Shown in pieces: positions 1 through 64,000 of a stretch of DNA of 64,000 bases (the first letter of the stretch is position 1; the number at the start of each line of letters is the position of its first letter). Below the pieces are notes generated by a model, which saw nothing but the letters and a program-made list of their open reading frames with translations, searched no databases and was not told the DNA's origin. Position numbers and translations under genes: made by a program. The DNA is from Bacillus sp. 491mf (GTDB lineage: Bacteria; Bacillota; Bacilli; Bacillales; Bacillaceae_G). Location: contig NZ_FOLV01000005.1 of the NCBI RefSeq assembly GCF_900112415.1, positions 124,001-188,000 of the forward strand, in the 5' to 3' direction.

Positions 1-1899
1 AAACAATAAATTAGGAATATCGATTTCTTCGCAATTTGTATTTTTATAAATATTCCCGTAAGTATCATATAATTCAAATGTATTTTCTTCTTCTTGAAAT
101 AGAATCGCCATATCTGCCCGGCTCGATTTCATTAATGACTTAATATGTTCTTTTTGCTTTGCGGCATATAACCACGTTACTGTGCAGCCGATTTTCTGTA
201 AAAAAGAGGATAGCAACGGTTGAAATAACTCATCCGGCTTATTGATAAGAAGGTGAAAATGTTGTCTTTTTATAACAGGGGTATCGATGAATTGCAAAGT
301 TGATTCAATATACATTTCTGAACAAACATCTATGACTTCATTATTCCCAATACTTTTACTATCGACATAACGAAATGACTCTGCCATATACAAATTTTCT
401 ATCTCTTTTTGCTTTTTATATGTTAATGCCATTCCTTCTTCATCGTAAAATTGAATAATGAGTTTCTCATCTTTCCCCTTATAAAAAAACACTCCACCAA
501 CGACATTTGTTTGCCCGGTTGCATATCGGAAGCAAGATTCGTTCATGTCTTGGCATTCCATTGTATGCACTCCTGCTGTATGAACAGCATGTAAAAAAAT
601 ATGTTTAAACATTTGCACGTCCGCATGTGTACTGCTGCCAATCAGCAAACTGTCTCCTTCTGATAATAAAGAGCCATATGCCATCGCTAATTTCACAACA
701 ACTTGTGGCGTAATATCTAAATTACTTCTGCCGCATATACGACTTTTCTGCAAAAAACACGAAATATTTTCATGTTCTGTAATTCCAGATGAAGCAATAA
801 TTGTACTACTCTCAACCACTTTCTCTGGCCATACTTTCCCTTTCGTCTTAATCACTGCATTTTGGCCAATTCGACAATGATCAGCCACAACACTCTTTTC
901 AAATAAAGTAACTCCATCTTCAATAATTGTGCCGTCTCCAATGGTGGTTCCAATCAATTCACATCGCTTTCCTACATACGTATGAGCGAGTAAAATACTT
1001 TTTTGAAGACGAGTATATGCTGAAATTAAGCTATGGTTACCAATAATAGAATACGGTTCAATAATAACTCCTGTTTGCACTGTTGTTCCCTCACCAATAA
1101 AAGCAGGGCCGTGTATCTTTGTTCCTTTTTCAATTGTTACATCTTCTCCAATCCATACCATTGGCAACACTTCTGTATATGGAATAGATACATGAACTTT
1201 CTTCGTAAGCAAGTCAAATTGAGCCTGACGATATTGTGTGAACGTACCAATATCAAGCCAATATCCATCTGCTACATATCCATACATTGCTTCTTTGTTT
1301 TCTAATAAAGGAAATACATGATGACTAAAATCAAAAAACGTATGAGGTGTAATATAAGAAAAAATGTCGGGGTCTATAATATAAATACCGGTGTTTACTG
1401 TATTGGAAATGACTTCATTCCAACTTGGTTTTTCAATATATTTAATAATTTCATGATGCTGATTTGTGACAACTAATCCATACGATGATGGATTCACTAC
1501 TTCTTTAACAAACATCGTAACGATCCCGTTATGACTATTATGAAAATCAATTCCTTTCGATAGATGAAAATCTGTGAGCGCATCTCCGCTAATTACAACA
1601 AATGGTTCGTCTAAAAATTTCTCTGCTTGTTTTACACTCCCCGCTGTACCAAGAGGGGGGGTATCTTCAAAATAATATAACTTCACTCCCCATTTACTAC
1701 CATCACCAAAATAATTTTGAATAACGGAACTCATATATTGAACAGTAATCGCAATTTCACGAATACCATGCTGTTTCAATAGTTCAATACTATATTCCAT
1801 CACTGGCTTTTGTAGTAGGGGTAACATGGGTTTTGGAAGGTTACATGTTAACGGACGTAAACGCGTCCCTTTCCCTCCAGCTAAAATAACCCCCTTCAT
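1..1899 (-). CDS. sugar-1-phosphate nucleotidyltransferase / degenerate phosphohexomutase fusion (C-terminus off window)
   Basis: Reading leftward, 633 codons are present and the C-terminus lies beyond base 1. Residues 1-235 are a nucleotidyltransferase of the mannose-1-phosphate guanylyltransferase/glucose-1-phosphate type, with the signature GGKGTRLRPLT near the N-terminus and VNTGIY later. Residues about 250-350 look like left-handed beta-helix hexapeptide repeats. The rest aligns in architecture with phosphohexomutases, but the SHNP phosphoserine loop reads YATGQTNVVGG (about 459-469) and the DGDGDR metal loop reads FQEEENT (about 601-607), so mutase activity is doubtful. I chose ATG 1899; an in-frame ATG at 1905, directly after the stop of the upstream glycosyltransferase, is an alternative behind GGAGG. 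It probably makes an NDP-sugar for glycan synthesis together with that glycosyltransferase. The sugar cannot be deduced. Confidence 0.88.
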   Translation of the reverse strand, partial: MKGVILAGGKGTRLRPLTCNLPKPMLPLLQKPVMEYSIELLKQHGIREIAITVQYMSSVIQNYFGDGSKWGVKLYYFEDTPPLGTAGSVKQAEKFLDEPFVVISGDALTDFHLSKGIDFHNSHNGIVTMFVKEVVNPSSYGLVVTNQHHEIIKYIEKPSWNEVISNTVNTGIYIIDPDIFSYITPHTFFDFSHHVFPLLENKEAMYGYVADGYWLDIGTFTQYRQAQFDLLTKKVHVSIPYTEVLPMVWIGEDVTIEKGTKIHGPAFIGEGTTVQTGVIIEPYSIIGNHSLISAYTRLQKSILLAHTYVGKRCELIGTTIGDGTIIEDGVTLFEKSVVADHCRIGQNAVIKTKGKVWPEKVVESSTIIASSGITEHENISCFLQKSRICGRSNLDITPQVVVKLAMAYGSLLSEGDSLLIGSSTHADVQMFKHIFLHAVHTAGVHTMECQDMNESCFRYATGQTNVVGGVFFYKGKDEKLIIQFYDEEGMALTYKKQKEIENLYMAESFRYVDSKSIGNNEVIDVCSEMYIESTLQFIDTPVIKRQHFHLLINKPDELFQPLLSSFLQKIGCTVTWLYAAKQKEHIKSLMKSSRADMAILFQEEENTFELYDTYGNIYKNTNCEEIDIPNLLF

Positions 1900-1905
1900 C
1901 GGCAT

Positions 1906-3096
1906 TCAACCTCCACATTTATGATGTTGAACTGCTTTTTCATACGTGTGTGCCGTTGTTCTTGCAATTTCATTCCAATTATAGTGAACAAGAACATCTT
2001 CATACCCTTTATTTGCGACGCGCTGAGCAATTTTTGGCTGTTCTATAATCCATATTAATTTCTCACTCAAACTTTGCGAACAACCTGGTTGCATTTGAAA
2101 CCCATTCACACCATCTACAATGATCTCTTGCAGACCGCCCACACGCGAAACTAAAACCGGTCTCTTGGCTAACATCCCTTCTAATGCAACAATCCCAAAA
2201 GGTTCATACAAGCTTGGAATTAATAACACATCGCACCTTTGAAGAAATGCTCGCTGCTCTTCTTCTGTAATATGACCGAGAAAATGAATAGAATGTTGTA
2301 GTCCCATCCCCTGTACAGCGGCACGATACTGCTCTAACATGGTTCCTTGACCTGCAATAATAAATAAAATCTGCGGATACCGCTGGGTAATTTGAGGTGC
2401 TGCTTCAATAATGGTATAGAAGCCTTTCTCATTTACAATTCGGCCAATTGAAAATACAACCAATCGATTCACTAAATTATAATGATTTGTAATTTCTAGC
2501 GAAGGCGTAACCGCGTGAAAAAAATATTGATCAATCCCATTAGGATGCACAATAACAGCATCACTATTTACTTCGAAATCCCGCACAACTTCATCTTTCA
2601 TAAACTGACTACAAACAATCACAACGTTAGATTCTGTTACTAGCTCTTTTTCATGCATATGTATTTTCCATTGCAATGATGTATAAATCCCGCTATTCCG
2701 TCCACGTTCCGTTGCATGAACTGTTGTGACGAGAGACAACTGCTCTTGTTTTTGTAAATCCATCGCACAAATAGCAACAAGCCAATCATGAGCGTGAATG
2801 ACATCAAACGCGTAAACTTTACATAGTTCTTGTGTATAAGCAATCATAGATTTGTTTAACTGAGCAATCCACTCATAAAAATGATACTTTTCACGATAAT
2901 CAACTGCAACGCGATGTACATGTACCCCATGTACCTTTTCATATGTTGTGCATTGCTCTTCGTACACAGTTACTACATGCACATCATGTCCATAACGTGC
3001 AAGAGCTCGTGATAATTCATACACATGCCTTCCAAGGCCACCTACCATCATCGGGGGATATTCCCATGCCAACATTAAAATACGCAAAGGTTCCAT
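1906..3096 (-). CDS. glycosyltransferase family 4
   Basis: This 396-residue protein has the GT-B fold pattern of family 4 glycosyltransferases: an N-terminal glycine-rich loop (EYPPMMVGGLGRHVYEL, residues 12-28) and the C-terminal E-x7-E donor motif in EPFGIVALE. It most resembles glycogen/starch-synthase-like group 1 enzymes. The donor and acceptor are unknown. The frame is open further upstream to 3162, but that extension reads into an intergenic repeat; ATG 3096 with GAGGG just upstream is preferred. The gene abuts the downstream nucleotidyltransferase (stop TGA touches its possible first ATG), so the two are co-transcribed and may share a sugar-nucleotide pathway. Confidence 0.88.
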   Translation of the reverse strand: MEPLRILMLAWEYPPMMVGGLGRHVYELSRALARYGHDVHVVTVYEEQCTTYEKVHGVHVHRVAVDYREKYHFYEWIAQLNKSMIAYTQELCKVYAFDVIHAHDWLVAICAMDLQKQEQLSLVTTVHATERGRNSGIYTSLQWKIHMHEKELVTESNVVIVCSQFMKDEVVRDFEVNSDAVIVHPNGIDQYFFHAVTPSLEITNHYNLVNRLVVFSIGRIVNEKGFYTIIEAAPQITQRYPQILFIIAGQGTMLEQYRAAVQGMGLQHSIHFLGHITEEEQRAFLQRCDVLLIPSLYEPFGIVALEGMLAKRPVLVSRVGGLQEIIVDGVNGFQMQPGCSQSLSEKLIWIIEQPKIAQRVANKGYEDVLVHYNWNEIARTTAHTYEKAVQHHKCGG

Positions 3097-3127
3097 ACAT
3101 CCCTCTTTTCTCTTCATATAGAAGACT

Positions 3128-3247
3128 AAAGTGAAACTTCCTTTCATGAGCGCTTTTTTCATGAAAGGTTAGTTGAACCAATCGGGCTCTTACGGATGGT
3201 TTGGCTTTCTTCTTGTCTATGCTTCTTACCAGCCGTTTGAGCGGGGT
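3128..3247 (+). repeat. family B hairpin repeat, tandem copy 1
   Basis: This 120-bp unit starts with AAAGTGAAACTT, then a hairpin (CCTTTCATGA / TCATGAAAGG), the fixed box TTAGTTGAACCAATCGGGCT, a second imperfect hairpin (CGGATGG / CCAGCCG) and the end box GAGCGGGGT. It is repeated directly downstream and elsewhere in the window with different stem sequences. It lies about 30 bp upstream of the glycosyltransferase start, so it occupies that promoter region. Confidence 0.9.
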
Positions 3248-3368
3248 AAAGTGAAACTTCCTTTCATGAGCGCTTTTTTCATGAAAGGTTAGTTGAACCA
3301 ATCGGGCTCTTACGGATGGTTTGGTTTTTCTTCTTGCCTGTGCTCCTTACCAGCCGTTTGAGCGGGGT
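3248..3368 (+). repeat. family B hairpin repeat, tandem copy 2
   Basis: This copy is nearly identical to the preceding unit (a few substitutions and one extra base in the loop of hairpin 2). The near identity of the pair suggests a recent tandem duplication. No gene lies in the rest of the 3097-3558 interval apart from the phoU terminator. Confidence 0.9.
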
Positions 3369-3467
3369 CATACTACCAAAAGTAAACGCTTTCTTAAAAT
3401 TCCATTATAATCCATAGTATCATCGTAACAAGAAAGTAACAATGATACTTTTTCGTCATATTTTGAC

Positions 3468-3497
3468 TAAAAAAGAGGAATGCTTTCGCATTCCTCT
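3468..3497 (-). terminator. terminator after phoU
   Basis: A perfect 10-bp stem (3474-3483 with 3488-3497, loop TTTC) is followed on the minus strand by a T tract. A second perfect 10-bp hairpin at 3505-3528 lies between it and phoU. Together they end the pst-phoU transcript. Confidence 0.85.
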
Positions 3498-3558
3498 CCA
3501 GGCTATATGGAGAAAACCTTCTCCATATCCTATTTTCCCTACCGATGACAATTTCACT

Positions 3559-4215
3559 TTATTCATTTAACAAATAATGCTTCCCTTTTACAAGATAAAA
3601 AACATTTTCTGCAATATTTGTACCGTGATCTGCTACTCGCTCAATATAACGGGCAATAAACGATAGTTGTGTAATTTGTCCAATTGCCTCTGGCTTATCT
3701 GGAATAGAAGAAATAAATTCACGAATTGCTTTTCCATACAGTTCATCAACTTCATCATCCATCTCAGCAATTTTTTTCGCATATGTTAAGTTTTCTTCTC
3801 TATAAGCTAGAATCACATTTTGCAACATATCTATTGCAATTTTAAACATACTTTCAAGGCTTTGTAATGAAACCGAAACCTCTTTTTCTCCAAGACGTAT
3901 GGTTGACTTAGCAATGTTTACCGCGTGATCTGCAATACGTTCTAGATCTGTTGCCGTTTTAATCGAAACAAAAATTCTTCGTAAATCACTAGCAACGGGC
4001 TGTTGTTTCGTAATCAACATTAAGGCAAAATCATTAATTTCCTCTTCCAAATTATCCATACGGTAATCACCATCAATTACTGCAATTGCTTTCTCTACAT
4101 CTCTTGTACGCAATCCTTCCATTGCAATTTCAAGAGCTTGTTTTGCTAATTCACCTAGTTCAATAACTTTTTGCTGTAATGTTTGTAAGTCATATTGAAA
4201 CTGTTCGCGTACCAT
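3559..4215 (-). CDS. phoU: phosphate signalling/transport regulator PhoU
   Basis: The 218-residue product is the usual length of PhoU and is built of two repeated three-helix bundles. It carries the PhoU metal-site pattern in the two halves (ExxxD-type segments near ATDLERIADHAVNIA and ARYIERVADHGTNIAE). PhoU couples the PstSCAB transporter to phosphate signalling in the cytoplasm at the membrane. It is the last gene of the pst cluster, 90 bp after pstB, and starts behind GGAGG. Regulation with the pst operon from the Pho box at 7977-8015 is likely. Confidence 0.96.
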   Translation of the reverse strand: MVREQFQYDLQTLQQKVIELGELAKQALEIAMEGLRTRDVEKAIAVIDGDYRMDNLEEEINDFALMLITKQQPVASDLRRIFVSIKTATDLERIADHAVNIAKSTIRLGEKEVSVSLQSLESMFKIAIDMLQNVILAYREENLTYAKKIAEMDDEVDELYGKAIREFISSIPDKPEAIGQITQLSFIARYIERVADHGTNIAENVFYLVKGKHYLLNE

Positions 4216-4305
4216 GTTGTTTCCTCCCTCACCTGTTACACATGCACTTTCATTTAAAATAAAGCATCCAATAAGAAGACAAGTTGCTCCTTCAAACAGA
4301 TGCTA

Positions 4306-5121
4306 TTAACCGAATCGTCCTGTAATATAATCTTCTGTTCGTTTATCAGTTGGCGTTGTAAATAACTTATTTGTATCTGTATATTCCACAACTTCTCCGC
4401 TTAAGAAGAAAGCTGTTTTATCAGAAATACGAGCTGCTTGCTGCATATTATGCGTCACAATCACAATACTGAAATCTTTCTTTAACTCCTGAATCAACTC
4501 TTCTACTTTTAATGTAGAAATTGGATCTAATGCTGATGTTGGTTCATCCATTAAAATGACATCTGGTTCAATTGCTAAGCAACGCGCGATACATAAACGT
4601 TGCTGCTGTCCACCGGATAATCCGTATGCATTATCATGTAATCTATCTTTCAATTCATCCCAAATCGCCGCACCGCGTAAACTTTTCTCAACAATTTCAT
4701 CCAACGTTTTCTTATCGCGAATACCATGAACTTTCGGACCATATACAATATTTTCATAGATTGATTTTGGGAATGGGTTTGGCTTCTGAAATACCATTCC
4801 CACATGCGTACGCAGTTCTTCAACAGGATATGATTTATCAAAAATATTGCGATCGCGATACTCAATTACACCTGTTGTCCGAACGATTGGCACTAGCTCT
4901 ACCATACGGTTTAATGTTTTCAGATAAGTAGATTTCCCGCACCCACTCGGTCCAATAATCGCTGTTACTTCATTTTCATGAATACTTAAATTAATATCTT
5001 TTAATGCATGGTCTTCCCCATACCATAAGTTTAAATTTTTCGTATCAAATACAACTTTTTTTGTTTGAGGTTCTACCTTTTCTTCATTTTTCACCTGAAC
5101 TTTTACTACTGTAGCTACCAT
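4306..5121 (-). CDS. pstB: phosphate ABC transporter ATP-binding protein PstB
   Basis: This is the ATPase of the high-affinity phosphate importer. The Walker A motif GPSGCGKST is at about 57-65, followed by the ABC signature LSGGQQQR and the Walker B segment [13 protein letters not shown]. The N-terminus has a charged extension of about 25 residues before the ABC domain. The start ATG 5121 follows AAGGGGA. B. subtilis has two pstB genes in this operon; only one is present here. Confidence 0.97.
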
Positions 5122-5150
5122 TTTGAAATTCCCCTTTCATCCAGTCCTTC

Positions 5151-6017
5151 TTACTTACGATTTCGCAGCCATATTGCAAGAGTATTGATAAGAAGTAGCA
5201 ACAGTAGTAGCACAATAATTCCAGCTGCTGCTACATGTTGAAATTCCTCTTGCGGCCTATTCATCCAATTAAAGATTTGAATTGGTAAAACTGTAAATCT
5301 ATCCATCACATCAAGCGGTACATAGTTTGCAAAAGCAAGTGCCCCAATGACAAGTAGCGGGGCCGCTTCTCCAATCGCTCGTGATAACGCTAAAATACAA
5401 CCTGTTAAGATTCCTGGCATTGCTTCTTTAATCACAACATGGTACATCGTTTGCCACTTCGTTGCTCCTACTCCATAAGAAGCTTCTAGCAACGATTTTG
5501 GTACAGAGCGCAGTGCTTCTTGCGCTGCAACAACAACAGTTGGCAAAACGAGAAGGCTCATCGTTAATGCGGCCGCTAATATGCTTTCACCTAACTGTAA
5601 GCCATATACAAACATCGTCAATCCTAATAATCCAAAAACAACTGATGGTACTCCTGCCAACGTTTGAATGTTGATCTCAATTATTTTTGTAAACCATGAT
5701 TGTTTTGCATAGTATTCTAAATAAAGGGCTGTTCCTACTCCAAATAAAAAGGAAGTAGGAGCGACAACACTCATAAATAAAATCGTTCCCGATAAAGCTG
5801 CTGCAATACCAGCTTGCTCTGGATTTCGCGATGCAAAACGGATTAAAAAATCTAATGAAATATATGTTATTCCTTGTTGAAAAATTTGGTATAGTAAAAA
5901 AACCAATATACAAAGTGAAAATAACATCGCTATGCGAAATACAGTTTTATATACACGATCTTTCCAAAAGCGTGGAGGCATATGTTCTTCTATGTTTCGC
6001 TCATTTAGCAGTCGCAT
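5151..6017 (-). CDS. pstA: phosphate ABC transporter permease PstA
   Basis: The 288-residue protein has about six hydrophobic membrane segments and the inner-membrane permease (EAA-type) loop in the segment ALSRAIGEAAPLLV. It forms the channel with PstC. Its start codon lies one base from the pstC stop, so translation is probably coupled. It fits the size and position of PstA in the Bacillus pst operon. Confidence 0.96.
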   Translation of the reverse strand: MRLLNERNIEEHMPPRFWKDRVYKTVFRIAMLFSLCILVFLLYQIFQQGITYISLDFLIRFASRNPEQAGIAAALSGTILFMSVVAPTSFLFGVGTALYLEYYAKQSWFTKIIEINIQTLAGVPSVVFGLLGLTMFVYGLQLGESILAAALTMSLLVLPTVVVAAQEALRSVPKSLLEASYGVGATKWQTMYHVVIKEAMPGILTGCILALSRAIGEAAPLLVIGALAFANYVPLDVMDRFTVLPIQIFNWMNRPQEEFQHVAAAGIIVLLLLLLLINTLAIWLRNRK

Positions 6018-6018
6018 A

Positions 6019-6969
6019 TTATGTCGCCCCCTTCAAACGACGCATAATACGCTGTGCAATCATATTCATAATCAACGTAAACATAAATAGCGTCGCTCCG
6101 ACAGCGTACATACTATAATATGACATCGTTCCATAAGGGGCATCTCCTAAACTAACTTGCACAATATATGCTGTGAGCGTTTGTATAGACTGTGTCGGAT
6201 TTAACGATAAACTCGGCGTCGAACCACCCGCAATGACGACAATCATCGTTTCTCCAGCTGCTCTTGAAGCAGCTAGCACAATTGCTGCTAAGACTCCAGT
6301 AAAAGCAGCGGGTAACACGATATGCTTTGTCGTTTCAAAACGAGTGGCGCCAATCGCAAAAGAAGCCTCTCTCACTTTATGAGGAACAGCTCGCATCGCA
6401 TCTTCACTAAGAGATGCAATCGTCGGGATCATCATAATGCCAATTACAATCCCTGGGCTAAGTGCGTTAAAAAACTGTAAATCTGGAACGATGCGCTGCA
6501 AAATAGGTGTAACAACTGTTAAAGCAAAAAAACCGTATACAATTGTCGGAATCCCTGCCAATAACTCTAATACTGGCTTTAACACCTTTCTCGCCGCATT
6601 AGAAGCATATTCACTTAAAAACACTGCACATCCTAATCCAATCGGAATAGCAACAATCATTGCAATACCAGTAACGAGTACCGTTCCATATATAAGCGGT
6701 AAAATACCAAACTTAGGATTTTCAAAAAAAGGAAGCCATTCTTTTTCAGTAAAAAAGGAAACGATTGATACTCTTTCAAAAAACATAAATGTTTCATTTG
6801 CCAAAGTTACAATTATCCCCATCGTTGTAATAATAGAGATACTGGCGATTATTCGTAACACAAAAGGAACCATTTGATTGATTCGCTGTGCTTTCTTTCG
6901 CTTGCCTGCATTTCTTTCAATCAAATGTTGAACAGAAATCGTAACATGACTCTTTTTATTACGAGCCAA
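6019..6969 (-). CDS. pstC: phosphate ABC transporter permease PstC
   Basis: The 316-residue protein has a cytoplasmic, basic N-terminus of about 35 residues and then six likely membrane segments. The permease loop ASRAAGETMIVVIA is the PstC form of the EAA motif. It is the second gene of the operon, 27 bp after pstS, and pairs with PstA. Confidence 0.96.
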   Translation of the reverse strand: MARNKKSHVTISVQHLIERNAGKRKKAQRINQMVPFVLRIIASISIITTMGIIVTLANETFMFFERVSIVSFFTEKEWLPFFENPKFGILPLIYGTVLVTGIAMIVAIPIGLGCAVFLSEYASNAARKVLKPVLELLAGIPTIVYGFFALTVVTPILQRIVPDLQFFNALSPGIVIGIMMIPTIASLSEDAMRAVPHKVREASFAIGATRFETTKHIVLPAAFTGVLAAIVLAASRAAGETMIVVIAGGSTPSLSLNPTQSIQTLTAYIVQVSLGDAPYGTMSYYSMYAVGATLFMFTLIMNMIAQRIMRRLKGAT

Positions 6970-6996
6970 AGATGAAAACCCCTTTCCATCTTGACG

Positions 6997-7914
6997 TTAT
7001 TTTTGCATTTCTGTTAACATTCGCAGCTGTTCATTATATTTATATTGCGGCAACTTCACGTATCCAATCTCTTCTACAAGCTCTCCAGCATGCTTCATCA
7101 TAAAAGATACATAATTTGCAACACTATTTTTTTCTCGGATAGAAGAATTATTTACATATGCATAAAGCGGCCGAGACAGCGGCTTATATGCCCCGGATTG
7201 TATCGTTTCTTTCGTCGGTGAAATACCGTTAATTTTTACGGCTTTCACTTTGTCACGATTCGCAGCATAGTATGCATATCCAACAAAGGCAATTGCATGT
7301 TTATTGCTCATAACACCTCTTATTAAAACATTGTCATCCTCAGATAATGTAACTGTTTTTGTAATCCGCTTTTGTTGCAATACTACACTTTGAAAATAAT
7401 CATACGTACCAGAATCTATGCCCGGTGCGTAAAATTGTATCGTTTCATGCGGCCATTTCGGATGAATTTGCGACCATTTTTTCAGCGTTTCACTTTCACT
7501 CCATAACGTTTGCAACTCTTCTATTGTAAGATTATCTGCCCACGTATTCTCACGATTCACAATAAGCGTAAGACCGTCATAAGCAATTTGAAATGGCGTA
7601 TACGTAATATGGTGCTTCTTAGCAAGCCGTTCTTCCTCTCTTTTCATTGGCCGAGAAGCATTTGTTATATCCACTTCTCCTTTTCCAAAACGATGAAATC
7701 CACCTCCCGTTCCGGATATACCAATAGAAAGTTTTACATGAGGTTCTCGCTTCGTATACTCTTCTGCTACTGCTTCCATAATCGGAAAAATTGTAGAAGA
7801 TCCATCAATTTGCACTTCTCCTGCCATACTAGTGGCGGAAACAGGTAACGTATGAACAGATAAACAAAACAGTGATATGATAAAAACCATGGTGCGTGTT
7901 CTATTACGTTTCAC
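6997..7914 (-). CDS. pstS: phosphate-binding protein PstS (no visible lipobox)
   Basis: The protein has a basic N-terminus and hydrophobic core typical of a signal peptide (residues about 1-25, possible cleavage near VSA/T). The phosphate-binding motif follows in IDGSSTIFPI, with later segments SGTGGGFHRF and DSGTYDYF. I start at GTG 7914 because AGGAGG lies nine bases upstream; the frame is open to 7956. No lipobox cysteine is visible after the signal core (the only nearby Cys is in SLFCLS, which does not fit). That is unusual for a Gram-positive PstS, which is normally a lipoprotein. It heads the pstS-C-A-B-phoU operon. Confidence 0.92.
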   Translation of the reverse strand: MKRNRTRTMVFIISLFCLSVHTLPVSATSMAGEVQIDGSSTIFPIMEAVAEEYTKREPHVKLSIGISGTGGGFHRFGKGEVDITNASRPMKREEERLAKKHHITYTPFQIAYDGLTLIVNRENTWADNLTIEELQTLWSESETLKKWSQIHPKWPHETIQFYAPGIDSGTYDYFQSVVLQQKRITKTVTLSEDDNVLIRGVMSNKHAIAFVGYAYYAANRDKVKAVKINGISPTKETIQSGAYKPLSRPLYAYVNNSSIREKNSVANYVSFMMKHAGELVEEIGYVKLPQYKYNEQLRMLTEMQK

Positions 7915-7976
7915 GTAATATTTCCTCCTAGGAGCCTCCTGCGAACAGGAGTACATATATAAGAATAATGTTGAAC

Positions 7977-8015
7977 TATTAATTCGGTTTTAATAGTTTG
8001 TAAAAGTTTTGTAAA
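7977..8015 (-). promoter_or_regulatory. Pho box upstream of pstS
   Basis: On the minus strand, four hexamers sit on one face of the helix with an exact 11-bp period: TTTACA (8015-8010), TTTACA (8004-7999), TTAAAA (7993-7988) and TTAATA (7982-7977). PhoP of Bacillus binds TT(A/T/C)ACA repeats spaced this way. An AT-rich candidate -10 region (TATATAT) lies downstream near 7953-7960. The repeats explain phosphate-starvation control of the pst operon. Confidence 0.85.
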
Positions 8016-8018
8016 TAT

Positions 8019-8210
8019 CTATATACAAATTAAAAAACCAGGATAAAAACCTTTTCTTTTTAGATGGGCGAGAGCACCTGGCCATGCTTAGAAGCGGTCA
8101 GGGCCTTTTTCTGCCACGGGCCATGCTAAACAAAAAGAGGGAACGAGTGCTTGTCACTTTTTGTTTTACATAGCAGCGATTTAGATGGTGAAAGATTAAC
8201 GTCGATTTAT
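8019..8210 (+). repeat. family A repeat, copy A1
   Basis: This copy starts with CTATATACAAATTAAAAAAC and contains the conserved core TGGGCGAGAG..CTGGCC..GGTCAGG..CTGCCA. It ends near GATTTAT, where it runs directly into an inverted family B copy. Its left end touches the Pho box of pstS. Confidence 0.85.
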
Positions 8211-8360
8211 CCCGCATTAACAGGCAGTAATACTCCCGCCTCAAAATTCAGCAGAAGCAAAGAAGTTAGGCGGGAGATGAACTGCCCGTAAAAGCCCGAT
8301 TGGTTCAACTAATAATCAGTGGGGGATGAAGAAAACCCCCACTGATTAAAGTTTCACTTT
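8209..8360 (-). repeat. family B hairpin repeat, copy B3
   Basis: On the minus strand it reads AAAGTGAAACTTTAATCAGTG, a perfect 12-bp hairpin (AATCAGTGGGGG / CCCCCACTGATT), TTAGTTGAACCAATCGGGCT, a second hairpin (CTCCCGCC / GGCGGGAG) and an end box GCGGGAT. The fixed boxes match the copies at 3128-3368, but the stems are entirely different. Confidence 0.88.
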
Positions 8361-8452
8361 ATATACTCTTCTTCAACCCTCCTTTTGAAAATACATACTG
8401 TACATAATTTTTCTTAGGCTTGTACACTTCTGTCATCACTATATGCAACATG

Positions 8453-8489
8453 TATAAAAAAAAGCACACTATCTTCATAGATAGTGTGC
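8453..8489 (-). terminator. terminator after pbpA
   Basis: A perfect 10-bp stem (8464-8473 with 8480-8489) is followed on the minus strand by eight T residues. It lies 16 bp after the pbpA stop. Confidence 0.9.
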
Positions 8490-8504
8490 CAATCTTTCAC
8501 ATTT

Positions 8505-10640
8505 TTATTCTTCTTCATTTGTTTTCTTCGTATCTTCTAGTTTACCAGCGTTTCCGTTTGCTTCTTGCTTTTTCAAATCAAAATATGCGTCCATAATTCG
8601 GCGTGAAATAGTTTTAGTTACTGGGTTATGATCATCCGTAAGCCACGGAACAACAACTGAGAAGGCAACTTCTGGATCAGATGCCGGTGCATATCCAACC
8701 ATCGTTAAATTATATATGTTTCTTTCACCTAACTGTTTTCTTACTTCTTTTGCATTTGGACCGGCATAAGCTGCCTGTGCAGTTCCTGTTTTTCCTGCAG
8801 GATCATAAGTCGCTCCAGCAAAACCATTAGGATAACCTGTTCCATAACCTGTTCCTTCCGGTGTTTGCATTACCATTTTAAAGCCCTCTTGAACGCGGTG
8901 AATGTACTCATCTTTCATATCTACTCGGTTTAAAACAACCGGCTCCACCGAATCCACTACTTTTCCTAACTCTTCAGGTTTTGAAGTCGGCTTGCGAATT
9001 TCTTTTACAACCTGTGGTTTCATCCGATAGCCACCGTTAGCAATCGTTGATACATATTGCGCCAATTGCAGCGGTGTATACGTGTCAAACTGGCCAATTG
9101 CCAAATCCAGTAGCTTACCAGGTTCTGGTGCGTTTCCTTTTAAACCTGCCATCTCATTTGGTAAATCAATTCCCGTTGGTGCTCCAAGACCAAATTGACT
9201 AAAGTAATAACGCATTGTATCAAAGTCTTTTTGTTTAACACTTAACGTACCATTGTAAACATAATCTACACCTGCAATTTTCATCGCTGTTCTAAACATA
9301 TATATGTTGGAAGACCGCTGCAGGGCAGTTAAATCATTAATCGGCCCCATAGTTTGCCATGATCTTTTAAATTCAGTTGATTTAAATTTAATAGGTTCAT
9401 CGACCATTACGTCTCCTGGTTTAATGGCGTCTTCTTGATACCCAGTCAAAAGAGTGGCCCCTTTTACAGTCGAACCCATTTCATATGAACTCGTCATCGT
9501 ACCAAGTGCATAATCTTTTATCACACTTTGTCCATTTTCTTCCCCAAACTGTTTACCAGCCATCGATAAAATTTCTCCGTTTTTCGGATTCATCATCACA
9601 ACAAACGCGCGGTCCATATACGTCGCTGTGCCTGAAGCTTTTGCTTTTTTCATTTCTTCTTCAATAATTTGCTCAACTTTCTTTTGTAGCTCCATATCAA
9701 TGGTCAAATTTATATTCTTTCCACTTTCTCCTTTAGAAAGATATACAGTTTCAAGAATATTTCCTTTTTGGTCTGTAATATTTTTCACTTGTGCTTTCAT
9801 GCCATGCAATACATCTTCATATTGCTGCTCAATGTAACTTTTCCCAACACGGTCATTACGGTTGTAATCACGAACTAAGTAATAATCTAGATTCTCTCGC
9901 GGTAATCCTTCATCGGAACTCGTTACGCCACCAAGTACAGTGCGGAACATATCTCCATATGCATAGTGACGATCCCAATCAACTGTAGTGTCTACTCCTG
10001 GAAGCTTCGCTAAATTTTCACTAACTATAGCATATTCTTCAGGCGTCACATCTTTTTTAATAATTTGCGGCGTCATTGCATAGCCGCCTTCCATCTTACT
10101 CTTAATCGCTAACACTTTTAAATCTTCAGGAGTTAATTCATTTATTTCTGATTCTGTAATACGATTGAGTTGACGCTGTGCCAATTGTTTATCATCAATT
10201 TTTTTCGCTTTAAAATCAGCGTCATCTTTTTTTGTAACTTTTTCTTTTGCTCGGTCTTCATTTAACAGAATCCAAAAATCTTTTTTATCTCGTTCCGTTA
10301 ATTTATCAGTCGGCACATCAAGCAGCTTTGCGAGTTGCTTTGCTGTTTCTAAACGTTCATCAGGTTTTGATTCCTTCGTTCTTGTAAACGTAATCGTTCG
10401 AAGTGGTGTATTATCCACCACCGCACGGCCATACCTGTCAAAAATCTTCCCGCGCGGAACAGGGGTACTTACCGTTAAGTTTTCCTTTCTGTTCACTTCA
10501 TTTTTATAATCTTCACCATGGACAATCTGTATCATACCTAATTTGACAATTACTGATGAAAACAGTAAAAACACACAGAAAAACAACACGTTTAACCGAA
10601 ATGGAACATGGGTTTTCTTTTTTTTCTTTTTCTTACTCAT
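8505..10640 (-). CDS. pbpA: class B penicillin-binding protein (PBP2A-type transpeptidase)
   Basis: The 711-residue protein has a cytoplasmic lysine run, one membrane anchor (about 14-40), a PBP dimerisation/pedestal domain and a transpeptidase domain. The transpeptidase motifs are S390-TVK, SSN (443-445) and KTG (617-619). It cross-links peptidoglycan during rod elongation. I chose ATG 10640 behind GAGGGGG; a TTG at 10658 would add six residues. The position between the pst operon and an MFS gene next to sodA matches B. subtilis pbpA. The gene has its own terminator. Confidence 0.94.
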   Translation of the reverse strand: MSKKKKKKKTHVPFRLNVLFFCVFLLFSSVIVKLGMIQIVHGEDYKNEVNRKENLTVSTPVPRGKIFDRYGRAVVDNTPLRTITFTRTKESKPDERLETAKQLAKLLDVPTDKLTERDKKDFWILLNEDRAKEKVTKKDDADFKAKKIDDKQLAQRQLNRITESEINELTPEDLKVLAIKSKMEGGYAMTPQIIKKDVTPEEYAIVSENLAKLPGVDTTVDWDRHYAYGDMFRTVLGGVTSSDEGLPRENLDYYLVRDYNRNDRVGKSYIEQQYEDVLHGMKAQVKNITDQKGNILETVYLSKGESGKNINLTIDMELQKKVEQIIEEEMKKAKASGTATYMDRAFVVMMNPKNGEILSMAGKQFGEENGQSVIKDYALGTMTSSYEMGSTVKGATLLTGYQEDAIKPGDVMVDEPIKFKSTEFKRSWQTMGPINDLTALQRSSNIYMFRTAMKIAGVDYVYNGTLSVKQKDFDTMRYYFSQFGLGAPTGIDLPNEMAGLKGNAPEPGKLLDLAIGQFDTYTPLQLAQYVSTIANGGYRMKPQVVKEIRKPTSKPEELGKVVDSVEPVVLNRVDMKDEYIHRVQEGFKMVMQTPEGTGYGTGYPNGFAGATYDPAGKTGTAQAAYAGPNAKEVRKQLGERNIYNLTMVGYAPASDPEVAFSVVVPWLTDDHNPVTKTISRRIMDAYFDLKKQEANGNAGKLEDTKKTNEEE

Positions 10641-10677
10641 ACGGACCCCCTCTGCCAACAGCTATATAAGCGGAAAG

Positions 10678-10698
10678 GGACACCCTCTTCAGGTGTCC
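10678..10698 (-). terminator. hairpin downstream of the MFS gene
   Basis: A perfect 7-bp stem (GGACACC / GGTGTCC) with a 7-base loop lies 50 bp after the MFS stop. The T tract is short (CCCTTT), so it is a weak terminator candidate. Confidence 0.5.
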
Positions 10699-10748
10699 TC
10701 GCTACTGTCATATACGTTTTCTTATTTTAACATAAAACATCACAGAAG

Positions 10749-12026
10749 TTAACCTTCTCCTTCTGTTGTATTTTGCGTCGTTTGTACAGCTGCAAGCCCT
10801 GCATGGCATGCTTTTTCATCATCATATTTGACATTTCGAATCGCAAAATAGATAAGTAAATGTCCAGCACCTAATATTAATAATAAAATAGGCAAGCTTT
10901 TTTCTGCCGGAAATAATGAAACTGCTAGTAAAAAACTTACAACCGAACAGATTCTTCCTCCGTTTAGCCATAGTTCACGAACAACAATATATTCTACTCG
11001 CCGCTCCTTTGCTTGTTTAGCTCTGCCTATTATATCATATGTCATCGAACCATATGGAACAAGCAGAATTGGATACGCTACGGCAATACAAGCTGCATAA
11101 ATAAGTAATTTCGTATACGTGACATGAAAGACAACTAAAAATACAACTGCATATAAAATAATTCCACCGAGTAAAATGGCTTGTTTTCGCCACTCCTTTT
11201 TCAATACACGCGCCACTACATAATAGCAAACGAAAGAAACAGCGGAATTTACAAGTCCATATTTCCCCAGTGCTAATTCACTACCAGAAGCCATATACAC
11301 ATATACAGAAATAACAAATATAAATGTCCCTTCTCTAAGCCCTTGAAAGAAATGAGCAATTGTAATTCTTCCCCAGTTTTTATTACTCTTTCTCTCTTTC
11401 ATTACTTCAACAATTTCGTAACGCCCTTCACATTCACGTTTTGTCAGAAAAAAGCTTACAACGATCGCAATAGTAAATAAGGTTAAAGATAGGAAAAAAA
11501 CGAATGTATACCCATTCCACTTTTCCATACGCGAAATAATAAACCCGGATGCAATTGGACCAATCATACCTGAAAATGAGGTGAGCAATCCGAGAAATCC
11601 GTTAAAAAAATCACGTGTCTCTGGCTCTGTAATTTCAAATGTTAACAAATTAAATGAGAGCCAGTAAAATCCATATCCTATCCCAAGTATGCCACCGATA
11701 AGTAAAATATACTGCGAAGCGTTCGTTCCTGCCAGTAATACAACGATAAAAAAAACAGCTAATGTTGTTACACCGATGCGAAGTAAAATTGTACGATCTA
11801 CTCGTTTCGCTAGTTTTCCGGCAACAAGAAAAGTCAACGGCTGTAAAACAACGCTTGCTAAATTATAAAAGCCAATATTCATAAAGTCCTTCGTTTGCTT
11901 CCATAAATAAATATTAACAAACGTATTGGACAACGAAATGGCCAACGTATATAACCCGCCAATTATGAGTAATAAAACTAAATCACGATTCACCTCAACA
12001 TCGCCAACTAAATGTTTCCATTTCAT
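10749..12026 (-). CDS. yqgE: major facilitator superfamily transporter (YqgE-like)
   Basis: The 425-residue protein has about twelve hydrophobic segments and the MFS loop between helices 2 and 3 in the form GKLAKRVDRT. The central cytoplasmic loop (RECEGRYEIVEVMKERKSNKNWGR) is basic. The substrate is not evident. In B. subtilis yqgE lies between sodA and pbpA, as here, which supports orthology. The gene is followed by pbpA in the same direction, with a hairpin between them. Confidence 0.85.
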   Translation of the reverse strand: MKWKHLVGDVEVNRDLVLLLIIGGLYTLAISLSNTFVNIYLWKQTKDFMNIGFYNLASVVLQPLTFLVAGKLAKRVDRTILLRIGVTTLAVFFIVVLLAGTNASQYILLIGGILGIGYGFYWLSFNLLTFEITEPETRDFFNGFLGLLTSFSGMIGPIASGFIISRMEKWNGYTFVFFLSLTLFTIAIVVSFFLTKRECEGRYEIVEVMKERKSNKNWGRITIAHFFQGLREGTFIFVISVYVYMASGSELALGKYGLVNSAVSFVCYYVVARVLKKEWRKQAILLGGIILYAVVFLVVFHVTYTKLLIYAACIAVAYPILLVPYGSMTYDIIGRAKQAKERRVEYIVVRELWLNGGRICSVVSFLLAVSLFPAEKSLPILLLILGAGHLLIYFAIRNVKYDDEKACHAGLAAVQTTQNTTEGEG

Positions 12027-12130
12027 ATAAACTCTCCTTTACTTCATGTTCTAGTCTTCCAAAGAAGGTCACAATTATGTAGAAAAGAAAAGTGGAAAAT
12101 GAAACTTTCATTAGTAAACGTTTTTCTCAT

Positions 12131-12335
12131 TAATATATAAATACAACTTGAAAAACCAACATAAAAACCACTTTTTTTAGATGGGCAAGAGTGTCCGGCC
12201 ATGCTTGGAGCGGTCAGGACCCTTTTCTGCCACATGCGTTATTTAAAATAAAGAGAGAAGGCAAGTGCACATTATGGTGTATTCTGTATAGCAGCAATTT
12301 GTATGTTAGTAAATCAACTTGAACTGTATATATTA
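12131..12335 (+). repeat. family A repeat, copy A2
   Basis: It is bounded by TAATATATA at the left and its inverse TATATATTA at the right. The core reads TGGGCAAGAG..CCGGCC..GGTCAGGA..CTGCCAC. A family B start-like remnant (AATGAAACTTTCATTAGTAA) precedes it at about 12098-12125. It fills the gap between the MFS start and the sodA terminator. Confidence 0.85.
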
Positions 12336-12370
12336 AGGTGAGCCCATCAACTCTCCAAAAAAGAGCAAAC

Positions 12371-12401
12371 AAAAAAACTAGGAGAAATTCCTCCTAGTTT
12401 T
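12371..12401 (-). terminator. terminator after sodA
   Basis: The stem AAACTAGGAG / CTCCTAGTTT with a short loop is followed on the minus strand by a T run. It lies just after the sodA stop. Confidence 0.9.
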
Positions 12402-12412
12402 TACATTTATTA

Positions 12413-13024
12413 TTATTTTGCGTCTTGGTAACGTTTTTCAATCGCATTCCAATCTACAACGCTCCAGAAAGCATTGATGTAGTCAGGACGACGGTTTTGG
12501 TAATGTAAGTAGTATGCATGCTCCCAAACGTCTAATCCTAAAACTGGCGTTTTGCCTTCCATTAATGGAGTATCTTGGTTTGGTGTGCTTGTTACTTCTA
12601 ATTCACCATTGTTTACAACTAGCCATGCCCAACCAGAACCGAAACGAGTTGCGCCTGCTTTTGCAAACTCTTCTTTAAATGCATCGAAGCTACCAAATTT
12701 CGCTTCAATTGCACTTGCAAGTTCACCTACTGGCTGTCCGCCTCCATTTGGAGAAAGAATTGTCCAGAATAAAGAGTGATTTGCATGTCCACCACCGTTA
12801 TTGCGTACTGCTGTGCGAATTGCTTCTGGCACTTCGTTTAAGTTTGCTACTAGCTCTTCAATGCTTTTTTCTGCTAATTCTGCATGTCCTTCTAATGCCG
12901 CATTTAAGTTTGTTACGTATGTGTTGTGATGTTTTGTATGATGGATGTTCATTGTTTCTTTGTCAAAATGAGGTTCTAACGCATCATACGCATAAGGTAA
13001 ATTTGGTAATTCATGTTTCGCCAT
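12413..13024 (-). CDS. sodA: superoxide dismutase (Mn type)
   Basis: The 203-residue enzyme removes superoxide in the cytoplasm. Metal ligands are visible: His in [11 protein letters not shown] (about 27), His in NHSLFW (about 82), and Asp/His in [10 protein letters not shown] (about 163-167). The GGGHANH segment and the overall length are those of Mn-dependent SodA. A plausible sigma-A promoter lies upstream (TTTTCA, 17 bp, TAAAAT on the minus strand near 13083-13112). The tRNA gene upstream is in the same direction but separated by a hairpin. Confidence 0.97.
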
Positions 13025-13187
13025 TGTTATATTCCTCCCATTGTATGTATTGCCGATAATGACTTGGCATACAAATTCATTTTACCCTAATTACATAAGG
13101 GTGAAAACAAATTTAACGTATTGCCTCGCTAACATTAAGGTAGCAAATTTCCCATTTCTTTTCAAACGAAATGCTCATACATTTCGC

Positions 13188-13221
13188 AAAAAAAAAAGCT
13201 CCCTTCTATAAGAGAGCTTTT
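13188..13221 (-). terminator. terminator between the tRNA gene and sodA
   Basis: The stem AAAAGCTC (13194-13201) pairs with GAGCTTTT (13214-13221) and is followed on the minus strand by a long T tract. It ends the tRNA transcript ahead of sodA. Confidence 0.8.
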
Positions 13222-13250
13222 CCGCTATGTATCAATATGCGAAATGGATA

Positions 13251-13324
13251 TGGACCCTGTAGGACTCGAACCTACGACCGGACGGTTATGAGCCGTCTGC
13301 TCTAACCAGCTGAGCTAAGGGTCC
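13251..13324 (-). tRNA. tRNA with CAU anticodon, probably tRNA-Ile2
   Basis: The 74-nt cloverleaf has acceptor GGACCCT/AGGGTCC, D-arm GCTC..GAGC, anticodon stem GACGG/CCGTC with loop CTCATAA, and T-arm GTAGG/CCTAC. No CCA is encoded. The G1-C72 pair excludes initiator tRNA. The loop and the body resemble lysidine-modified tRNA-Ile (CAU) as known from E. coli and Bacillus more than elongator Met, so it probably reads AUA after TilS modification. Confidence 0.95.
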
Positions 13325-13532
13325 GTAATATATGAGCAGTCATCAACCATACACTCTAATCAGTTAAACTTCGATGGTATATTATATGTAAAAATGTAAG
13401 ATAAATTTACCATATTAAAAAGAAATGTGTCAATTGTATTTTCACATGCAACATGATATATCTTGTGATTCCTTAAAAACATACGTTACAATGAGATTAT
13501 AAATCAATATATTTAATGAAGGAAGTGAATGC

Positions 13533-14300
13533 ATGTCCATATTTATCCAGCTGTTTAAAAGCTTATACGCACCAAAAGAAATGGCACTTTTTCGTTTTCA
13601 AAAAATCGGAAAGACGATTCTTTACATAATGTTACTCTGTCTGCTTGCTACCGTTCCAAAAACGATTTTACTTGGAGACTTCATCCATGAAGGCATTAAT
13701 TTAATCGATCGTTCTATCGAAAAAGATGTGCCTGATTTTAAAATTGAAAACGGTGAACTTCACGCAAACATTAGTAAACCAATTATAAAAGATGAAACAG
13801 ATTTTATTTTTGTATTTGATCCAAACGCAACAGATACAAAGGCTTATCCAAACCGCGATGGTATATTCATTTTAAAAAATAAAATGGTTTCAACGGCACA
13901 ACAACAAACACAATCCTTCCCATATAGTGATTTAGGAAATACAACTTTTGAAAAGAAAGATGCAAAGGAAATCGTTTCATTCATTGATAGCATCTCTTCA
14001 GTTGCTATATTCTTAATCGGGATATTTATTTACTTATTCGAACTATTCATTACTTTTCTTGGTGTTTCACTATTGGCATTTATCGGCTCTGCAATGAGCG
14101 GAGTTCGTAAATTATCTTACAAACAAGTTTGGACTTTAACTGCCTATAGTTTTACAATCCCGACTATATTCTTTATGATTATGGACTTATTAAAAATAAA
14201 TGTTCCATTCTCATTATTTATATTCATTGGTGTTGTTCTCGTCGTTCTTTATTTAACAATAAAAGAAGTGCCAAGACCAAAAGAAAAAAATTCACTATAA
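13533..14300 (+). CDS. yqgB: DUF1189 membrane protein (YqgB-like)
   Basis: The 255-residue protein has one membrane segment near residues 27-48, an extracytoplasmic region of about 110 residues, and three to four membrane segments in the C-terminal half. This is the layout of the DUF1189 family, whose function is unknown. The start follows AAGGAAGTGA. In B. subtilis yqgB is also found near sodA. It has its own terminator. Confidence 0.8.
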   Translation: MSIFIQLFKSLYAPKEMALFRFQKIGKTILYIMLLCLLATVPKTILLGDFIHEGINLIDRSIEKDVPDFKIENGELHANISKPIIKDETDFIFVFDPNATDTKAYPNRDGIFILKNKMVSTAQQQTQSFPYSDLGNTTFEKKDAKEIVSFIDSISSVAIFLIGIFIYLFELFITFLGVSLLAFIGSAMSGVRKLSYKQVWTLTAYSFTIPTIFFMIMDLLKINVPFSLFIFIGVVLVVLYLTIKEVPRPKEKNSL

Positions 14301-14328
14301 AAAATGCCCTCAAGGCATTTTTTTTTTG
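14299..14328 (+). terminator. terminator after yqgB
   Basis: AAAATGCC / GGCATTTT with a 5-base loop is followed by a T tract of about ten. It overlaps the yqgB stop region. Confidence 0.9.
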
Positions 14329-14365
14329 GACAAGCATATATTTCTCTACAAAGGAGTGGAAAAAT

Positions 14366-14707
14366 ATGAAAAGGCTTGGCGGTGTCTTGTTACTACTTGT
14401 TCTCGGTTACGTCTTGTACTATGATATGACAATCGGCACGTTACCGTTGCTTCATACATATTCCAAAACAAAAGAAACCTCAGCTAAAGTTGCAAATGAT
14501 AAGCAAAAAGAAAATACATCACAGGCAAAATTTAAAGTCATTGAAGTAAAAACGGGCGATACTGTTCTCTCCATTACAGAAGAAATTAACAAGAAAAAAA
14601 TCCCTTCTATTGAAAAGGTTGTTACGGATTTCAAAGACTTAAATCAAGACAAATCTCCAGCAAAATTACAAGTCGGAAAAAAATACAAATTCCCCCTCTA
14701 CCAGTAA
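14366..14707 (+). CDS. small membrane-anchored protein with a LysM-like domain
   Basis: The 113-residue protein has a hydrophobic N-terminal segment (residues 5-20) acting as anchor or uncleaved signal. A polar linker follows, and then a C-terminal region beginning FKVIEVKTGDTVLSI that resembles LysM repeats (V-x-x-G-D-T start, LQVGKKYKFP end). It may bind peptidoglycan outside the membrane. It starts behind AAGGAG. I do not know its precise name. Confidence 0.7.
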   Translation: MKRLGGVLLLLVLGYVLYYDMTIGTLPLLHTYSKTKETSAKVANDKQKENTSQAKFKVIEVKTGDTVLSITEEINKKKIPSIEKVVTDFKDLNQDKSPAKLQVGKKYKFPLYQ

Positions 14708-14766
14708 TAACATCACATAATTCTTGTCAACTGTAGTAAGGCGCTGATACAATAGGAAAAGTGAAA

Positions 14767-14968
14767 CTATATAAATAAAAATTGGAAAAATAACACAAAA
14801 ACCCCTTTCTTTTCAGGTGGGCGAGAGTATCTGGCCATGCATAGAAGCGGTCAGGGCCTTTTTCTGCCACATGCAAAGTGTAAAACAAAGGGAGAAAGCA
14901 AGTAGCGGTGATATTTTTTCTGCCTAGCCGCGACCGATATGTTGAAAAATCAATTTGTATTTATATAG
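14767..14968 (+). repeat. family A repeat, copy A3 (best-preserved ends)
   Basis: The left end CTATATAAATAAAAATTG (14767-14784) and the inverse of the right end (14951-14968) match at 17 of 18 positions. In the core, TCTGGCC (14830-14836) pairs with GGTCAGG (14849-14855) around a 12-base loop, and GTGG (14817-14820) pairs with CCAC (14867-14870). A family B remnant AAAAGTGAAAC directly precedes it. It lies between the LysM-like gene and ispG. Confidence 0.9.
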
Positions 14969-15060
14969 ACACTTAGCTTCACTTGACAAATACTGCATAC
15001 AATATGAATGTATTTGTCTACAAAATAAGAAACTTCTTTTATAAGGAGAGCGATCTATTC

Positions 15061-16152
15061 GTGAATGAAATAACTCATCGTACAAAAACACGTCCTGTTA
15101 AAGTTGGAAATTTAACAATTGGCGGTAATAATGAATTAATTATACAAAGCATGACAACAACGAAAACCCATGATGTGGAAGCAACAGTTGCTGAAATTAA
15201 ACGTTTAGAAGAGGCAGGTTGTCAAATTGTTCGTGTAGCCGTTCCTGATGAGCGCGCTGCAAATGCAATTGCCGATATTAAAAAACAAATTAATATCCCT
15301 CTTGTTGCTGACATTCACTTTGACTATCGCCTAGCATTAAAAGCAATTGAAGGCGGTATTGACAAAGTTCGTATTAACCCAGGAAACATCGGTCGTCGTC
15401 ATAAAGTTGAAGCAGTTGTAAATGCTGCGAAAGAACGCGGCATTCCAATCCGCATCGGTGTAAACGCTGGTTCATTAGAACGTCATATTCTAGAAAAATA
15501 TGGATATCCAACTGCTGATGGTATGGTAGAAAGCGCTTTGCATCACATTAAAATTTTAGAAGATCTCGATTTTCATGATATTATCGTATCGATGAAAGCC
15601 TCTGATGTGAATTTAGCAATTGAAGCTTACGAAAAAGCATCTCGTGCTTTCAATTATCCATTACACCTTGGCATTACGGAATCCGGAACTTTATTTGCTG
15701 GAACTGTAAAAAGTGCGGCTGGTCTTGGGGCAATCTTAAGCAAAGGTATCGGGAATACGTTACGTATCTCATTAAGTGCAGACCCAGTTGAAGAAGTAAA
15801 AGTAGCACGTGAGCTATTAAAGTCATTCGGACTTGCTTCTAATGCCGCTACATTGATTTCTTGTCCAACTTGCGGACGTATTGAAATTGACTTAATTAGC
15901 ATTGCAAATGAAGTAGAAGAATACATCTCAAAAATTAAGGCACCAATTAAAGTTGCTGTCCTTGGCTGCGCAGTAAACGGTCCTGGTGAAGCGCGTGAAG
16001 CAGATATTGGGATTGCTGGAGCACGTGGAGAAGGTCTTCTCTTCCGTAAAGGTGAAATTGTACGTAAAGTACCAGAAGAAACAATGGTGGAAGAGTTAAA
16101 GAAAGAAATTGATAAAATTGCAGCAGAATACGCAGCAAAACAAGAAAAATAA
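15061..16152 (+). CDS. ispG: 4-hydroxy-3-methylbut-2-en-1-yl diphosphate synthase (flavodoxin)
   Basis: This iron-sulfur enzyme of the MEP isoprenoid pathway converts MEcPP to HMBPP. The 363-residue protein has the N-terminal TIM-barrel region ([12 protein letters not shown]) and the C-terminal 4Fe-4S ligands in SCPTCGR and [10 protein letters not shown]. The frame extends upstream to 14983, but GTG 15061, preceded by AAGGAGA, gives the family's normal N-terminus ([12 protein letters not shown]). IspH, the next enzyme of the pathway, is also in this window at 23412. Confidence 0.96.
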
Positions 16153-16165
16153 AATGCAAAACTGC

Positions 16166-16206
16166 TAATAAAAAAGCTTGTCAGTTCAAAAACTGACAAG
16201 CTTTTT
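16166..16206. terminator. bidirectional terminator between ispG and zur
   Basis: A perfect 16-bp stem (16171-16186 with 16191-16206) with A and T tracts on the two sides lies between convergent genes and overlaps the zur stop. Confidence 0.92.
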
Positions 16207-16618
16207 ATTGTGCACATTTCGGACAGCGTCCATATATTTCAAATTTATGCCCCGTTACTTCATAACCTGTAAAGTCTTTATTCATAAATTCCATTGGACA
16301 CGATGTAATTTCCTTCGTTCCTCCGCAATCTAAACAGATGAAATGGTGATGATGTTCTGTAGTAGAACATTTGAAACGAAAATGTTTTTCACCATTTAAC
16401 TCTGTCTGTTCTAAAATACCGATTTCTACAAACAGAGTTAGGTTGCGATAAATGGTATCAAAACTAAGTCCCGGATAATCACTTTTCATATTGGCTAAAA
16501 CATCTCTTGCCGTCAAATATTTATTATGATTGGCGAATAAACGCAACATGTCTTCTCTTTTCCCAGTATGTTTATAACCCTTCTCTTTCATATGGTGTAA
16601 AGCTTCTGTAAGATTCAT
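16205..16618 (-). CDS. zur: Fur-family zinc-responsive repressor
   Basis: The 137-residue protein has a winged-helix DNA-binding N-terminus ([24 protein letters not shown]) and a C-terminal metal domain with HHHH, CLDCGG and CPKC cysteine pairs that hold structural zinc. Its place at the end of the znuCB operon and the Zur-like box upstream of znuC support Zur over Fur or PerR. The start ATG 16618 gives the normal length; the longer frame to 16666 runs back into znuB. Confidence 0.9.
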
Positions 16619-16631
16619 AGTTATCCCTACT

Positions 16632-17465
16632 TTACGCAGTTTTTTTCTTCTTCCATAAGATTGCACCGATTAAAATAAGAACTGATAACACAACAATTGT
16701 GCCACCTGGAGCAAGGTCAAGTTGATAAGAAGCTAACATGCCTCCGATTACTGCAATTTCACCAAATACAATGGAGAAAAAGATTGTTTGCTTAAAACCT
16801 TTCGCAATTCGGATACTTGCTGCAACTGGTAATGTCATTAACGATGAAACGAGCAGAATACCGACAACACGCATTGAAATCGCAATAACAAGTGCAACTA
16901 AAATTATAAAAATAAAGTGAATCCATTTTGCACGTAAACCTGTCGCTACAGCGTATTCTTCATCAAAAGATAATAAAAACAGTTCTTTATATAATAATAT
17001 AATGACTGCAACTACAATCACAGCAACAAATCCAATAATAAGCAAATCACTACTTGTAACTGCGCTCACACTACCAAACAAATAACTAAATAAATCTGTA
17101 TTAAATCCATTGGCAAGAGAAATGAAAATGACACCAATCCCAATACCAGCTGACATAATAATAGGAATTGCTAGTTCCTGAAAATGTTTATATACCGTTC
17201 TTAATTTTTCAATGAGCAGCGCGCCGCCAATAGAAAATATCATCCCCATATATAATGGATTTAAAAAACCACCTGTAAATACGGTTTTTTCTAGTAATAA
17301 ACTCGCTGCAATACCTGATAACGTAACGTGACTTAATGCATCAGCAATCAACGATAAACGACGAATAACAACAAAGACGCCAAGCATTGGGGCAACAAGT
17401 CCAATTAAAACTCCAGCATATAAAGAATTTCGTAAAAAATCATATTGCAAAAAGTCCTGTATCAT
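16632..17465 (-). CDS. znuB: zinc ABC transporter permease
   Basis: The 277-residue membrane protein has about eight hydrophobic segments of the ABC-3 permease family (segments [12 protein letters not shown] and [11 protein letters not shown] are typical). It carries zinc, or possibly manganese, across the membrane with ZnuC. Its start overlaps the znuC stop by four bases (ATGA), indicating coupled translation. No binding-protein gene is in the operon, so the lipoprotein must be encoded elsewhere. Confidence 0.93.
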
Positions 17466-18235
17466 CGTATCCCCCCATGATGCTCGTGATCATGCTCTAA
17501 ACGATGAACATGATAACCGTATAATAATGACATTTCGGCATCTTCTAACTTTTGAAACGCATCTATATTTCCGTGGAAATGTAAACGTTGATTTAAGCAA
17601 GCGACATGTGTAACCTTCTCTGTGACAGCTCCCATATCATGAGTGACAAGAATAAGTGTAATCCCTAAATGCTTATTTAAATGTTCTAGCATTTCATAAA
17701 AACTTTCTACATTTTTCACATCAACACCGACAGTAGGCTCGTCCAAAATTAATAATTCCGGTTCACTTACAAGTGCGCGCGCAATAAAAACACGTTGCTG
17801 TTGGCCACCAGAAAGCTCGCCAATATTCCGATTCATAAACTCACTCATTCCAACATCAGCAATCGCTTTTGTCACTTTCTCTTTATCCATCTTTGTTAAG
17901 AATCGAAACAAGCCTTTCTTAGAAACAAGTCCCATCGAAACAACTTCAAATACAGTTGCTGGGAATCCAGAGTTGAAACTATTTGCCTTTTGAGAGACAT
18001 AGCCAACTTTATTCCAATCTTTAAATTTTTTACTATCCATACCAAACAACCGAATCGTTCCTTGTTTCGGTTTTAAAATTCCTAATATACATTTCAATAA
18101 TGTAGATTTCCCTGATCCATTCGGTCCTACTAAACCTAAAAAAGCTCCTTTAGGAACTTGCAATTGAATATCCTCTAACACATTTCGCTCTTCATAACGA
18201 AAGGTTAAATCCTTTATTTCTAATATATAATTCAT
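17462..18235 (-). CDS. znuC: zinc ABC transporter ATP-binding protein
   Basis: The ATPase has Walker A GPNGSGKST, signature LSGGQQQR and Walker B LLILDEPTVGVD. The histidine-rich C-terminus (HVHRLEHDHEHHGG) fits metal transport. Of two adjacent ATGs, 18235 has the better distance to AGGTGAG; 18238 is the alternative. It leads the znuC-znuB-zur operon behind a Zur-like box. Confidence 0.94.
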   Translation of the reverse strand: MNYILEIKDLTFRYEERNVLEDIQLQVPKGAFLGLVGPNGSGKSTLLKCILGILKPKQGTIRLFGMDSKKFKDWNKVGYVSQKANSFNSGFPATVFEVVSMGLVSKKGLFRFLTKMDKEKVTKAIADVGMSEFMNRNIGELSGGQQQRVFIARALVSEPELLILDEPTVGVDVKNVESFYEMLEHLNKHLGITLILVTHDMGAVTEKVTHVACLNQRLHFHGNIDAFQKLEDAEMSLLYGYHVHRLEHDHEHHGGIR

Positions 18236-18255
18236 CATATCTCACCTATTTTAAT

Positions 18256-18270
18256 TCAGAATGATTCCGA
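18256..18270 (-). promoter_or_regulatory. Zur-like operator upstream of znuC
   Basis: The minus strand reads TCGGAATCATTCTGA, a 7-1-7 inverted repeat with one mismatch. It differs at three positions from the Bacillus Zur consensus TCGTAATnATTACGA. It lies about 20 bp ahead of the znuC start and downstream of an AT-rich TATAAT-like stretch, which is a good position for repression. Confidence 0.75.
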
Positions 18271-18367
18271 TTTATATTTATTTAAATTATATTATAGCTC
18301 ATTACGAGTTGTAAACCAATCTGCCCTAAAATATACCTCTCATTTTAGACAACTTATCTATTATAAC

Positions 18368-18396
18368 AAAAAGCAGAGAAAATCTCTCCGCTTTTA
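18368..18396 (-). terminator. terminator after the YitT-family gene
   Basis: AAAAGC and GAGA pair with TCTC and GCTTTT in an interrupted stem overlapping the stop codon. An A run on the plus strand gives T residues on the transcript. Confidence 0.65.
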
Positions 18397-19272
18397 ATGA
18401 ATTGCTGATTTAAATTTTGCACCTTTTGTTTCTTGTGTATTCATAATGGTAATAAAGGCATTTTCGTCTACTTCATGAACAATCGATTTTAGCTTCGTTA
18501 CCTCTAAACGTGTAATAACTGCATAGATAACTTCTTTTTCTTTATCCGTATAGCCACCTTTTCCAACTAACTTCGTTGTCCCGCGGCCAAGTCGATGTAA
18601 AATTGCGTTTGATACCTCTTCATAATGGTCCGAAACAATAATTACTGCTTTTGTTTCATCTAAACCTTGGATAACCGTATCAATCGTTTTAAATGCAATA
18701 TAGTACGTCATAACGGAATACATTGCTTGTTCTACACCAAATACAACTGCCGCCCAAGCAAAAACGAAAATATTCATAAACATAACAAATTCACCGACAG
18801 AAAACGGTAATTTCTTTGTTAGTAAAATACCTAAAATTTCCGCTCCATCTAATGAACCTCCGTGCCTAATCACAAGCCCAACACCAACACCTAAAATTAA
18901 TCCTCCAAAGACAGTCGCCAAAATGGGCTCTGTTGTAAAAGGCTGAATGGAATGTAATGTTGACTCAATCAAGGCTAAACATACGACTGCAAAAACAGAA
19001 GATAACATAAATGTTTTTCCGATTTGCTTATAACCTGAGTACATAAACGGTAAATTGAGGATTACAACTAAAGTGGAAAAGCTTAGCCACCAAATATTTG
19101 GTGTAAGGAAATCTAATATGAGGGAAACACCGATTATACCACCATCAATAATTTTGTTCGGAATTAAAAACAGCTCAAGTGCCACAGCTGCACAGCCAGC
19201 ACCTATGACAATCATAACAAGACGATACACAAGATGAATTATACTTTCCTTTTTATGCTGTTGTTCTGCCAT
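18394..19272 (-). CDS. yqfU: YitT-family membrane protein (DUF161/DUF2179)
   Basis: The 292-residue protein has five to six membrane segments in the first 200 residues ([13 protein letters not shown] is typical of the family) and a C-terminal cytoplasmic DUF2179 domain (about 210-290, with [14 protein letters not shown]). The function of the family is unknown; transport is a common guess. It starts behind AGGAGG. The position beside nfo matches B. subtilis yqfU. Confidence 0.85.
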
Positions 19273-19416
19273 ATTACCTCCTTAAGTATCTATTTATTTT
19301 CCCCTTTATTATAACATACCCTCCCTATTTTGATGAGAAAACTAACTGTTTTGGAATATACACAAGCATATTTTACATATATTCGGATATGAGGACAAAA
19401 TAAAGGAGGGTGCAAC

Positions 19417-19671
19417 ATGAACCTCATTCAACAGTTTGTAAATAAAAAAATAAACAATATGACTTCTAAGGAATTATTAAAATACAGTAAAGAATATGAA
19501 GTGCCTATAACAAGCGAACAAGCAGATAAAATTGTCACATTAATTCAAGGAAAACAGATTAATATTTATGATATCCAAGAAAGATTACAACTTTTAAAAC
19601 AAATTGCAACGGTTACTTCTCCTGCTACCGCACAACAAATTAATACCCTATTTCAAAAATTAATAAATTGA
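19417..19671 (+). CDS. yqfT: DUF2624 protein (YqfT-like)
   Basis: This 84-residue helical, soluble protein starts with NLIQQFVNKKINNMT behind AAGGAGGG. It matches the size and place of B. subtilis yqfT, between yqfU and nfo. Its function is unknown. It shares a bidirectional terminator with nfo. Confidence 0.75.
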   Translation: MNLIQQFVNKKINNMTSKELLKYSKEYEVPITSEQADKIVTLIQGKQINIYDIQERLQLLKQIATVTSPATAQQINTLFQKLIN

Positions 19672-19717
19672 AACTTCCATCAATGTGATGTAACTATCCA
19701 AAATAGCAGGACAAAAT

Positions 19718-19741
19718 AAAAAAGGGGTGCTCCCCTTTTTT
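19718..19741. terminator. bidirectional terminator between yqfT and nfo
   Basis: The 10-bp stem AAAAAAGGGG / CCCCTTTTTT with loop TGCT lies between convergent genes and overlaps the nfo stop. Confidence 0.9.
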
Positions 19742-20636
19742 ATTGTCCTTTAATTTTCTGAAGAATCTCTTCATCAAACACACCGTTTTTCAGCATTTCA
19801 ATTTCAAATTTATACGGTGGCTTTTTATCGTTTTTATCTTCACCTACATATGGTGTTTCAAGAATTTTTGGCACATTCTGTAATTGTGGATGATGAACAA
19901 TGTGATGCAATGCTTTATAACCAATGTGACCGAAACCGATATTTTCATGACGGTCTTTTTTAGCGCCGCACTCATTCTTGCTATCATTAATGTGTAATAC
20001 TTGTAAACGATCAATACCAATCATTTTATCAAACTCATTTAAAACGCCGTCGAAATCATTAACGATATCATAACCAGCATCATGCGTATGACATGTATCG
20101 AAGCAAACTGATAATTTCTCATTATGTGTTACACCATCGATAATTCTCGCAAGCTCGTCAAAGCTACGTCCACACTCTGTTCCTTTTCCAGCCATTGTTT
20201 CTAGCGCAATGTTCACTGTTTGATCAGTTGTTAATACTTCATTTAATCCTTCAATAATCTTTTGGATTCCTGCATCCGCACCTGCTCCAACATGAGCTCC
20301 GGGATGGAGTACAATTTGCTTTGCAACACCTAATGCTGATGTTCTTTCAATTTCCATGCTAAGAAAATCAACACCTAGTTGGAATGTTTCAGGTTTCGTT
20401 GTGTTACCGATGTTAATGATATATGGTGCATGAACAATGATTTCTTCAATTCCGTGCAATTCCATATGTTTACGGCCTGCTTCTATATTTAACTCTTCAA
20501 TCGGTTTTCTTCGCGTATTTTGCGGTGCCCCTGTATAGATCATAAACGTTGTTGCACCGTATGACACAGCTTCTTCACTAGCTGCTAATAACATTTTCTT
20601 TCCACTCATCGAAACGTGAGATCCAATTTTCAACAT
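19740..20636 (-). CDS. nfo: endonuclease IV
   Basis: The 298-residue AP endonuclease cleaves 5' of abasic sites in base-excision repair. It starts with the family pattern [11 protein letters not shown] and has metal-ligand segments [41 protein letters not shown] and HINDSKN, the full tri-zinc set in order. The C-terminus is complete. Confidence 0.97.
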
Positions 20637-20696
20637 GTAATCACCTCTTATAAATGCAATAGCTATAATGATAGCATAATTTGTAGAAATCTGACA

Positions 20697-20932
20697 CTAT
20701 ATACAAGTTAAAAAACCGTAACTACTCAGTCACTCTATGAAAACAAGGCAGAAAAGCATTTTTTAAATGGTATGGAAGGGACTGGCTATGTATAGGAGCG
20801 GTCAGGGCCTATTTCTGTCACATGCAATGTTTAAAACAAGGAGACATGTCCTGGTGTATTCTGCAAAAGAAAAACGGAGCCTAGAAAGCAAAGCTAGACA
20901 AAGATGTCGAAAAATCAAACCGGATTTATATA
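20697..20932 (+). repeat. family A repeat, copy A4 (diverged)
   Basis: The left end CTATATACAAGTTAAAAAAC and right end GGATTTATATA are kept. The core is diverged (ACTGGCTATG..GGAGCGGTCAGGGCC..CTGTCACATGC) and carries about 35 extra bases near the left end. A short open frame inside it (20767-20958) is not a gene. Confidence 0.8.
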
Positions 20933-20944
20933 TTAATTTCTCCG

Positions 20945-20985
20945 TAAAAAAAAGATAAGGAAAAATCCTTATCTTTTCTTTTTGT
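20945..20985 (-). terminator. terminator after cshB
   Basis: AAAAGATAAGGA / TCCTTATCTTTT with an A run on the plus strand overlaps the cshB stop. It ends the helicase transcript. Confidence 0.85.
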
Positions 20986-22279
20986 TATATTTTTTCTTAA
21001 TTTTTTCGCGTTCCCATTCAAGCTTTTTCTTATAGTTCGGCTTTACTTTTTTCGGTTTTTTCACAACTTTTTGTGCCATAGCATCTAATTGGTCATTTGG
21101 CTTTTTACGGCTTTGACGGCGACGGCGAGGCCCTAATTCAACCCACTCACCTGCACGTAAGTCCACATGTTCGAATTCAATATGACGTTGCTTTTCTAAC
21201 GTATTTAATGCTTCTTCATCCGCTTGGTCATAAATTGTTGCCGCGATACCAGAATATCCAGCACGTGCTGTTCGACCTACACGGTGAATAAAGAAATCTA
21301 AATCAGATGGAATTTCGTAGTTAATAACATGACTAATTCCCTCAATATCAATACCACGTGCAGCTAAATCTGTCGCTACAATATATTGAAATTCTAAATC
21401 ACGGACTTGTTTCATCATTTTCTTACGATCACGCGGTGATAAATCACCGTGAATACGCCCAACTTTTAAACCACGTTCCGTTAAACCGTTCGCTACTTCT
21501 TCTGCCATTTTCTTTGTATTCGTAAAAACAATTGCTAAATACGGCTGATATTGCAGTAACAGATTTTTGACAAGTTCAACTTTATTACGGTGCCTTGACG
21601 GAATAAGATGATGTTCAAGATTAATCGCTGCTATTTGCTTTGGATTAATATGAATATGCTCTGGATTCTCCATATATTTCTTCATAAATGGTTTTAACTT
21701 TTGTGGAATTGTCGCTGAGAAAACAAGCATTTGCAAATTTTTAGGCATACGCGATGCAATTTTATCCACATCATGAATAAAGCCCATATCAAGCATTAAA
21801 TCTGCTTCATCGACAACAATTGCAGAAACCGTATGTACAAATAGCGCTTGTTCTTCCACTAAATCTTTAATACGCCCTGGTGTTCCCACCACAACATGCG
21901 GTTGTTTCTTCAATTTTTCAATTGAACGTTGTTTATCTGTTCCACCGATAAAACAGCGAGCTGTAATCATTTTGTCTTCTTCACAAAACTTTGTTAACTT
22001 GACGATTTCTGCATAAATTTGCTGCGCTAACTCACGAGTTGGAGCTGTAATTACAAGTTGTACTTCTTCTCTAGTTGCATCAATACGATTTAATGTTGGA
22101 AGTAAATATGCATGCGTTTTTCCAGATCCTGTTTGTGATTGTCCAATAATACTAACGCCCTTTTTCACAACCGGAAAAATCTTTTGTTGAATTTCTGTTG
22201 GCTCTGAAAAACGTAATTCACGAATTGCATCTATTAAAAATGGTTGAAAATTATACTGTGTAAATGTTTGCACTGTCAT
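20969..22279 (-). CDS. cshB: DEAD-box RNA helicase CshB
   Basis: The 436-residue helicase carries the motifs in order: Q-motif region (SEPTEIQQKIFP), GSGKT, PTRELA, VVDEADLMLD, SAT, and HRVGRTARAG. The C-terminus is a basic tail rich in Lys and Arg. CshB-type enzymes work in cold-shock RNA remodelling and ribosome assembly. ATG 22279 behind AAGGTGG gives the usual N-terminus (TVQTFTQYNFQPF); the frame to 22315 is an extension. Its place between nfo and yqfQ matches B. subtilis cshB (yqfR). Confidence 0.94.
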   Translation of the reverse strand: MTVQTFTQYNFQPFLIDAIRELRFSEPTEIQQKIFPVVKKGVSIIGQSQTGSGKTHAYLLPTLNRIDATREEVQLVITAPTRELAQQIYAEIVKLTKFCEEDKMITARCFIGGTDKQRSIEKLKKQPHVVVGTPGRIKDLVEEQALFVHTVSAIVVDEADLMLDMGFIHDVDKIASRMPKNLQMLVFSATIPQKLKPFMKKYMENPEHIHINPKQIAAINLEHHLIPSRHRNKVELVKNLLLQYQPYLAIVFTNTKKMAEEVANGLTERGLKVGRIHGDLSPRDRKKMMKQVRDLEFQYIVATDLAARGIDIEGISHVINYEIPSDLDFFIHRVGRTARAGYSGIAATIYDQADEEALNTLEKQRHIEFEHVDLRAGEWVELGPRRRRQSRKKPNDQLDAMAQKVVKKPKKVKPNYKKKLEWEREKIKKKYNKKKR

Positions 22280-22364
22280 ACATTCCACCTTCTTTCTTAT
22301 TTCTACTGCGTTCATTAATCAGTCAAGTTACCATTATATCGAAATCTATCAGTAAAATCTATCT

Positions 22365-22564
22365 TTATATATATCCATTTTCATTTTCCGACATCTTTGT
22401 CTAGCTTTGCAGCACACAACATGACCTGCACTCGCTCGCCTCCTCTGTTTTAAACCTCGCACGTGGCAGAAATAAGCCCTGACCGTTTCTATGCATGGTC
22501 TGATGCTCTCGCCCGCCTAAAACAAAGAGGGTTTTTTATATCTTTTTTAACTTATCCATCTATA
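22365..22564 (-). repeat. family A repeat, copy A5
   Basis: On the minus strand it begins TATAGATGGATAAGTTAAAAAA. It contains GGCGGGCGAGAGCATC, ATGCATAGAAACGGTCAGGG and CTGCCACGTGC, and it ends GGATATATATAAAG. It lies in the divergent promoter region between cshB and yqfQ. Confidence 0.85.
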
Positions 22565-22654
22565 ATTCAGCATTTCAACAGAAAAACTAACCTTCTTTCT
22601 CTCCATTGCATATTGTAGTGTATATTACCTAATTGAAGAAAGGAGGATTTCCTA

Positions 22655-23320
22655 ATGTATATGAAATCCCCTCCCTATCAACAAATGTACACGCAATCTC
22701 CCTATCCTCATACCATGTACCCAACACAAGGCATGCAACCGATGATGCCTAAGAAAAAAGGAATTCTTGCAAAATTGTTTCAAAAACGCAATCCCGCTAC
22801 AGATTATATGTATATGATGCCCCCTTATAGACAATTGGAAACATACCCAAATGCACAATACCAACACAACCAGCCATATATGCACCCTCCAAAACAGCAA
22901 CAACAAATGATGCAGCCTCAAATGATGGCAGAAGGTGAAACACGAGGAACAGCAGGAAACGCATCTAGTGGAATTGGCAGTTTTTTCACGAACTTTATTT
23001 CAAATCCAACTGGAATGATAAACAACGTTGAAAAAGTTGTCCAAATGGCCCAGTCCGTTGGTCCTGTCGTGCAGCAATATGGACCGATTGTCCGCAACAT
23101 TCCTAGCATCATGAAGATACTTTCATCCGGAAAAAACACTGAGGAAAAACAAACAGAAGTAGCCGAAAAACAAACAGAAGTAGTCGCGGTCTCCCCTTCC
23201 ACTCCATCTAAAAAAATACCTATTACAAGAGAACCAATTGCTCCTAAAATCATAATTGAGGATGAGGCAGTAGTAGAAAACGTACAGTCTACTACCCCTA
23301 AACCAAAGCTATACGTATAA
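22655..23320 (+). CDS. yqfQ: YqfQ/VrrA-type proline- and glutamine-rich protein
   Basis: The 221-residue protein has an N-terminal region rich in Pro, Gln, Tyr and Met (residues 1-95). A central conserved segment (about 100-150: [16 protein letters not shown]) and a polar tail follow. This layout and its position upstream of ispH match YqfQ; the variable-repeat protein VrrA of B. anthracis is, as I recall, the same family. A 21-bp direct repeat (23144-23164 and 23165-23185) encodes two copies of EKQTEVA/V. The function is unknown; a spore-related role has been suggested for relatives. It starts behind AAAGGAGG. Confidence 0.8.
23144..23185 (+). repeat. two 21-bp direct repeats inside yqfQ
   Basis: GAAAAACAAACAGAAGTAG is repeated in frame with two differences at the end of the second unit. 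It keeps the reading frame and is a potential length-variable locus. Confidence 0.85.
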
Positions 23321-23411
23321 CATTTCTTTGTCATCTGCTTTCTTCTCCTTTATAATGAAAAGGATTAGCTTTATAAAAACAAATCCTTTTTTAAAGGAGC
23401 GGATTAATTAC

Positions 23412-24353
23412 ATGAAAATCGTTAAAATTTCTCCTCGCGGCTATTGCTACGGCGTTGTAGACGCGATGGTCATTGCGCGCAATGCAGCGCTCGATAAAAC
23501 ATTACCAAGACCAATTTATATCTTAGGCATGATTGTCCACAACAAACATGTAACAGATGCATTTGAGGAAGATGGCATCATTACACTTGATGGCCCAAGT
23601 CGCTTAGATATTTTAGAAAAAATCGAGTCTGGAACTGTTATTTTTACAGCTCACGGTGTATCTCCAGAAGTAAAGCAACGCGCCAGGGAAAAGGGTTTAA
23701 CAACAATTGACGCAACATGTCCTGACGTTACAAAAACACACGACTTAATTGAAGCAAAAAAAGACGAAGGCTACCATATTATTTATATCGGTAAGAAAGG
23801 ACACCCTGAACCTGAAGGTGCAGTCGGAATTGCCCCGGATATTGTCCATCTTATCGAGAAAGAAGCAGACCTTGAAACACTTATCATTCCAACGGAAAAA
23901 ATTCTAGTTACAAACCAAACGACGATGAGTCAATGGGATGTTCAACATATTATGGAGAAAATTCAAGAAAAGTTTCCAACAGCTGAGTTTCATAAAGAAA
24001 TTTGCCTTGCTACGCAAGTGCGTCAAGAAGCTGTTGCAAAACAAGCAAATGTTGCTGAATTAACGATTGTCGTTGGCGATCCAAAAAGTAACAACTCTAA
24101 TCGTCTTGCACAAGTATCTGAAGAGATTGCTAATACAAAAGCGTACCGCGTTGCCGATGTAAGTGAAATTCAATTAGAATGGCTACAAGGTGTAGAAACA
24201 GTCGCTATTACAGCAGGTGCTTCTACACCAACGCCTATTACAAAAGAAGTAATTGCATTCTTTGAACAGTACGATCCAACAAACCCTGCAACGTGGGAAC
24301 GTAAGCGAAACGTACCATTACAAAAAATCTTACCAAAAGTTAAAGCAAAATAA
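23412..24353 (+). CDS. ispH: 4-hydroxy-3-methylbut-2-enyl diphosphate reductase
   Basis: This last MEP-pathway enzyme makes IPP and DMAPP. The three cluster-binding cysteines are visible in GYCYGVVDA (residue 12 or 13), [10 protein letters not shown] and [12 protein letters not shown]. The catalytic segments [13 protein letters not shown] and [10 protein letters not shown] are also present. ATG 23412 gives the family's N-terminus [13 protein letters not shown]; the frame to 23328 is an extension. The GGAG upstream is about 12 bases away, a little long. Confidence 0.95.
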
Positions 24354-24404
24354 ACTTTTCATCAGTAAAGGTTTTTTGCTCGCAAATTGCAGGATGATAC
24401 AAAC

Positions 24405-24448
24405 AAGAGGCTGTTCCAAAAGTTTCACTTTTGGAACAGCCTCTTTAT
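24405..24448 (+). terminator. terminator after ispH
   Basis: A perfect 18-bp stem (24405-24422 with 24428-24445, loop TTTCA) ends in CTCTTTATTC. It is very strong and could stop transcription in both directions. Confidence 0.85.
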
Positions 24449-24462
24449 TCTTATATAGAATA

Positions 24463-24575
24463 AGCTGACTAAAAAGTGGGCTTTTTAGTCAGCTCAGCGA
24501 ATCGACCACTTGTATGTCGAATCATCGATATATTACAAAGAACGGTCGATAGCCGAAAAAAGGACCGATTTTTTT
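24463..24575. other. structured intergenic stretch between ispH and yqfO
   Basis: A second perfect hairpin (14-bp stem 24463-24476 with 24481-24494, loop TGGG) is followed by a sequence with CGGTC / GACCG and a T run at about 24543-24574. No open frame or known RNA was recognised. It may be a remnant of a repeat or an extra terminator for yqfO. Confidence 0.55.
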
Positions 24576-24579
24576 CATT

Positions 24580-25701
24580 CTATACAAATGTAAATGGATC
24601 TGTATGTAATTCGGAAGCATGAATACGCGCAGTAAATTTTTTCGCATCCACTTTTTCTTGCAATTGTTTTTGTACACCTTTTTTCATTACTTTTTCTACG
24701 TTATGCCCTGGGTCTACAATATTTAATCCGAGCATCATCGCATCATGCGCAACGTGATAATACATATCTCCCGTTACATATACGTCTGCCCCTTTAAACT
24801 TCGCTTGCTTTATATACTTATTTCCGTCTCCGCCAAGTACAGCTATTTTCTTCACCGTTTGCTGTAAGTTACCGACAACACGAGCTCCCTTTACATCAAG
24901 GGATTGTTTCACATGTTCCGCAAATTGTTGTAATGTCATTTCTTGCGGCAAGTAGCCAATTTTTCCAAGTCCTAACGTTTCACCTTTGTTCTCTAGCGGA
25001 TAAATATCGTATGCCACTTCTTCATATGGGTGTGCGCCAAGCATCGCCTTCATAATTTTACGTTGCAACGACGCTGGGATAATCGTTTCAATACGAACTT
25101 CTTCTACCTGTTCTAAACGCCCTGCCGCTCCGATATACGGATTCGTCCCTTCTTGTGGTAAAAATGTACCCTTACCTTCACTATTAAACGTACAATGACT
25201 ATAGTTTCCGATATATCCTGCTCCTGCATCACCAATTGCTTGACGTACTGTTTCTACATGCGAAGAAGGAACAAATACAACTAGCTTTTTCATTTCTTCT
25301 GTATGAGTGGGAACAAGCACCTCTGTTTCCTGCAATCCTAACGCATCTGCCAACAAATCGTTCACACCGCCTTTTGCGATATCAACATTTGTATGAGCAG
25401 CATAAATTGCTATATCGTTTTTTATACACATTTCGATAATACGCCCGTATGCTTGCTCTGTAAGTATTGCTTTAAGCGGATTAAAAATAAGCGGATGATG
25501 GGCAATAATTAAATTTACCCCTTTTTCAATTGCTTCTTGTACAACTTCTTCTGTTACATCAAGCGCAATTAACACATTCTCTACCGGTTTATTTAATGCA
25601 CCAATTTGTAATCCAACTTTATCACCCTCGACCGCTAAATGTTTCGGGTACATACTTTCAAACAAAGAAATGATTTCGTATCCATTAGGCGTTTTACTCA
25701 T
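24580..25701 (-). CDS. yqfO: Nif3-like dinuclear metal-centre protein YqfO
   Basis: The 373-residue protein has the two halves of the Nif3/GTP cyclohydrolase I type 2 family. The metal-binding histidines lie in AHHPLIFNPLK, with further ligands in TNVD and GDMYYH near the C-terminus. A PII/CutA-like insert lies between (about residues 130-230, KLVVFVPSSHVETVRQ..). The in vivo role is uncertain. Its start overlaps the trmK stop by four bases, as in B. subtilis. Confidence 0.92.
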   Translation of the reverse strand: MSKTPNGYEIISLFESMYPKHLAVEGDKVGLQIGALNKPVENVLIALDVTEEVVQEAIEKGVNLIIAHHPLIFNPLKAILTEQAYGRIIEMCIKNDIAIYAAHTNVDIAKGGVNDLLADALGLQETEVLVPTHTEEMKKLVVFVPSSHVETVRQAIGDAGAGYIGNYSHCTFNSEGKGTFLPQEGTNPYIGAAGRLEQVEEVRIETIIPASLQRKIMKAMLGAHPYEEVAYDIYPLENKGETLGLGKIGYLPQEMTLQQFAEHVKQSLDVKGARVVGNLQQTVKKIAVLGGDGNKYIKQAKFKGADVYVTGDMYYHVAHDAMMLGLNIVDPGHNVEKVMKKGVQKQLQEKVDAKKFTARIHASELHTDPFTFV

Positions 25702-26405
25702 GATAAAATCTCCTCAATCATACGGATCTTCTCTAACACTTCTGCACGTTTCGCTTTTGTCTCTTCTGTTTCTGTGGCACGCTCTAATTGCTTACAAATG
25801 TTCTCAAAGTTTTTTCGTTCACTTTCCCATTTTTCTACAAACACTTCATTTTTCTCTTTCATTAAAAATGGTCCTATGAATAAAGCTTCTTCTTTTTTCT
25901 CCTTGTAGGGTGCTAGAACATCGCCCTGTTCTCCTACTAAAATTTCGTAAATCTTTCCGTCTTCTTTTACGATTTTTTCTTTGATTAATTCCCAGCCATT
26001 CTCAATAAACCATTCACGAATATGATGTGCAGCGATGTTTGGTTGTAAAACTAAACGTGTCACACCTTTTAGCTTCTCTTTTCCATTTTCTAAAATATCA
26101 CGAATTAGCGCACCGCCCATACCTGCAATTGTAATTACATCTACTTCACCTGGCGCGATGACTTCTAAACCATTCCCTTTACGTACGCTCACTTTGTCTT
26201 GCAATCCGCATTCTGCTACTGTAGCTTGTGCAGAACGAAATGGACCTTCTACAACCTCTCCTGCTACTGCCTGCACGGCAATATGATGTAAAATTGTATA
26301 GCAAGGTAAATAAGCATGATCCGAGCCAATATCTGCAACAGTGGAACCCGCTGGAATTTCAAGTGCCACTTCTTCTAATCGTTTTGAAAGCTTTACTTCA
26401 TTCAT
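25698..26405 (-). CDS. trmK: tRNA (adenine22-N1)-methyltransferase
   Basis: The 235-residue Rossmann-fold methyltransferase has the SAM-binding segment STVADIGSDHAYLP and the family segment TIAGMGGALIRDIL. It methylates A22 in the D-loop of tRNAs. The C-terminus is a helical coiled region (about 175-235). It is translationally coupled with yqfO. Confidence 0.94.
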   Translation of the reverse strand: MNEVKLSKRLEEVALEIPAGSTVADIGSDHAYLPCYTILHHIAVQAVAGEVVEGPFRSAQATVAECGLQDKVSVRKGNGLEVIAPGEVDVITIAGMGGALIRDILENGKEKLKGVTRLVLQPNIAAHHIREWFIENGWELIKEKIVKEDGKIYEILVGEQGDVLAPYKEKKEEALFIGPFLMKEKNEVFVEKWESERKNFENICKQLERATETEETKAKRAEVLEKIRMIEEILS

Positions 26406-26532
26406 TTATTTCAATTGCTCCTTCTCTTTCAGTCTGTCTCCATGATATAGAATTTATAGTTGTGATTGCAAGTAGATAAATCATTTTACTCCGCTTATCA
26501 ACCATTTATTTTTAAATTCAATGTCTTACAAA

Positions 26533-26566
26533 TAAAAAAGCTCTTTACTTAGGCGCGTAAAGAGCT
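26533..26566 (-). terminator. terminator after cccA
   Basis: The stem AGCTCTTTAC / GTAAAGAGCT with an 8-base loop is followed on the minus strand by a T tract. Confidence 0.88.
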
Positions 26567-26582
26567 ACTATGTAATCCACTA

Positions 26583-26942
26583 TTATTTTTTCTTTGATAA
26601 CCAATCCGCTACTTTCGTTGCTTGATCCGCTGGAATAATACCTGGTGGCATATTTCCTTTTCCTTTTACAATCACTTCTTGGATTTGATCTTTCGAGAGC
26701 TTACCGCCAACTTTTTGTAAATTAGGACCGACTGCTCCCTGCAATTGCTCACCATGACAACTTGTACAACTTTGCTTTACAATCTCTTCTGGTTTTGCTG
26801 CTGTTTGTGTCGTTTTTCCCCCGTTTTTCTGCGCGTCAGATAGTTCCTTTGATTTATGCAAGCCTTGAAATGAAAATACAAACATAACAATAATTCCCAA
26901 TACAGCAATAAGAGCAAATGGAATCAACGGATTACGCTTCAT
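26583..26942 (-). CDS. cccA: membrane-anchored cytochrome c-550
   Basis: The 119-residue protein has one N-terminal membrane anchor (residues 6-27), a linker, and a haem domain with CTSCH (about 59-63). The axial methionine is in [11 protein letters not shown]. It carries electrons on the outer face of the membrane. The position upstream of sigA matches B. subtilis cccA. The 385-bp gap to sigA (26943-27327) is AT-rich and shows only the sigA terminator. Confidence 0.94.
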
Positions 26943-27279
26943 TTTTTCTTTTTCCCCCTCTATCTCCCCTAATAGTTTGATGATTCAGTCATTTCTATTG
27001 TACTTGAAAACAATCTACCAGAAAAGACCAAACTACAATATGTCAAAAATATTCCGCATATTCAATTAATTATCCAACTACAAATTCACGTAATTTTATG
27101 CCAAATATCCTCTTTTCTCATCATAAACAGTTACATTCTCCAAATATTTTTGTAAAGAATACACGAAATTAATCGAAAAATCGAAAAATGACTATTTGCA
27201 AATCAAAAGACAATTCTGTAAAATAAATTACAAGAATTGTAATTGCTACTGACAAATAATTTTTAATAAAAATTAACAA

Positions 27280-27317
27280 AAGAAAAAAGTTTACTTCACA
27301 TTCATGAAGTAAACTTT
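27280..27317 (-). terminator. terminator after sigA
   Basis: A perfect 13-bp stem (27286-27298 with 27305-27317) with T residues downstream on the minus strand lies just after the sigA stop. Confidence 0.9.
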
Positions 27318-27327
27318 ATACAAAGCT

Positions 27328-28449
27328 CTATTCTAAGAAATCTTTCAAGCGTTTGCTACGGCTTGGGTGTCTTAATTTACGAAGTGCTTTTGCTTCAATT
27401 TGACGAATACGCTCTCTCGTAACGCCGAATACTTTCCCAACTTCTTCAAGCGTACGAGTTCGTCCATCGTCTAAACCAAAGCGAAGACGAAGAACATTTT
27501 CTTCACGATCTGTTAATGTATCTAGTACATCTTCTAATTGCTCTTTTAGCAATTCATATGCTGCATGGTCTGCAGGAGATGTTGCTTCTTGGTCTTCAAT
27601 AAAATCACCTAAATGAGAGTCATCCTCTTCACCAATTGGTGTTTCAAGAGATACAGGCTCTTGTGCAATCTTTAAGATTTCGCGTACTTTTTCAGGAGCA
27701 AGATCCATTTCTTCACCAATTTCTTCTGGAGATGGCTCACGACCTAAATCTTGTAATAATTGACGTTGAACACGAATCAATTTATTAATTGTTTCAACCA
27801 TATGAACTGGTATACGAATTGTTCTTGCTTGGTCCGCAATTGCACGTGTAATGGCCTGACGAATCCACCACGTTGCATACGTACTAAATTTATATCCTTT
27901 GCGGTAATCAAACTTTTCAACTGCTTTAATTAGACCCATATTCCCTTCTTGAATTAAGTCTAGGAAAAGCATACCGCGGCCAACATAACGTTTTGCAATA
28001 CTTACAACTAGGCGTAAGTTTGCTTCTGCAAGACGGCGTTTCGCTTCTTCATCGCCTTCTTCAATACGTTTTGCAAGAGCAATTTCTTCTTCAGCAGATA
28101 GTAAGTCAACACGACCAATTTCTTTTAAGTACATACGAACAGGATCATTAATTTTCACACCTGGTGGTACACTTAAATCATTTAAGTCAAACTCTTCTTC
28201 AGCTTTGGCTAATTGACGAGTATTTGGGTCTTCATCGCTGTCGCCAACTAAATCGATTCCTTGTTCACCTAAATATTCATAATATTCATCCATTTGATCG
28301 GATTCAATATCAAATCCACTCATGCGTTCTGCGATCTCTTCATATGTAAGAACGCCACGTTTTTTTCCGAGCTCTGTGAGTTGCTCTTTCACTTGCTCAA
28401 GTGTCATATCAGTTTCAATTTGTTTAGAACGAGCTGGTTTATCAGCCAT
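27328..28449 (-). CDS. sigA: RNA polymerase primary sigma factor SigA
   Basis: The 373-residue factor contains region 1.1, region 1.2 ([11 protein letters not shown]), region 2 with [20 protein letters not shown] and [11 protein letters not shown], region 3, and region 4 with the -35 helix ([18 protein letters not shown]). It directs housekeeping transcription. It follows yqxD and dnaG, the conserved macromolecular-synthesis operon. Confidence 0.98.
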
Positions 28450-28508
28450 TTGTTCCCCTCCTTACGTGAGATACAAACAATGATTATAGTAAGTTTTTAT
28501 ACAAAAAG

Positions 28509-30305
28509 CTATTTTTTTGCTTTTCGTTTTTGTAAATATTCTTGGAAAAATCGTGCTGCTGCTAAATGATCTTCTTTTTCCATTTGCTTTAGCATGATAA
28601 TATTTTCCATTTTCTTCAACTTTTGCTTCTGCCGACGCAGCGCGTCTACATTGCCATGCAGCAACTCTTCTGAGAACTCAGGATTAATCATTTCATCTGT
28701 TGAAATATTAGTCACAATATTTCTCAACTTTTCATCAGAAAGCCAACTTAGAAAGTTTGCGACTGACGGTTCATTTCCCTTTTCATAATATGCGTATAGC
28801 TCATATAAAATCCCTTTATGTTCTTCTGTATGAAAATCTTCTATATGAGGTTCGATACGAAAAGCGATATCTTCACTCTGTAACATGTGATAAATAAGCT
28901 CTCTTTCAGCTCTTTCAAAACCAGAAAATTTCGGCTTCACATGAACAATTTGAGAAGGCTGTGCAATTGGCTTTGTCTGTTTTTGCTGCACCTTTTGTTC
29001 TTTGCGATATTGGTGCAATTGCCCCAGCAGTGTTTCCATTGAGTAAGCAAATTCCTGTGACAATGCCTTCAAGTACGATTCCGCTTGCATTGCATCTTGC
29101 AATGACGCTAACTCTTTTAAAACACTTTTCACATAAGCTTCTTTTCCAGATTCATCTTGCAAATTTTTCCCTAAACGAAGATAATTTATTTTAAATCCAA
29201 TAAAACTCATACTTGCTTGTACAAGTTTTTGAAACGCTGTTGTTCCATAACGCTGTACATATTCGTCAGGGTCTAATTTATCTGGCATAGAGACAACTTT
29301 CACTTCACAACCGGTTTGCAATAACAATTGTCCTGCTTTCATTGTTGCCTCTTGTCCTGCTTTATCACCATCATAGCAAAGAACAACAGTTTCAACATTA
29401 CGCCGCAAAAGCTTCGCCTGCTCCTCAGTTAAAGCAGTTCCCATTGTTGCAACAGATTCTTCAATCCCACTTTTCACAGCAGCTAAAACATCCGCATATC
29501 CTTCAAAGAGAAGAACTTGTCCTCGCTTTCGAATAAATGGCCTTGCTTGATGAAAATTATATAGCAGCTTGCTTTTATGAAAAATAGGTGTCTCTGGACT
29601 ATTTAAATATTTAGGAGTATCATCCCCTAATGCCCGTCCACTAAAAGCAGATACTTTTCCTTGCAGTGTATGAATTGGAAATATCACTCGTCCACGAAAA
29701 CGATCATGATAACTGCCATCCTTCTCACTGCGAACAAGTAATCCGGCTTGCTCCATAACAGCTGGTGAAAAACCTCTTTTTTGTAAGATTTTCTCCGCTG
29801 CATCCCAAGCAGGAGTGGCATACCCAATTTCAAACTTTGCAATCATTTCTTTTGTAATGCCTCGATCTAATAAATACGCAAGCGGTTGTTTACCCTCTTC
29901 TGTATTTACTAAGAGATGATGATAATACTTTTTCAAAAGCTCGTGGGCTTGCAACATAATCGTGCTATCATCAGATATATTTTTTGTTTGCTCTAGCTCT
30001 GATGTAAAGTTAGCAACAGGAATACCATTTCGCTCACCTAACTTTTGCACAGCTTCCACAAATGCCAGTCCATCTATTTTCATTAAGAAAGAAAAAACAT
30101 TTCCCCCTTCTCCGCATCCAAAACAATGAAAAATTTGCTTATCAGCAGAAACCGAAAACGACGGTGAGTTTTCACCATGGAAAGGACAAAGCCCAAAATA
30201 ATTTCGACCTTGTTTTTTTAGCTGCACATATTCACCAATCACTTCAACAATATCCGATGATGTACGAATTTGTTCTACAACTTCCTCGGGAATTCTGTTC
30301 CCCAT
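28509..30305 (-). CDS. dnaG: DNA primase
   Basis: The 598-residue primase has the N-terminal CHC2 zinc domain (CPFHGENSPSF...FHCFGCG, residues 41-66), the TOPRIM catalytic core (LFEGYADVLA, CYDGDKAGQEA) and a C-terminal helicase-binding region. It makes RNA primers for Okazaki fragments. It lies between yqxD and sigA in one direction. Confidence 0.98.
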   Translation of the reverse strand: MGNRIPEEVVEQIRTSSDIVEVIGEYVQLKKQGRNYFGLCPFHGENSPSFSVSADKQIFHCFGCGEGGNVFSFLMKIDGLAFVEAVQKLGERNGIPVANFTSELEQTKNISDDSTIMLQAHELLKKYYHHLLVNTEEGKQPLAYLLDRGITKEMIAKFEIGYATPAWDAAEKILQKRGFSPAVMEQAGLLVRSEKDGSYHDRFRGRVIFPIHTLQGKVSAFSGRALGDDTPKYLNSPETPIFHKSKLLYNFHQARPFIRKRGQVLLFEGYADVLAAVKSGIEESVATMGTALTEEQAKLLRRNVETVVLCYDGDKAGQEATMKAGQLLLQTGCEVKVVSMPDKLDPDEYVQRYGTTAFQKLVQASMSFIGFKINYLRLGKNLQDESGKEAYVKSVLKELASLQDAMQAESYLKALSQEFAYSMETLLGQLHQYRKEQKVQQKQTKPIAQPSQIVHVKPKFSGFERAERELIYHMLQSEDIAFRIEPHIEDFHTEEHKGILYELYAYYEKGNEPSVANFLSWLSDEKLRNIVTNISTDEMINPEFSEELLHGNVDALRRQKQKLKKMENIIMLKQMEKEDHLAAARFFQEYLQKRKAKK

Positions 30306-30343
30306 AACTCCATCTCCGTGTCGTATTTTGTATTCGATACAAA

Positions 30344-30802
30344 TTAAAGGATTCCTTTATTATTCGACAAATTTTTTTCTAAACTAGATAAAAAATATTG
30401 TCGATCACGCTTAGAAAACGCTTTTTGCCCTTTTGTAAAGGTTCCTTGTCTGCGTAATTTCACAGATACGTATCGATTATATAAAATTGTATCCATATGT
30501 TCATCGGGCACAATTGTGCCGCGCGGAGATAATACATATACTCCTTTTTTAACAAGAAGACCAGCAAGTCCCATATCTTGTGTGATAATGAGATTTCCCG
30601 CTTTTGCACGTTGATAGATACAAAAATCCACCTCATCTTGTGCAGAATCTACATATATCCAATTTCCCTTCTGACTTCTTGACTGATGGGCGTAGGATGC
30701 GATAAACCAAATATCGACATGAAATTTTGCACCAACGCGCATAATTTCTTCCTTCACTGGACATGCATCTGCATCAACATAAATTCGAGTGATGTTTTGC
30801 AT
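30344..30802 (-). CDS. yqxD: YaiI/YqxD family protein (DUF188)
   Basis: The 152-residue protein begins with the family motif IYVDADACPVK and has ITQDMGLAGLLV and SPRGTIV. DUF188 proteins have a PIN-like fold with conserved Asp; the function is unknown. It is the first gene of the yqxD-dnaG-sigA group. The ribosome-binding site is weak (AAGGGA is too far upstream), so the start is only probable. Confidence 0.88.
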   Translation of the reverse strand: MQNITRIYVDADACPVKEEIMRVGAKFHVDIWFIASYAHQSRSQKGNWIYVDSAQDEVDFCIYQRAKAGNLIITQDMGLAGLLVKKGVYVLSPRGTIVPDEHMDTILYNRYVSVKLRRQGTFTKGQKAFSKRDRQYFLSSLEKNLSNNKGIL

Positions 30803-31026
30803 ATTTCTCTATTCTACATCCCTTTTGTGAATCCTTCCATAATGTGCGTTTTCTTGTTCAGATTTTTGTCGATTTTACGTAAAAGCATGACATTTCCAAA
30901 ACCTATCACTAGTTTATTCTGAAAAATTGAAGTCTAAACGTAAAACAAATGTTTTTATCACAATTTTTTATTATAATACATTTCTCTAAACTTAGCTACA
31001 TATCCTGTTAAATTTTATAGTGGAGC

Positions 31027-31059
31027 GAAAAAAGCACATTCACCGTTGGTAAATGTGCT
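31027..31059 (-). terminator. terminator after ppsR
   Basis: AGCACATT plus CC pairs with GG plus AATGTGCT (31033-31059), followed on the minus strand by a T run. It overlaps the ppsR stop. Confidence 0.85.
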
Positions 31060-31870
31060 AAAACATTCTTTGGTTTTGCACTGCATTTACAATAATATTT
31101 GCTGTTTCTTCAATTGCCTTATTCGATACATCAATAACCGGGCAACCTATTTTACTTACAATCCGTTCAAAATGTTTAATCTCTTCTTTAATGCGTTCAA
31201 TATTTGCATAATTTGCTCCATCACTTAATCCAAGAGATTTTAAACGTTCTTTGCGAATATTATTTAATTTATCAGGCGTTATTTTTAACCCAAAACATTT
31301 TTCTTTCGGTACATGATATAATTCCTCTGGCGGATCTACTTCTGGTACGAGAGGAACATTAGCAACCTTTAATCGCTTATTATGCGCTAAATATTGTGAA
31401 AGCGGTGTTTTCGATGTGCGAGAAACTCCAATTAATACAATATCAGCTTTTAAAAGACCGCGTGAATCTCTACCATCGTCATATTTCACAGCAAATTCAA
31501 TTGCTTCGATTTTTTTGAAATACTCTTCATCCAGCTTTCGGACAACCCCTGGCTCATACCTTGGAGTTTGTTTTGTTATACCTTCAATTTGATCGATAAG
31601 AGGACCGATAATATCATACACTTCTACGCCTTCTTTTTCTGCTTCTTCCCGTAAATACTTTCGCATATCAGGCTTTACTAATGTAAAACAAATAAGAGCA
31701 TTATTACTTTTAGCGATAGAAATAACTTCTTTTAACGTTCCTGTATCTTCTACATACGGCACACGTCTAAGATCCGGCGTAAATGGAAATTGTCCCATAG
31801 CTGCTCGAACAACTAAATCAGCTGTTTCTCCAACTGAATCAGACACGACATATACGATTTTACTATTCAT
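31058..31870 (-). CDS. ppsR: pyruvate, water dikinase / PPDK regulatory protein (DUF299)
   Basis: The 270-residue protein has the N-terminal [12 protein letters not shown] segment and a P-loop-like [11 protein letters not shown], the hallmarks of the ADP-dependent kinase/pyrophosphorylase that controls PEP synthase or pyruvate phosphate dikinase. It follows ccpN by 29 bp in the same direction, as in B. subtilis (yqfL). The pair links gluconeogenic gene repression to PEP synthesis. Confidence 0.93.
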
Positions 31871-31899
31871 TGCATTACCTCACTTTAAACGAATTGCCT

Positions 31900-32535
31900 T
31901 TACTCATGATTTACTAAATCAACAAATGCACGCGTAATATTGGTTTTTGTAATTCGACCAAGAACTTCTAATCCCTGTTTCGTCTCTTTTACAACTGGAA
32001 CAGAGTCAATCTGTTTTTCTATTAAATCCATTGCAACATCATACAAGCTATCTTCCTTACGACACATCGTAACATTCGGCATTCTTGTCATAATAATATT
32101 TACCGGTAATGATGCTAAATCCTGCTTTCCTAAGCTTGCTCTTAACAAATCTTTTCGAGAAACAACACCGACTAACAATGTATTTTGATCAACGATAAAT
32201 AAAGTACCGACATCTTCTAAAAACATTGTACAAATCGCATCATATACCGAAACATTTTTATCAACCACAACTGGCCTAGATTGATAATCTTGAACGGCAA
32301 TCTTTTTAACCGCCTCTGATAGCAGTTGTCCACCTGTTTTTCCAGTGTAAAAATATCCGACGCGAGGACGCGCTTCTAAATAGCCAGCCATCGTTAAAAT
32401 AGCCAAATCTGGTCTAAGTGTTGCTCTTGTTAAATTTAATTGTTCCGCAATTGATTCTCCAGTAATTGGACCGTTGTCTTTTACAATCTGAATGATATGT
32501 TCTTGGCGCTTATTCAGTTCTATGGTAATCACCAC
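31900..32535 (-). CDS. ccpN: control catabolite protein of gluconeogenesis CcpN
   Basis: The protein of about 211 residues has an N-terminal helix-turn-helix (GPITGESIAEQLNLTRATLR) and two CBS domains (about 80-205), the layout of CcpN, which represses gapB and pckA on glucose in B. subtilis. The start is uncertain. GTG at 32535 or 32532 lies inside AAGGTGGTGAT, which is itself a near-perfect Shine-Dalgarno sequence. ATT 32529 or ATA 32523 would be better spaced but are rare starts. Confidence 0.9.
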   Translation of the reverse strand: MVITIELNKRQEHIIQIVKDNGPITGESIAEQLNLTRATLRPDLAILTMAGYLEARPRVGYFYTGKTGGQLLSEAVKKIAVQDYQSRPVVVDKNVSVYDAICTMFLEDVGTLFIVDQNTLLVGVVSRKDLLRASLGKQDLASLPVNIIMTRMPNVTMCRKEDSLYDVAMDLIEKQIDSVPVVKETKQGLEVLGRITKTNITRAFVDLVNHE

Positions 32536-32611
32536 CTTCAGTACAAAACGAAAAATGTTATACTATCTCTTAAATATTATATACTAAATATATCATTCGA
32601 AAAAGAAAGTA

Positions 32612-32638
32612 TGTAAAAAGGACCTGAATACGGTCCTC
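32612..32638 (-). terminator. terminator after recO
   Basis: AGGACC / CGGTCCT with a short loop is followed on the minus strand by TTTTTAC. It lies directly after the recO stop. Confidence 0.85.
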
Positions 32639-33384
32639 TATATTTGAAATTTATCAAGTTGATCTAAAAAACGTCTTGATTTCAAATATATCCCACAGTA
32701 TTCATCATAATACATATTCAATACTGTGCGCATTTGTTTTTTTGTTTCTGCTTTCACAGAGACATTTCCAAGACGTGCTAAGTCGAAATGATAAAATAAT
32801 CTAAGCAGCTTGTGAATAGCTTCGCTAATTGAAATACGGTACGGATCTTGCTCAGCGTGATATTTACACAGAAAGCCGCCTTCTCTAACAGAAAAGGCGA
32901 CAAAGTCTGTTGACTGATGACAAATTGCACAAGTATCAAAGTGCGGGTTAAGCCCTAGAACTGGCAGCATCTTCGTTTGATAGATTAGCGCTAAAATTTC
33001 CGGGTCAACCCCTTCGGTCATATAATGCAACGTTTGATATAACATTTCGAATAAATACGGATTATGTTTTTTCTCTTCTGTCGCTTTATCAGTCAACTCA
33101 ACAATAAATGACGCATAAGCAGTTAAAAATAAATCTTCGCGAATTTCTCTCATAGAAGAAATAATCTCACCTTGCTGCAATGTTCCTAAACCAGAACCCA
33201 TTTGAATAAGAAAATGGCCATGAGTTAATAATTGAGAAATGGATGACAATCTGCTTTTAGGCTTTTTAGCGCCTCTCGCCATCGCACTAACTTTCCCTAA
33301 TTCACGAGAAAAGATAGTTACAATTTTGTTTGTTTCTCCATAATCAATCGTTCGAATGACTATTCCCTCAATTTTTTGAAACAT
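32638..33384 (-). CDS. recO: recombination mediator RecO
   Basis: The 248-residue protein has the N-terminal OB fold ([25 protein letters not shown]) and the zinc site CAICHQS...CKYH (residues about 177-200). RecO loads RecA onto SSB-coated DNA. ATG 33384 with GGTGA gives the normal start; the frame to 33411 adds nine residues. It is preceded by yqzL and era as in B. subtilis. Confidence 0.95.
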
Positions 33385-33417
33385 GTTCGTCACCATCCAA
33401 GGTTCGAACAAAATGGG

Positions 33418-33561
33418 TTAGGAAATTGGAGAATCCAGCTCTACTTGTATTTCTTCATGCTGTTGCATCTCATCTTCTACACCTTTTTCCATTTCTTTCA
33501 AAAGAAGATAAGTTTCAATGCTTCCTGTTTTCGAGAAAACTTTCCAGGTAAAATCTAACAT
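33418..33561 (-). CDS. yqzL: YqzL-like small protein
   Basis: This 47-codon gene begins MLDFTWKVFSKTGSIETYLL and is acidic after that. AAAGGTGG lies six bases upstream. It sits between era and recO, the same place as yqzL in B. subtilis, whose N-terminus is of this kind. The function is unknown. About 185 bp upstream, back to the era stop, hold no other gene. Confidence 0.88.
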   Translation of the reverse strand: MLDFTWKVFSKTGSIETYLLLKEMEKGVEDEMQQHEEIQVELDSPIS

Positions 33562-33747
33562 AAGAATCCACCTTTCTCAGTGAGCGTTCATGTAATCCAA
33601 TTTCTTTCTTTGCTATTAAAATGACCCATTTTGTTCATTTTCATGTGAGAAAAATTTTTCTAAATTATACAGCTTTTATCTTGCTATTTGCGAGCATGAA
33701 AAGCTCTATTTGTTCAACTAAGTAAACGTAAGAAAAATCGTTTCACC

Positions 33748-35452
<1,705 letters not shown>

Positions 35453-35456
<4 letters not shown>

Positions 35457-35923
35457 CTACCTAATCCAAATGCATCAAGAATGTCTTTTTGCTTTCCAAA
35501 CATAACCTTTTCCTCTTCCTCTGTCATGTGATCGTAGCCAAGCAAATGTAAAAAGCCGTGCACCGCTAAAAAACCAAGTTCACGATCAAAAGAATGACCA
35601 TATTCTTCAGCTTGCTCTTTCGTTCTCGGAATAGAAATAATAATATCACCTAACATGCGCGGCATTTCTACACCAACAATCTCCATTTCGCCTTCACCCA
35701 TATCTTCCATTGCAAAAGAAATTACGTCTGTCGGCTGATCTTTATCACGGTATTCACGGTTAATTTCTTGAATACGTTCATTATTAACAAATGTAATCGA
35801 AAGCTCTGTTCCATCCTCTACAGATTCTATCTCTGCAGCTTTTTCAACTAATTGTTGAATCATTTCAACATACTCTTCTTTCACTTCTTCCGTTTCATCA
35901 ATAAAGTCGATTATTAATCCCAT
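35453..35923 (-). CDS. ybeY: endoribonuclease YbeY
   Basis: The 156-residue rRNA maturation factor has the metal motif H-x3-H-x5-H in [11 protein letters not shown] (about 120-130) and the segment TDVISFAM. It takes part in 16S 3'-end maturation, which fits its closeness to era. It abuts pgpH with no gap. Confidence 0.97.
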
Positions 35924-38071
35924 TTATTTCACCTTTTCTTCTGTTAATTCCGGATACTTAATCCGCGAGTGGAAAATTCCATTTAATGTTTCACATAATG
36001 TTTTTCCAACAATTTGCAGTTCTTTAAATGTTAAATTACATTCACTGAATTGACCATCTTGTAAACGATCTTTAATAATGCTGCGAACAAGATTATCAAT
36101 TTGCTCAGGTGTTGGCGCATTCATCGAACGAACTGCCGCTTCTACACTATCAGCAATCCCAACAATTGCTGATTCTTTAGATGTTGCTTTTGGCCCTGGA
36201 TAACGAAACATTTCTTCTGTATATTTCTCTTTATCTTCTTGCATTGCATTGTAGTAAAAATATTTTAACAAAGTTGTTCCATGATGCTCGGCCGCAATAT
36301 CAATAATCTCTTGTGGAATATAATGTTCTTCTAACATTTTCACTCCATTTGTAACATGAGCGATAATAATATCTCTACTTGTTTCAGGATCTAACCGATC
36401 ATGGGGATTCGCTATGCCCATTTGATTTTCAATAAAGAAATGCGGCTGCACCGTTTTTCCAATATCATGATAATATGCCCCTACACGCGCTAGTACACCG
36501 TTCGCTCCCACAGCTTCACATGCTGCTTCCGATAAATTTGCAACCATAACACTATGATGATACGTTCCTGGTGCCTCTAACAGAATTTTACGAAGCAACG
36601 GATGGTTCGGGCTTGCCAATTCTATCAATTTCATGCTAGAAACAAGGCCAAGGCCACTTTCTAAATACGGCAATATTCCCATCGCTAAAATAGATGAAAT
36701 AATTCCAGACGCCGCTGCCATTAATAAATGCGTTCCAATCTCAATTACCGAAAAGTTTCCATTACGTAGTAACAATAAAGCTGCTAATACAACAACATTT
36801 AAAATCGATACTAGTATCCCAACTTGCAGTAGCATTGTGCGACGATGTTTTTGCCGCAAGAAAATACTAACCGAAAGCGAGCTTAGCAATACGTAAATCC
36901 CGACTGCATAATTAAGTGTACTTGTTACACCTTCATTAAATAAAATGCTTCCGCACACCGAAAAAATCACACTTGTTATAAAAACAAATCGATCACCAAT
37001 CATCAATTTTACTAATATAGTCCCCATTGCAACTGGAGCAATATAAGCAATACCGACATATTCTAACTTTTGAAACAAACTAATAATTTTCATTAAAACA
37101 ACTGTAATAGCGACAATTGTTGTATACGCTAAAATATATGGCTTGTCCTCTCTTATCGGCTTTAAAAACGCTACAAATTGCTTATGCATGAAAAATAAAA
37201 GAACGCCAATAAAAATTGCTAATCCTAAATAAGGCTGAAACGAATTACTTTGATCTAATAACCCCACTAACTTTAACTGTTCATACGCTTCTCTTGTAAT
37301 TGTGTCTCCTTCTTTTACAAGAATTTGACCTTGTAAAATATAAACAGGAGCTACTTGATCGATTGCCAATTGCTTTCTTTCTTTCGTTGCATTCGAATCA
37401 TAAAAATAGTTAGGTACAATCGCATACTGTCCAAGCGCAGTAATTGCTTGTTTCAATTCATTGCTGACATTTACGTTTTTTAACTCGTCCGTAATGCGGT
37501 CTTTAAACTGATCTACTTCATTCATTTTAATATGGGAGCTCATTAAACTATTAACAGCTGTAACAGTTGATTCCTTCGCCATAAGAAGCTGATCTTCCGT
37601 TGCACCTAAAAATTGTAATAACACTTGATCAGACAAACTTTTCGTTAACTCCGTTGGAAGTTTCTTTTTTAACTTGTCCAATCGTTCTACCGCCGACAAT
37701 TTATGTTGTCCCTCTGGCGCTGAAGCGATTGCATTTGACTCTGCATCCACCTCTTTAATTGCATCAAAGACTGAATTCACAACATCGATCCTGTTTTGCT
37801 TAAATTCATTTCGATATGTATACTGATCTTCAACCTTTTGAGCCGCTTCTCTCTTTTTCTTTTCTGTTGTTACTTTATCCTCAATTTTTATCGGAGAATG
37901 AATTGTCTTTTTGGAAATAGACAACATTTTGATATTGAGTTGTTCCGGTTTTACATTATTCATCAGTGCAAAAAATAACACTGCTCCTATTAAAACATAA
38001 GAAATCCAGCTCAGTTTTTTCGAATGCTGTAAATTACGAAACCACTTAGCAACTTCTTGAAACCTTGACAT
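35924..38071 (-). CDS. pgpH: c-di-AMP phosphodiesterase PgpH (YqfF)
   Basis: The 715-residue protein has one N-terminal membrane segment, a large extracellular 7TMR-HD domain (about 60-295), seven membrane helices (about 300-475) and a cytoplasmic HD domain with YHDIGKTVQPHFF and AEHHGTT. It hydrolyses c-di-AMP. ATG 38071 behind GGAGAAGG is chosen; the frame continues 45 codons into the family A repeat. It is followed directly by ybeY. Confidence 0.95.
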   Translation of the reverse strand: MSRFQEVAKWFRNLQHSKKLSWISYVLIGAVLFFALMNNVKPEQLNIKMLSISKKTIHSPIKIEDKVTTEKKKREAAQKVEDQYTYRNEFKQNRIDVVNSVFDAIKEVDAESNAIASAPEGQHKLSAVERLDKLKKKLPTELTKSLSDQVLLQFLGATEDQLLMAKESTVTAVNSLMSSHIKMNEVDQFKDRITDELKNVNVSNELKQAITALGQYAIVPNYFYDSNATKERKQLAIDQVAPVYILQGQILVKEGDTITREAYEQLKLVGLLDQSNSFQPYLGLAIFIGVLLFFMHKQFVAFLKPIREDKPYILAYTTIVAITVVLMKIISLFQKLEYVGIAYIAPVAMGTILVKLMIGDRFVFITSVIFSVCGSILFNEGVTSTLNYAVGIYVLLSSLSVSIFLRQKHRRTMLLQVGILVSILNVVVLAALLLLRNGNFSVIEIGTHLLMAAASGIISSILAMGILPYLESGLGLVSSMKLIELASPNHPLLRKILLEAPGTYHHSVMVANLSEAACEAVGANGVLARVGAYYHDIGKTVQPHFFIENQMGIANPHDRLDPETSRDIIIAHVTNGVKMLEEHYIPQEIIDIAAEHHGTTLLKYFYYNAMQEDKEKYTEEMFRYPGPKATSKESAIVGIADSVEAAVRSMNAPTPEQIDNLVRSIIKDRLQDGQFSECNLTFKELQIVGKTLCETLNGIFHSRIKYPELTEEKVK

Positions 38072-38169
38072 AATTACAATACCTTCTCCTCTCGAAATAT
38101 TAAGTGAAACACTCTTTTCTTTATTTATGATAATAAAAAATAAAGCATTAGCCAACCTGTTTACAATAT

Positions 38170-38345
38170 CTATATGCATGCAAGGTAAAAAACGACATAA
38201 AACCACTTTCTTTTAGAGGAGGGCGTGAGCATCCGGCCGCGCATAGAAGCGGTCAGGGCCTTTTCCTACCAACAAGTAGCAGTCAAATTGGATTCTGCAC
38301 TTGCAGTGACTTGTATGTCGAAAAATTAAAATGGGTTTATCTATA
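38170..38345 (+). repeat. family A repeat, copy A6
   Basis: The left end is CTATATGCATGC. The core reads AGGGCGTGAGCATCCGGCC, CATAGAAGCGGTCAGGGCC and CTACCAAC. The right end is GGGTTTATCTATAAA. The tail is shorter than in other copies. It is followed directly by two family B units. Confidence 0.82.
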
Positions 38346-38352
38346 AAATGTA

Positions 38353-38470
38353 CAGTGAAACTTCCTTCTAGAGCGCTCTTCTCTAGAAGGTTAGTTGAAC
38401 CAATCGGGCTCTTACAGTCGGTTTGTTCTTTCTTCCTTGCTCTGCTTCTACCGACTGTTTGGGCGGGGTA
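38353..38470 (+). repeat. family B hairpin repeat, copy B6
   Basis: It has hairpin 1 CCTTCTAGAG / CTCTAGAAGG, the fixed box TTAGTTGAACCAATCGGGCT, hairpin 2 ACAGTCGG / CCGACTGT (perfect, 8 bp) and end box GGGCGGGGTA. The stem sequences differ from the 3128 and 8209 copies, but the pairing is kept. Confidence 0.9.
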
Positions 38471-38524
38471 CAGTGAAACTTCCTTCTAAAGCGTTCTTTT
38501 TTAGAAAGTTAGTTGAACCAATCA
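38471..38524 (+). repeat. family B hairpin repeat, truncated copy B7
   Basis: It has hairpin 1 CTTCTAAA / TTTAGAAAG and TTAGTTGAACCAATC, and is then cut off by the phoH terminator. It forms a tandem pair with B6. Confidence 0.85.
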
Positions 38525-38526
38525 TG

Positions 38527-38560
38527 ATAAAAAGAAATGATCCTTACAAGCAGGATCATT
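38527..38560 (-). terminator. terminator after phoH
   Basis: AATGATCC (38536-38543) pairs with GGATCATT (38553-38560), followed on the minus strand by TTTCTTTTTATC. It overlaps the phoH stop. Confidence 0.82.
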
Positions 38561-39515
38561 CCATTTTATCATATGCTTCAATAATACGCTGTACGAGCGG
38601 ATGACGAACAACATCCGACTGCTCAAGTTTAACAAACGAAAGACCAGGCACATGGTCTAAAATATTCGCTGCAATAGAAAGCCCAGATTTCACACCTTTT
38701 GGTAAATCAATTTGAGATGGGTCTCCTGTTACAACCATTTTCGAGCCAAATCCAAGACGTGTTAAAAACATTTTAATTTGTGCACCCGTTGTATTTTGCG
38801 CCTCATCTAAAATTACAAATGCGTCATCGAGTGTACGTCCTCTCATGTACGCTAGCGGAGCAACTTCAATGATGCCGCGTTCCATCATTCTTTGCGTATG
38901 TTCTTGCCCAAGTACATCATGAAGAGCATCATAAAGTGGTCGTAAATACGGGTCCACTTTTTCTTTCAAATCCCCAGGTAAAAATCCGAGACTTTCGCCA
39001 GCTTCCACAGCAGGTCTTGTTAAAATAATTTTTTTTACATAGCCATTTTTTAATGCTCGAACAGCCATTACTACAGCTAAATATGTTTTACCAGTACCAG
39101 CCGGTCCCATTCCAAACACCATGTCATTTTTCTTAATGGCATAAATATATTGCCTTTGTCCCATCGTTTTCACACGAATGGACTTACCTTTTGCTGTTTT
39201 AAAGATCTCCTCTTCGTATAACTTTTCAAAATGAGCCAGATTCCCTTGACGCCCAAGTTGAATCGCATAGACTACATCACGCTCAGAAATCGATATACCC
39301 TTGCGAATAACAACTAGAAGTTGTTGTAATATCCCTTCAACAAGAGCTACTGCTTCATTCGTCCCGGAAACACGAACAGATTCACCTCTCGTAACAATCG
39401 ATACCTCAAGTTCATTCTCAATTATTTTTAAATGCGCATCATTTACTCCAAACAAAGCAATTGCTTCATTATGGTTTTCCAATTGTTGATTCATCTCTAC
39501 TAATTGTTCAGCCAT
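38556..39515 (-). CDS. phoH: PhoH-like ATPase
   Basis: The 319-residue protein has an N-terminal KH-like part (about 1-100) and a P-loop ATPase with GPAGTGKTYLA (about 137-147), a Walker B VILDEAQNTT and GDPSQIDLP. PhoH proteins are linked to RNA metabolism; the exact role is unclear. It lies between yqfD and pgpH as in B. subtilis. Confidence 0.94.
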   Translation of the reverse strand: MAEQLVEMNQQLENHNEAIALFGVNDAHLKIIENELEVSIVTRGESVRVSGTNEAVALVEGILQQLLVVIRKGISISERDVVYAIQLGRQGNLAHFEKLYEEEIFKTAKGKSIRVKTMGQRQYIYAIKKNDMVFGMGPAGTGKTYLAVVMAVRALKNGYVKKIILTRPAVEAGESLGFLPGDLKEKVDPYLRPLYDALHDVLGQEHTQRMMERGIIEVAPLAYMRGRTLDDAFVILDEAQNTTGAQIKMFLTRLGFGSKMVVTGDPSQIDLPKGVKSGLSIAANILDHVPGLSFVKLEQSDVVRHPLVQRIIEAYDKME

Positions 39516-39522
39516 TAATTAC

Positions 39523-40722
39523 TCAATCTCCTTGAATATCGGATTCTGATATCGGTTGAGCCTCTGCAATATTCTCAATCACAGTATAATGCAGCAATAA
39601 TTTCAAATTCCCATTCTCAACCTGTTTATGCAAAACTTTCTTCCCTATAATCATAGCACGTTCATCCAATTTTTTCTTTAATTCTTTTTGACCCATCTCC
39701 TCCGCAACTACCATTGCTTGCTTTTCTGTATATTCACGATTTGCCTCTTCCTCTTCACGTACAATCGCTTTTTCGTAAGCAATCGGCAGTGTAAAACCAA
39801 GCAATTTCACATCATGCCTTACTGTCTCAGTTTTAGACTGCTTATACTTATCATGCTGAAATCCCCATATTTTTATTTTCATATTTCCAAAAGTAAGATA
39901 ATGTTCATTATATGATTTTCCTGTATAAACTTGAAATTTCGTTTTTAGAGGTACCTCCACTTCAGACTTGTACCAAGTTTCACCAAATACAACACCTTTA
40001 GCCGAAACAATCGTAGGACTCTCTTCTTTCCCATACATTCCTGACACAAGAAGTTGTCCTTTTTGCACATAATCGTTTTTCATAACAATTGGTTTTCCAA
40101 TCTCAACAAACATTTTTGTAACAATCGCTTCTTTTTTGGCGACTAAATGTTGCGGCACCTGTTCTTCTTCTTTCTTCGGCTCATTTTTTTCAACTATTTT
40201 AAAATGATATGTCGTGCCTTTTACGTCCAAACCAACCCATGTTATAGCGTTAATATTATCAGTCAAATAACGCTGTATATTTTCTACACTCGGCATTTGA
40301 AATTGAAGCTTCCCTTTTTTAATACCCATTTTGTCTAATTCTTTCATCATTATATATTCCGTCTCTGGCTTCGCCCCTGTTACCTCTATTTTCCATACCA
40401 TATTTGACATAACAATGACACTTAAAAAAAATAAGAGAAAACCAACAAGAAAACCACTATTCCGAAGTAAACGCTTATTCCAAAACGGAACTCCGTAGCG
40501 TCCAATAAAATATAGATTACACTCATTTTTACGGTAAATCGGGCGTAATCGCTTCACATCTCGAAGCAACATACAAAAGACAAGTGTATCATCTGCAACT
40601 TTCTTGACATCCCAAACTAAAATGTCTCTTCGTACACATTCGTTAATAAATCGTTCTGCTCCCCTTCCTTGAATTCGCACTTTTACATACCCAATCCATT
40701 TTGTAAACCACTGATTTTTCAT
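39523..40722 (-). CDS. yqfD: sporulation protein YqfD
   Basis: The 399-residue protein has a cytoplasmic N-terminal domain, one membrane segment (about 91-108) and a large outer domain, as in YqfD, which belongs to the mother-cell sigma-E regulon in B. subtilis. It starts behind GGAGGCGAG and is eight bases from phoH. A terminator-like hairpin separates it from yqfC. Confidence 0.92.
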   Translation of the reverse strand: MKNQWFTKWIGYVKVRIQGRGAERFINECVRRDILVWDVKKVADDTLVFCMLLRDVKRLRPIYRKNECNLYFIGRYGVPFWNKRLLRNSGFLVGFLLFFLSVIVMSNMVWKIEVTGAKPETEYIMMKELDKMGIKKGKLQFQMPSVENIQRYLTDNINAITWVGLDVKGTTYHFKIVEKNEPKKEEEQVPQHLVAKKEAIVTKMFVEIGKPIVMKNDYVQKGQLLVSGMYGKEESPTIVSAKGVVFGETWYKSEVEVPLKTKFQVYTGKSYNEHYLTFGNMKIKIWGFQHDKYKQSKTETVRHDVKLLGFTLPIAYEKAIVREEEEANREYTEKQAMVVAEEMGQKELKKKLDERAMIIGKKVLHKQVENGNLKLLLHYTVIENIAEAQPISESDIQGD

Positions 40723-40747
40723 AGCTCGCCTCCATCAGCTTTCTAAA

Positions 40748-40776
40748 AAAGGCGCAGCCCTTTAAGAGACCTGCAC
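40748..40776 (-). terminator. terminator-like hairpin between yqfC and yqfD
   Basis: On the minus strand GGTGCAG pairs with CTGCGCC and is followed by TTTTTTA. It overlaps the end of the 45-codon ORF. Read-through or a second promoter would be needed for yqfD. Confidence 0.6.
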
Positions 40777-40899
40777 CAACTGTATAACTTTACTCCGCTC
40801 ATACAGTCCAGTCAGTAGGAGGAGGACTAAGAAGTATATACTACCTGACCACTTACCTTTGATCCGTTCAATAAAACATCTCATGAATAACAGCTTCAT
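40762..40899 (-). CDS. putative small membrane protein between yqfC and yqfD
   Basis: A 45-codon ORF begins one base after the yqfC stop. AAGGGA lies seven bases ahead of the ATG. It encodes a basic N-terminus (MKLLFMRCFIERIKGKW), a hydrophobic helix (IYFLVLLLLTGLY, about 21-33) and a short polar tail. I do not recognise it. The tight coupling to yqfC and the single membrane helix make a real, sporulation-linked small protein plausible. The alternative is a chance frame in an untranslated gap. Confidence 0.55.
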   Translation of the reverse strand: MKLLFMRCFIERIKGKWSGSIYFLVLLLLTGLYERSKVIQLVQVS

Positions 40900-40900
40900 T

Positions 40901-41194
40901 TTATTTTCCCTTTTTTTCATCTTCTAAAAATAGGACTTGTTCAATGGTCCCTTCAAGCAAAAGCTCTTCTGGAAGAATTGTCTTAATTACAAAAGAATCT
41001 CCTTTTATTAATAATTGTCCTTGTTTTAATAAAAGTCGTACCTCTTTATCACTAAATACCAATAATCCACGATGATTTTCTATATAAATATGTACCTGCC
41101 CAACAAGTGTAATTCTCGGCAGATCCATGAATACATCTGCAGGTAGGTCTATCTGCTTCGTAATCCAATTTTTCATTTGCTGCAACTTTCTCAT
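40901..41194 (-). CDS. yqfC: sporulation protein YqfC
   Basis: The 97-residue protein has the YabP/YqfC pattern (LPADVFMDLPRITLVG, followed by short beta strands with HRGLLVFSDKEVRL). The family belongs to the mother-cell sporulation programme. ATG 41194 follows GAGGGGGG; the upstream ATG at 41212 lies across that site. In B. subtilis yqeZ-floA-yqfB separate yqfC from yqeY; here they are absent. Confidence 0.9.
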   Translation of the reverse strand: MRKLQQMKNWITKQIDLPADVFMDLPRITLVGQVHIYIENHRGLLVFSDKEVRLLLKQGQLLIKGDSFVIKTILPEELLLEGTIEQVLFLEDEKKGK

Positions 41195-41268
41195 CGAAGA
41201 CCCCCCTCTCATCCCATATGTATGAAAAAAAGGCTTGTAATATCACGTCCAAATTGAAAAAAAACATA

Positions 41269-41302
41269 AAAAAGCGTCTCATTATAAATGAGACGCTTTT
41301 TT
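41269..41302 (-). terminator. terminator after yqeY
   Basis: The 15-bp stem AAAAAGCGTCTCATT / AATGAGACGCTTTTT is flanked by A and T tracts and overlaps the yqeY stop. Confidence 0.9.
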
Positions 41303-41744
41303 ATGCTAATAGTTGTGAAACAAGCCTATTCACTTGTGAGCCATCTGCTTTACCTTTTACTTTCGGTAAAACATTACTCATCACTTTGCCCATATCAGCT
41401 TTAGAAGCTGCACCAACTTCAGAGATAGCTTGCTGAATAACAGCAAGCAATTCTTCTTCTGTCAATTGCTCTGGCAAATATGTTTCTAAAATCTGAATTT
41501 CGCTTTTTAGTTTATCGACAAGGTCTTCACGACCCGCTTTTTCAAACTCAAGGAGGGAGTCTTTATACTGTTTTACTTCACGAGCTAAAACTGTTAGTTC
41601 CTCTTCTTCTGTAAGAGGGTTCTGCAGTTTAATTTCTTCATTTTGTAAAGCAGCCTTAACCATACGAATAACGGTTAATTTATTTTTTTCTTTATTCTTC
41701 ATCGCTTGTTTCATATCATCGTTTAAACGACCGAGAAGACTCAT
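41301..41744 (-). CDS. yqeY: GatB/YqeY domain protein
   Basis: The 147-residue helical protein begins [20 protein letters not shown] and has the YqeY fold related to the tail domain of amidotransferase subunit GatB. It may act on charged tRNA; the function is unproven. It lies 16 bp after rpsU, the usual rpsU-yqeY pair. Confidence 0.92.
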
Positions 41745-41759
41745 AAATTACACCCTCTC

Positions 41760-41933
41760 TTAGAATTTACGCTTTCTTGCCGCTTCAGATTTCTTCTTAC
41801 GTTTTACACTTGGCTTTTCATAGAACTCGCGTTTTCTTGCTTCAGCAAGCGTACCAGCTTTAGAAGTTGATCTTTTAAAACGGCGAAGTGCATCCTCCAA
41901 AGACTCGTTTTTACGAACGACTGTTTTTGACAT
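41760..41933 (-). CDS. rpsU: 30S ribosomal protein S21
   Basis: The 57-residue basic protein [20 protein letters not shown].. ends in the typical Lys/Arg tail. It binds near the 16S 3' end in the small subunit. ATG 41933 is behind GGAGGGAGGG; the frame to 42029 is upstream noise containing the promoter. Confidence 0.97.
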
Positions 41934-42017
41934 TCTCTTTCCCTCCCTCCGAAACATCCACTTACATCCTAATTTCAGCATGCAAAAAGTAAACACTTTC
42001 TCAGCATGTCTTTTACG

Positions 42018-42047
42018 ATTATAATACATTTTATACTTTTAGGTCAA
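42018..42047 (-). promoter_or_regulatory. sigma-A promoter for rpsU-yqeY
   Basis: On the minus strand TTGACC (42047-42042), an 18-bp spacer and a perfect TATAAT (42023-42018) lie about 85 bp ahead of rpsU. Confidence 0.75.
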
Positions 42048-42056
42048 CTATCTGAA

Positions 42057-42089
42057 AAAAGAAAAGCAGAGTACTTGCTCTTCTTTTTT
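42057..42089 (-). terminator. terminator ahead of the rpsU promoter
   Basis: The stem AAAAGAAAAGCA / TGCTCTTCTTTT (11 of 12 paired) has a 7-base loop and A/T tracts on both sides. It isolates rpsU from deoC transcription. Confidence 0.75.
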
Positions 42090-42109
42090 CACAAAACGTA
42101 CATTTTCGA

Positions 42110-42350
42110 TATATATTTCTATAACAATTCAATATGATTCTATCGAAATGTTCGCCTCTGCTTTCTCATCCTCTAAGCACTGCACCGTAACCTGCCAAAC
42201 GAGATCAAAAGCGGCTATGTAGAAAAAGGAGACTGCACTCGCTTGCTCCCTTTGTCTAACTTCGCATGTGGCAGAAAAAAGCCCTGACCGCTTCTATGCA
42301 CGGCCAGATGCTCTCGTCCACCTAAAAGAATGGGTTTCTGTCTTTTTTCG
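42110..42350 (-). repeat. family A repeat, copy A7
   Basis: On the minus strand it reads AGGTGGACGAGAGCATCTGG, CATAGAAGCGGTCAGGGC and CTGCCACATGCGAAG, with a long tail to the left. Its other end runs into the family C hairpins. Confidence 0.82.
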
Positions 42351-42357
42351 CCTTTAT

Positions 42358-42597
42358 TTTATCCAGCTGCGCCTCCTAGTCCTTCACGTCTAAGAACCTT
42401 CCACGCGAGAAGGTAAAGAACACCTTCTGCGTGAAAGAACCTTAGCCAACAGGACTAAACAGTCGGCTCCGCTTTTATATTATCCAGCTACAGCCGCTAG
42501 AACAATCGGTCGTTTCACTCTTTCCTACGAGGCAAAAAACGCCTCTGCGTTAAGAGCTCCAACGCCCTCATGTTCTATACGAGCGGCTTTCGCTTTT
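42358..42597 (-). repeat. family C: two tandem long-hairpin units after deoC
   Basis: Unit 1 (about 42358-42476) and unit 2 (about 42477-42597) have the same frame on the plus strand: TTATCCAGCT at one end and CGGCT..CGCTTTTAT at the other. Unit 1 folds through TAGTCCT / AGGACTA and ACGCGAGAAGGT / ACCTTCTGCGT. Unit 2 folds through AGAACA / TGTTCT, GCCGCT / AGCGGC and GAGGC / GCCTC. The stems differ while the ends match. They lie directly after deoC and may end its transcript. Confidence 0.82.
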
Positions 42598-42600
42598 ATT

Positions 42601-43266
42601 TTAATAATCAGTTGTTGCTGTTTTTCCGCTTATTAACGCTACGCCAGAACTTGTTCCGATTCGCGTTGCACCTGCTTCTACCATTGCATCCATGCCTGCT
42701 TCGTCACGAACACCGCCTGATGCTTTTACACCGATATTTGGTCCTACAGTTTTTCTCATCAATGCAATATCTTCAACTGTTGCACCGCCTGTTGAAAATC
42801 CTGTTGATGTTTTTACGAAATCGGTACCTGCTTTTACAGATAATTCACAAGCACGAACTTTTTCTTCCTCTGTTAGTAAGCATGTTTCAATAATTACTTT
42901 TACAAGCGCTTTTCCTTTTGCAGCCTCTACAACAGCGCGAACGTCACGTTCTACTAACGCATCGTTTTTATCTTTTAACGCACCGATGTTAATTACCATA
43001 TCAACTTCAGTTGCACCTTTTGCAATCGCATCCGTTGTTTCAAACGCTTTTGTTTCTGGTGTATTTGCTCCAAGAGGAAAACCAATTACTGTACAAACTT
43101 TTACATCTGTTCCTTTTAGCAGTTCTGCTGCCGTTTCAACCCACGTTGGATTTACACATACAGAAGCAAAATCATGCTGTTTCGCCTCTTCACATAAAGT
43201 CACGATTACTTCTTTTTTTGTATCTGGTTTTAATGCCGTATGATCAATTAACTTTGCATAGTTCAT
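42601..43266 (-). CDS. deoC: deoxyribose-phosphate aldolase
   Basis: The 221-residue class I aldolase splits deoxyribose-5-phosphate into acetaldehyde and glyceraldehyde-3-phosphate. The Schiff-base lysine lies in [10 protein letters not shown] (about 180), with the second active lysine in KVIIETCLL (about 151). It starts [14 protein letters not shown]. It is beside mtaB, as remembered for the B. cereus group. Confidence 0.96.
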
Positions 43267-43390
43267 TTAAAAATGCCCCTTCCTCAACTTTTACGTAGTA
43301 ATTTTTTTACTTATCAGTCGTCTGACAACTTTAACCTTCCGCATTATAACATAACGTATAGCGTTTTCATATTTTAACTTCTCCAGCAAA

Positions 43391-43430
43391 TAAAAAAGCA
43401 TACAAACAAAAGTGTTTGCATGCTTTTTTG
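43391..43430 (-). terminator. terminator after mtaB
   Basis: A 16-bp stem (43392-43407 with 43414-43429, one wobble) with T residues on the minus strand lies at the end of the long hrcA-to-mtaB operon. Confidence 0.9.
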
Positions 43431-44783
43431 TTACGCACTTGCTGATTCTTTTGGAGATGCATCTTCTAGCACACGAACAAACTGTGCTTCATTGTAAGGA
43501 TAACCAGCTTTCGTAATTTTTACTTTAATTAATTTACCGATTAATTCTTCAGAACCTTCAAAGACAACTTTTAAGTAATTATCTGTATATCCTACATATA
43601 ACCCTTCACGATCAGCTTCTTTAAATGGTTCTTCTGGAATAATTTCAAGAACTTCACCTTCAAACTGTGATGCATATTCTTTCGCTAATTGATCTGACAA
43701 TGCAATTAAGCGGTGTACACGCTCGTTCTTAATTTCTTCTGGCACTTGATCATCCATGCGTGCTGCTGGTGTTCCTGTACGTTTTGAATATGGGAATACA
43801 TGAAGTTCAGAGAAACGATTATTTTTAATGAAATTGAACGTTTCCATGAATTCTTCTTCTGTTTCACCTGGGAAACCAACGATAACATCAGATGTAATTG
43901 CAAGTCCTGGCAGCGCTTCTTTTAAGCGGTCTAAACGCTCTTGGAAAAACTCCATTGTATATTTACGACGCATACGTTTCAACACTGTATTCGACCCAGA
44001 TTGAAGCGGAATGTGTAAATGACGGACAACAACTTTAGAATCTCGCAGTACTTCAATTACTTCATCTGTAATTTGACTTGCTTCAATAGAAGAAATACGA
44101 AGGCGTTTTAAACCTGTTACTTGCGCTTCCATATCACGAAGTAGTCCCGCTAAATTATAATCTTTCATATCCTCACCGTATCCACCTGTATGAATACCTG
44201 TTAAGACGATTTCTTTATAGCCAGCCTCTACTAATTGCTGCGCTTGGCGAATAACTTCTTGTCCATCACGAGAACGCATTAAACCACGAGCCCACGGAAT
44301 AATACAGAACGTACAGAAGTTGTTACATCCTTCTTGAATTTTTAAAGATGCACGCGTACGATCTGTAAAATATGGTACGTCCAATTCTTCGTATACACGT
44401 GTTTTCATAATGTTACGCACAGCATTAATCGGCTGACGTTCATTGCGATAATCTTCAATATAGCCAAGCATTTTCTCACGGTCTTGTGTTCCGACTACAA
44501 TATCTACACCTGGAATTGCCATAATTTCAGCTGGAGATGTTTGTGCATAACATCCCGTTACACAAATTACCGCATCAGGATTTTGACGAACGGCACGACG
44601 AATAACTTGACGACTTTTTTTATCCCCTGTATTTGTTACAGTACATGTATTAATTACATACACATCAGCTGTTTTTTCAAATTCAGTTCGCTCATAACCA
44701 CCTTGTTTAAACAGTTGCCAAATTGCTTCTGTCTCGTAGTGGTTTACTTTACAACCTAACGTATGAAACGCAACAGTTGCCAT
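43431..44783 (-). CDS. mtaB: tRNA N6-threonylcarbamoyladenosine methylthiotransferase MtaB
   Basis: The 450-residue radical-SAM enzyme has the N-terminal UPF0004 domain with three cysteines (GCKVNHYE, NTCTVTN, TGCYAQ), the radical-SAM CNNFCTFC motif and a C-terminal TRAM domain. It adds methylthio to t6A37 in tRNA. It is the last gene of the heat-shock operon, six bases after rsmE. Confidence 0.96.
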   Translation of the reverse strand: MATVAFHTLGCKVNHYETEAIWQLFKQGGYERTEFEKTADVYVINTCTVTNTGDKKSRQVIRRAVRQNPDAVICVTGCYAQTSPAEIMAIPGVDIVVGTQDREKMLGYIEDYRNERQPINAVRNIMKTRVYEELDVPYFTDRTRASLKIQEGCNNFCTFCIIPWARGLMRSRDGQEVIRQAQQLVEAGYKEIVLTGIHTGGYGEDMKDYNLAGLLRDMEAQVTGLKRLRISSIEASQITDEVIEVLRDSKVVVRHLHIPLQSGSNTVLKRMRRKYTMEFFQERLDRLKEALPGLAITSDVIVGFPGETEEEFMETFNFIKNNRFSELHVFPYSKRTGTPAARMDDQVPEEIKNERVHRLIALSDQLAKEYASQFEGEVLEIIPEEPFKEADREGLYVGYTDNYLKVVFEGSEELIGKLIKVKITKAGYPYNEAQFVRVLEDASPKESASA

Positions 44784-44789
44784 ATATAC

Positions 44790-45539
44790 TCACCCCATTA
44801 ATTCAAAATGATAAGAAGCGGCACTTAGCGCGTATAAAGGCGCTGTTTCTGTCCGCAATATTCTTGGTCCTAAACTACATGGTACAAAAGCATGCTCAGA
44901 AAGAGAAGATACTTCTTCTTCCGTTAGACCACCTTCTGGTCCAAATACAATGAGCACCTTTTGTCCTGGTTTTAAATTCGTTAAAACCTTAGCGAAGTTT
45001 GATTTTTCACCTTGTTTCGCTTCCTCTTCATACGCAACAAGGCAGCTATCATAATCTTTGCTCATCGCGAGAAGCTCTTTAAAAGAAACAGGTGCATACA
45101 CAGTCGGAATCTCACTGCGATGAGACTGCTCAGCTGCCTCTTTGACAATTTTATTAAAACGCTCTACTTTTTTCCCAGCTTTTTTCGCATCCCATTTCAC
45201 AATAGACCTTGATGCTTGGAACGGTAAAAAGGCTGCTGCTCCAAGTTCAGTTCCTTTTTGTAAAATCAACTCAAGCTTATCACCTTTAGGCAATCCGCTT
45301 GCAATTGTCACAAAAACAGGAAGCTCAGTTGACATCTCTATCCATTCTACAATAGTCGCATTTACAAATTCATTGGTAATTTCAGCAATTGTACAAATTG
45401 CTGTTTTTCCACTTGTACAACAATAAATTTGATCACCAGGCGTCATACGCATTACTCTTCCGATGTGATGCACATCATCTCCTACAATACGAATGGCCAA
45501 TTCATTTACATTTTGTTCTTCTACAAAATAACGCTGCAT
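44790..45539 (-). CDS. rsmE: 16S rRNA (uracil1498-N3)-methyltransferase RsmE
   Basis: The 249-residue SPOUT methyltransferase has a PUA-like N-terminus (VHHIGRVMRM) and the knot motif GPEGGLTEEEV plus LGPRILRTETA near the end. It follows prmA after a 209-bp gap filled by a repeat, and precedes mtaB. Confidence 0.96.
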   Translation of the reverse strand: MQRYFVEEQNVNELAIRIVGDDVHHIGRVMRMTPGDQIYCCTSGKTAICTIAEITNEFVNATIVEWIEMSTELPVFVTIASGLPKGDKLELILQKGTELGAAAFLPFQASRSIVKWDAKKAGKKVERFNKIVKEAAEQSHRSEIPTVYAPVSFKELLAMSKDYDSCLVAYEEEAKQGEKSNFAKVLTNLKPGQKVLIVFGPEGGLTEEEVSSLSEHAFVPCSLGPRILRTETAPLYALSAASYHFELMG

Positions 45540-45550
45540 TTTATCACCTT

Positions 45551-45747
45551 AGTAAAGTTTAGCTCTTTTCGTAAACGAGTGCTTACGAAAAGAGCCAAAC
45601 AGTATGATTTAGACGAAACAAATGGTAAGTCCCCCGCTGCTTTCAGCGAGAGACTTTCCGCTTACATCATCCATAAACACTTAATCAGGGAGACTTTATC
45701 CCGCTATTCGTGAGCTAAGACTTCCACTGACTGAAGTTTCACTTTAT
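45551..45747 (-). repeat. family B-related hairpin element, copy B10 (diverged)
   Basis: On the minus strand it starts with AAAGTGAAACTTCAGTCAGTG, as family B does, but lacks the box CAATCGGGCT. It ends in a strong hairpin (GGCTCTTTTCGTAA / TTACGAAAAGAGCT). It splits prmA from rsmE inside an otherwise compact operon. Confidence 0.7.
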
Positions 45748-45748
45748 C

Positions 45749-46687
45749 TTACCCTCTACGCGCAATAATCGCTACCCAATCTTCCATCGTTAACACTTCT
45801 TCTACTGTAAAACCAGCATTTACTAACGCGGATGTTACAATTTTTTCTTTTGCAGCAATAATACCAGACGTTATGAACAATCCACCTTGCTTCACAACTT
45901 TCGCTGCATCTTCTGGGAATAGTAAAATAATTTCCGCTAGTAAATTTGCGACAATTAAATCTACAGGTCCTTCAATGCCCTCTAGTAAGCTGTTTTGTCC
46001 AACAGTTACAACATTTTCTGTATGATTTAATCGGACATTCATTTCCGCACTTTCTACCGCAACCGGATCTAAGTCGTATGCTTGAATAGAAGCAGCACCT
46101 AATTTAGCCGCTGCAATACTTAATACACCAGAACCCGTTCCAACGTCAATAACAGTATCTCCCGGCTGAACAGTTTTCTCTAAAGCACGGATGCACATCG
46201 TTGTTGTCGGATGCGTTCCCGTACCAAATGCCATTCCTGGATCTAGTTCAATAATTTTTTCTTCAGGTGAGGAAGGAGTATACTCTTCCCACGTTGGCAC
46301 AATTGTAAATGTATCAGAAATTTTCACTGGATGGTAATACTTTTTCCAAGCAGTAGCCCAATCCTCTTCATCTACTTCATTAACAGATACAGTTGCTGCT
46401 CCAATCTCGATTCCATAAGAAGGTAACAGATCAATAGACGATTTTACATTTGTAATTGTTTCTTGCAGGGCATCATTCTTTGGGAAATACGCTTTTACAA
46501 GCACACCTTCTTCCGGATATTCAGCCGGATTTAATGCATAAATCTCGCCAAATTGTTGTTCACGCTCTTTCGTTAATTCCGCAGGATCTTCAATCGCAAC
46601 ACCACTTGCACCTGCTTCGTGTAAAATATGCGAGATTGCTTCTACCGCGTACTCTGTTGTATGAATACTAATTTCTGACCATTTCAC
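45749..46687 (-). CDS. prmA: ribosomal protein L11 methyltransferase
   Basis: The 312-residue enzyme has an N-terminal substrate domain and a Rossmann SAM domain with [18 protein letters not shown] (about 180-197) and [10 protein letters not shown]. It methylates L11 of the large subunit. It lies 28 bp after dnaJ. Confidence 0.97.
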
Positions 46688-46715
46688 AATTTACCAACTC
46701 CATTTTTTATTTCCA

Positions 46716-47819
46716 TTATTCCCCTTTAAAAGCTCGCTTAAGCTTTCCAAATAGGCTATCATCTTGATCTTCTTGACCTGCAAATTCTCTTAATAAATCC
46801 TTTTGATGCGATGTTAATTTCGTTGGTGTTATAACACGTACAACTACGTATTGATCACCTTGCCCATATCCGCGTACGTTTGGAGCACCTTTTCCTTTTA
46901 AACGGAATTCTGTTCCTGTTTGTGTTCCCGCTGGAATTTTTAATTTCACTTTTCCTTGCACAGTTGGAACTTCCACTTCATCCCCAAGTGCTACTTGCGC
47001 GAATGTTAATGGCATTTCGCAAATAATATCATCACCTTCGCGATGGAAGAATTCATGATCTTTCACGCGAACGACTACATATAAGTCTCCTGCCGGACCG
47101 CCATTTATACCAGCTTCCCCTTTACCAGTAACGCGAATTTGTTGACCGTTATCAATACCTGCTGGAATTTTAACATTAATTTTTTTGCGTTTACGTAGTT
47201 TTCCAGATCCATGACATGTTGTACATTTCTCTTTAATAATTTGACCTGTTCCAGAGCAATGTCTACAACTTTGACGATTCACAATACGACCAAATGGTGT
47301 GTTTTGCTCCACGCTAATTTGACCTGTTCCAGAACAATGTGAACATGTTTCCTTAGAAGTCCCAGGTTTTGCTCCACTACCGTTACATGTATTACAAGGA
47401 TCTTCAGCTGGAATTTCAATATCCATTTCCTTACCAGAAATCGCCTCTTCAAAATCTAAAGTCACTTGATATTGAAGATCTGCACCTTGGCGCGGTGCAT
47501 TTGGATCACGGCGTCTACCGCCTCCACCACCAAAGAATGAACTGAAGATGTCTTCAAAGCCAAAGCCACCACCGAAGTCGCCTCCACCAAAGCCTTGATT
47601 TGGACCAGCATGACCAAATTGATCGTACTGCGCACGTTTTGAATCATCACTTAACACTTCGTATGCTTCTTGCACTTCTTTAAATTTTTCAATTGCATTT
47701 TCTTCAGTACTTACATCTGGATGATACTTTTTCGCCAAACGACGATATGCTTTTTTAATCTCATCATTCGAAGCACCCTTGCTAATGCCGAGCACCTCAT
47801 AGTAATCTCGTTTATTCAT
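46716..47819 (-). CDS. dnaJ: chaperone DnaJ
   Basis: The 367-residue co-chaperone has a J domain with YHPDVS, a Gly/Phe linker ([15 protein letters not shown]), four CxxCxGxG zinc repeats (about 145-210) and the C-terminal substrate domains. ATG 47819 behind GGGGG gives the normal [11 protein letters not shown] start. It stimulates DnaK. A terminator lies between dnaK and dnaJ, so it may be partly uncoupled. Confidence 0.97.
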
Positions 47820-47961
47820 AAGTTTGTTACCCCCGAATCCTTTCACATAAACGTAATTTTAACATCGAAAGAAAGTGCTTTGCAACACTGTTTCCTCACT
47901 TACAGTATGCAAAAAGAAAAACATTGGACTCTCTCACAAAAGACTTCATGTATACTCTTCG

Positions 47962-48005
47962 TGAAAAAAGCCAAAGCCAAGGCACGCTTGACTTTGACTT
48001 TTTGT
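47962..48005 (-). terminator. terminator-like hairpin between dnaK and dnaJ
   Basis: AAGCCAAAGCCAAG pairs with CTTGACTTTGACTT (wobbles) and is followed on the minus strand by TTTTTTC. It is probably an attenuator that lowers dnaJ relative to dnaK. Confidence 0.75.
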
Positions 48006-48021
48006 CATCTTACTTATTTGA

Positions 48022-50449
<2,428 letters not shown>

Positions 50450-50572
50450 AACTTTCACCTCCTTAAAAAGGCAGGGCAGGCACACCTTAGTACAAACCCA
50501 GCTATCTAATTTCTTGTATCCAACTAATCATATGTAGCGGAATATACCCCCGCCACAAATGGAAGTTTCTTA

Positions 50573-51604
50573 TTATTCCGGTTTATACAAACCGTTCAGT
50601 CCATCTGTAAATTGTCTTGTAAACAATTGCAACAAACTAATGACACGAGAATATTGCATTCTTGTCGGTCCTAAAATCGCAATTGTTCCAAGTTGCTCAT
50701 CTCCAATCGAGTATGTCGCAGAAATCAAACTACAATTTTCCATAGCAGCTGAAGAATTCTCACGGCCAATTTTCACTTGAATGCCAATTTGTTTACTCTT
50801 TAAGATATCATAAAAAGCATCTTCATTTTCAATCATATTGAATAATAATCTGACCTTTTGAATATCATGGAATTCAGGCTGCGCAAGCATATTTGTTTTT
50901 CCACCAAAATATACTTTTTCAGATAATGGAAATTGAAATGTACCGTCTAACATCTTCATGACGCTATCATAATTATGAACGTACTGACGCAAAACCATTA
51001 CAATTTCTTTAAAGATTTTATTATGCAGTTCTGACATCGGTACACCAGACAACTTGTCATTCAAAATGTTAACCATTTTTTCCAAATCTTGCAAATCAAC
51101 AGATTCCGGAACCGTGATTGTTTTACTTTGCACATGTCCTGTATCAGTTACAATAATTGCAACCGCTGTTTGATGTCCAAGCGGAAGTATTTGCACATTT
51201 TTCAACTTATTCGCACTAACTTTTGGCCCAAGAACAATTGCCGTATAATTCGTGAGCTCTGATAAAATTTGCGCTGATTGCTGCGCAAGCTTTTCTGCTT
51301 CAAAAACTCTTTGAGCGAACAAGTCTTTAATTTGTATAACATCTTCACTAGGCAAATGTTGCGGTGCAAGAAGATGATCTACATAAAAGCGATACCCTTT
51401 TTCAGAAGGAACGCGCCCTGAAGAACTATGTGTTTTTTCAATAAACCCTAATTCTTCTAAGTCAGCCATTTCATTTCGAATTGTTGCTGAGCTAAATGTG
51501 ATTTCTTCTTTTTTAGATAATGTTCTTGATCCAACAGGTTGTGCTGATCCGATAAAATCGTCAATTATCGTCTGTAAAATTAAGAGCTGACGTTCCGTAA
51601 GCAT
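50573..51604 (-). CDS. hrcA: heat-inducible transcription repressor HrcA
   Basis: The 343-residue repressor has an N-terminal winged helix ([17 protein letters not shown]) and the HrcA sensor domain. It binds CIRCE with help from GroE. It leads the hrcA-grpE-dnaK-dnaJ-prmA-rsmE-mtaB operon and represses itself through the CIRCE at 51621-51647. Confidence 0.97.
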
Positions 51605-51620
51605 TTCATCATCACCTCTG

Positions 51621-51647
51621 TTAGCACTCTTATGTTTCGAGTGCTAA
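51621..51647 (-). promoter_or_regulatory. CIRCE operator
   Basis: TTAGCACTC, nine bases and GAGTGCTAA form the perfect 9-9-9 CIRCE element, 17 bp ahead of the hrcA start. It is the HrcA binding site. Confidence 0.98.
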
Positions 51648-51657
51648 ATCTATTACT

Positions 51658-51687
51658 AACTTACCAAAATTGATATTGAATTGTCAA
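51658..51687 (-). promoter_or_regulatory. promoter of the hrcA operon
   Basis: On the minus strand TTGACA (51687-51682) and TAAGTT (51663-51658) are 18 bp apart, directly upstream of CIRCE. The -35 is perfect and the -10 is weak. Confidence 0.65.
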
Positions 51688-51704
51688 CGGAAACGTGATG
51701 GGAT

Positions 51705-51819
51705 AAGGTGAAACTTTTAGCAGCACGATTTTCGCTGCTAATTAGCTGAGCCAATCGGGCTCTTACAGACGGTTTTTCTTCTCGATTTACCTCTTTGTAC
51801 CGTCTGTTTGAGCGGGACA
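51705..51819 (+). repeat. family B hairpin repeat, copy B9
   Basis: It starts AAGGTGAAACTTTTAGCAGC. Hairpin 1 is TTAGCAGC / GCTGCTAA, followed by GAGCCAATCGGGCTCTTAC, hairpin 2 ACAGACGG / CCGTCTGT (perfect) and end box GAGCGGGAC. It lies between the hrcA promoter and the hemW stop, 18 bp from the -35. Confidence 0.9.
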
Positions 51820-51825
51820 CAGCGT

Positions 51826-52965
51826 TTAATCCACTAAGAATGATTGAAAGACTTCATTTCCTAATAACTTCCCTTTTCTTGTTAAACAGACATGATTATT
51901 TGTTTCTTGAAGCAATTCATGTTCCTTATTATGACGTAACTGTTTTGCAAAGATATCGTTCATCTCTACGCCGAATTTTTTGCTGAATTCCACTTTCGAA
52001 ACGCCTGCTGTTTTTCGAAGCCCTAAGAATAACTCTTCTTCCATTTTTTCTTGGGTTGTTACTGTATGAACATCTAAATACGGCAAACCTGTCTCATCAA
52101 TTTTCGTAAAATATTGTTTTAGTGGACCTACATTTTGAATACGCTCGCCATTTACGTAACTATGAGCGCCAGCTCCGAAACCGTAGTATTCATCATTATT
52201 CCAATAAGTTAGGTTATGTCTACTTTCATAACCCTCTTTTGAAAAATTACTAATTTCATACTGCTGATAACCATGCTTCGCCATCTCATCCATCACAATT
52301 TCATACATTTTAGCCTCATTGTCTTCACCTGGGAGTCTCAGCTTTCCTTTATTCATTAAATTATAAAAGACCGTTTTCGGCTCCACAATTAAAGAATACG
52401 CTGAGAAATGTTGAACCCCAAGGGTAAATGCAATCTCTAACGTTTCTTTCACGTCTTCTATCGTTTGCCCTGGCAATGCATAAATTAAATCAACATTAAT
52501 ATTTGTAAAACCAACTTCCTGCGCCTCACGAATCGCTACAAACGCATCTTCTCTCGTATGCCCGCGCCCAATTTTTTTCAGCAATTCATCTCGGAACGTT
52601 TGAACACCAAAACTAATCCGGTTTACGCCGCCTTCTTGTAGAAGATTTAATTTCTCTTTTGGTAAATCTCCCGGATTCGCTTCAAAAGTTAGTTCACAAT
52701 TTGGCGCAAACGGCCGTAAACGACGATTAATAATATCTAGCAATTGCTTTGTCTGTTCCATATTTAGCGCTGTTGGCGTTCCTCCACCAACAAAAATCGT
52801 TTTCATTTCTTTAAAAGGCGTTTTGTTGATTGTATTCACAATTTCTTTCTCTAAATATTGCAAGTATTGTTCAACTGGCTGACGTTCAATAAACACTTTA
52901 TTAAAATCACAATAGTGACAAATATGCTGACAAAACGGAATATGAATATATGCAGCTTGTATCAA
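51826..52965 (-). CDS. hemW: radical-SAM haem chaperone HemW
   Basis: The 379-residue protein has the radical-SAM motif CQHICHYC (about 12-19), GGGTPT and a C-terminal HemN-type domain. The spacing CxxxCxxC and the short N-terminus fit HemW, a haem-binding insertion chaperone, rather than coproporphyrinogen oxidase. It lies between lepA and hrcA as in B. subtilis (hemN/yqeR). Confidence 0.93.
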   Translation of the reverse strand: MIQAAYIHIPFCQHICHYCDFNKVFIERQPVEQYLQYLEKEIVNTINKTPFKEMKTIFVGGGTPTALNMEQTKQLLDIINRRLRPFAPNCELTFEANPGDLPKEKLNLLQEGGVNRISFGVQTFRDELLKKIGRGHTREDAFVAIREAQEVGFTNINVDLIYALPGQTIEDVKETLEIAFTLGVQHFSAYSLIVEPKTVFYNLMNKGKLRLPGEDNEAKMYEIVMDEMAKHGYQQYEISNFSKEGYESRHNLTYWNNDEYYGFGAGAHSYVNGERIQNVGPLKQYFTKIDETGLPYLDVHTVTTQEKMEEELFLGLRKTAGVSKVEFSKKFGVEMNDIFAKQLRHNKEHELLQETNNHVCLTRKGKLLGNEVFQSFLVD

Positions 52966-52985
52966 ATTCTGTTCCTACCTTTCTA

Positions 52986-53014
52986 AAAAGAAAACCTCCG
53001 CACTTCGGAGGTTT
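52986..53014 (-). terminator. hairpin between lepA and hemW (1)
   Basis: AAACCTCCG / CGGAGGTTT with a short loop is followed on the minus strand by TTCTTTTTA. It lies 20 bp ahead of hemW. Confidence 0.75.
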
Positions 53015-53153
53015 ATTTACTTCTGTAATCCTATGCGAACTTTCTCCATTCTGATTCTTCCTTTTACAATCAAAAGTATCACCACTATTGTATAGGAGAG
53101 ATACAAAGATGTCTAAATATTAACCAAAACTTTAGATTTCTACTTCCTAAATA

Positions 53154-53183
53154 AAAAGAAGCCGTTTGTACGGCTTCTTTTTA
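53154..53183 (-). terminator. terminator after lepA (2)
   Basis: AAAGAAGCCG / CGGCTTCTTT with a T run on the minus strand lies just after the lepA stop. Confidence 0.88.
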
Positions 53184-55007
53184 TTAGTTATCATCCATTT
53201 TCAGTACAGCCATGAATGCTTCTTGCGGTACTTCTACAGAACCAACAGACTTCATACGTTTTTTACCTTCTTTTTGTTTTTCAAGAAGTTTACGTTTACG
53301 AGAAATGTCACCACCGTAACATTTTGCTAATACGTTTTTACGCATCGCCTTAATTGTAGAACGCGCCACGACTTTATTTCCGATTGTCGCTTGTATAGGC
53401 ACCTCAAACTGCTGTCTTGGAATTAACTCTTTTAACTTTTCTACAATTACTTTTCCACGGTCATATGCTGAGTCACGATGCACAATGAAAGATAACGCAT
53501 CGACCTGTTCAGCATTCAATAAAATATCCATCTTCACAAGCTTAGACGGTTTATAACCAATTAGCTCGTAATCAAAGGATGCATATCCTTTCGTATTCGA
53601 CTTTAATTGATCGAAGAAATCATATACGATTTCAGAAAGTGGAATTTCATATGTCAAAGTAACGCGTGTTTCATCTAAATATTGCATATCAATAAACGTC
53701 CCGCGTTTTCCTTGGCAAATTTCCATAACCGCTCCAACATAATCATTCGGAACCATAATAGATGCTTTTACATACGGTTCTTCCACACGATCAATAGATT
53801 GCGGATCTGGCATGTTAGATGGGTTATCAACTGTCATGTCTTCACCGTTTGTTAAATATACTTTATAAATAACACTTGGTGCTGTTGTAATCAAATCAAT
53901 TTTAAATTCACGTTCAATACGTTCTTGAATGATTTCCATATGAAGTAAGCCTAAGAATCCACAGCGGAAACCAAATCCAAGTGCTTGAGACGTTTCTGGT
54001 TCAAATTCAAGAGCAGAGTCATTTAATTCTAACTTTTCTAATGCATCACGTAAATCATTATAACGTGCAGAATCAATTGGATATAAACCACAGAATACCA
54101 TTGGGTTTAATTTACGATACCCTGGTAAAGGTTCTGCCGCTGGACGTTTTGCATGTGTAATCGTATCACCTACACGCGTATCACCAACATTTTTAATCGA
54201 TGCTGCTAAGAAGCCTACATCACCTACTGTTAATTCTTCACGCTGCGTTGTTTTCGGTGTGAACACACCTACTTCTGTTACTTCAAACTCTTTACCTGTT
54301 GCCATCATACGTACTTTATCGCCAACTTTTACTGTACCGTTTACAACACGGATATAAGCAATTACACCGCGGTACGGATCATATAAAGAATCGAAAATCA
54401 TACATTGTAATGGTTCTTCCGAATCACCTGCTGGAGCTGGTACTTTTTCAACGATTTGTTCTAAAATCTCTTCAATACCAATCCCCGCTTTTGCAGAAGC
54501 AAGCACAGCTTCTGATGCGTCTAAGCCAATTACATCCTCTACCTCTTGACGAACACGTTCTGGATCAGCGCTTGGTAAGTCAATCTTGTTAATAACCGGT
54601 AAAATTTCCAAATTATTATCAAGTGCTAAATATACGTTTGCTAATGTTTGCGCCTCAATTCCTTGCGCCGCATCCACAACAAGTATCGCACCTTCACAAG
54701 CCGCTAAACTACGAGACACTTCATACGTGAAGTCGACGTGACCTGGTGTATCAATTAAGTGAAGAATATATTCTTCTCCGTCTTTCGCTTTATACGTTAA
54801 TTGTACTGCATTTAATTTAATTGTAATCCCGCGCTCACGCTCTAAATCCATGGAGTCAAGCAACTGTGCTTTCATCTCGCGTTGTGTTAACGCATTTGTT
54901 TTCTCCAAAATACGGTCTGCCAACGTTGACTTCCCGTGATCAATGTGAGCAATAATGGAAAAGTTACGAATGTTAGACTGCCTTTTTGCTCTTTCTTCTT
55001 TGTTCAT
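53184..55007 (-). CDS. lepA: elongation factor 4 (LepA)
   Basis: The 607-residue translational GTPase has G1 [10 protein letters not shown]3 DTPGHVDF, G4 NKID and the LepA-specific C-terminal domain ending [16 protein letters not shown]. It acts on stalled or back-translocated ribosomes. Confidence 0.98.
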
Positions 55008-55167
55008 CTATTTATCACTCCTACTAATCTCGCCAATATACACTAGCACTGATTATATCAATACCAGGAAAAAGATTCAATGAAAACTGGTGCAGCGTTA
55101 TAAGCAAGTACTCTTACTTTTATCATATGCAATTCGTAAACAATAGACAAACCTTTCCTAAAAATAC

Positions 55168-55197
55168 AAAAAGCTATCCTACTTGTCCGTAAGATAG
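55168..55197 (-). terminator. terminator after yqxA
   Basis: GCTATCTTAC pairs with GTAGGATAGC (one wobble) and is followed on the minus strand by TTTTTG. Confidence 0.8.
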
Positions 55198-55218
55198 CCG
55201 CCTTTTTTACACTGTGCA

Positions 55219-55560
55219 TTAATGAAATGCACCTTTTATTTTATCAACAATCATATATGTTATGCTGCAAATGACACGTTGTACTAAAGAAGTCAATCCT
55301 CTTCCCATACTCTCAAACATATTAAAGCTTTTTAATTCTTCTAGTTGCTTTTGTTTTTCCTCAACGGAAAATACATTCCCAAAAATTTCTTTTTCTCTAT
55401 CCCCGTAGTTTGCGCCTGTTATATGAGCAATTTGTTCATATGTTGGATTATGATAACCTTTCATTCGTTTCAATCCGCTATTAGCAACTTGCATACCCGC
55501 TAACGTTATAAGAAATGCACTAACAACGACAATGATGCATTTGCGTGTAAACTGCTCCAC
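55219..55560 (-). CDS. yqxA: YqxA-like protein (DUF3679)
   Basis: The 113-residue protein has one N-terminal membrane segment (about 8-27), a helical middle with charged stretches, and a second weakly hydrophobic segment near the C-terminus. Size and place (next to lepA, near gpr) match YqxA. In B. subtilis spoIIP lies between gpr and yqxA; here only 21 bp separate them. The function is unknown. Confidence 0.78.
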   Translation of the reverse strand: MEQFTRKCIIVVVSAFLITLAGMQVANSGLKRMKGYHNPTYEQIAHITGANYGDREKEIFGNVFSVEEKQKQLEELKSFNMFESMGRGLTSLVQRVICSITYMIVDKIKGAFH

Positions 55561-55581
55561 TTCTTATTTCTCCTTTTCCAA

Positions 55582-56685
55582 TCAATGCGTATATGCCCCT
55601 GTGTTGTCTTGATCAACTTGATGATGAAGAGCTGCGTTCAAACCACTCGCAATTAGATTCGCCATATCTTCAATAAACGCATCTACTTCTTTAGGTGTTA
55701 CCATTAAGTTATGTCCTAACGGTGCTAGCACTTCATAAATTAGCTTTCTCTTCTCTTCTTCTTCTAACGTACCAACAACCCCTAAAAACATATTGCGGCT
55801 TTTTTCATCTGGCATATCTTCTTGTGTCAACTTCTTCTTCTCACCAAATGTAAAACCGGCTGGAAGTAAAGAACGAGATGGTTTTCCTCCCTCACGCAGT
55901 TCACGCCCAAAATGCTTTAAAATATAATCAATTGTGTCACTTGTAATTGAAACTGCATCTACAACGGTCGGAACACCAATTGCAATCACCGGTATACCTA
56001 GCGTATCTTTGCTCAATTCTTTTCGTTTATTCCCAACACCAGAGCCAGGATGAATACCAGTATCCGAAATTTGGATCGTACTATTAACTCGCTCAATAGA
56101 ACGAGCAGCAAGTGCATCAATCGCAATGACAAAGTCTGGTTTCGTCTTTTCAATAACACCATAAATCATATCGCTCGTCTCAATACCTGTAATTCCCATA
56201 ACACCCGGTCTAATTGCACTGACAGGTCGAAACCCTTCCTCAACACTTTCCGGCTGCAACTGAAACAAATGGCGCGTAACAAGGACATTCTCTACAACAA
56301 TTGGACCTAAGGCATCCGGCGTTACATTCCAATTACCAAGCCCCACAATTAAACAACTTGCTTCTTCATTTATTCCAATCTCTTTTAGAAAATGCGAAAA
56401 TTCCTTTGCAAAAATCTCTTCTACTTTTTGTTGCAGCGCTGTATCTTGCTGACGAATTCCTTGCACTTCTAAAGTTAAATAATTTCCTGGTTTCTTTCCC
56501 ATCGCCGGAGCAGCACTTTCATCAATCGTCACCTTTGTAATTGTAATCCCTTCTTCTTCGCGCTCTTTTACAATCACACCTTGAATCGCTGTTTTTTCTT
56601 CTTGCTTCTCTTGCAGCATTTGATGGGCTTCTAATGCAAGATCTGTTCGAATCCCATATTTACTTAAATCAAGCGGTTCACTCAT
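55582..56685 (-). CDS. gpr: spore protease GPR
   Basis: The 367-residue protease of family A25 degrades small acid-soluble spore proteins at germination. It is made as a zymogen with a short propeptide. Segments [21 protein letters not shown] and [20 protein letters not shown] are typical. ATG 56685 behind GGAGGAGA is chosen; the frame continues 67 codons into family B/A repeats. Forespore sigma-G expression is expected, but the promoter would lie beside or within the repeat. Confidence 0.95.
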
Positions 56686-56710
56686 ACAATCTCCTCCACT
56701 ATTCATATTT

Positions 56711-56751
56711 AAAGTGAAACTTCCATCAGTGAGAGTTTTCTTCATCCCCCA
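56711..56751 (+). repeat. family B fragment, copy B8
   Basis: AAAGTGAAACTTCCATCAGT, a loop and CATCCCCCAC form the first hairpin only (imperfect). The element is cut where copy A8 begins. It lies 26 bp upstream of gpr. Confidence 0.75.
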
Positions 56752-56935
56752 CAAATTTTCGACATATAGATTGCTGCTATGCAGAAAAAAGGAATCTGCT
56801 ACTTTCTTGCTCCCTTTGTTTGAATTTTGCATGTGGTAGAAAAAGACCCTGACCGCTTCTATGCATGGCCAGATGCTCTCAATCATCTAAAAAGAGGGAG
56901 GTTTTATGCCGTTTTTTTAATTTGGATTTATATAG
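56752..56935 (-). repeat. family A repeat, copy A8
   Basis: On the minus strand it begins CTATATAAATCCAAATTAAA. It contains GAGAGCATCTGGCCATGCAT, AGAAGCGGTCAGGGTC and CTACCACATGC, and it ends at ATGTCGAAAATTTGT. It lies between the divergent genes gpr and rpsT. Confidence 0.88.
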
Positions 56936-56995
56936 AATTCCCCAATTTATTCTCAGTCATTCTTTTCCTATATTGAAATTTCATCGTTCTCGCTA

Positions 56996-57024
56996 TTGCA
57001 ATTCTCTTCTCCGTTTGATAGAAT
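56996..57024 (+). promoter_or_regulatory. sigma-A promoter for rpsT
   Basis: TTGCAA, 17 bp and TAGAAT lie 57 bp ahead of rpsT. A short perfect hairpin ATCGAGT / ACTCGAT sits in the leader near 57048-57062. Confidence 0.7.
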
Positions 57025-57080
57025 ATCACTTGTTCTATGTAAGAATCGAGTCACTCGATTGCACCAGGGAGGTGAAATAT

Positions 57081-57338
57081 ATGGCAAACATTAAATCTGC
57101 TATCAAACGCGCTAAACTTAGCGAAGAGCGTCGTGCACATAACGCTTCTATCAAGTCTGACATGCGTACAGCTGTTAAAACTGTAGAAGCTTTAGTTAAC
57201 AATAACGATCTTGAAACAGCAAAAGAGGCATACAAAGTAGCTTCTAAAAAACTTGACAAAGCAGCTCGTAAAGGTCTTATCCACCAAAACGTTGCATCTC
57301 GTCAAAAATCTCGCTTAGCGAAACAAGTAAACGCGTAA
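57081..57338 (+). CDS. rpsT: 30S ribosomal protein S20
   Basis: The 85-residue, Lys/Ala-rich helical protein starts [17 protein letters not shown] behind GGGAGGTGA. It binds 16S rRNA in the small subunit. The frame is open to 56865, but that part reads through the repeat and promoter. It is divergent from gpr. Confidence 0.97.
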
Positions 57339-57344
57339 GGCGTT

Positions 57345-57376
57345 TAAAAACGATCCGTATGGGTCGTTTTTTATTT
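57345..57376 (+). terminator. terminator after rpsT
   Basis: AACGATCC / GGGTCGTT with a 4-5-base loop is followed by a T run. It lies between convergent rpsT and holA. Confidence 0.82.
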
Positions 57377-57419
57377 ACAAAAAAATGTTCATGCAGTTGT
57401 CTACATGAACATTTTTCCA

Positions 57420-58433
57420 CTATCCAATATGATTTAAACGCATAAGAAAAAATTCTAGTACAAGACGTTTATCCATTCTTCCCGTCTTCATATTATAATC
57501 TGCCTCAGCAAGTTCGTGAATCACTCGTTTTAACGCTTCAAACGAGAAAAAATTTGTTTGATTCATAGCCAGCTTCACACGATACGGATGTACACCGATA
57601 TGCGATGCAATTTGATTTTGCCCATAACCACGCTGCTGAAGTTCTTTCACTTGATATAATAAACGAAATTGACTCACAAGAAGCGCAAGCAGCTTAATCG
57701 GCTCTTCTTGTTGCGTAAATAATCCTTCTAAAATACGCATCGCACCTGCAATATCTTTTTTTACTACCTTTTCTGTTAAAGAAAATACATTTTGTTCAAC
57801 AGACTTTGGAACGAGTTCCGCGACAAGCTTTGCCGTTATTTCACCGCCTACTCCAACATATAATGTCAATTTATCCATTTCCTTAGCAAGCATCGTTACA
57901 TTGCTTCCAACAAGCTCTAATAGTAAACTGACTGCCGCTTCTTCTATTTGAATATGCATTTCTTCCGTACGGCTTATAATCCATTTACGTACATCTTGTA
58001 CTTGCAGAGCATTCGCTTCTACTACATCCGCTGTTTTTTTCAAGAGCTTCGTAACTTTTTTACGCTCGTCCAATTTTTCAAACGGAGCAATAAACACAAG
58101 AATGGAAAATGGTGAAGGTTCAGCAATATATTCTTCTAGTACTTTGACGTTTTGCTCAATTTTTGCTTTTTGCGCTGTTAAAAACAACGGTGATTTTACA
58201 ACGATTATTTTACGTTCCCCAAAAAAAGGAAGCGTTCGTGCGTCTTCAACAACTTCCTCTATGTATGTTTCTTCCAAATCATACGTAACAACATTGAACT
58301 CACGATCCTCTTCAGCTAACGCTTCTAATGTTAAAAGCTGGAGCGTTTCATTTATAAAATATGCCTCTGTCCCATACAACAAGTATAACGAAGCAAATTG
58401 CTTTTTCTTTATTTTTTTATGTATATCACTCAT
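57420..58433 (-). CDS. holA: DNA polymerase III delta subunit
   Basis: The 337-residue clamp-loader subunit has the N-terminal region YLLYGTEAYFINE in place of a full Walker A, and a C-terminal collar domain (QFRLLYQVKEL). It opens the sliding clamp. The position between rpsT and yqzM/comEC matches B. subtilis yqeN. Confidence 0.95.
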   Translation of the reverse strand: MSDIHKKIKKKQFASLYLLYGTEAYFINETLQLLTLEALAEEDREFNVVTYDLEETYIEEVVEDARTLPFFGERKIIVVKSPLFLTAQKAKIEQNVKVLEEYIAEPSPFSILVFIAPFEKLDERKKVTKLLKKTADVVEANALQVQDVRKWIISRTEEMHIQIEEAAVSLLLELVGSNVTMLAKEMDKLTLYVGVGGEITAKLVAELVPKSVEQNVFSLTEKVVKKDIAGAMRILEGLFTQQEEPIKLLALLVSQFRLLYQVKELQQRGYGQNQIASHIGVHPYRVKLAMNQTNFFSFEALKRVIHELAEADYNMKTGRMDKRLVLEFFLMRLNHIG

Positions 58434-58500
58434 GTCATTTCCTACTCCCTAACACTTTATATACTTATAGTAATGTGACAACTGCCGTTTTACAAGTCCA

Positions 58501-58790
58501 AAGGAACAGGCAGCTACCCGTTCCTTGATCTATATAAAACGTTACAAAATAAGCCCCAGGATTCTTATTTCGTAACGGTGACCCCTTTAATTTTATTGTT
58601 TGCACCGAGATTACAAGCTATGAATGACAACTGTTAGCACACTTGGAAAAGCATTGAAGCAGTCGAGCCTTAATCAGCAGTTATCCCACCGCTGAAAACC
58701 TTGAAAAGAGACTTTACCAATTGTTAAGTGTTAGCATTTTGAATTTTCTATTAACAATAAGATTACAGGCCACGATTAACTAGATAAATT
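58501..58790. other. structured, non-coding interval between holA and yqzM
   Basis: This 415-bp gap (58434-58848) holds no gene that I can support. It contains a hairpin at 58501-58526 (AAGGAAC / GTTCCTT), a 14-bp hairpin at 58540-58577 (13 of 14 paired, 10-base loop), and TCAGC / GCTGA near 58675-58695. The motif GAGATTACA.GC / AAGATTACAGGCC recurs at 58607 and 58769, and TGTTAGCA at 58632 and 58730. The class is unknown. Confidence 0.5.
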
Positions 58791-58848
58791 GTAGATTTTT
58801 TTCTGACAATATTTTATACTAAAGTGGAATGTTGGGAGGGATTCAAAG

Positions 58849-58983
58849 ATGAATGAATTTGAAAAAAACGTTCAAAGTAAGCGTAATGACGCTGTCGACT
58901 CAGGTGTAGGCTTTATCGTTTCGTTCGGATTTTTTGCCACCTTATTTATCATCGCAACAGTCGTTAAATTAATCGGTTCTTAA
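58849..58983 (+). CDS. yqzM: YqzM-like small membrane protein
   Basis: This 44-residue protein is MNEFEKNVQSKRNDAVDSG.. with one membrane helix (about 20-41). GGGAGGG lies eight bases upstream. It matches YqzM in size and place beside comEC. Its stop overlaps the convergent comEC stop. The function is unknown. Confidence 0.88.
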   Translation: MNEFEKNVQSKRNDAVDSGVGFIVSFGFFATLFIIATVVKLIGS

Positions 58984-61331
58984 AGACTGCATGTGGCAGT
59001 CTTCTTTTTTTTCTGTGTTTCATCATATGTCAACTTACTGCGAAACGTTCCCGTCTCCTCTCGGAAAACATAAGAAATCGCTCCTTGTTCATCGGTTCTC
59101 CACACCTCAATTCCACGCATATTTAAACGCTCTAACACTTCAATATGCGGATGTCGATAACGGTTTTTCTCACCAACAGAAATAATGGCCTTTTTCGGCT
59201 GAACAGCATCTAAAAACGGCCCTGAAGATGACGTTTTACTTCCGTGATGTCCAACCTTTAAAACGTCTGCACGCAGCTCTGGATACCATTTTATAAAGTG
59301 TTTCTCACCTGCTTCTTCTAAATCACCGGTAAACAACCATGTTAGTCCCCCTATTTTTGTCCAAAGTACAATAGATTGGTTATTATCTTCTTTTTCTTCT
59401 CCTTTTGGTGATAATACTGAAAACACCGCCTCTCCCGCCTTCCAGCTATCTCCTTTTTCTACAATTCGAACGGGCACATTCTTTTGCGCAGCAAGCCGTT
59501 GTATTTGTTGCTCAGGCAAAGAAAATTTTACCTTCTTCCCGAATACGACTTCTTTTACCGTAATAGATTGCATTACCTCTTGCACTGCTCCTACGTGATC
59601 CATATCTCCATGTGTCACAATTAATTTATCAATCGTGCGGACACCCTCTTTTTGTAAAAAAGGAACGAGAATATCATGCCCAACAGAAAATTCATGTTTT
59701 TTCTGCTGCCATTCTTCTTTCTTAACTGGAATTGTTCCGCCCGTATCAATTAAATACGTCCCTTGATTGTATGGAAGGCGAATTAAAATGGCGTCCCCTT
59801 GTCCGACGTCAATATAAGTAACACTTCCGTATGCATTTACATATGGAAAGGCATAGTGGCATGTACTAAGGAGAAAAAAGCTTGATAGAAATAACAGACG
59901 ATATGTTCTCCACATAAACCCTTCCCATGATATAAGAACCGTTATAATACTTATACAATATAAAGCAACGAGAAACGGTTCGGTTTCTCCAAAGGTAAGA
60001 CGTACAAACGGTAAAGCTTCGCACATTCGAAGCATCACATTCGAAACATGTATACATAGAGACAACAAATTAGCTAACCATTGAGATATGATTGGAAGAC
60101 ATATGAGACATACAAGAATGACAATACAAACAGGCAAAGCAAGTAAAGATAAAAACGGGACATAAATCATATTAAGAAGGATACTGTAAGGAGAGACATA
60201 ACCGAAGTGATAGAGTAGAATAGGTATACTTGTTAATTGAGAAATAACGGAAATGTATATAGAATTTTTCACTATACCGTTTTCGTTAGCTAGCAGACGT
60301 GATGAAGATAACAAAAGAGAAAAACTTCCAACAAATGAAAACTGGAACCCAATGTCAAATAATACGTACGGATCATAAAAAATCATGATTATTAATGTCA
60401 TACTTAAAGCATCCATCCCGGACACTCGCACTGCTCGCGTAAGGGCTCCGAATACAATAACAGCTGCTATAGATGCCCGAACAACAGATGGCGTGGCCCC
60501 TGCCAAAAACATATATAACGGAATACAAACAAGTAGAAACATTGTTGTGCTTTCACGCGTCATCCCAATTCGAAGTGATACAAAATAACATATTGCAGTT
60601 AACAAAACAATGTGCGATCCCGATATCGCCAATAAATGAACAAGTCCAAACTCTTGATACTGTTCTTCAACTTCAAACGTCATATATTGACGATCCCCAA
60701 ACAATAAAGCATTCATAAAAGCTGCTGATTGCCCAGAAAAATTCTCTCCTATATAAGAAACAGCTGCTTTTCGAACCGAAAATAACCAATGAACAAACGA
60801 CTTATTTTTTTGCACACAATTCGAGATCGATTCCACTTCAAAAAGAGCATGAATATGCTGCTTATACAAATAATCCTTATAATTAAACGCATAAAAGTTA
60901 CGAGGAGATGGTGGTTCTTTCAACTTACCAGTAAACGTACACACCATACCAGGTGTTAACTGCTTCAATTTTTCTTTTAATTCACGAGAAGGAATTTTAT
61001 AAAACAACTGCACTGTTTCGTCATTATTCATTTGCAACTGGAAAGAAAGGCGATTTCCATTTATAATCGGCGTACTTTGAATGGTACCTGTTACATTTGT
61101 TTCCTGAAAAGAAAGCTTAGAATGATTTTGTGAATCTACATAGATTGCATATACATATGTAAGAACAAATACGAGGACAATCAAGAAGAGGAGCGGCAGA
61201 GAAGTACGCAAAAAACAAACTACACAATAACAGCCAAATATAAGAAGAGGAATGATAAAAAAAGAGGAATAAGCTGTTGCAATCCCAAAGATAACTGAGA
61301 TTGCAACGCAAATCCATTGCCCACGCAACAC
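58980..61331 (-). CDS. comEC: competence DNA channel protein ComEC
   Basis: The 783-residue protein has N-terminal membrane helices, an OB-like outer domain, the Competence domain with many helices (about 210-490), and a C-terminal metallo-beta-lactamase-like domain with THGDMDHVGA and VGHHGSKTSSSG. It carries single-stranded DNA across the membrane. The start GTG 61331 follows GGTGAG. It is intact, with no frameshift, so the DNA-uptake channel is coded in full. Confidence 0.95.
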   Translation of the reverse strand: MLRGQWICVAISVIFGIATAYSSFFIIPLLIFGCYCVVCFLRTSLPLLFLIVLVFVLTYVYAIYVDSQNHSKLSFQETNVTGTIQSTPIINGNRLSFQLQMNNDETVQLFYKIPSRELKEKLKQLTPGMVCTFTGKLKEPPSPRNFYAFNYKDYLYKQHIHALFEVESISNCVQKNKSFVHWLFSVRKAAVSYIGENFSGQSAAFMNALLFGDRQYMTFEVEEQYQEFGLVHLLAISGSHIVLLTAICYFVSLRIGMTRESTTMFLLVCIPLYMFLAGATPSVVRASIAAVIVFGALTRAVRVSGMDALSMTLIIMIFYDPYVLFDIGFQFSFVGSFSLLLSSSRLLANENGIVKNSIYISVISQLTSIPILLYHFGYVSPYSILLNMIYVPFLSLLALPVCIVILVCLICLPIISQWLANLLSLCIHVSNVMLRMCEALPFVRLTFGETEPFLVALYCISIITVLISWEGFMWRTYRLLFLSSFFLLSTCHYAFPYVNAYGSVTYIDVGQGDAILIRLPYNQGTYLIDTGGTIPVKKEEWQQKKHEFSVGHDILVPFLQKEGVRTIDKLIVTHGDMDHVGAVQEVMQSITVKEVVFGKKVKFSLPEQQIQRLAAQKNVPVRIVEKGDSWKAGEAVFSVLSPKGEEKEDNNQSIVLWTKIGGLTWLFTGDLEEAGEKHFIKWYPELRADVLKVGHHGSKTSSSGPFLDAVQPKKAIISVGEKNRYRHPHIEVLERLNMRGIEVWRTDEQGAISYVFREETGTFRSKLTYDETQKKKKTATCSL
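58983..59011 (+). terminator. terminator of yqzM inside comEC
   Basis: AAGACTGC / GCAGTCTT with a 5-base loop is followed by a T run. It is coded within the last codons of comEC on the other strand. Confidence 0.8.
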
Positions 61332-61347
61332 GTACTCACCTCACGGT

Positions 61348-61905
61348 TTATACCATATTTTTTGCTTGTTGTAATACTTGTTGCATTTGTTCTAACGTCA
61401 TTTCGTCAGATTGTAACGAAGACAAAAGCTGTTTTAGCTCCTGCATTTTCTGTTGTTCTTCTAATGTTGTCACGTCAAATGCAAGAGGAACATGTTTTAT
61501 TCTTACATTTGCTTGTTCAAATAACTCAAGTGCATACGGATGATTTTTATAATCTTGTGCGTAATACACGGCTGTAATACCACTTTGGATAATCGCCTTA
61601 CAGCAATGTAAACATGGAAAATGGGTGACATAAATTTCTGCGCCATCCGTTTTCGCACCAAATTTCGCGCATTGCAGCAATGCATTCATTTCTGCATGAA
61701 TTGTACGCACACAATGATTATCGATCACATAACACCCTTCATCTATACAATGCACACCGCCGGCAATCGACCCATTATAGCCACCAGCAATAATCCGCTT
61801 ATCACGCACGATTGTCGCGCCAACTGCAAGCCTTGTACACGTACTGCGAAGTGATAATAAATGACTTTGTGTCATAAAATATTGATCCCAAGAAACTCGT
61901 TCCAT
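61348..61905 (-). CDS. comEB: dCMP deaminase-like protein ComEB
   Basis: The 185-residue zinc deaminase has TIHAEMNA (His and catalytic Glu) and PCLHCCKAI (two Cys ligands). It resembles late competence ComEB. The C-terminus is about 40 residues of helix beyond the B. subtilis length as I remember it. ATG 61905 behind AGGTGA is chosen over a GTG three codons upstream. Confidence 0.94.
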   Translation of the reverse strand: MERVSWDQYFMTQSHLLSLRSTCTRLAVGATIVRDKRIIAGGYNGSIAGGVHCIDEGCYVIDNHCVRTIHAEMNALLQCAKFGAKTDGAEIYVTHFPCLHCCKAIIQSGITAVYYAQDYKNHPYALELFEQANVRIKHVPLAFDVTTLEEQQKMQELKQLLSSLQSDEMTLEQMQQVLQQAKNMV

Positions 61906-61971
61906 TATCTTCACCTACTTTTTAATCTGCTTATAGTTTAGCGAAATAAGAAAAAAGCCGTCAATGTTTAT

Positions 61972-62571
61972 TTAGTGAACAATTATCTCATCTTTTATTT
62001 TTTCCAGTGATTTTTCACCAATTCCATCGACCTCTAATAAATCTTCTACTTTTTGAAAGGGGCCATGCTGCTCACGATACTTGATAATATTTTCTGCTTT
62101 TCTAGGACCAATGCCCGATATTTTTTCAAGCTGTTCCTTTGTCGCTATGTTTATTTGTATTTTTCCATCTGACAAAGGTGCTCCATTCGCAAGGGCTTCT
62201 CCTTTTTTGGGTACATAAATCAGCATTTGATCTTGGACAAGCTGCGCTAAATTTACTTTTGTTATATCCGCTTCTGGTAAGAAACCTCCCGCCTTTTCAA
62301 CAGCATCTTTCACTCGCGCCCCGCTTTGTAATTCATATACTCCTTCATGATTTACAGCTCCTTTCGTATCAACAAGAATCGTTTTTGATTGCAATTTAGA
62401 TTCCGTTCCCTTTGTTTTTTCCTTTTTTTCTTCCATTTTCGCATTCGCATTCGCTTCCACTTTCATTACCGCTTGTTTTTGTCCATCTTTTGTTTGCCAT
62501 AAAAATAAAATAATGACAATACCAATTGCTGCAAATAAAACGAACCACTTTCTTGGCAAATTCATCATCAT
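61972..62571 (-). CDS. comEA: competence DNA receptor ComEA
   Basis: The 199-residue membrane-bound protein has one N-terminal anchor (about 10-25), a charged linker, an SLBB domain (about 65-120) and a helix-hairpin-helix DNA-binding domain (INIATKEQLEKISGIGPRKAENII, about 140-199). It binds incoming DNA. It is divergent from comER. I saw no clear ComK box (AAAA-N5-TTTT pair) in the 79-bp gap. Confidence 0.93.
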   Translation of the reverse strand: MMMNLPRKWFVLFAAIGIVIILFLWQTKDGQKQAVMKVEANANAKMEEKKEKTKGTESKLQSKTILVDTKGAVNHEGVYELQSGARVKDAVEKAGGFLPEADITKVNLAQLVQDQMLIYVPKKGEALANGAPLSDGKIQINIATKEQLEKISGIGPRKAENIIKYREQHGPFQKVEDLLEVDGIGEKSLEKIKDEIIVH

Positions 62572-62650
62572 TTTGCACCTCTAATTCATAAATTCAAAAT
62601 AAACTTCATATTGTTTAGGAGAAAGATGTTACGAAGGAGGGGATGAAACA

Positions 62651-63475
62651 TTGAACATAGGAATAATAGGAACAGGGAATATGGGGAATATACTTATTGA
62701 TGCATGCATCGAAGCCCGCGCTGTCAAACCTTCGTGTCTTACTATTATTAATCGTACTTTCGCAAAAGCATATCATATAAAAGAGAAGTATCCTTCAATT
62801 CATATAGCCAAAACAATTCAAGAAGTAATCGGACGTTCTGAACTGATTTTTATTTGTGTAAAACCATTAGACATACATCCTATTTTGACAAAGCATGCTT
62901 CAATTCTTACTAACGATAAATGTCTAATCTCCATTACAAGTCCCATATCTACTGAACAATTAGAAACGATCGTTTCTTGTCATGTTGCTCGTATGATTCC
63001 AAGTATTACAAATCGCGCATTAGCCGGGGTCTCTCTATGCACATTCGGGAAAAACTGCTCGCAAGAATGGCAAAAGCAGATACTGAACTTGTTTCAAAAA
63101 ATCTCTAAACCTACCATCATTGATGAAAATATCACAAGAGTAGCATCCGATATCGCAAGCTGCGGCCCGGCATTTTTCAGCTACTTATTACAACGTTTTA
63201 TTGACGCATCTGTAGAGGAAACAAATATTACACGTGAAGAAGCTACAGTTTTAACGAGTGAAATGATTATTGGAATGGGGAAACTGCTAGAAAAACAAAT
63301 TTTCACCTTGCCGACTTTACAGGAAAAAGTTTGTGTAAAAGGAGGAATTACAGGCGAAGGGATTCGCGTTTTAGAAGAACATATTGGAGATACATTTAAC
63401 AAGGTGTTAAAACGAACACATGAAAAATACGAAGAGGATGTAGAGCACATCGAACAGCAATTTCATAAACATTAA
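62651..63475 (+). CDS. comER: ComER, pyrroline-5-carboxylate reductase-like
   Basis: The 274-residue protein has the NAD(P)-binding loop GIIGTGNMGN and a C-terminal ProC-like domain (GPAFFSYLLQRFIDA and VKGGITGEGI). In Bacillus it is divergent from comE and affects sporulation and competence. The start is TTG behind GAAGGAGGGG; no ATG is in frame. Confidence 0.9.
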   Translation: MNIGIIGTGNMGNILIDACIEARAVKPSCLTIINRTFAKAYHIKEKYPSIHIAKTIQEVIGRSELIFICVKPLDIHPILTKHASILTNDKCLISITSPISTEQLETIVSCHVARMIPSITNRALAGVSLCTFGKNCSQEWQKQILNLFQKISKPTIIDENITRVASDIASCGPAFFSYLLQRFIDASVEETNITREEATVLTSEMIIGMGKLLEKQIFTLPTLQEKVCVKGGITGEGIRVLEEHIGDTFNKVLKRTHEKYEEDVEHIEQQFHKH

Positions 63476-63540
63476 TATATCTTTTACGACAAAAACAACT
63501 ATATTCCTTCATAAAGCATTTTATTTTTTACTATTTAATA

Positions 63541-63571
63541 AAAAAAAGCAACCATTCGGTTGCTTTTTTTA
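63541..63571. terminator. bidirectional terminator between comER and yqeM
   Basis: A perfect 13-bp stem AAAAAAAGCAACC / GGTTGCTTTTTTT with loop ATTC lies between convergent genes. Confidence 0.92.
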
Positions 63572-64000
63572 TTATGCATTCTTTGTAGCCACAAAGAAAA
63601 TTCGCTCTGTTTGTTCTGTGACTTCCATTCTTTCAAAGTCTCCCGTTACACGAAGAACGGTAAAACCAGCTGCTTCAAGCCAATTTGTCAGCTCCTCAAC
63701 AGGATATGTACGCTGCATATGCAATTCATCAAATCGATGATACACATCTTCTTCTTCATCTCGTACAAAAAATGTCAAATCATGCTCCACACTGTTTGGC
63801 ACCTCACCTGGGAAACAGTTCCAAATAAGCGAGATTTCATCTTCATTCATTGTGTACGTTTCATTTTGAAATACGTGATGAATTTTATAAAGAGAGTGCA
63901 CATCAAATAAAAACAAACCATCTGGGCGCAAATGATGATACACACGTCGAAATGTCTCTCGAATGCCCTCTTCTTCTAGTACATAATTTAAAGAATCACA
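63572..64000 (-). CDS. yqeM: SAM-dependent methyltransferase (YqeM-like), N-terminus off window
   Basis: The C-terminal 142 codons are present and the frame is open to base 64000. The visible part starts DSLNYVLEEEGIRETFRRVY, continues with HHLRPDGLFLFDVHS (motif of class I methyltransferases) and ends complete. It fits YqeM, next to comER in Bacillus. The SAM-binding glycine loop would be in the missing N-terminus. Confidence 0.85.
   Translation of the reverse strand, partial: CDSLNYVLEEEGIRETFRRVYHHLRPDGLFLFDVHSLYKIHHVFQNETYTMNEDEISLIWNCFPGEVPNSVEHDLTFFVRDEEEDVYHRFDELHMQRTYPVEELTNWLEAAGFTVLRVTGDFERMEVTEQTERIFFVATKNA

Follow-up and report, generated by a model that had tools for sequence, protein, structure and literature searches.

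A dispersed repeat with two hairpins and exchangeable stems in Bacillus sp. 491mf and other genera, and how it might move

The window analysed here, a stretch of 64,000 nucleotides from Bacillus sp. 491mf (contig NZ_FOLV01000005.1, positions 124,001 to 188,000), carries a repeat in which short boxes recur from copy to copy while the hairpin stems between them are exchanged wholesale and still pair, which raises the question of what preserves such a shape and what moves it. There are six copies at four loci, one of them truncated; each of the six that the sequence-only reading had listed is real, although the fifth ends early and is not a full copy. The copies and four weaker matches to the covariance model R1 are as follows (genomes and loci of the wider collection are cited below by G and L numbers).

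3128..3250, + strand: copy 1; left flank CTAAA, right flank GTAAA shared with copy 2; left end GTGAAACTT at 3131-3139, hairpin 1 arms at 3140-3149 and 3159-3168, box 2 at 3169-3188, hairpin 2 outer arms at 3192-3200 and 3228-3236, GAGCGGG at 3239-3245
3248..3367, + strand: copy 2, head-to-tail with copy 1 (unit of 120 nt); box 2 at 3289-3308, GAGCGGG at 3360-3366
8206..8360, - strand: copy 3, the widespread 'default' form (158.9 bits with R1); ATAAA flanks at both ends
38352..38472, + strand: copy 4; hairpin 1 CCTTCTAGAG/CTCTAGAAGG, hairpin 2 ACAGTCGGT/ACCGACTGT; GTACA at either side
38473..38523, + strand: copy 5, truncated; GTGAAACTT, hairpin 1 and box 2 as far as CAATC, without hairpin 2 and box 3
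51705..51821, + strand: copy 6; hairpin 1 TTAGCAGC/GCTGCTAA, hairpin 2 ACAGACGGT/ACCGTCTGT
50453..50574, - strand: weak match, possible remnant (24.6 bits, E 3.5e-5)
33675..33749, - strand: weak match with box 2 at three mismatches, remnant-like (23.3 bits, E 7.9e-5)
45695..45745, - strand: weak match, ATAAAGTGAAACTT ... AGCGGGATAAA, remnant-like (15.8 bits, E 0.011)
19624..19751, - strand: very weak match, remnant-like (15 bits, E 0.02)

In a pattern search of the window, box 2 (TTAGTTGAACCAATCGGGCT) occurs exactly at 3169+, 3289+, 8293- and 38391+, with 0 expected by chance, and with two to three changes at 51742+, 38509+ and 33702-; the left end GTGAAACTT gives 10 exact matches against 0.84 expected. 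R1 scores the copies at 8206-8360-, 3128-3250+, 38352-38472+ and 51705-51821+ with E-values from 8e-44 to 1e-24, these four being among the 39 rows from which the model was built, and the four weak matches may be remnants of the element. Fixed boxes joined by exchangeable pairing stems had been proposed, and the pairing stands: with hand-defined stems, hairpin 1 of copies 1-6 pairs at 10/10, 10/10, 13/13, 10/10, 8/9 and 8/8 positions, and hairpin 2 at 8/9, 8/9, 9/9 (one G.T), 9/9, absent and 9/9. The constancy of the boxes does not, since copy 3 has TAATGCGGG in place of GAGCGGG and box 2 of copy 6 carries two changes. Nor is every stem fully self-complementary; nearly all positions pair, and copies 1 and 2, which are 99% identical over the first 82 nt, have a single A/G mismatch in hairpin 2. 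Hairpin 1 of copy 3 is 13 bp long and the inner stem of its hairpin 2 is CTCCCGCC/GGCGGGAG. All window loci are intergenic or at the edges of predicted genes (glycosyltransferase, phoU, pstS, a PBP2B-like gene, an HDIG protein, a PhoH-like gene, hrcA and hemW); copy 6 is flanked by hrcA (50573-51604, - strand) and hemW (51826-52965, - strand), and one ORF call of the glycosyltransferase begins within copy 1.

The element is non-coding, about 110-160 nt long, and is covered entirely by two adjacent hairpins of one strand. Box 1 pairs with the 5' half of box 2, enclosing hairpin 1 and leaving a GA/GA loop and a T/TT bulge, and box 3 pairs with the 3' half of box 2, enclosing hairpin 2 with a GG/GG loop. 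The closure of hairpin 1 reads GT[GA]AACT ... AGTT[GA]AC, with the T/TT bulge beneath the freely exchangeable stem; that of hairpin 2 reads ATC[GG]GC ... GC[GG]GAT, which brings the AT of the right-hand ATAAA into the pairing with box 2. The boxes are thus not single-stranded, as had been supposed, and form further helices among themselves. Folded alone at minimum free energy, the L001 copy takes practically the same structure (z -7.9 as DNA, -7.1 as RNA). Both hairpins also form in window copy 1 and in the L308 copy, hairpin 1 together with its helix of the AACT or GACT type; in the DNA fold of window copy 6 both hairpins form and the box helices do not. The window and one copy each of L001 and L308 gave no Rfam match at the gathering score.

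Support for the fold came from two alignments. For A1, 113 of 129 full copies passed the filters and 38 were kept for dissimilarity, from which one spurious row was removed and to which two window copies were added; the resulting 39 dissimilar copies gave R1. RNAalifold on A1 pairs box 1 with box 2 and lets box 2 touch box 3 in a register differing from the structure named above, and helices 1 and 2 are paired in 92.7% of 1070 cells, with 84 double-change cells against 19.1 after shuffling. The full structure was counted in A2 (114 model-aligned copies, 111 distinct, with 95 of about 295 sources used), an alignment that is not fitted to the box 2-box 3 helix because R1 lacks that helix. Among the 111 distinct copies, 92.3% of 3854 cells pair (85.4% when shuffled), both sides have changed in 217 cells against 49.5 shuffled, and 25 of the 36 pairs show such change; when the partner is slid by 1-3 columns the covariation score falls from 0.205 to at most 0.039. 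The strong covariation suspected from the window therefore holds, and it extends far outside the window genome. By helix, pairing amounts to 96.4 and 96.6% for box 1-box 2, 92.1% for hairpin 1, 84.4% for box 2-box 3 and 96.9% for hairpin 2; one of the eight box 2-box 3 pairs (T69-T155 of the L001 copy) is mostly unpaired (78/109 cells). A direct reading of 106 of the 114 rows shows that the box 2-box 3 helix covaries: GC stands with GC in 74/85, GG with CC in 7/7 and AC with GT in 7/10, besides four other rows, and these counts are not frequencies, the GG/CC and AC/GT forms having been fetched deliberately from G007 and G003 after variants of box 2 were noticed. One box 1-box 2 pair also covaries in A2 (A-U 98, U-A 4, C-G 2), and distant subfamilies from the phylum search show by eye other stems, such as GACT/AGTC and GGCT/AGCC. 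The unpaired places are kept too (GA/GA in 102/111, GG/GG in 93/111 and T/TT in 92/111 distinct copies), where the letters of box 2 are inflated, as most loci were found through the exact box 2 pattern and some distant subfamilies differ there. What evolution preserves appears to be largely the folded two-hairpin shape and not the letters of its stems.

The family spans many genera, some with one-contig genomes. A scan with the 25-mer TTAGTTGAACCAATCGGGCTNTTAC returned at least 120 stretches, and the 80 listed carry 18 genus names, 17 of them other than Bacillus: Lysinibacillus, Sporosarcina, Neobacillus, Cytobacillus, Domibacillus, Peribacillus, Psychrobacillus, Rummeliibacillus, Oceanobacillus, Terrilactibacillus, Fredinandcohnia, Lentibacillus, Caldibacillus, Metasolibacillus, Gottfriedia, Bacillus, a strain filed as Paenibacillus, and Alkalibaculum (Clostridia). 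The genomes of ten such loci hold 4 to 69 matches each at up to three mismatches, against 0 for a reversed control pattern. R1 finds the element in 51 of the 150 genomes from the order to which G003 belongs (E <= 0.001; no more than the best 20 candidates per genome were scored, and the 51 include G003, which was known beforehand) and in 25 of 299 genomes of its phylum (E <= 1e-5, no more than the best 10 candidates per genome). Searches with the default form matched 2 of 72,556 plasmid records at E 1e-5 and 10 at E 10, and 0 of 50,697 phage records; a pattern of box 1 plus box 2 occurs in 2 viral contigs. Cyanobacterial plasmid matches (H9-H11) were rejected as single hairpins at E 0.1. Among the plasmid matches none bears the name B. 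cereus, thuringiensis or anthracis, and a single decayed copy comes from Bacillus arachidis. A complete short copy lies at L292:4003-4092 in a record filed as Klebsiella grimontii plasmid pNY3A (CP079755.1), which is suspected to contain Bacillales DNA.

Both borders are marked by ATAAA. In the 132 copies with both ends, the five letters to the left of GTGAAACTT are ATAAA in 112 and the five to the right of GCGGG in 106, and no position beyond these borders is strongly conserved; a few of these rows share an end or belong to arrays, so that the rows are not independent. Deviations fall on the first base in 12/26 cases on the left and 7/35 on the right (p 0.049), ATAAA is present on the right in 13 of 20 left-deviant copies, and the flanks are equal in one of seven doubly deviant copies, which is window copy 4. 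The evidence leans toward a target kept at the left and a right ATAAA borne by the element. Terminal inverted repeats are absent, the end GTGAAACTT and the opposite end CCCGCATT / AATGCGGG not being inverted repeats of each other. Where ORFs neighbour the element on either side (107 copies), no copy lies within an ORF longer than 1 kb, and the four possible arrangements relative to these neighbours (36, 30, 21 and 20) give no clear preference of orientation.

That the element is mobile, in line with one of the two options raised by the sequence-only reading, is borne out by a comparison of filled and empty sites. At L191 in G002, the genome of the Lysinibacillus parviboronicapiens loci, the filled site reads GATAATCG-ATAAA-element-ATAAA-TTTTGAAAATC, and its closest relative (97%) is empty and reads GATAATCG-ATAAA-TTTGGAAAG. 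The site is empty as well in ten more genomes of that genus at 88-96%, giving 1 filled and 11 empty in all; ATAAA stands at 8 of the 11 empty sites, and the other three have ATAAT, ATAAG and ATAAC. The difference is a precise gain (or loss) of the element together with one ATAAA, which at this site includes, by eye, the TAA that ends the upstream ORF. The same search at L122 matched only the element itself and another repeat, and at L226 the element is present in each of the three nearest genomes, the remaining ones being too diverged. We read the element as a non-autonomous mobile repeat.

Several known systems resemble it in part. Repeats of the bcr1 type became known in 2004 and are not known to have an enzyme assigned. 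In the accessible portions of the published accounts, bcr1 (of the group A repeats bcr1-bcr3) is non-coding, folding, mostly chromosomal, 147-167 nt long and present at an average of 39 per strain, with a TTTAT motif once or repeated, MITE-like and with no enzyme named (PMC6542083, PMC3446304, PMC2267715); bcr repeats in general are there given as 200-400 bp (PMC8725734) and as specific to the B. cereus group and absent from other species (PMC6542083). The present element likewise has ATAAA (= TTTAT) borders, which are also shared between adjoining repeats, is about 150 nt, non-coding, dispersed and mobile, and has no named enzyme either; by size and borders it fits the bcr1 group, a comparison by description and not by bcr1 sequence. 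It is, however, not restricted to the B. cereus group, as the 17 other genus names attest. The caution that these copies could already be described as bcr elements is thus probably true in part, for size and borders and not for the reported host restriction. PapR, taken as a marker for B. cereus-group genomes, matched 0 of 397 genomes, and the control genomes gave no match either. REP palindromes combine variable stems with a RAYT and mobilisation in trans. They also have short fixed tags (GTAG/CGTC) with palindromes at high copy, according to the part of PMC3733652 available, and the element shares such tags, palindromes and copy number but differs in having two hairpins closed by paired boxes, other tags and no Y1 association. 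The ends of IS200/IS605 and the PATEs have sub-terminal hairpins with unpaired bases, a short target retained beside the end and guide-like pairing, all of which recur here, whereas hairpin 1 of the element begins at the very end, its stem letters are free and there is no Y1 association. Integron attC sites are folded single-stranded DNA recognised by shape and extrahelical bases; shape recognition of this kind is what we propose for the element, which has other boxes and two hairpins. A literature text search with four core sequences gave no match, and the partly covered literature on related repeats does not describe the family outside the B. cereus group. Measured against the literature covered, the fold, the paired boxes and the breadth of genera are new, and the class, a non-autonomous structured repeat, is known. 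A covariation-supported structure, a many-genus range and a filled/empty site together make the question of what moves such repeats testable.

For that question our best explanation, which we regard as having about an even chance of being right, is a non-autonomous element of some 110-160 nt moved as a folded single strand by a trans-acting enzyme that reads its shape. The enzyme would come in trans, from the host or another element, and its substrate would be a folded single strand, most likely DNA. It would recognise the fold together with the internal loops and the ATAAA ends, whatever the letters of the stems. The folded strand would be joined to an intergenic TAAA target, leaving a copy bounded by ATAAA on both sides, and tandem arrays would arise by insertion at, or duplication between, shared ATAAA. 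A trans-acting enzyme is proposed because neither Y1 transposases nor reverse transcriptases track the element, because left ends lie near most right ends, and because no transposase was seen among the ORF clusters read. Of 41 right ends, among those listed, in 40 stretches from G090 and G005, 37 have a left end at most 344 nt away, which leaves no room for a transposase gene; the other four, where the left end is missing, distant or degraded, could hold a long copy, and this search for an autonomous copy yielded composites, deletion forms and these four cases. Clustering grouped the ORFs of 130 loci, and no transposase was seen in the 12 representatives inspected by eye; these look like ordinary genes, one cluster consisting of ORFs through the element. 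Points against this explanation are the mixed orientation to replication given below, the lower pairing of the box 2-box 3 helix and its differing register in RNAalifold, the missing box helices in the DNA fold of window copy 6, and the three empty sites without ATAAA. Should shape recognition by a new enzyme prove true, it would be a further case alongside attC and the REP/IS605 hairpins. More speculatively, and as a possibility we hold only tentatively, the element may belong to a Bacillota-wide 'shape-coded' superfamily, in which a recombinase would move a folded single strand by reading the two hairpins, the GA/GA, GG/GG and T/TT loops and the internal sequence that pairs with the ATAAA end, stems drifting freely and new hairpin modules being accepted, with bcr1 as a local branch.

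Mobilisation by an IS200/IS605-type Y1 (HUH) TnpA, as in REP/RAYT or PATE, is unlikely, and the link to RAYT/Y1 transposases suggested earlier found no backing. Sub-terminal hairpins with an unpaired T, a T-rich TTTAT target on the antisense strand, the lack of a clear target duplication and an end that pairs, guide-like, with internal sequence would all suit such an enzyme. A lagging-strand substrate would be expected to show one-sided orientation relative to replication, and four genomes gave a mixed picture (origins from GC skew, plus dnaA for G090 and G005): among the matches listed, 23/27 loci of G176 (p 3e-4) and 58/82 of G090 (p 2e-4) point one way, but G005 shows the opposite trend (6/23, p 0.035, and 11/31, p 0.15), and 7/11 loci one way in G077 are uninformative. 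Against the Y1 account, there is no association across 150 genomes, many of them drafts that may miss genes (the Y1 domain was not found in 10/51 element-bearing and 15/99 element-free genomes), no Y1 match was obtained in G136, with 12 copies, or in G054 and G065, with 20 or more each, and all 30 of the best Y1 loci lack a right end, five of them having a left-end-like string at two mismatches. A classical MITE, in which a DDE transposase cuts double-stranded ends and leaves a 5-bp target duplication, the hairpins being passengers, seems still less likely. The 5-bp direct repeats of ATAAA agree with it, as do the deviant yet equal flanks of window copy 4 and the term MITE-like applied to bcr1-bcr3 in the available part of PMC3446304; the ends GTGAAACTT and AATGCGGG are, however, not the terminal inverted repeats of a MITE, compensatory change keeps the structure deep inside the element, and deviant flanks are otherwise unequal.

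Two further explanations concern what keeps the stems paired and which molecule acts. A mutational process (template switching that turns a quasi-palindrome into a palindrome), and not selection on shape, might keep the stems complementary. Quasi-palindrome correction yields long perfect arms that differ wholesale, and such arms are seen between copies; the deletion forms of G090 joined at GTGGGGG repeats also point that way. Yet the bulge and the GA/GA and GG/GG loops stay uncorrected, and the short helices between distant boxes covary, so we judge this improbable. Slightly more improbable is an element that acts and moves as RNA, a SINE-like retroelement or structured non-coding RNA whose 3' AUAAA would prime on the target for a reverse transcriptase to copy it in. 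The fold contains tandem GA, which is common in RNA, the right ATAAA may belong to the element, and the portion of PMC3446304 available places bcr copies within mRNA in two B. cereus strains (84/165 and 62/155). However, an RVT_1 match is missing from 12 of the 33 genomes with at least five scored copies and present in 30/51 element-bearing against 50/99 element-free genomes (again many drafts that may miss genes), gene orientation and Rfam lend no help, and wobble G.T is just slightly above A.C (111 against 80 cells in 114 rows; 29 against 28 in A1). Such similar counts are unlike a strongly selected RNA read from one strand, an argument that is weak because many copies may be decaying, and the RNA-binding factor once suggested is not favoured.

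Arrays and derived forms add further detail. Units of arrays, which number up to seven among the matches listed for G176, share one ATAAA or GTAAA and by eye are most alike within their own array, so that arrays may grow by local duplication. L316, L317 and L318 represent one orthologous site in three Lysinibacillus-genus genomes with 4, 1 and 4 units, where by eye the stems differ between genomes and agree within an array. Many of the 40 stretches from G005 and G090 have an extra hairpin module of about 70 nt inside box 2, seven stretches of G007 have a second element reversed inside box 2 of a host copy (one, L278, disrupted), and G090 has forms shortened to about 52 nt. Composite and deleted forms thus occur at many places, and perhaps not every part of the fold is required. 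The extra modules in many of L252-L271 (G005) and L235-L250 (G090) have CsrA-like loops AGGA[CT] or the complement and variable paired stems. At L233 (G090) a further hairpin module, about 100 nt long, is inserted in the 5' region of hairpin 2, and L016, L116 and L118 have a mini insert of about 35 nt in hairpin 2, which is one hairpin that ends in GATAAA. At L253 (G005) a tandem array of about 21 nt (CTGTCGAACCTCAAGCCTAAA) stands directly before a copy.

The window contains other repeats as well. A second family, GGCGAGAG..CTGGCCATGCTTAGAAGCGGTCAGGGCC..TTTCTGCC, is found at 8016-8150, 12163-12266, 14769-14903, 20749-20854 and 38171-38271, and two of its copies adjoin copies of the two-hairpin element. 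A third repeat, of 114 nt, occurs at 22440-22553, 42245-42358 and 56810-56923, its copies being about 70% alike.
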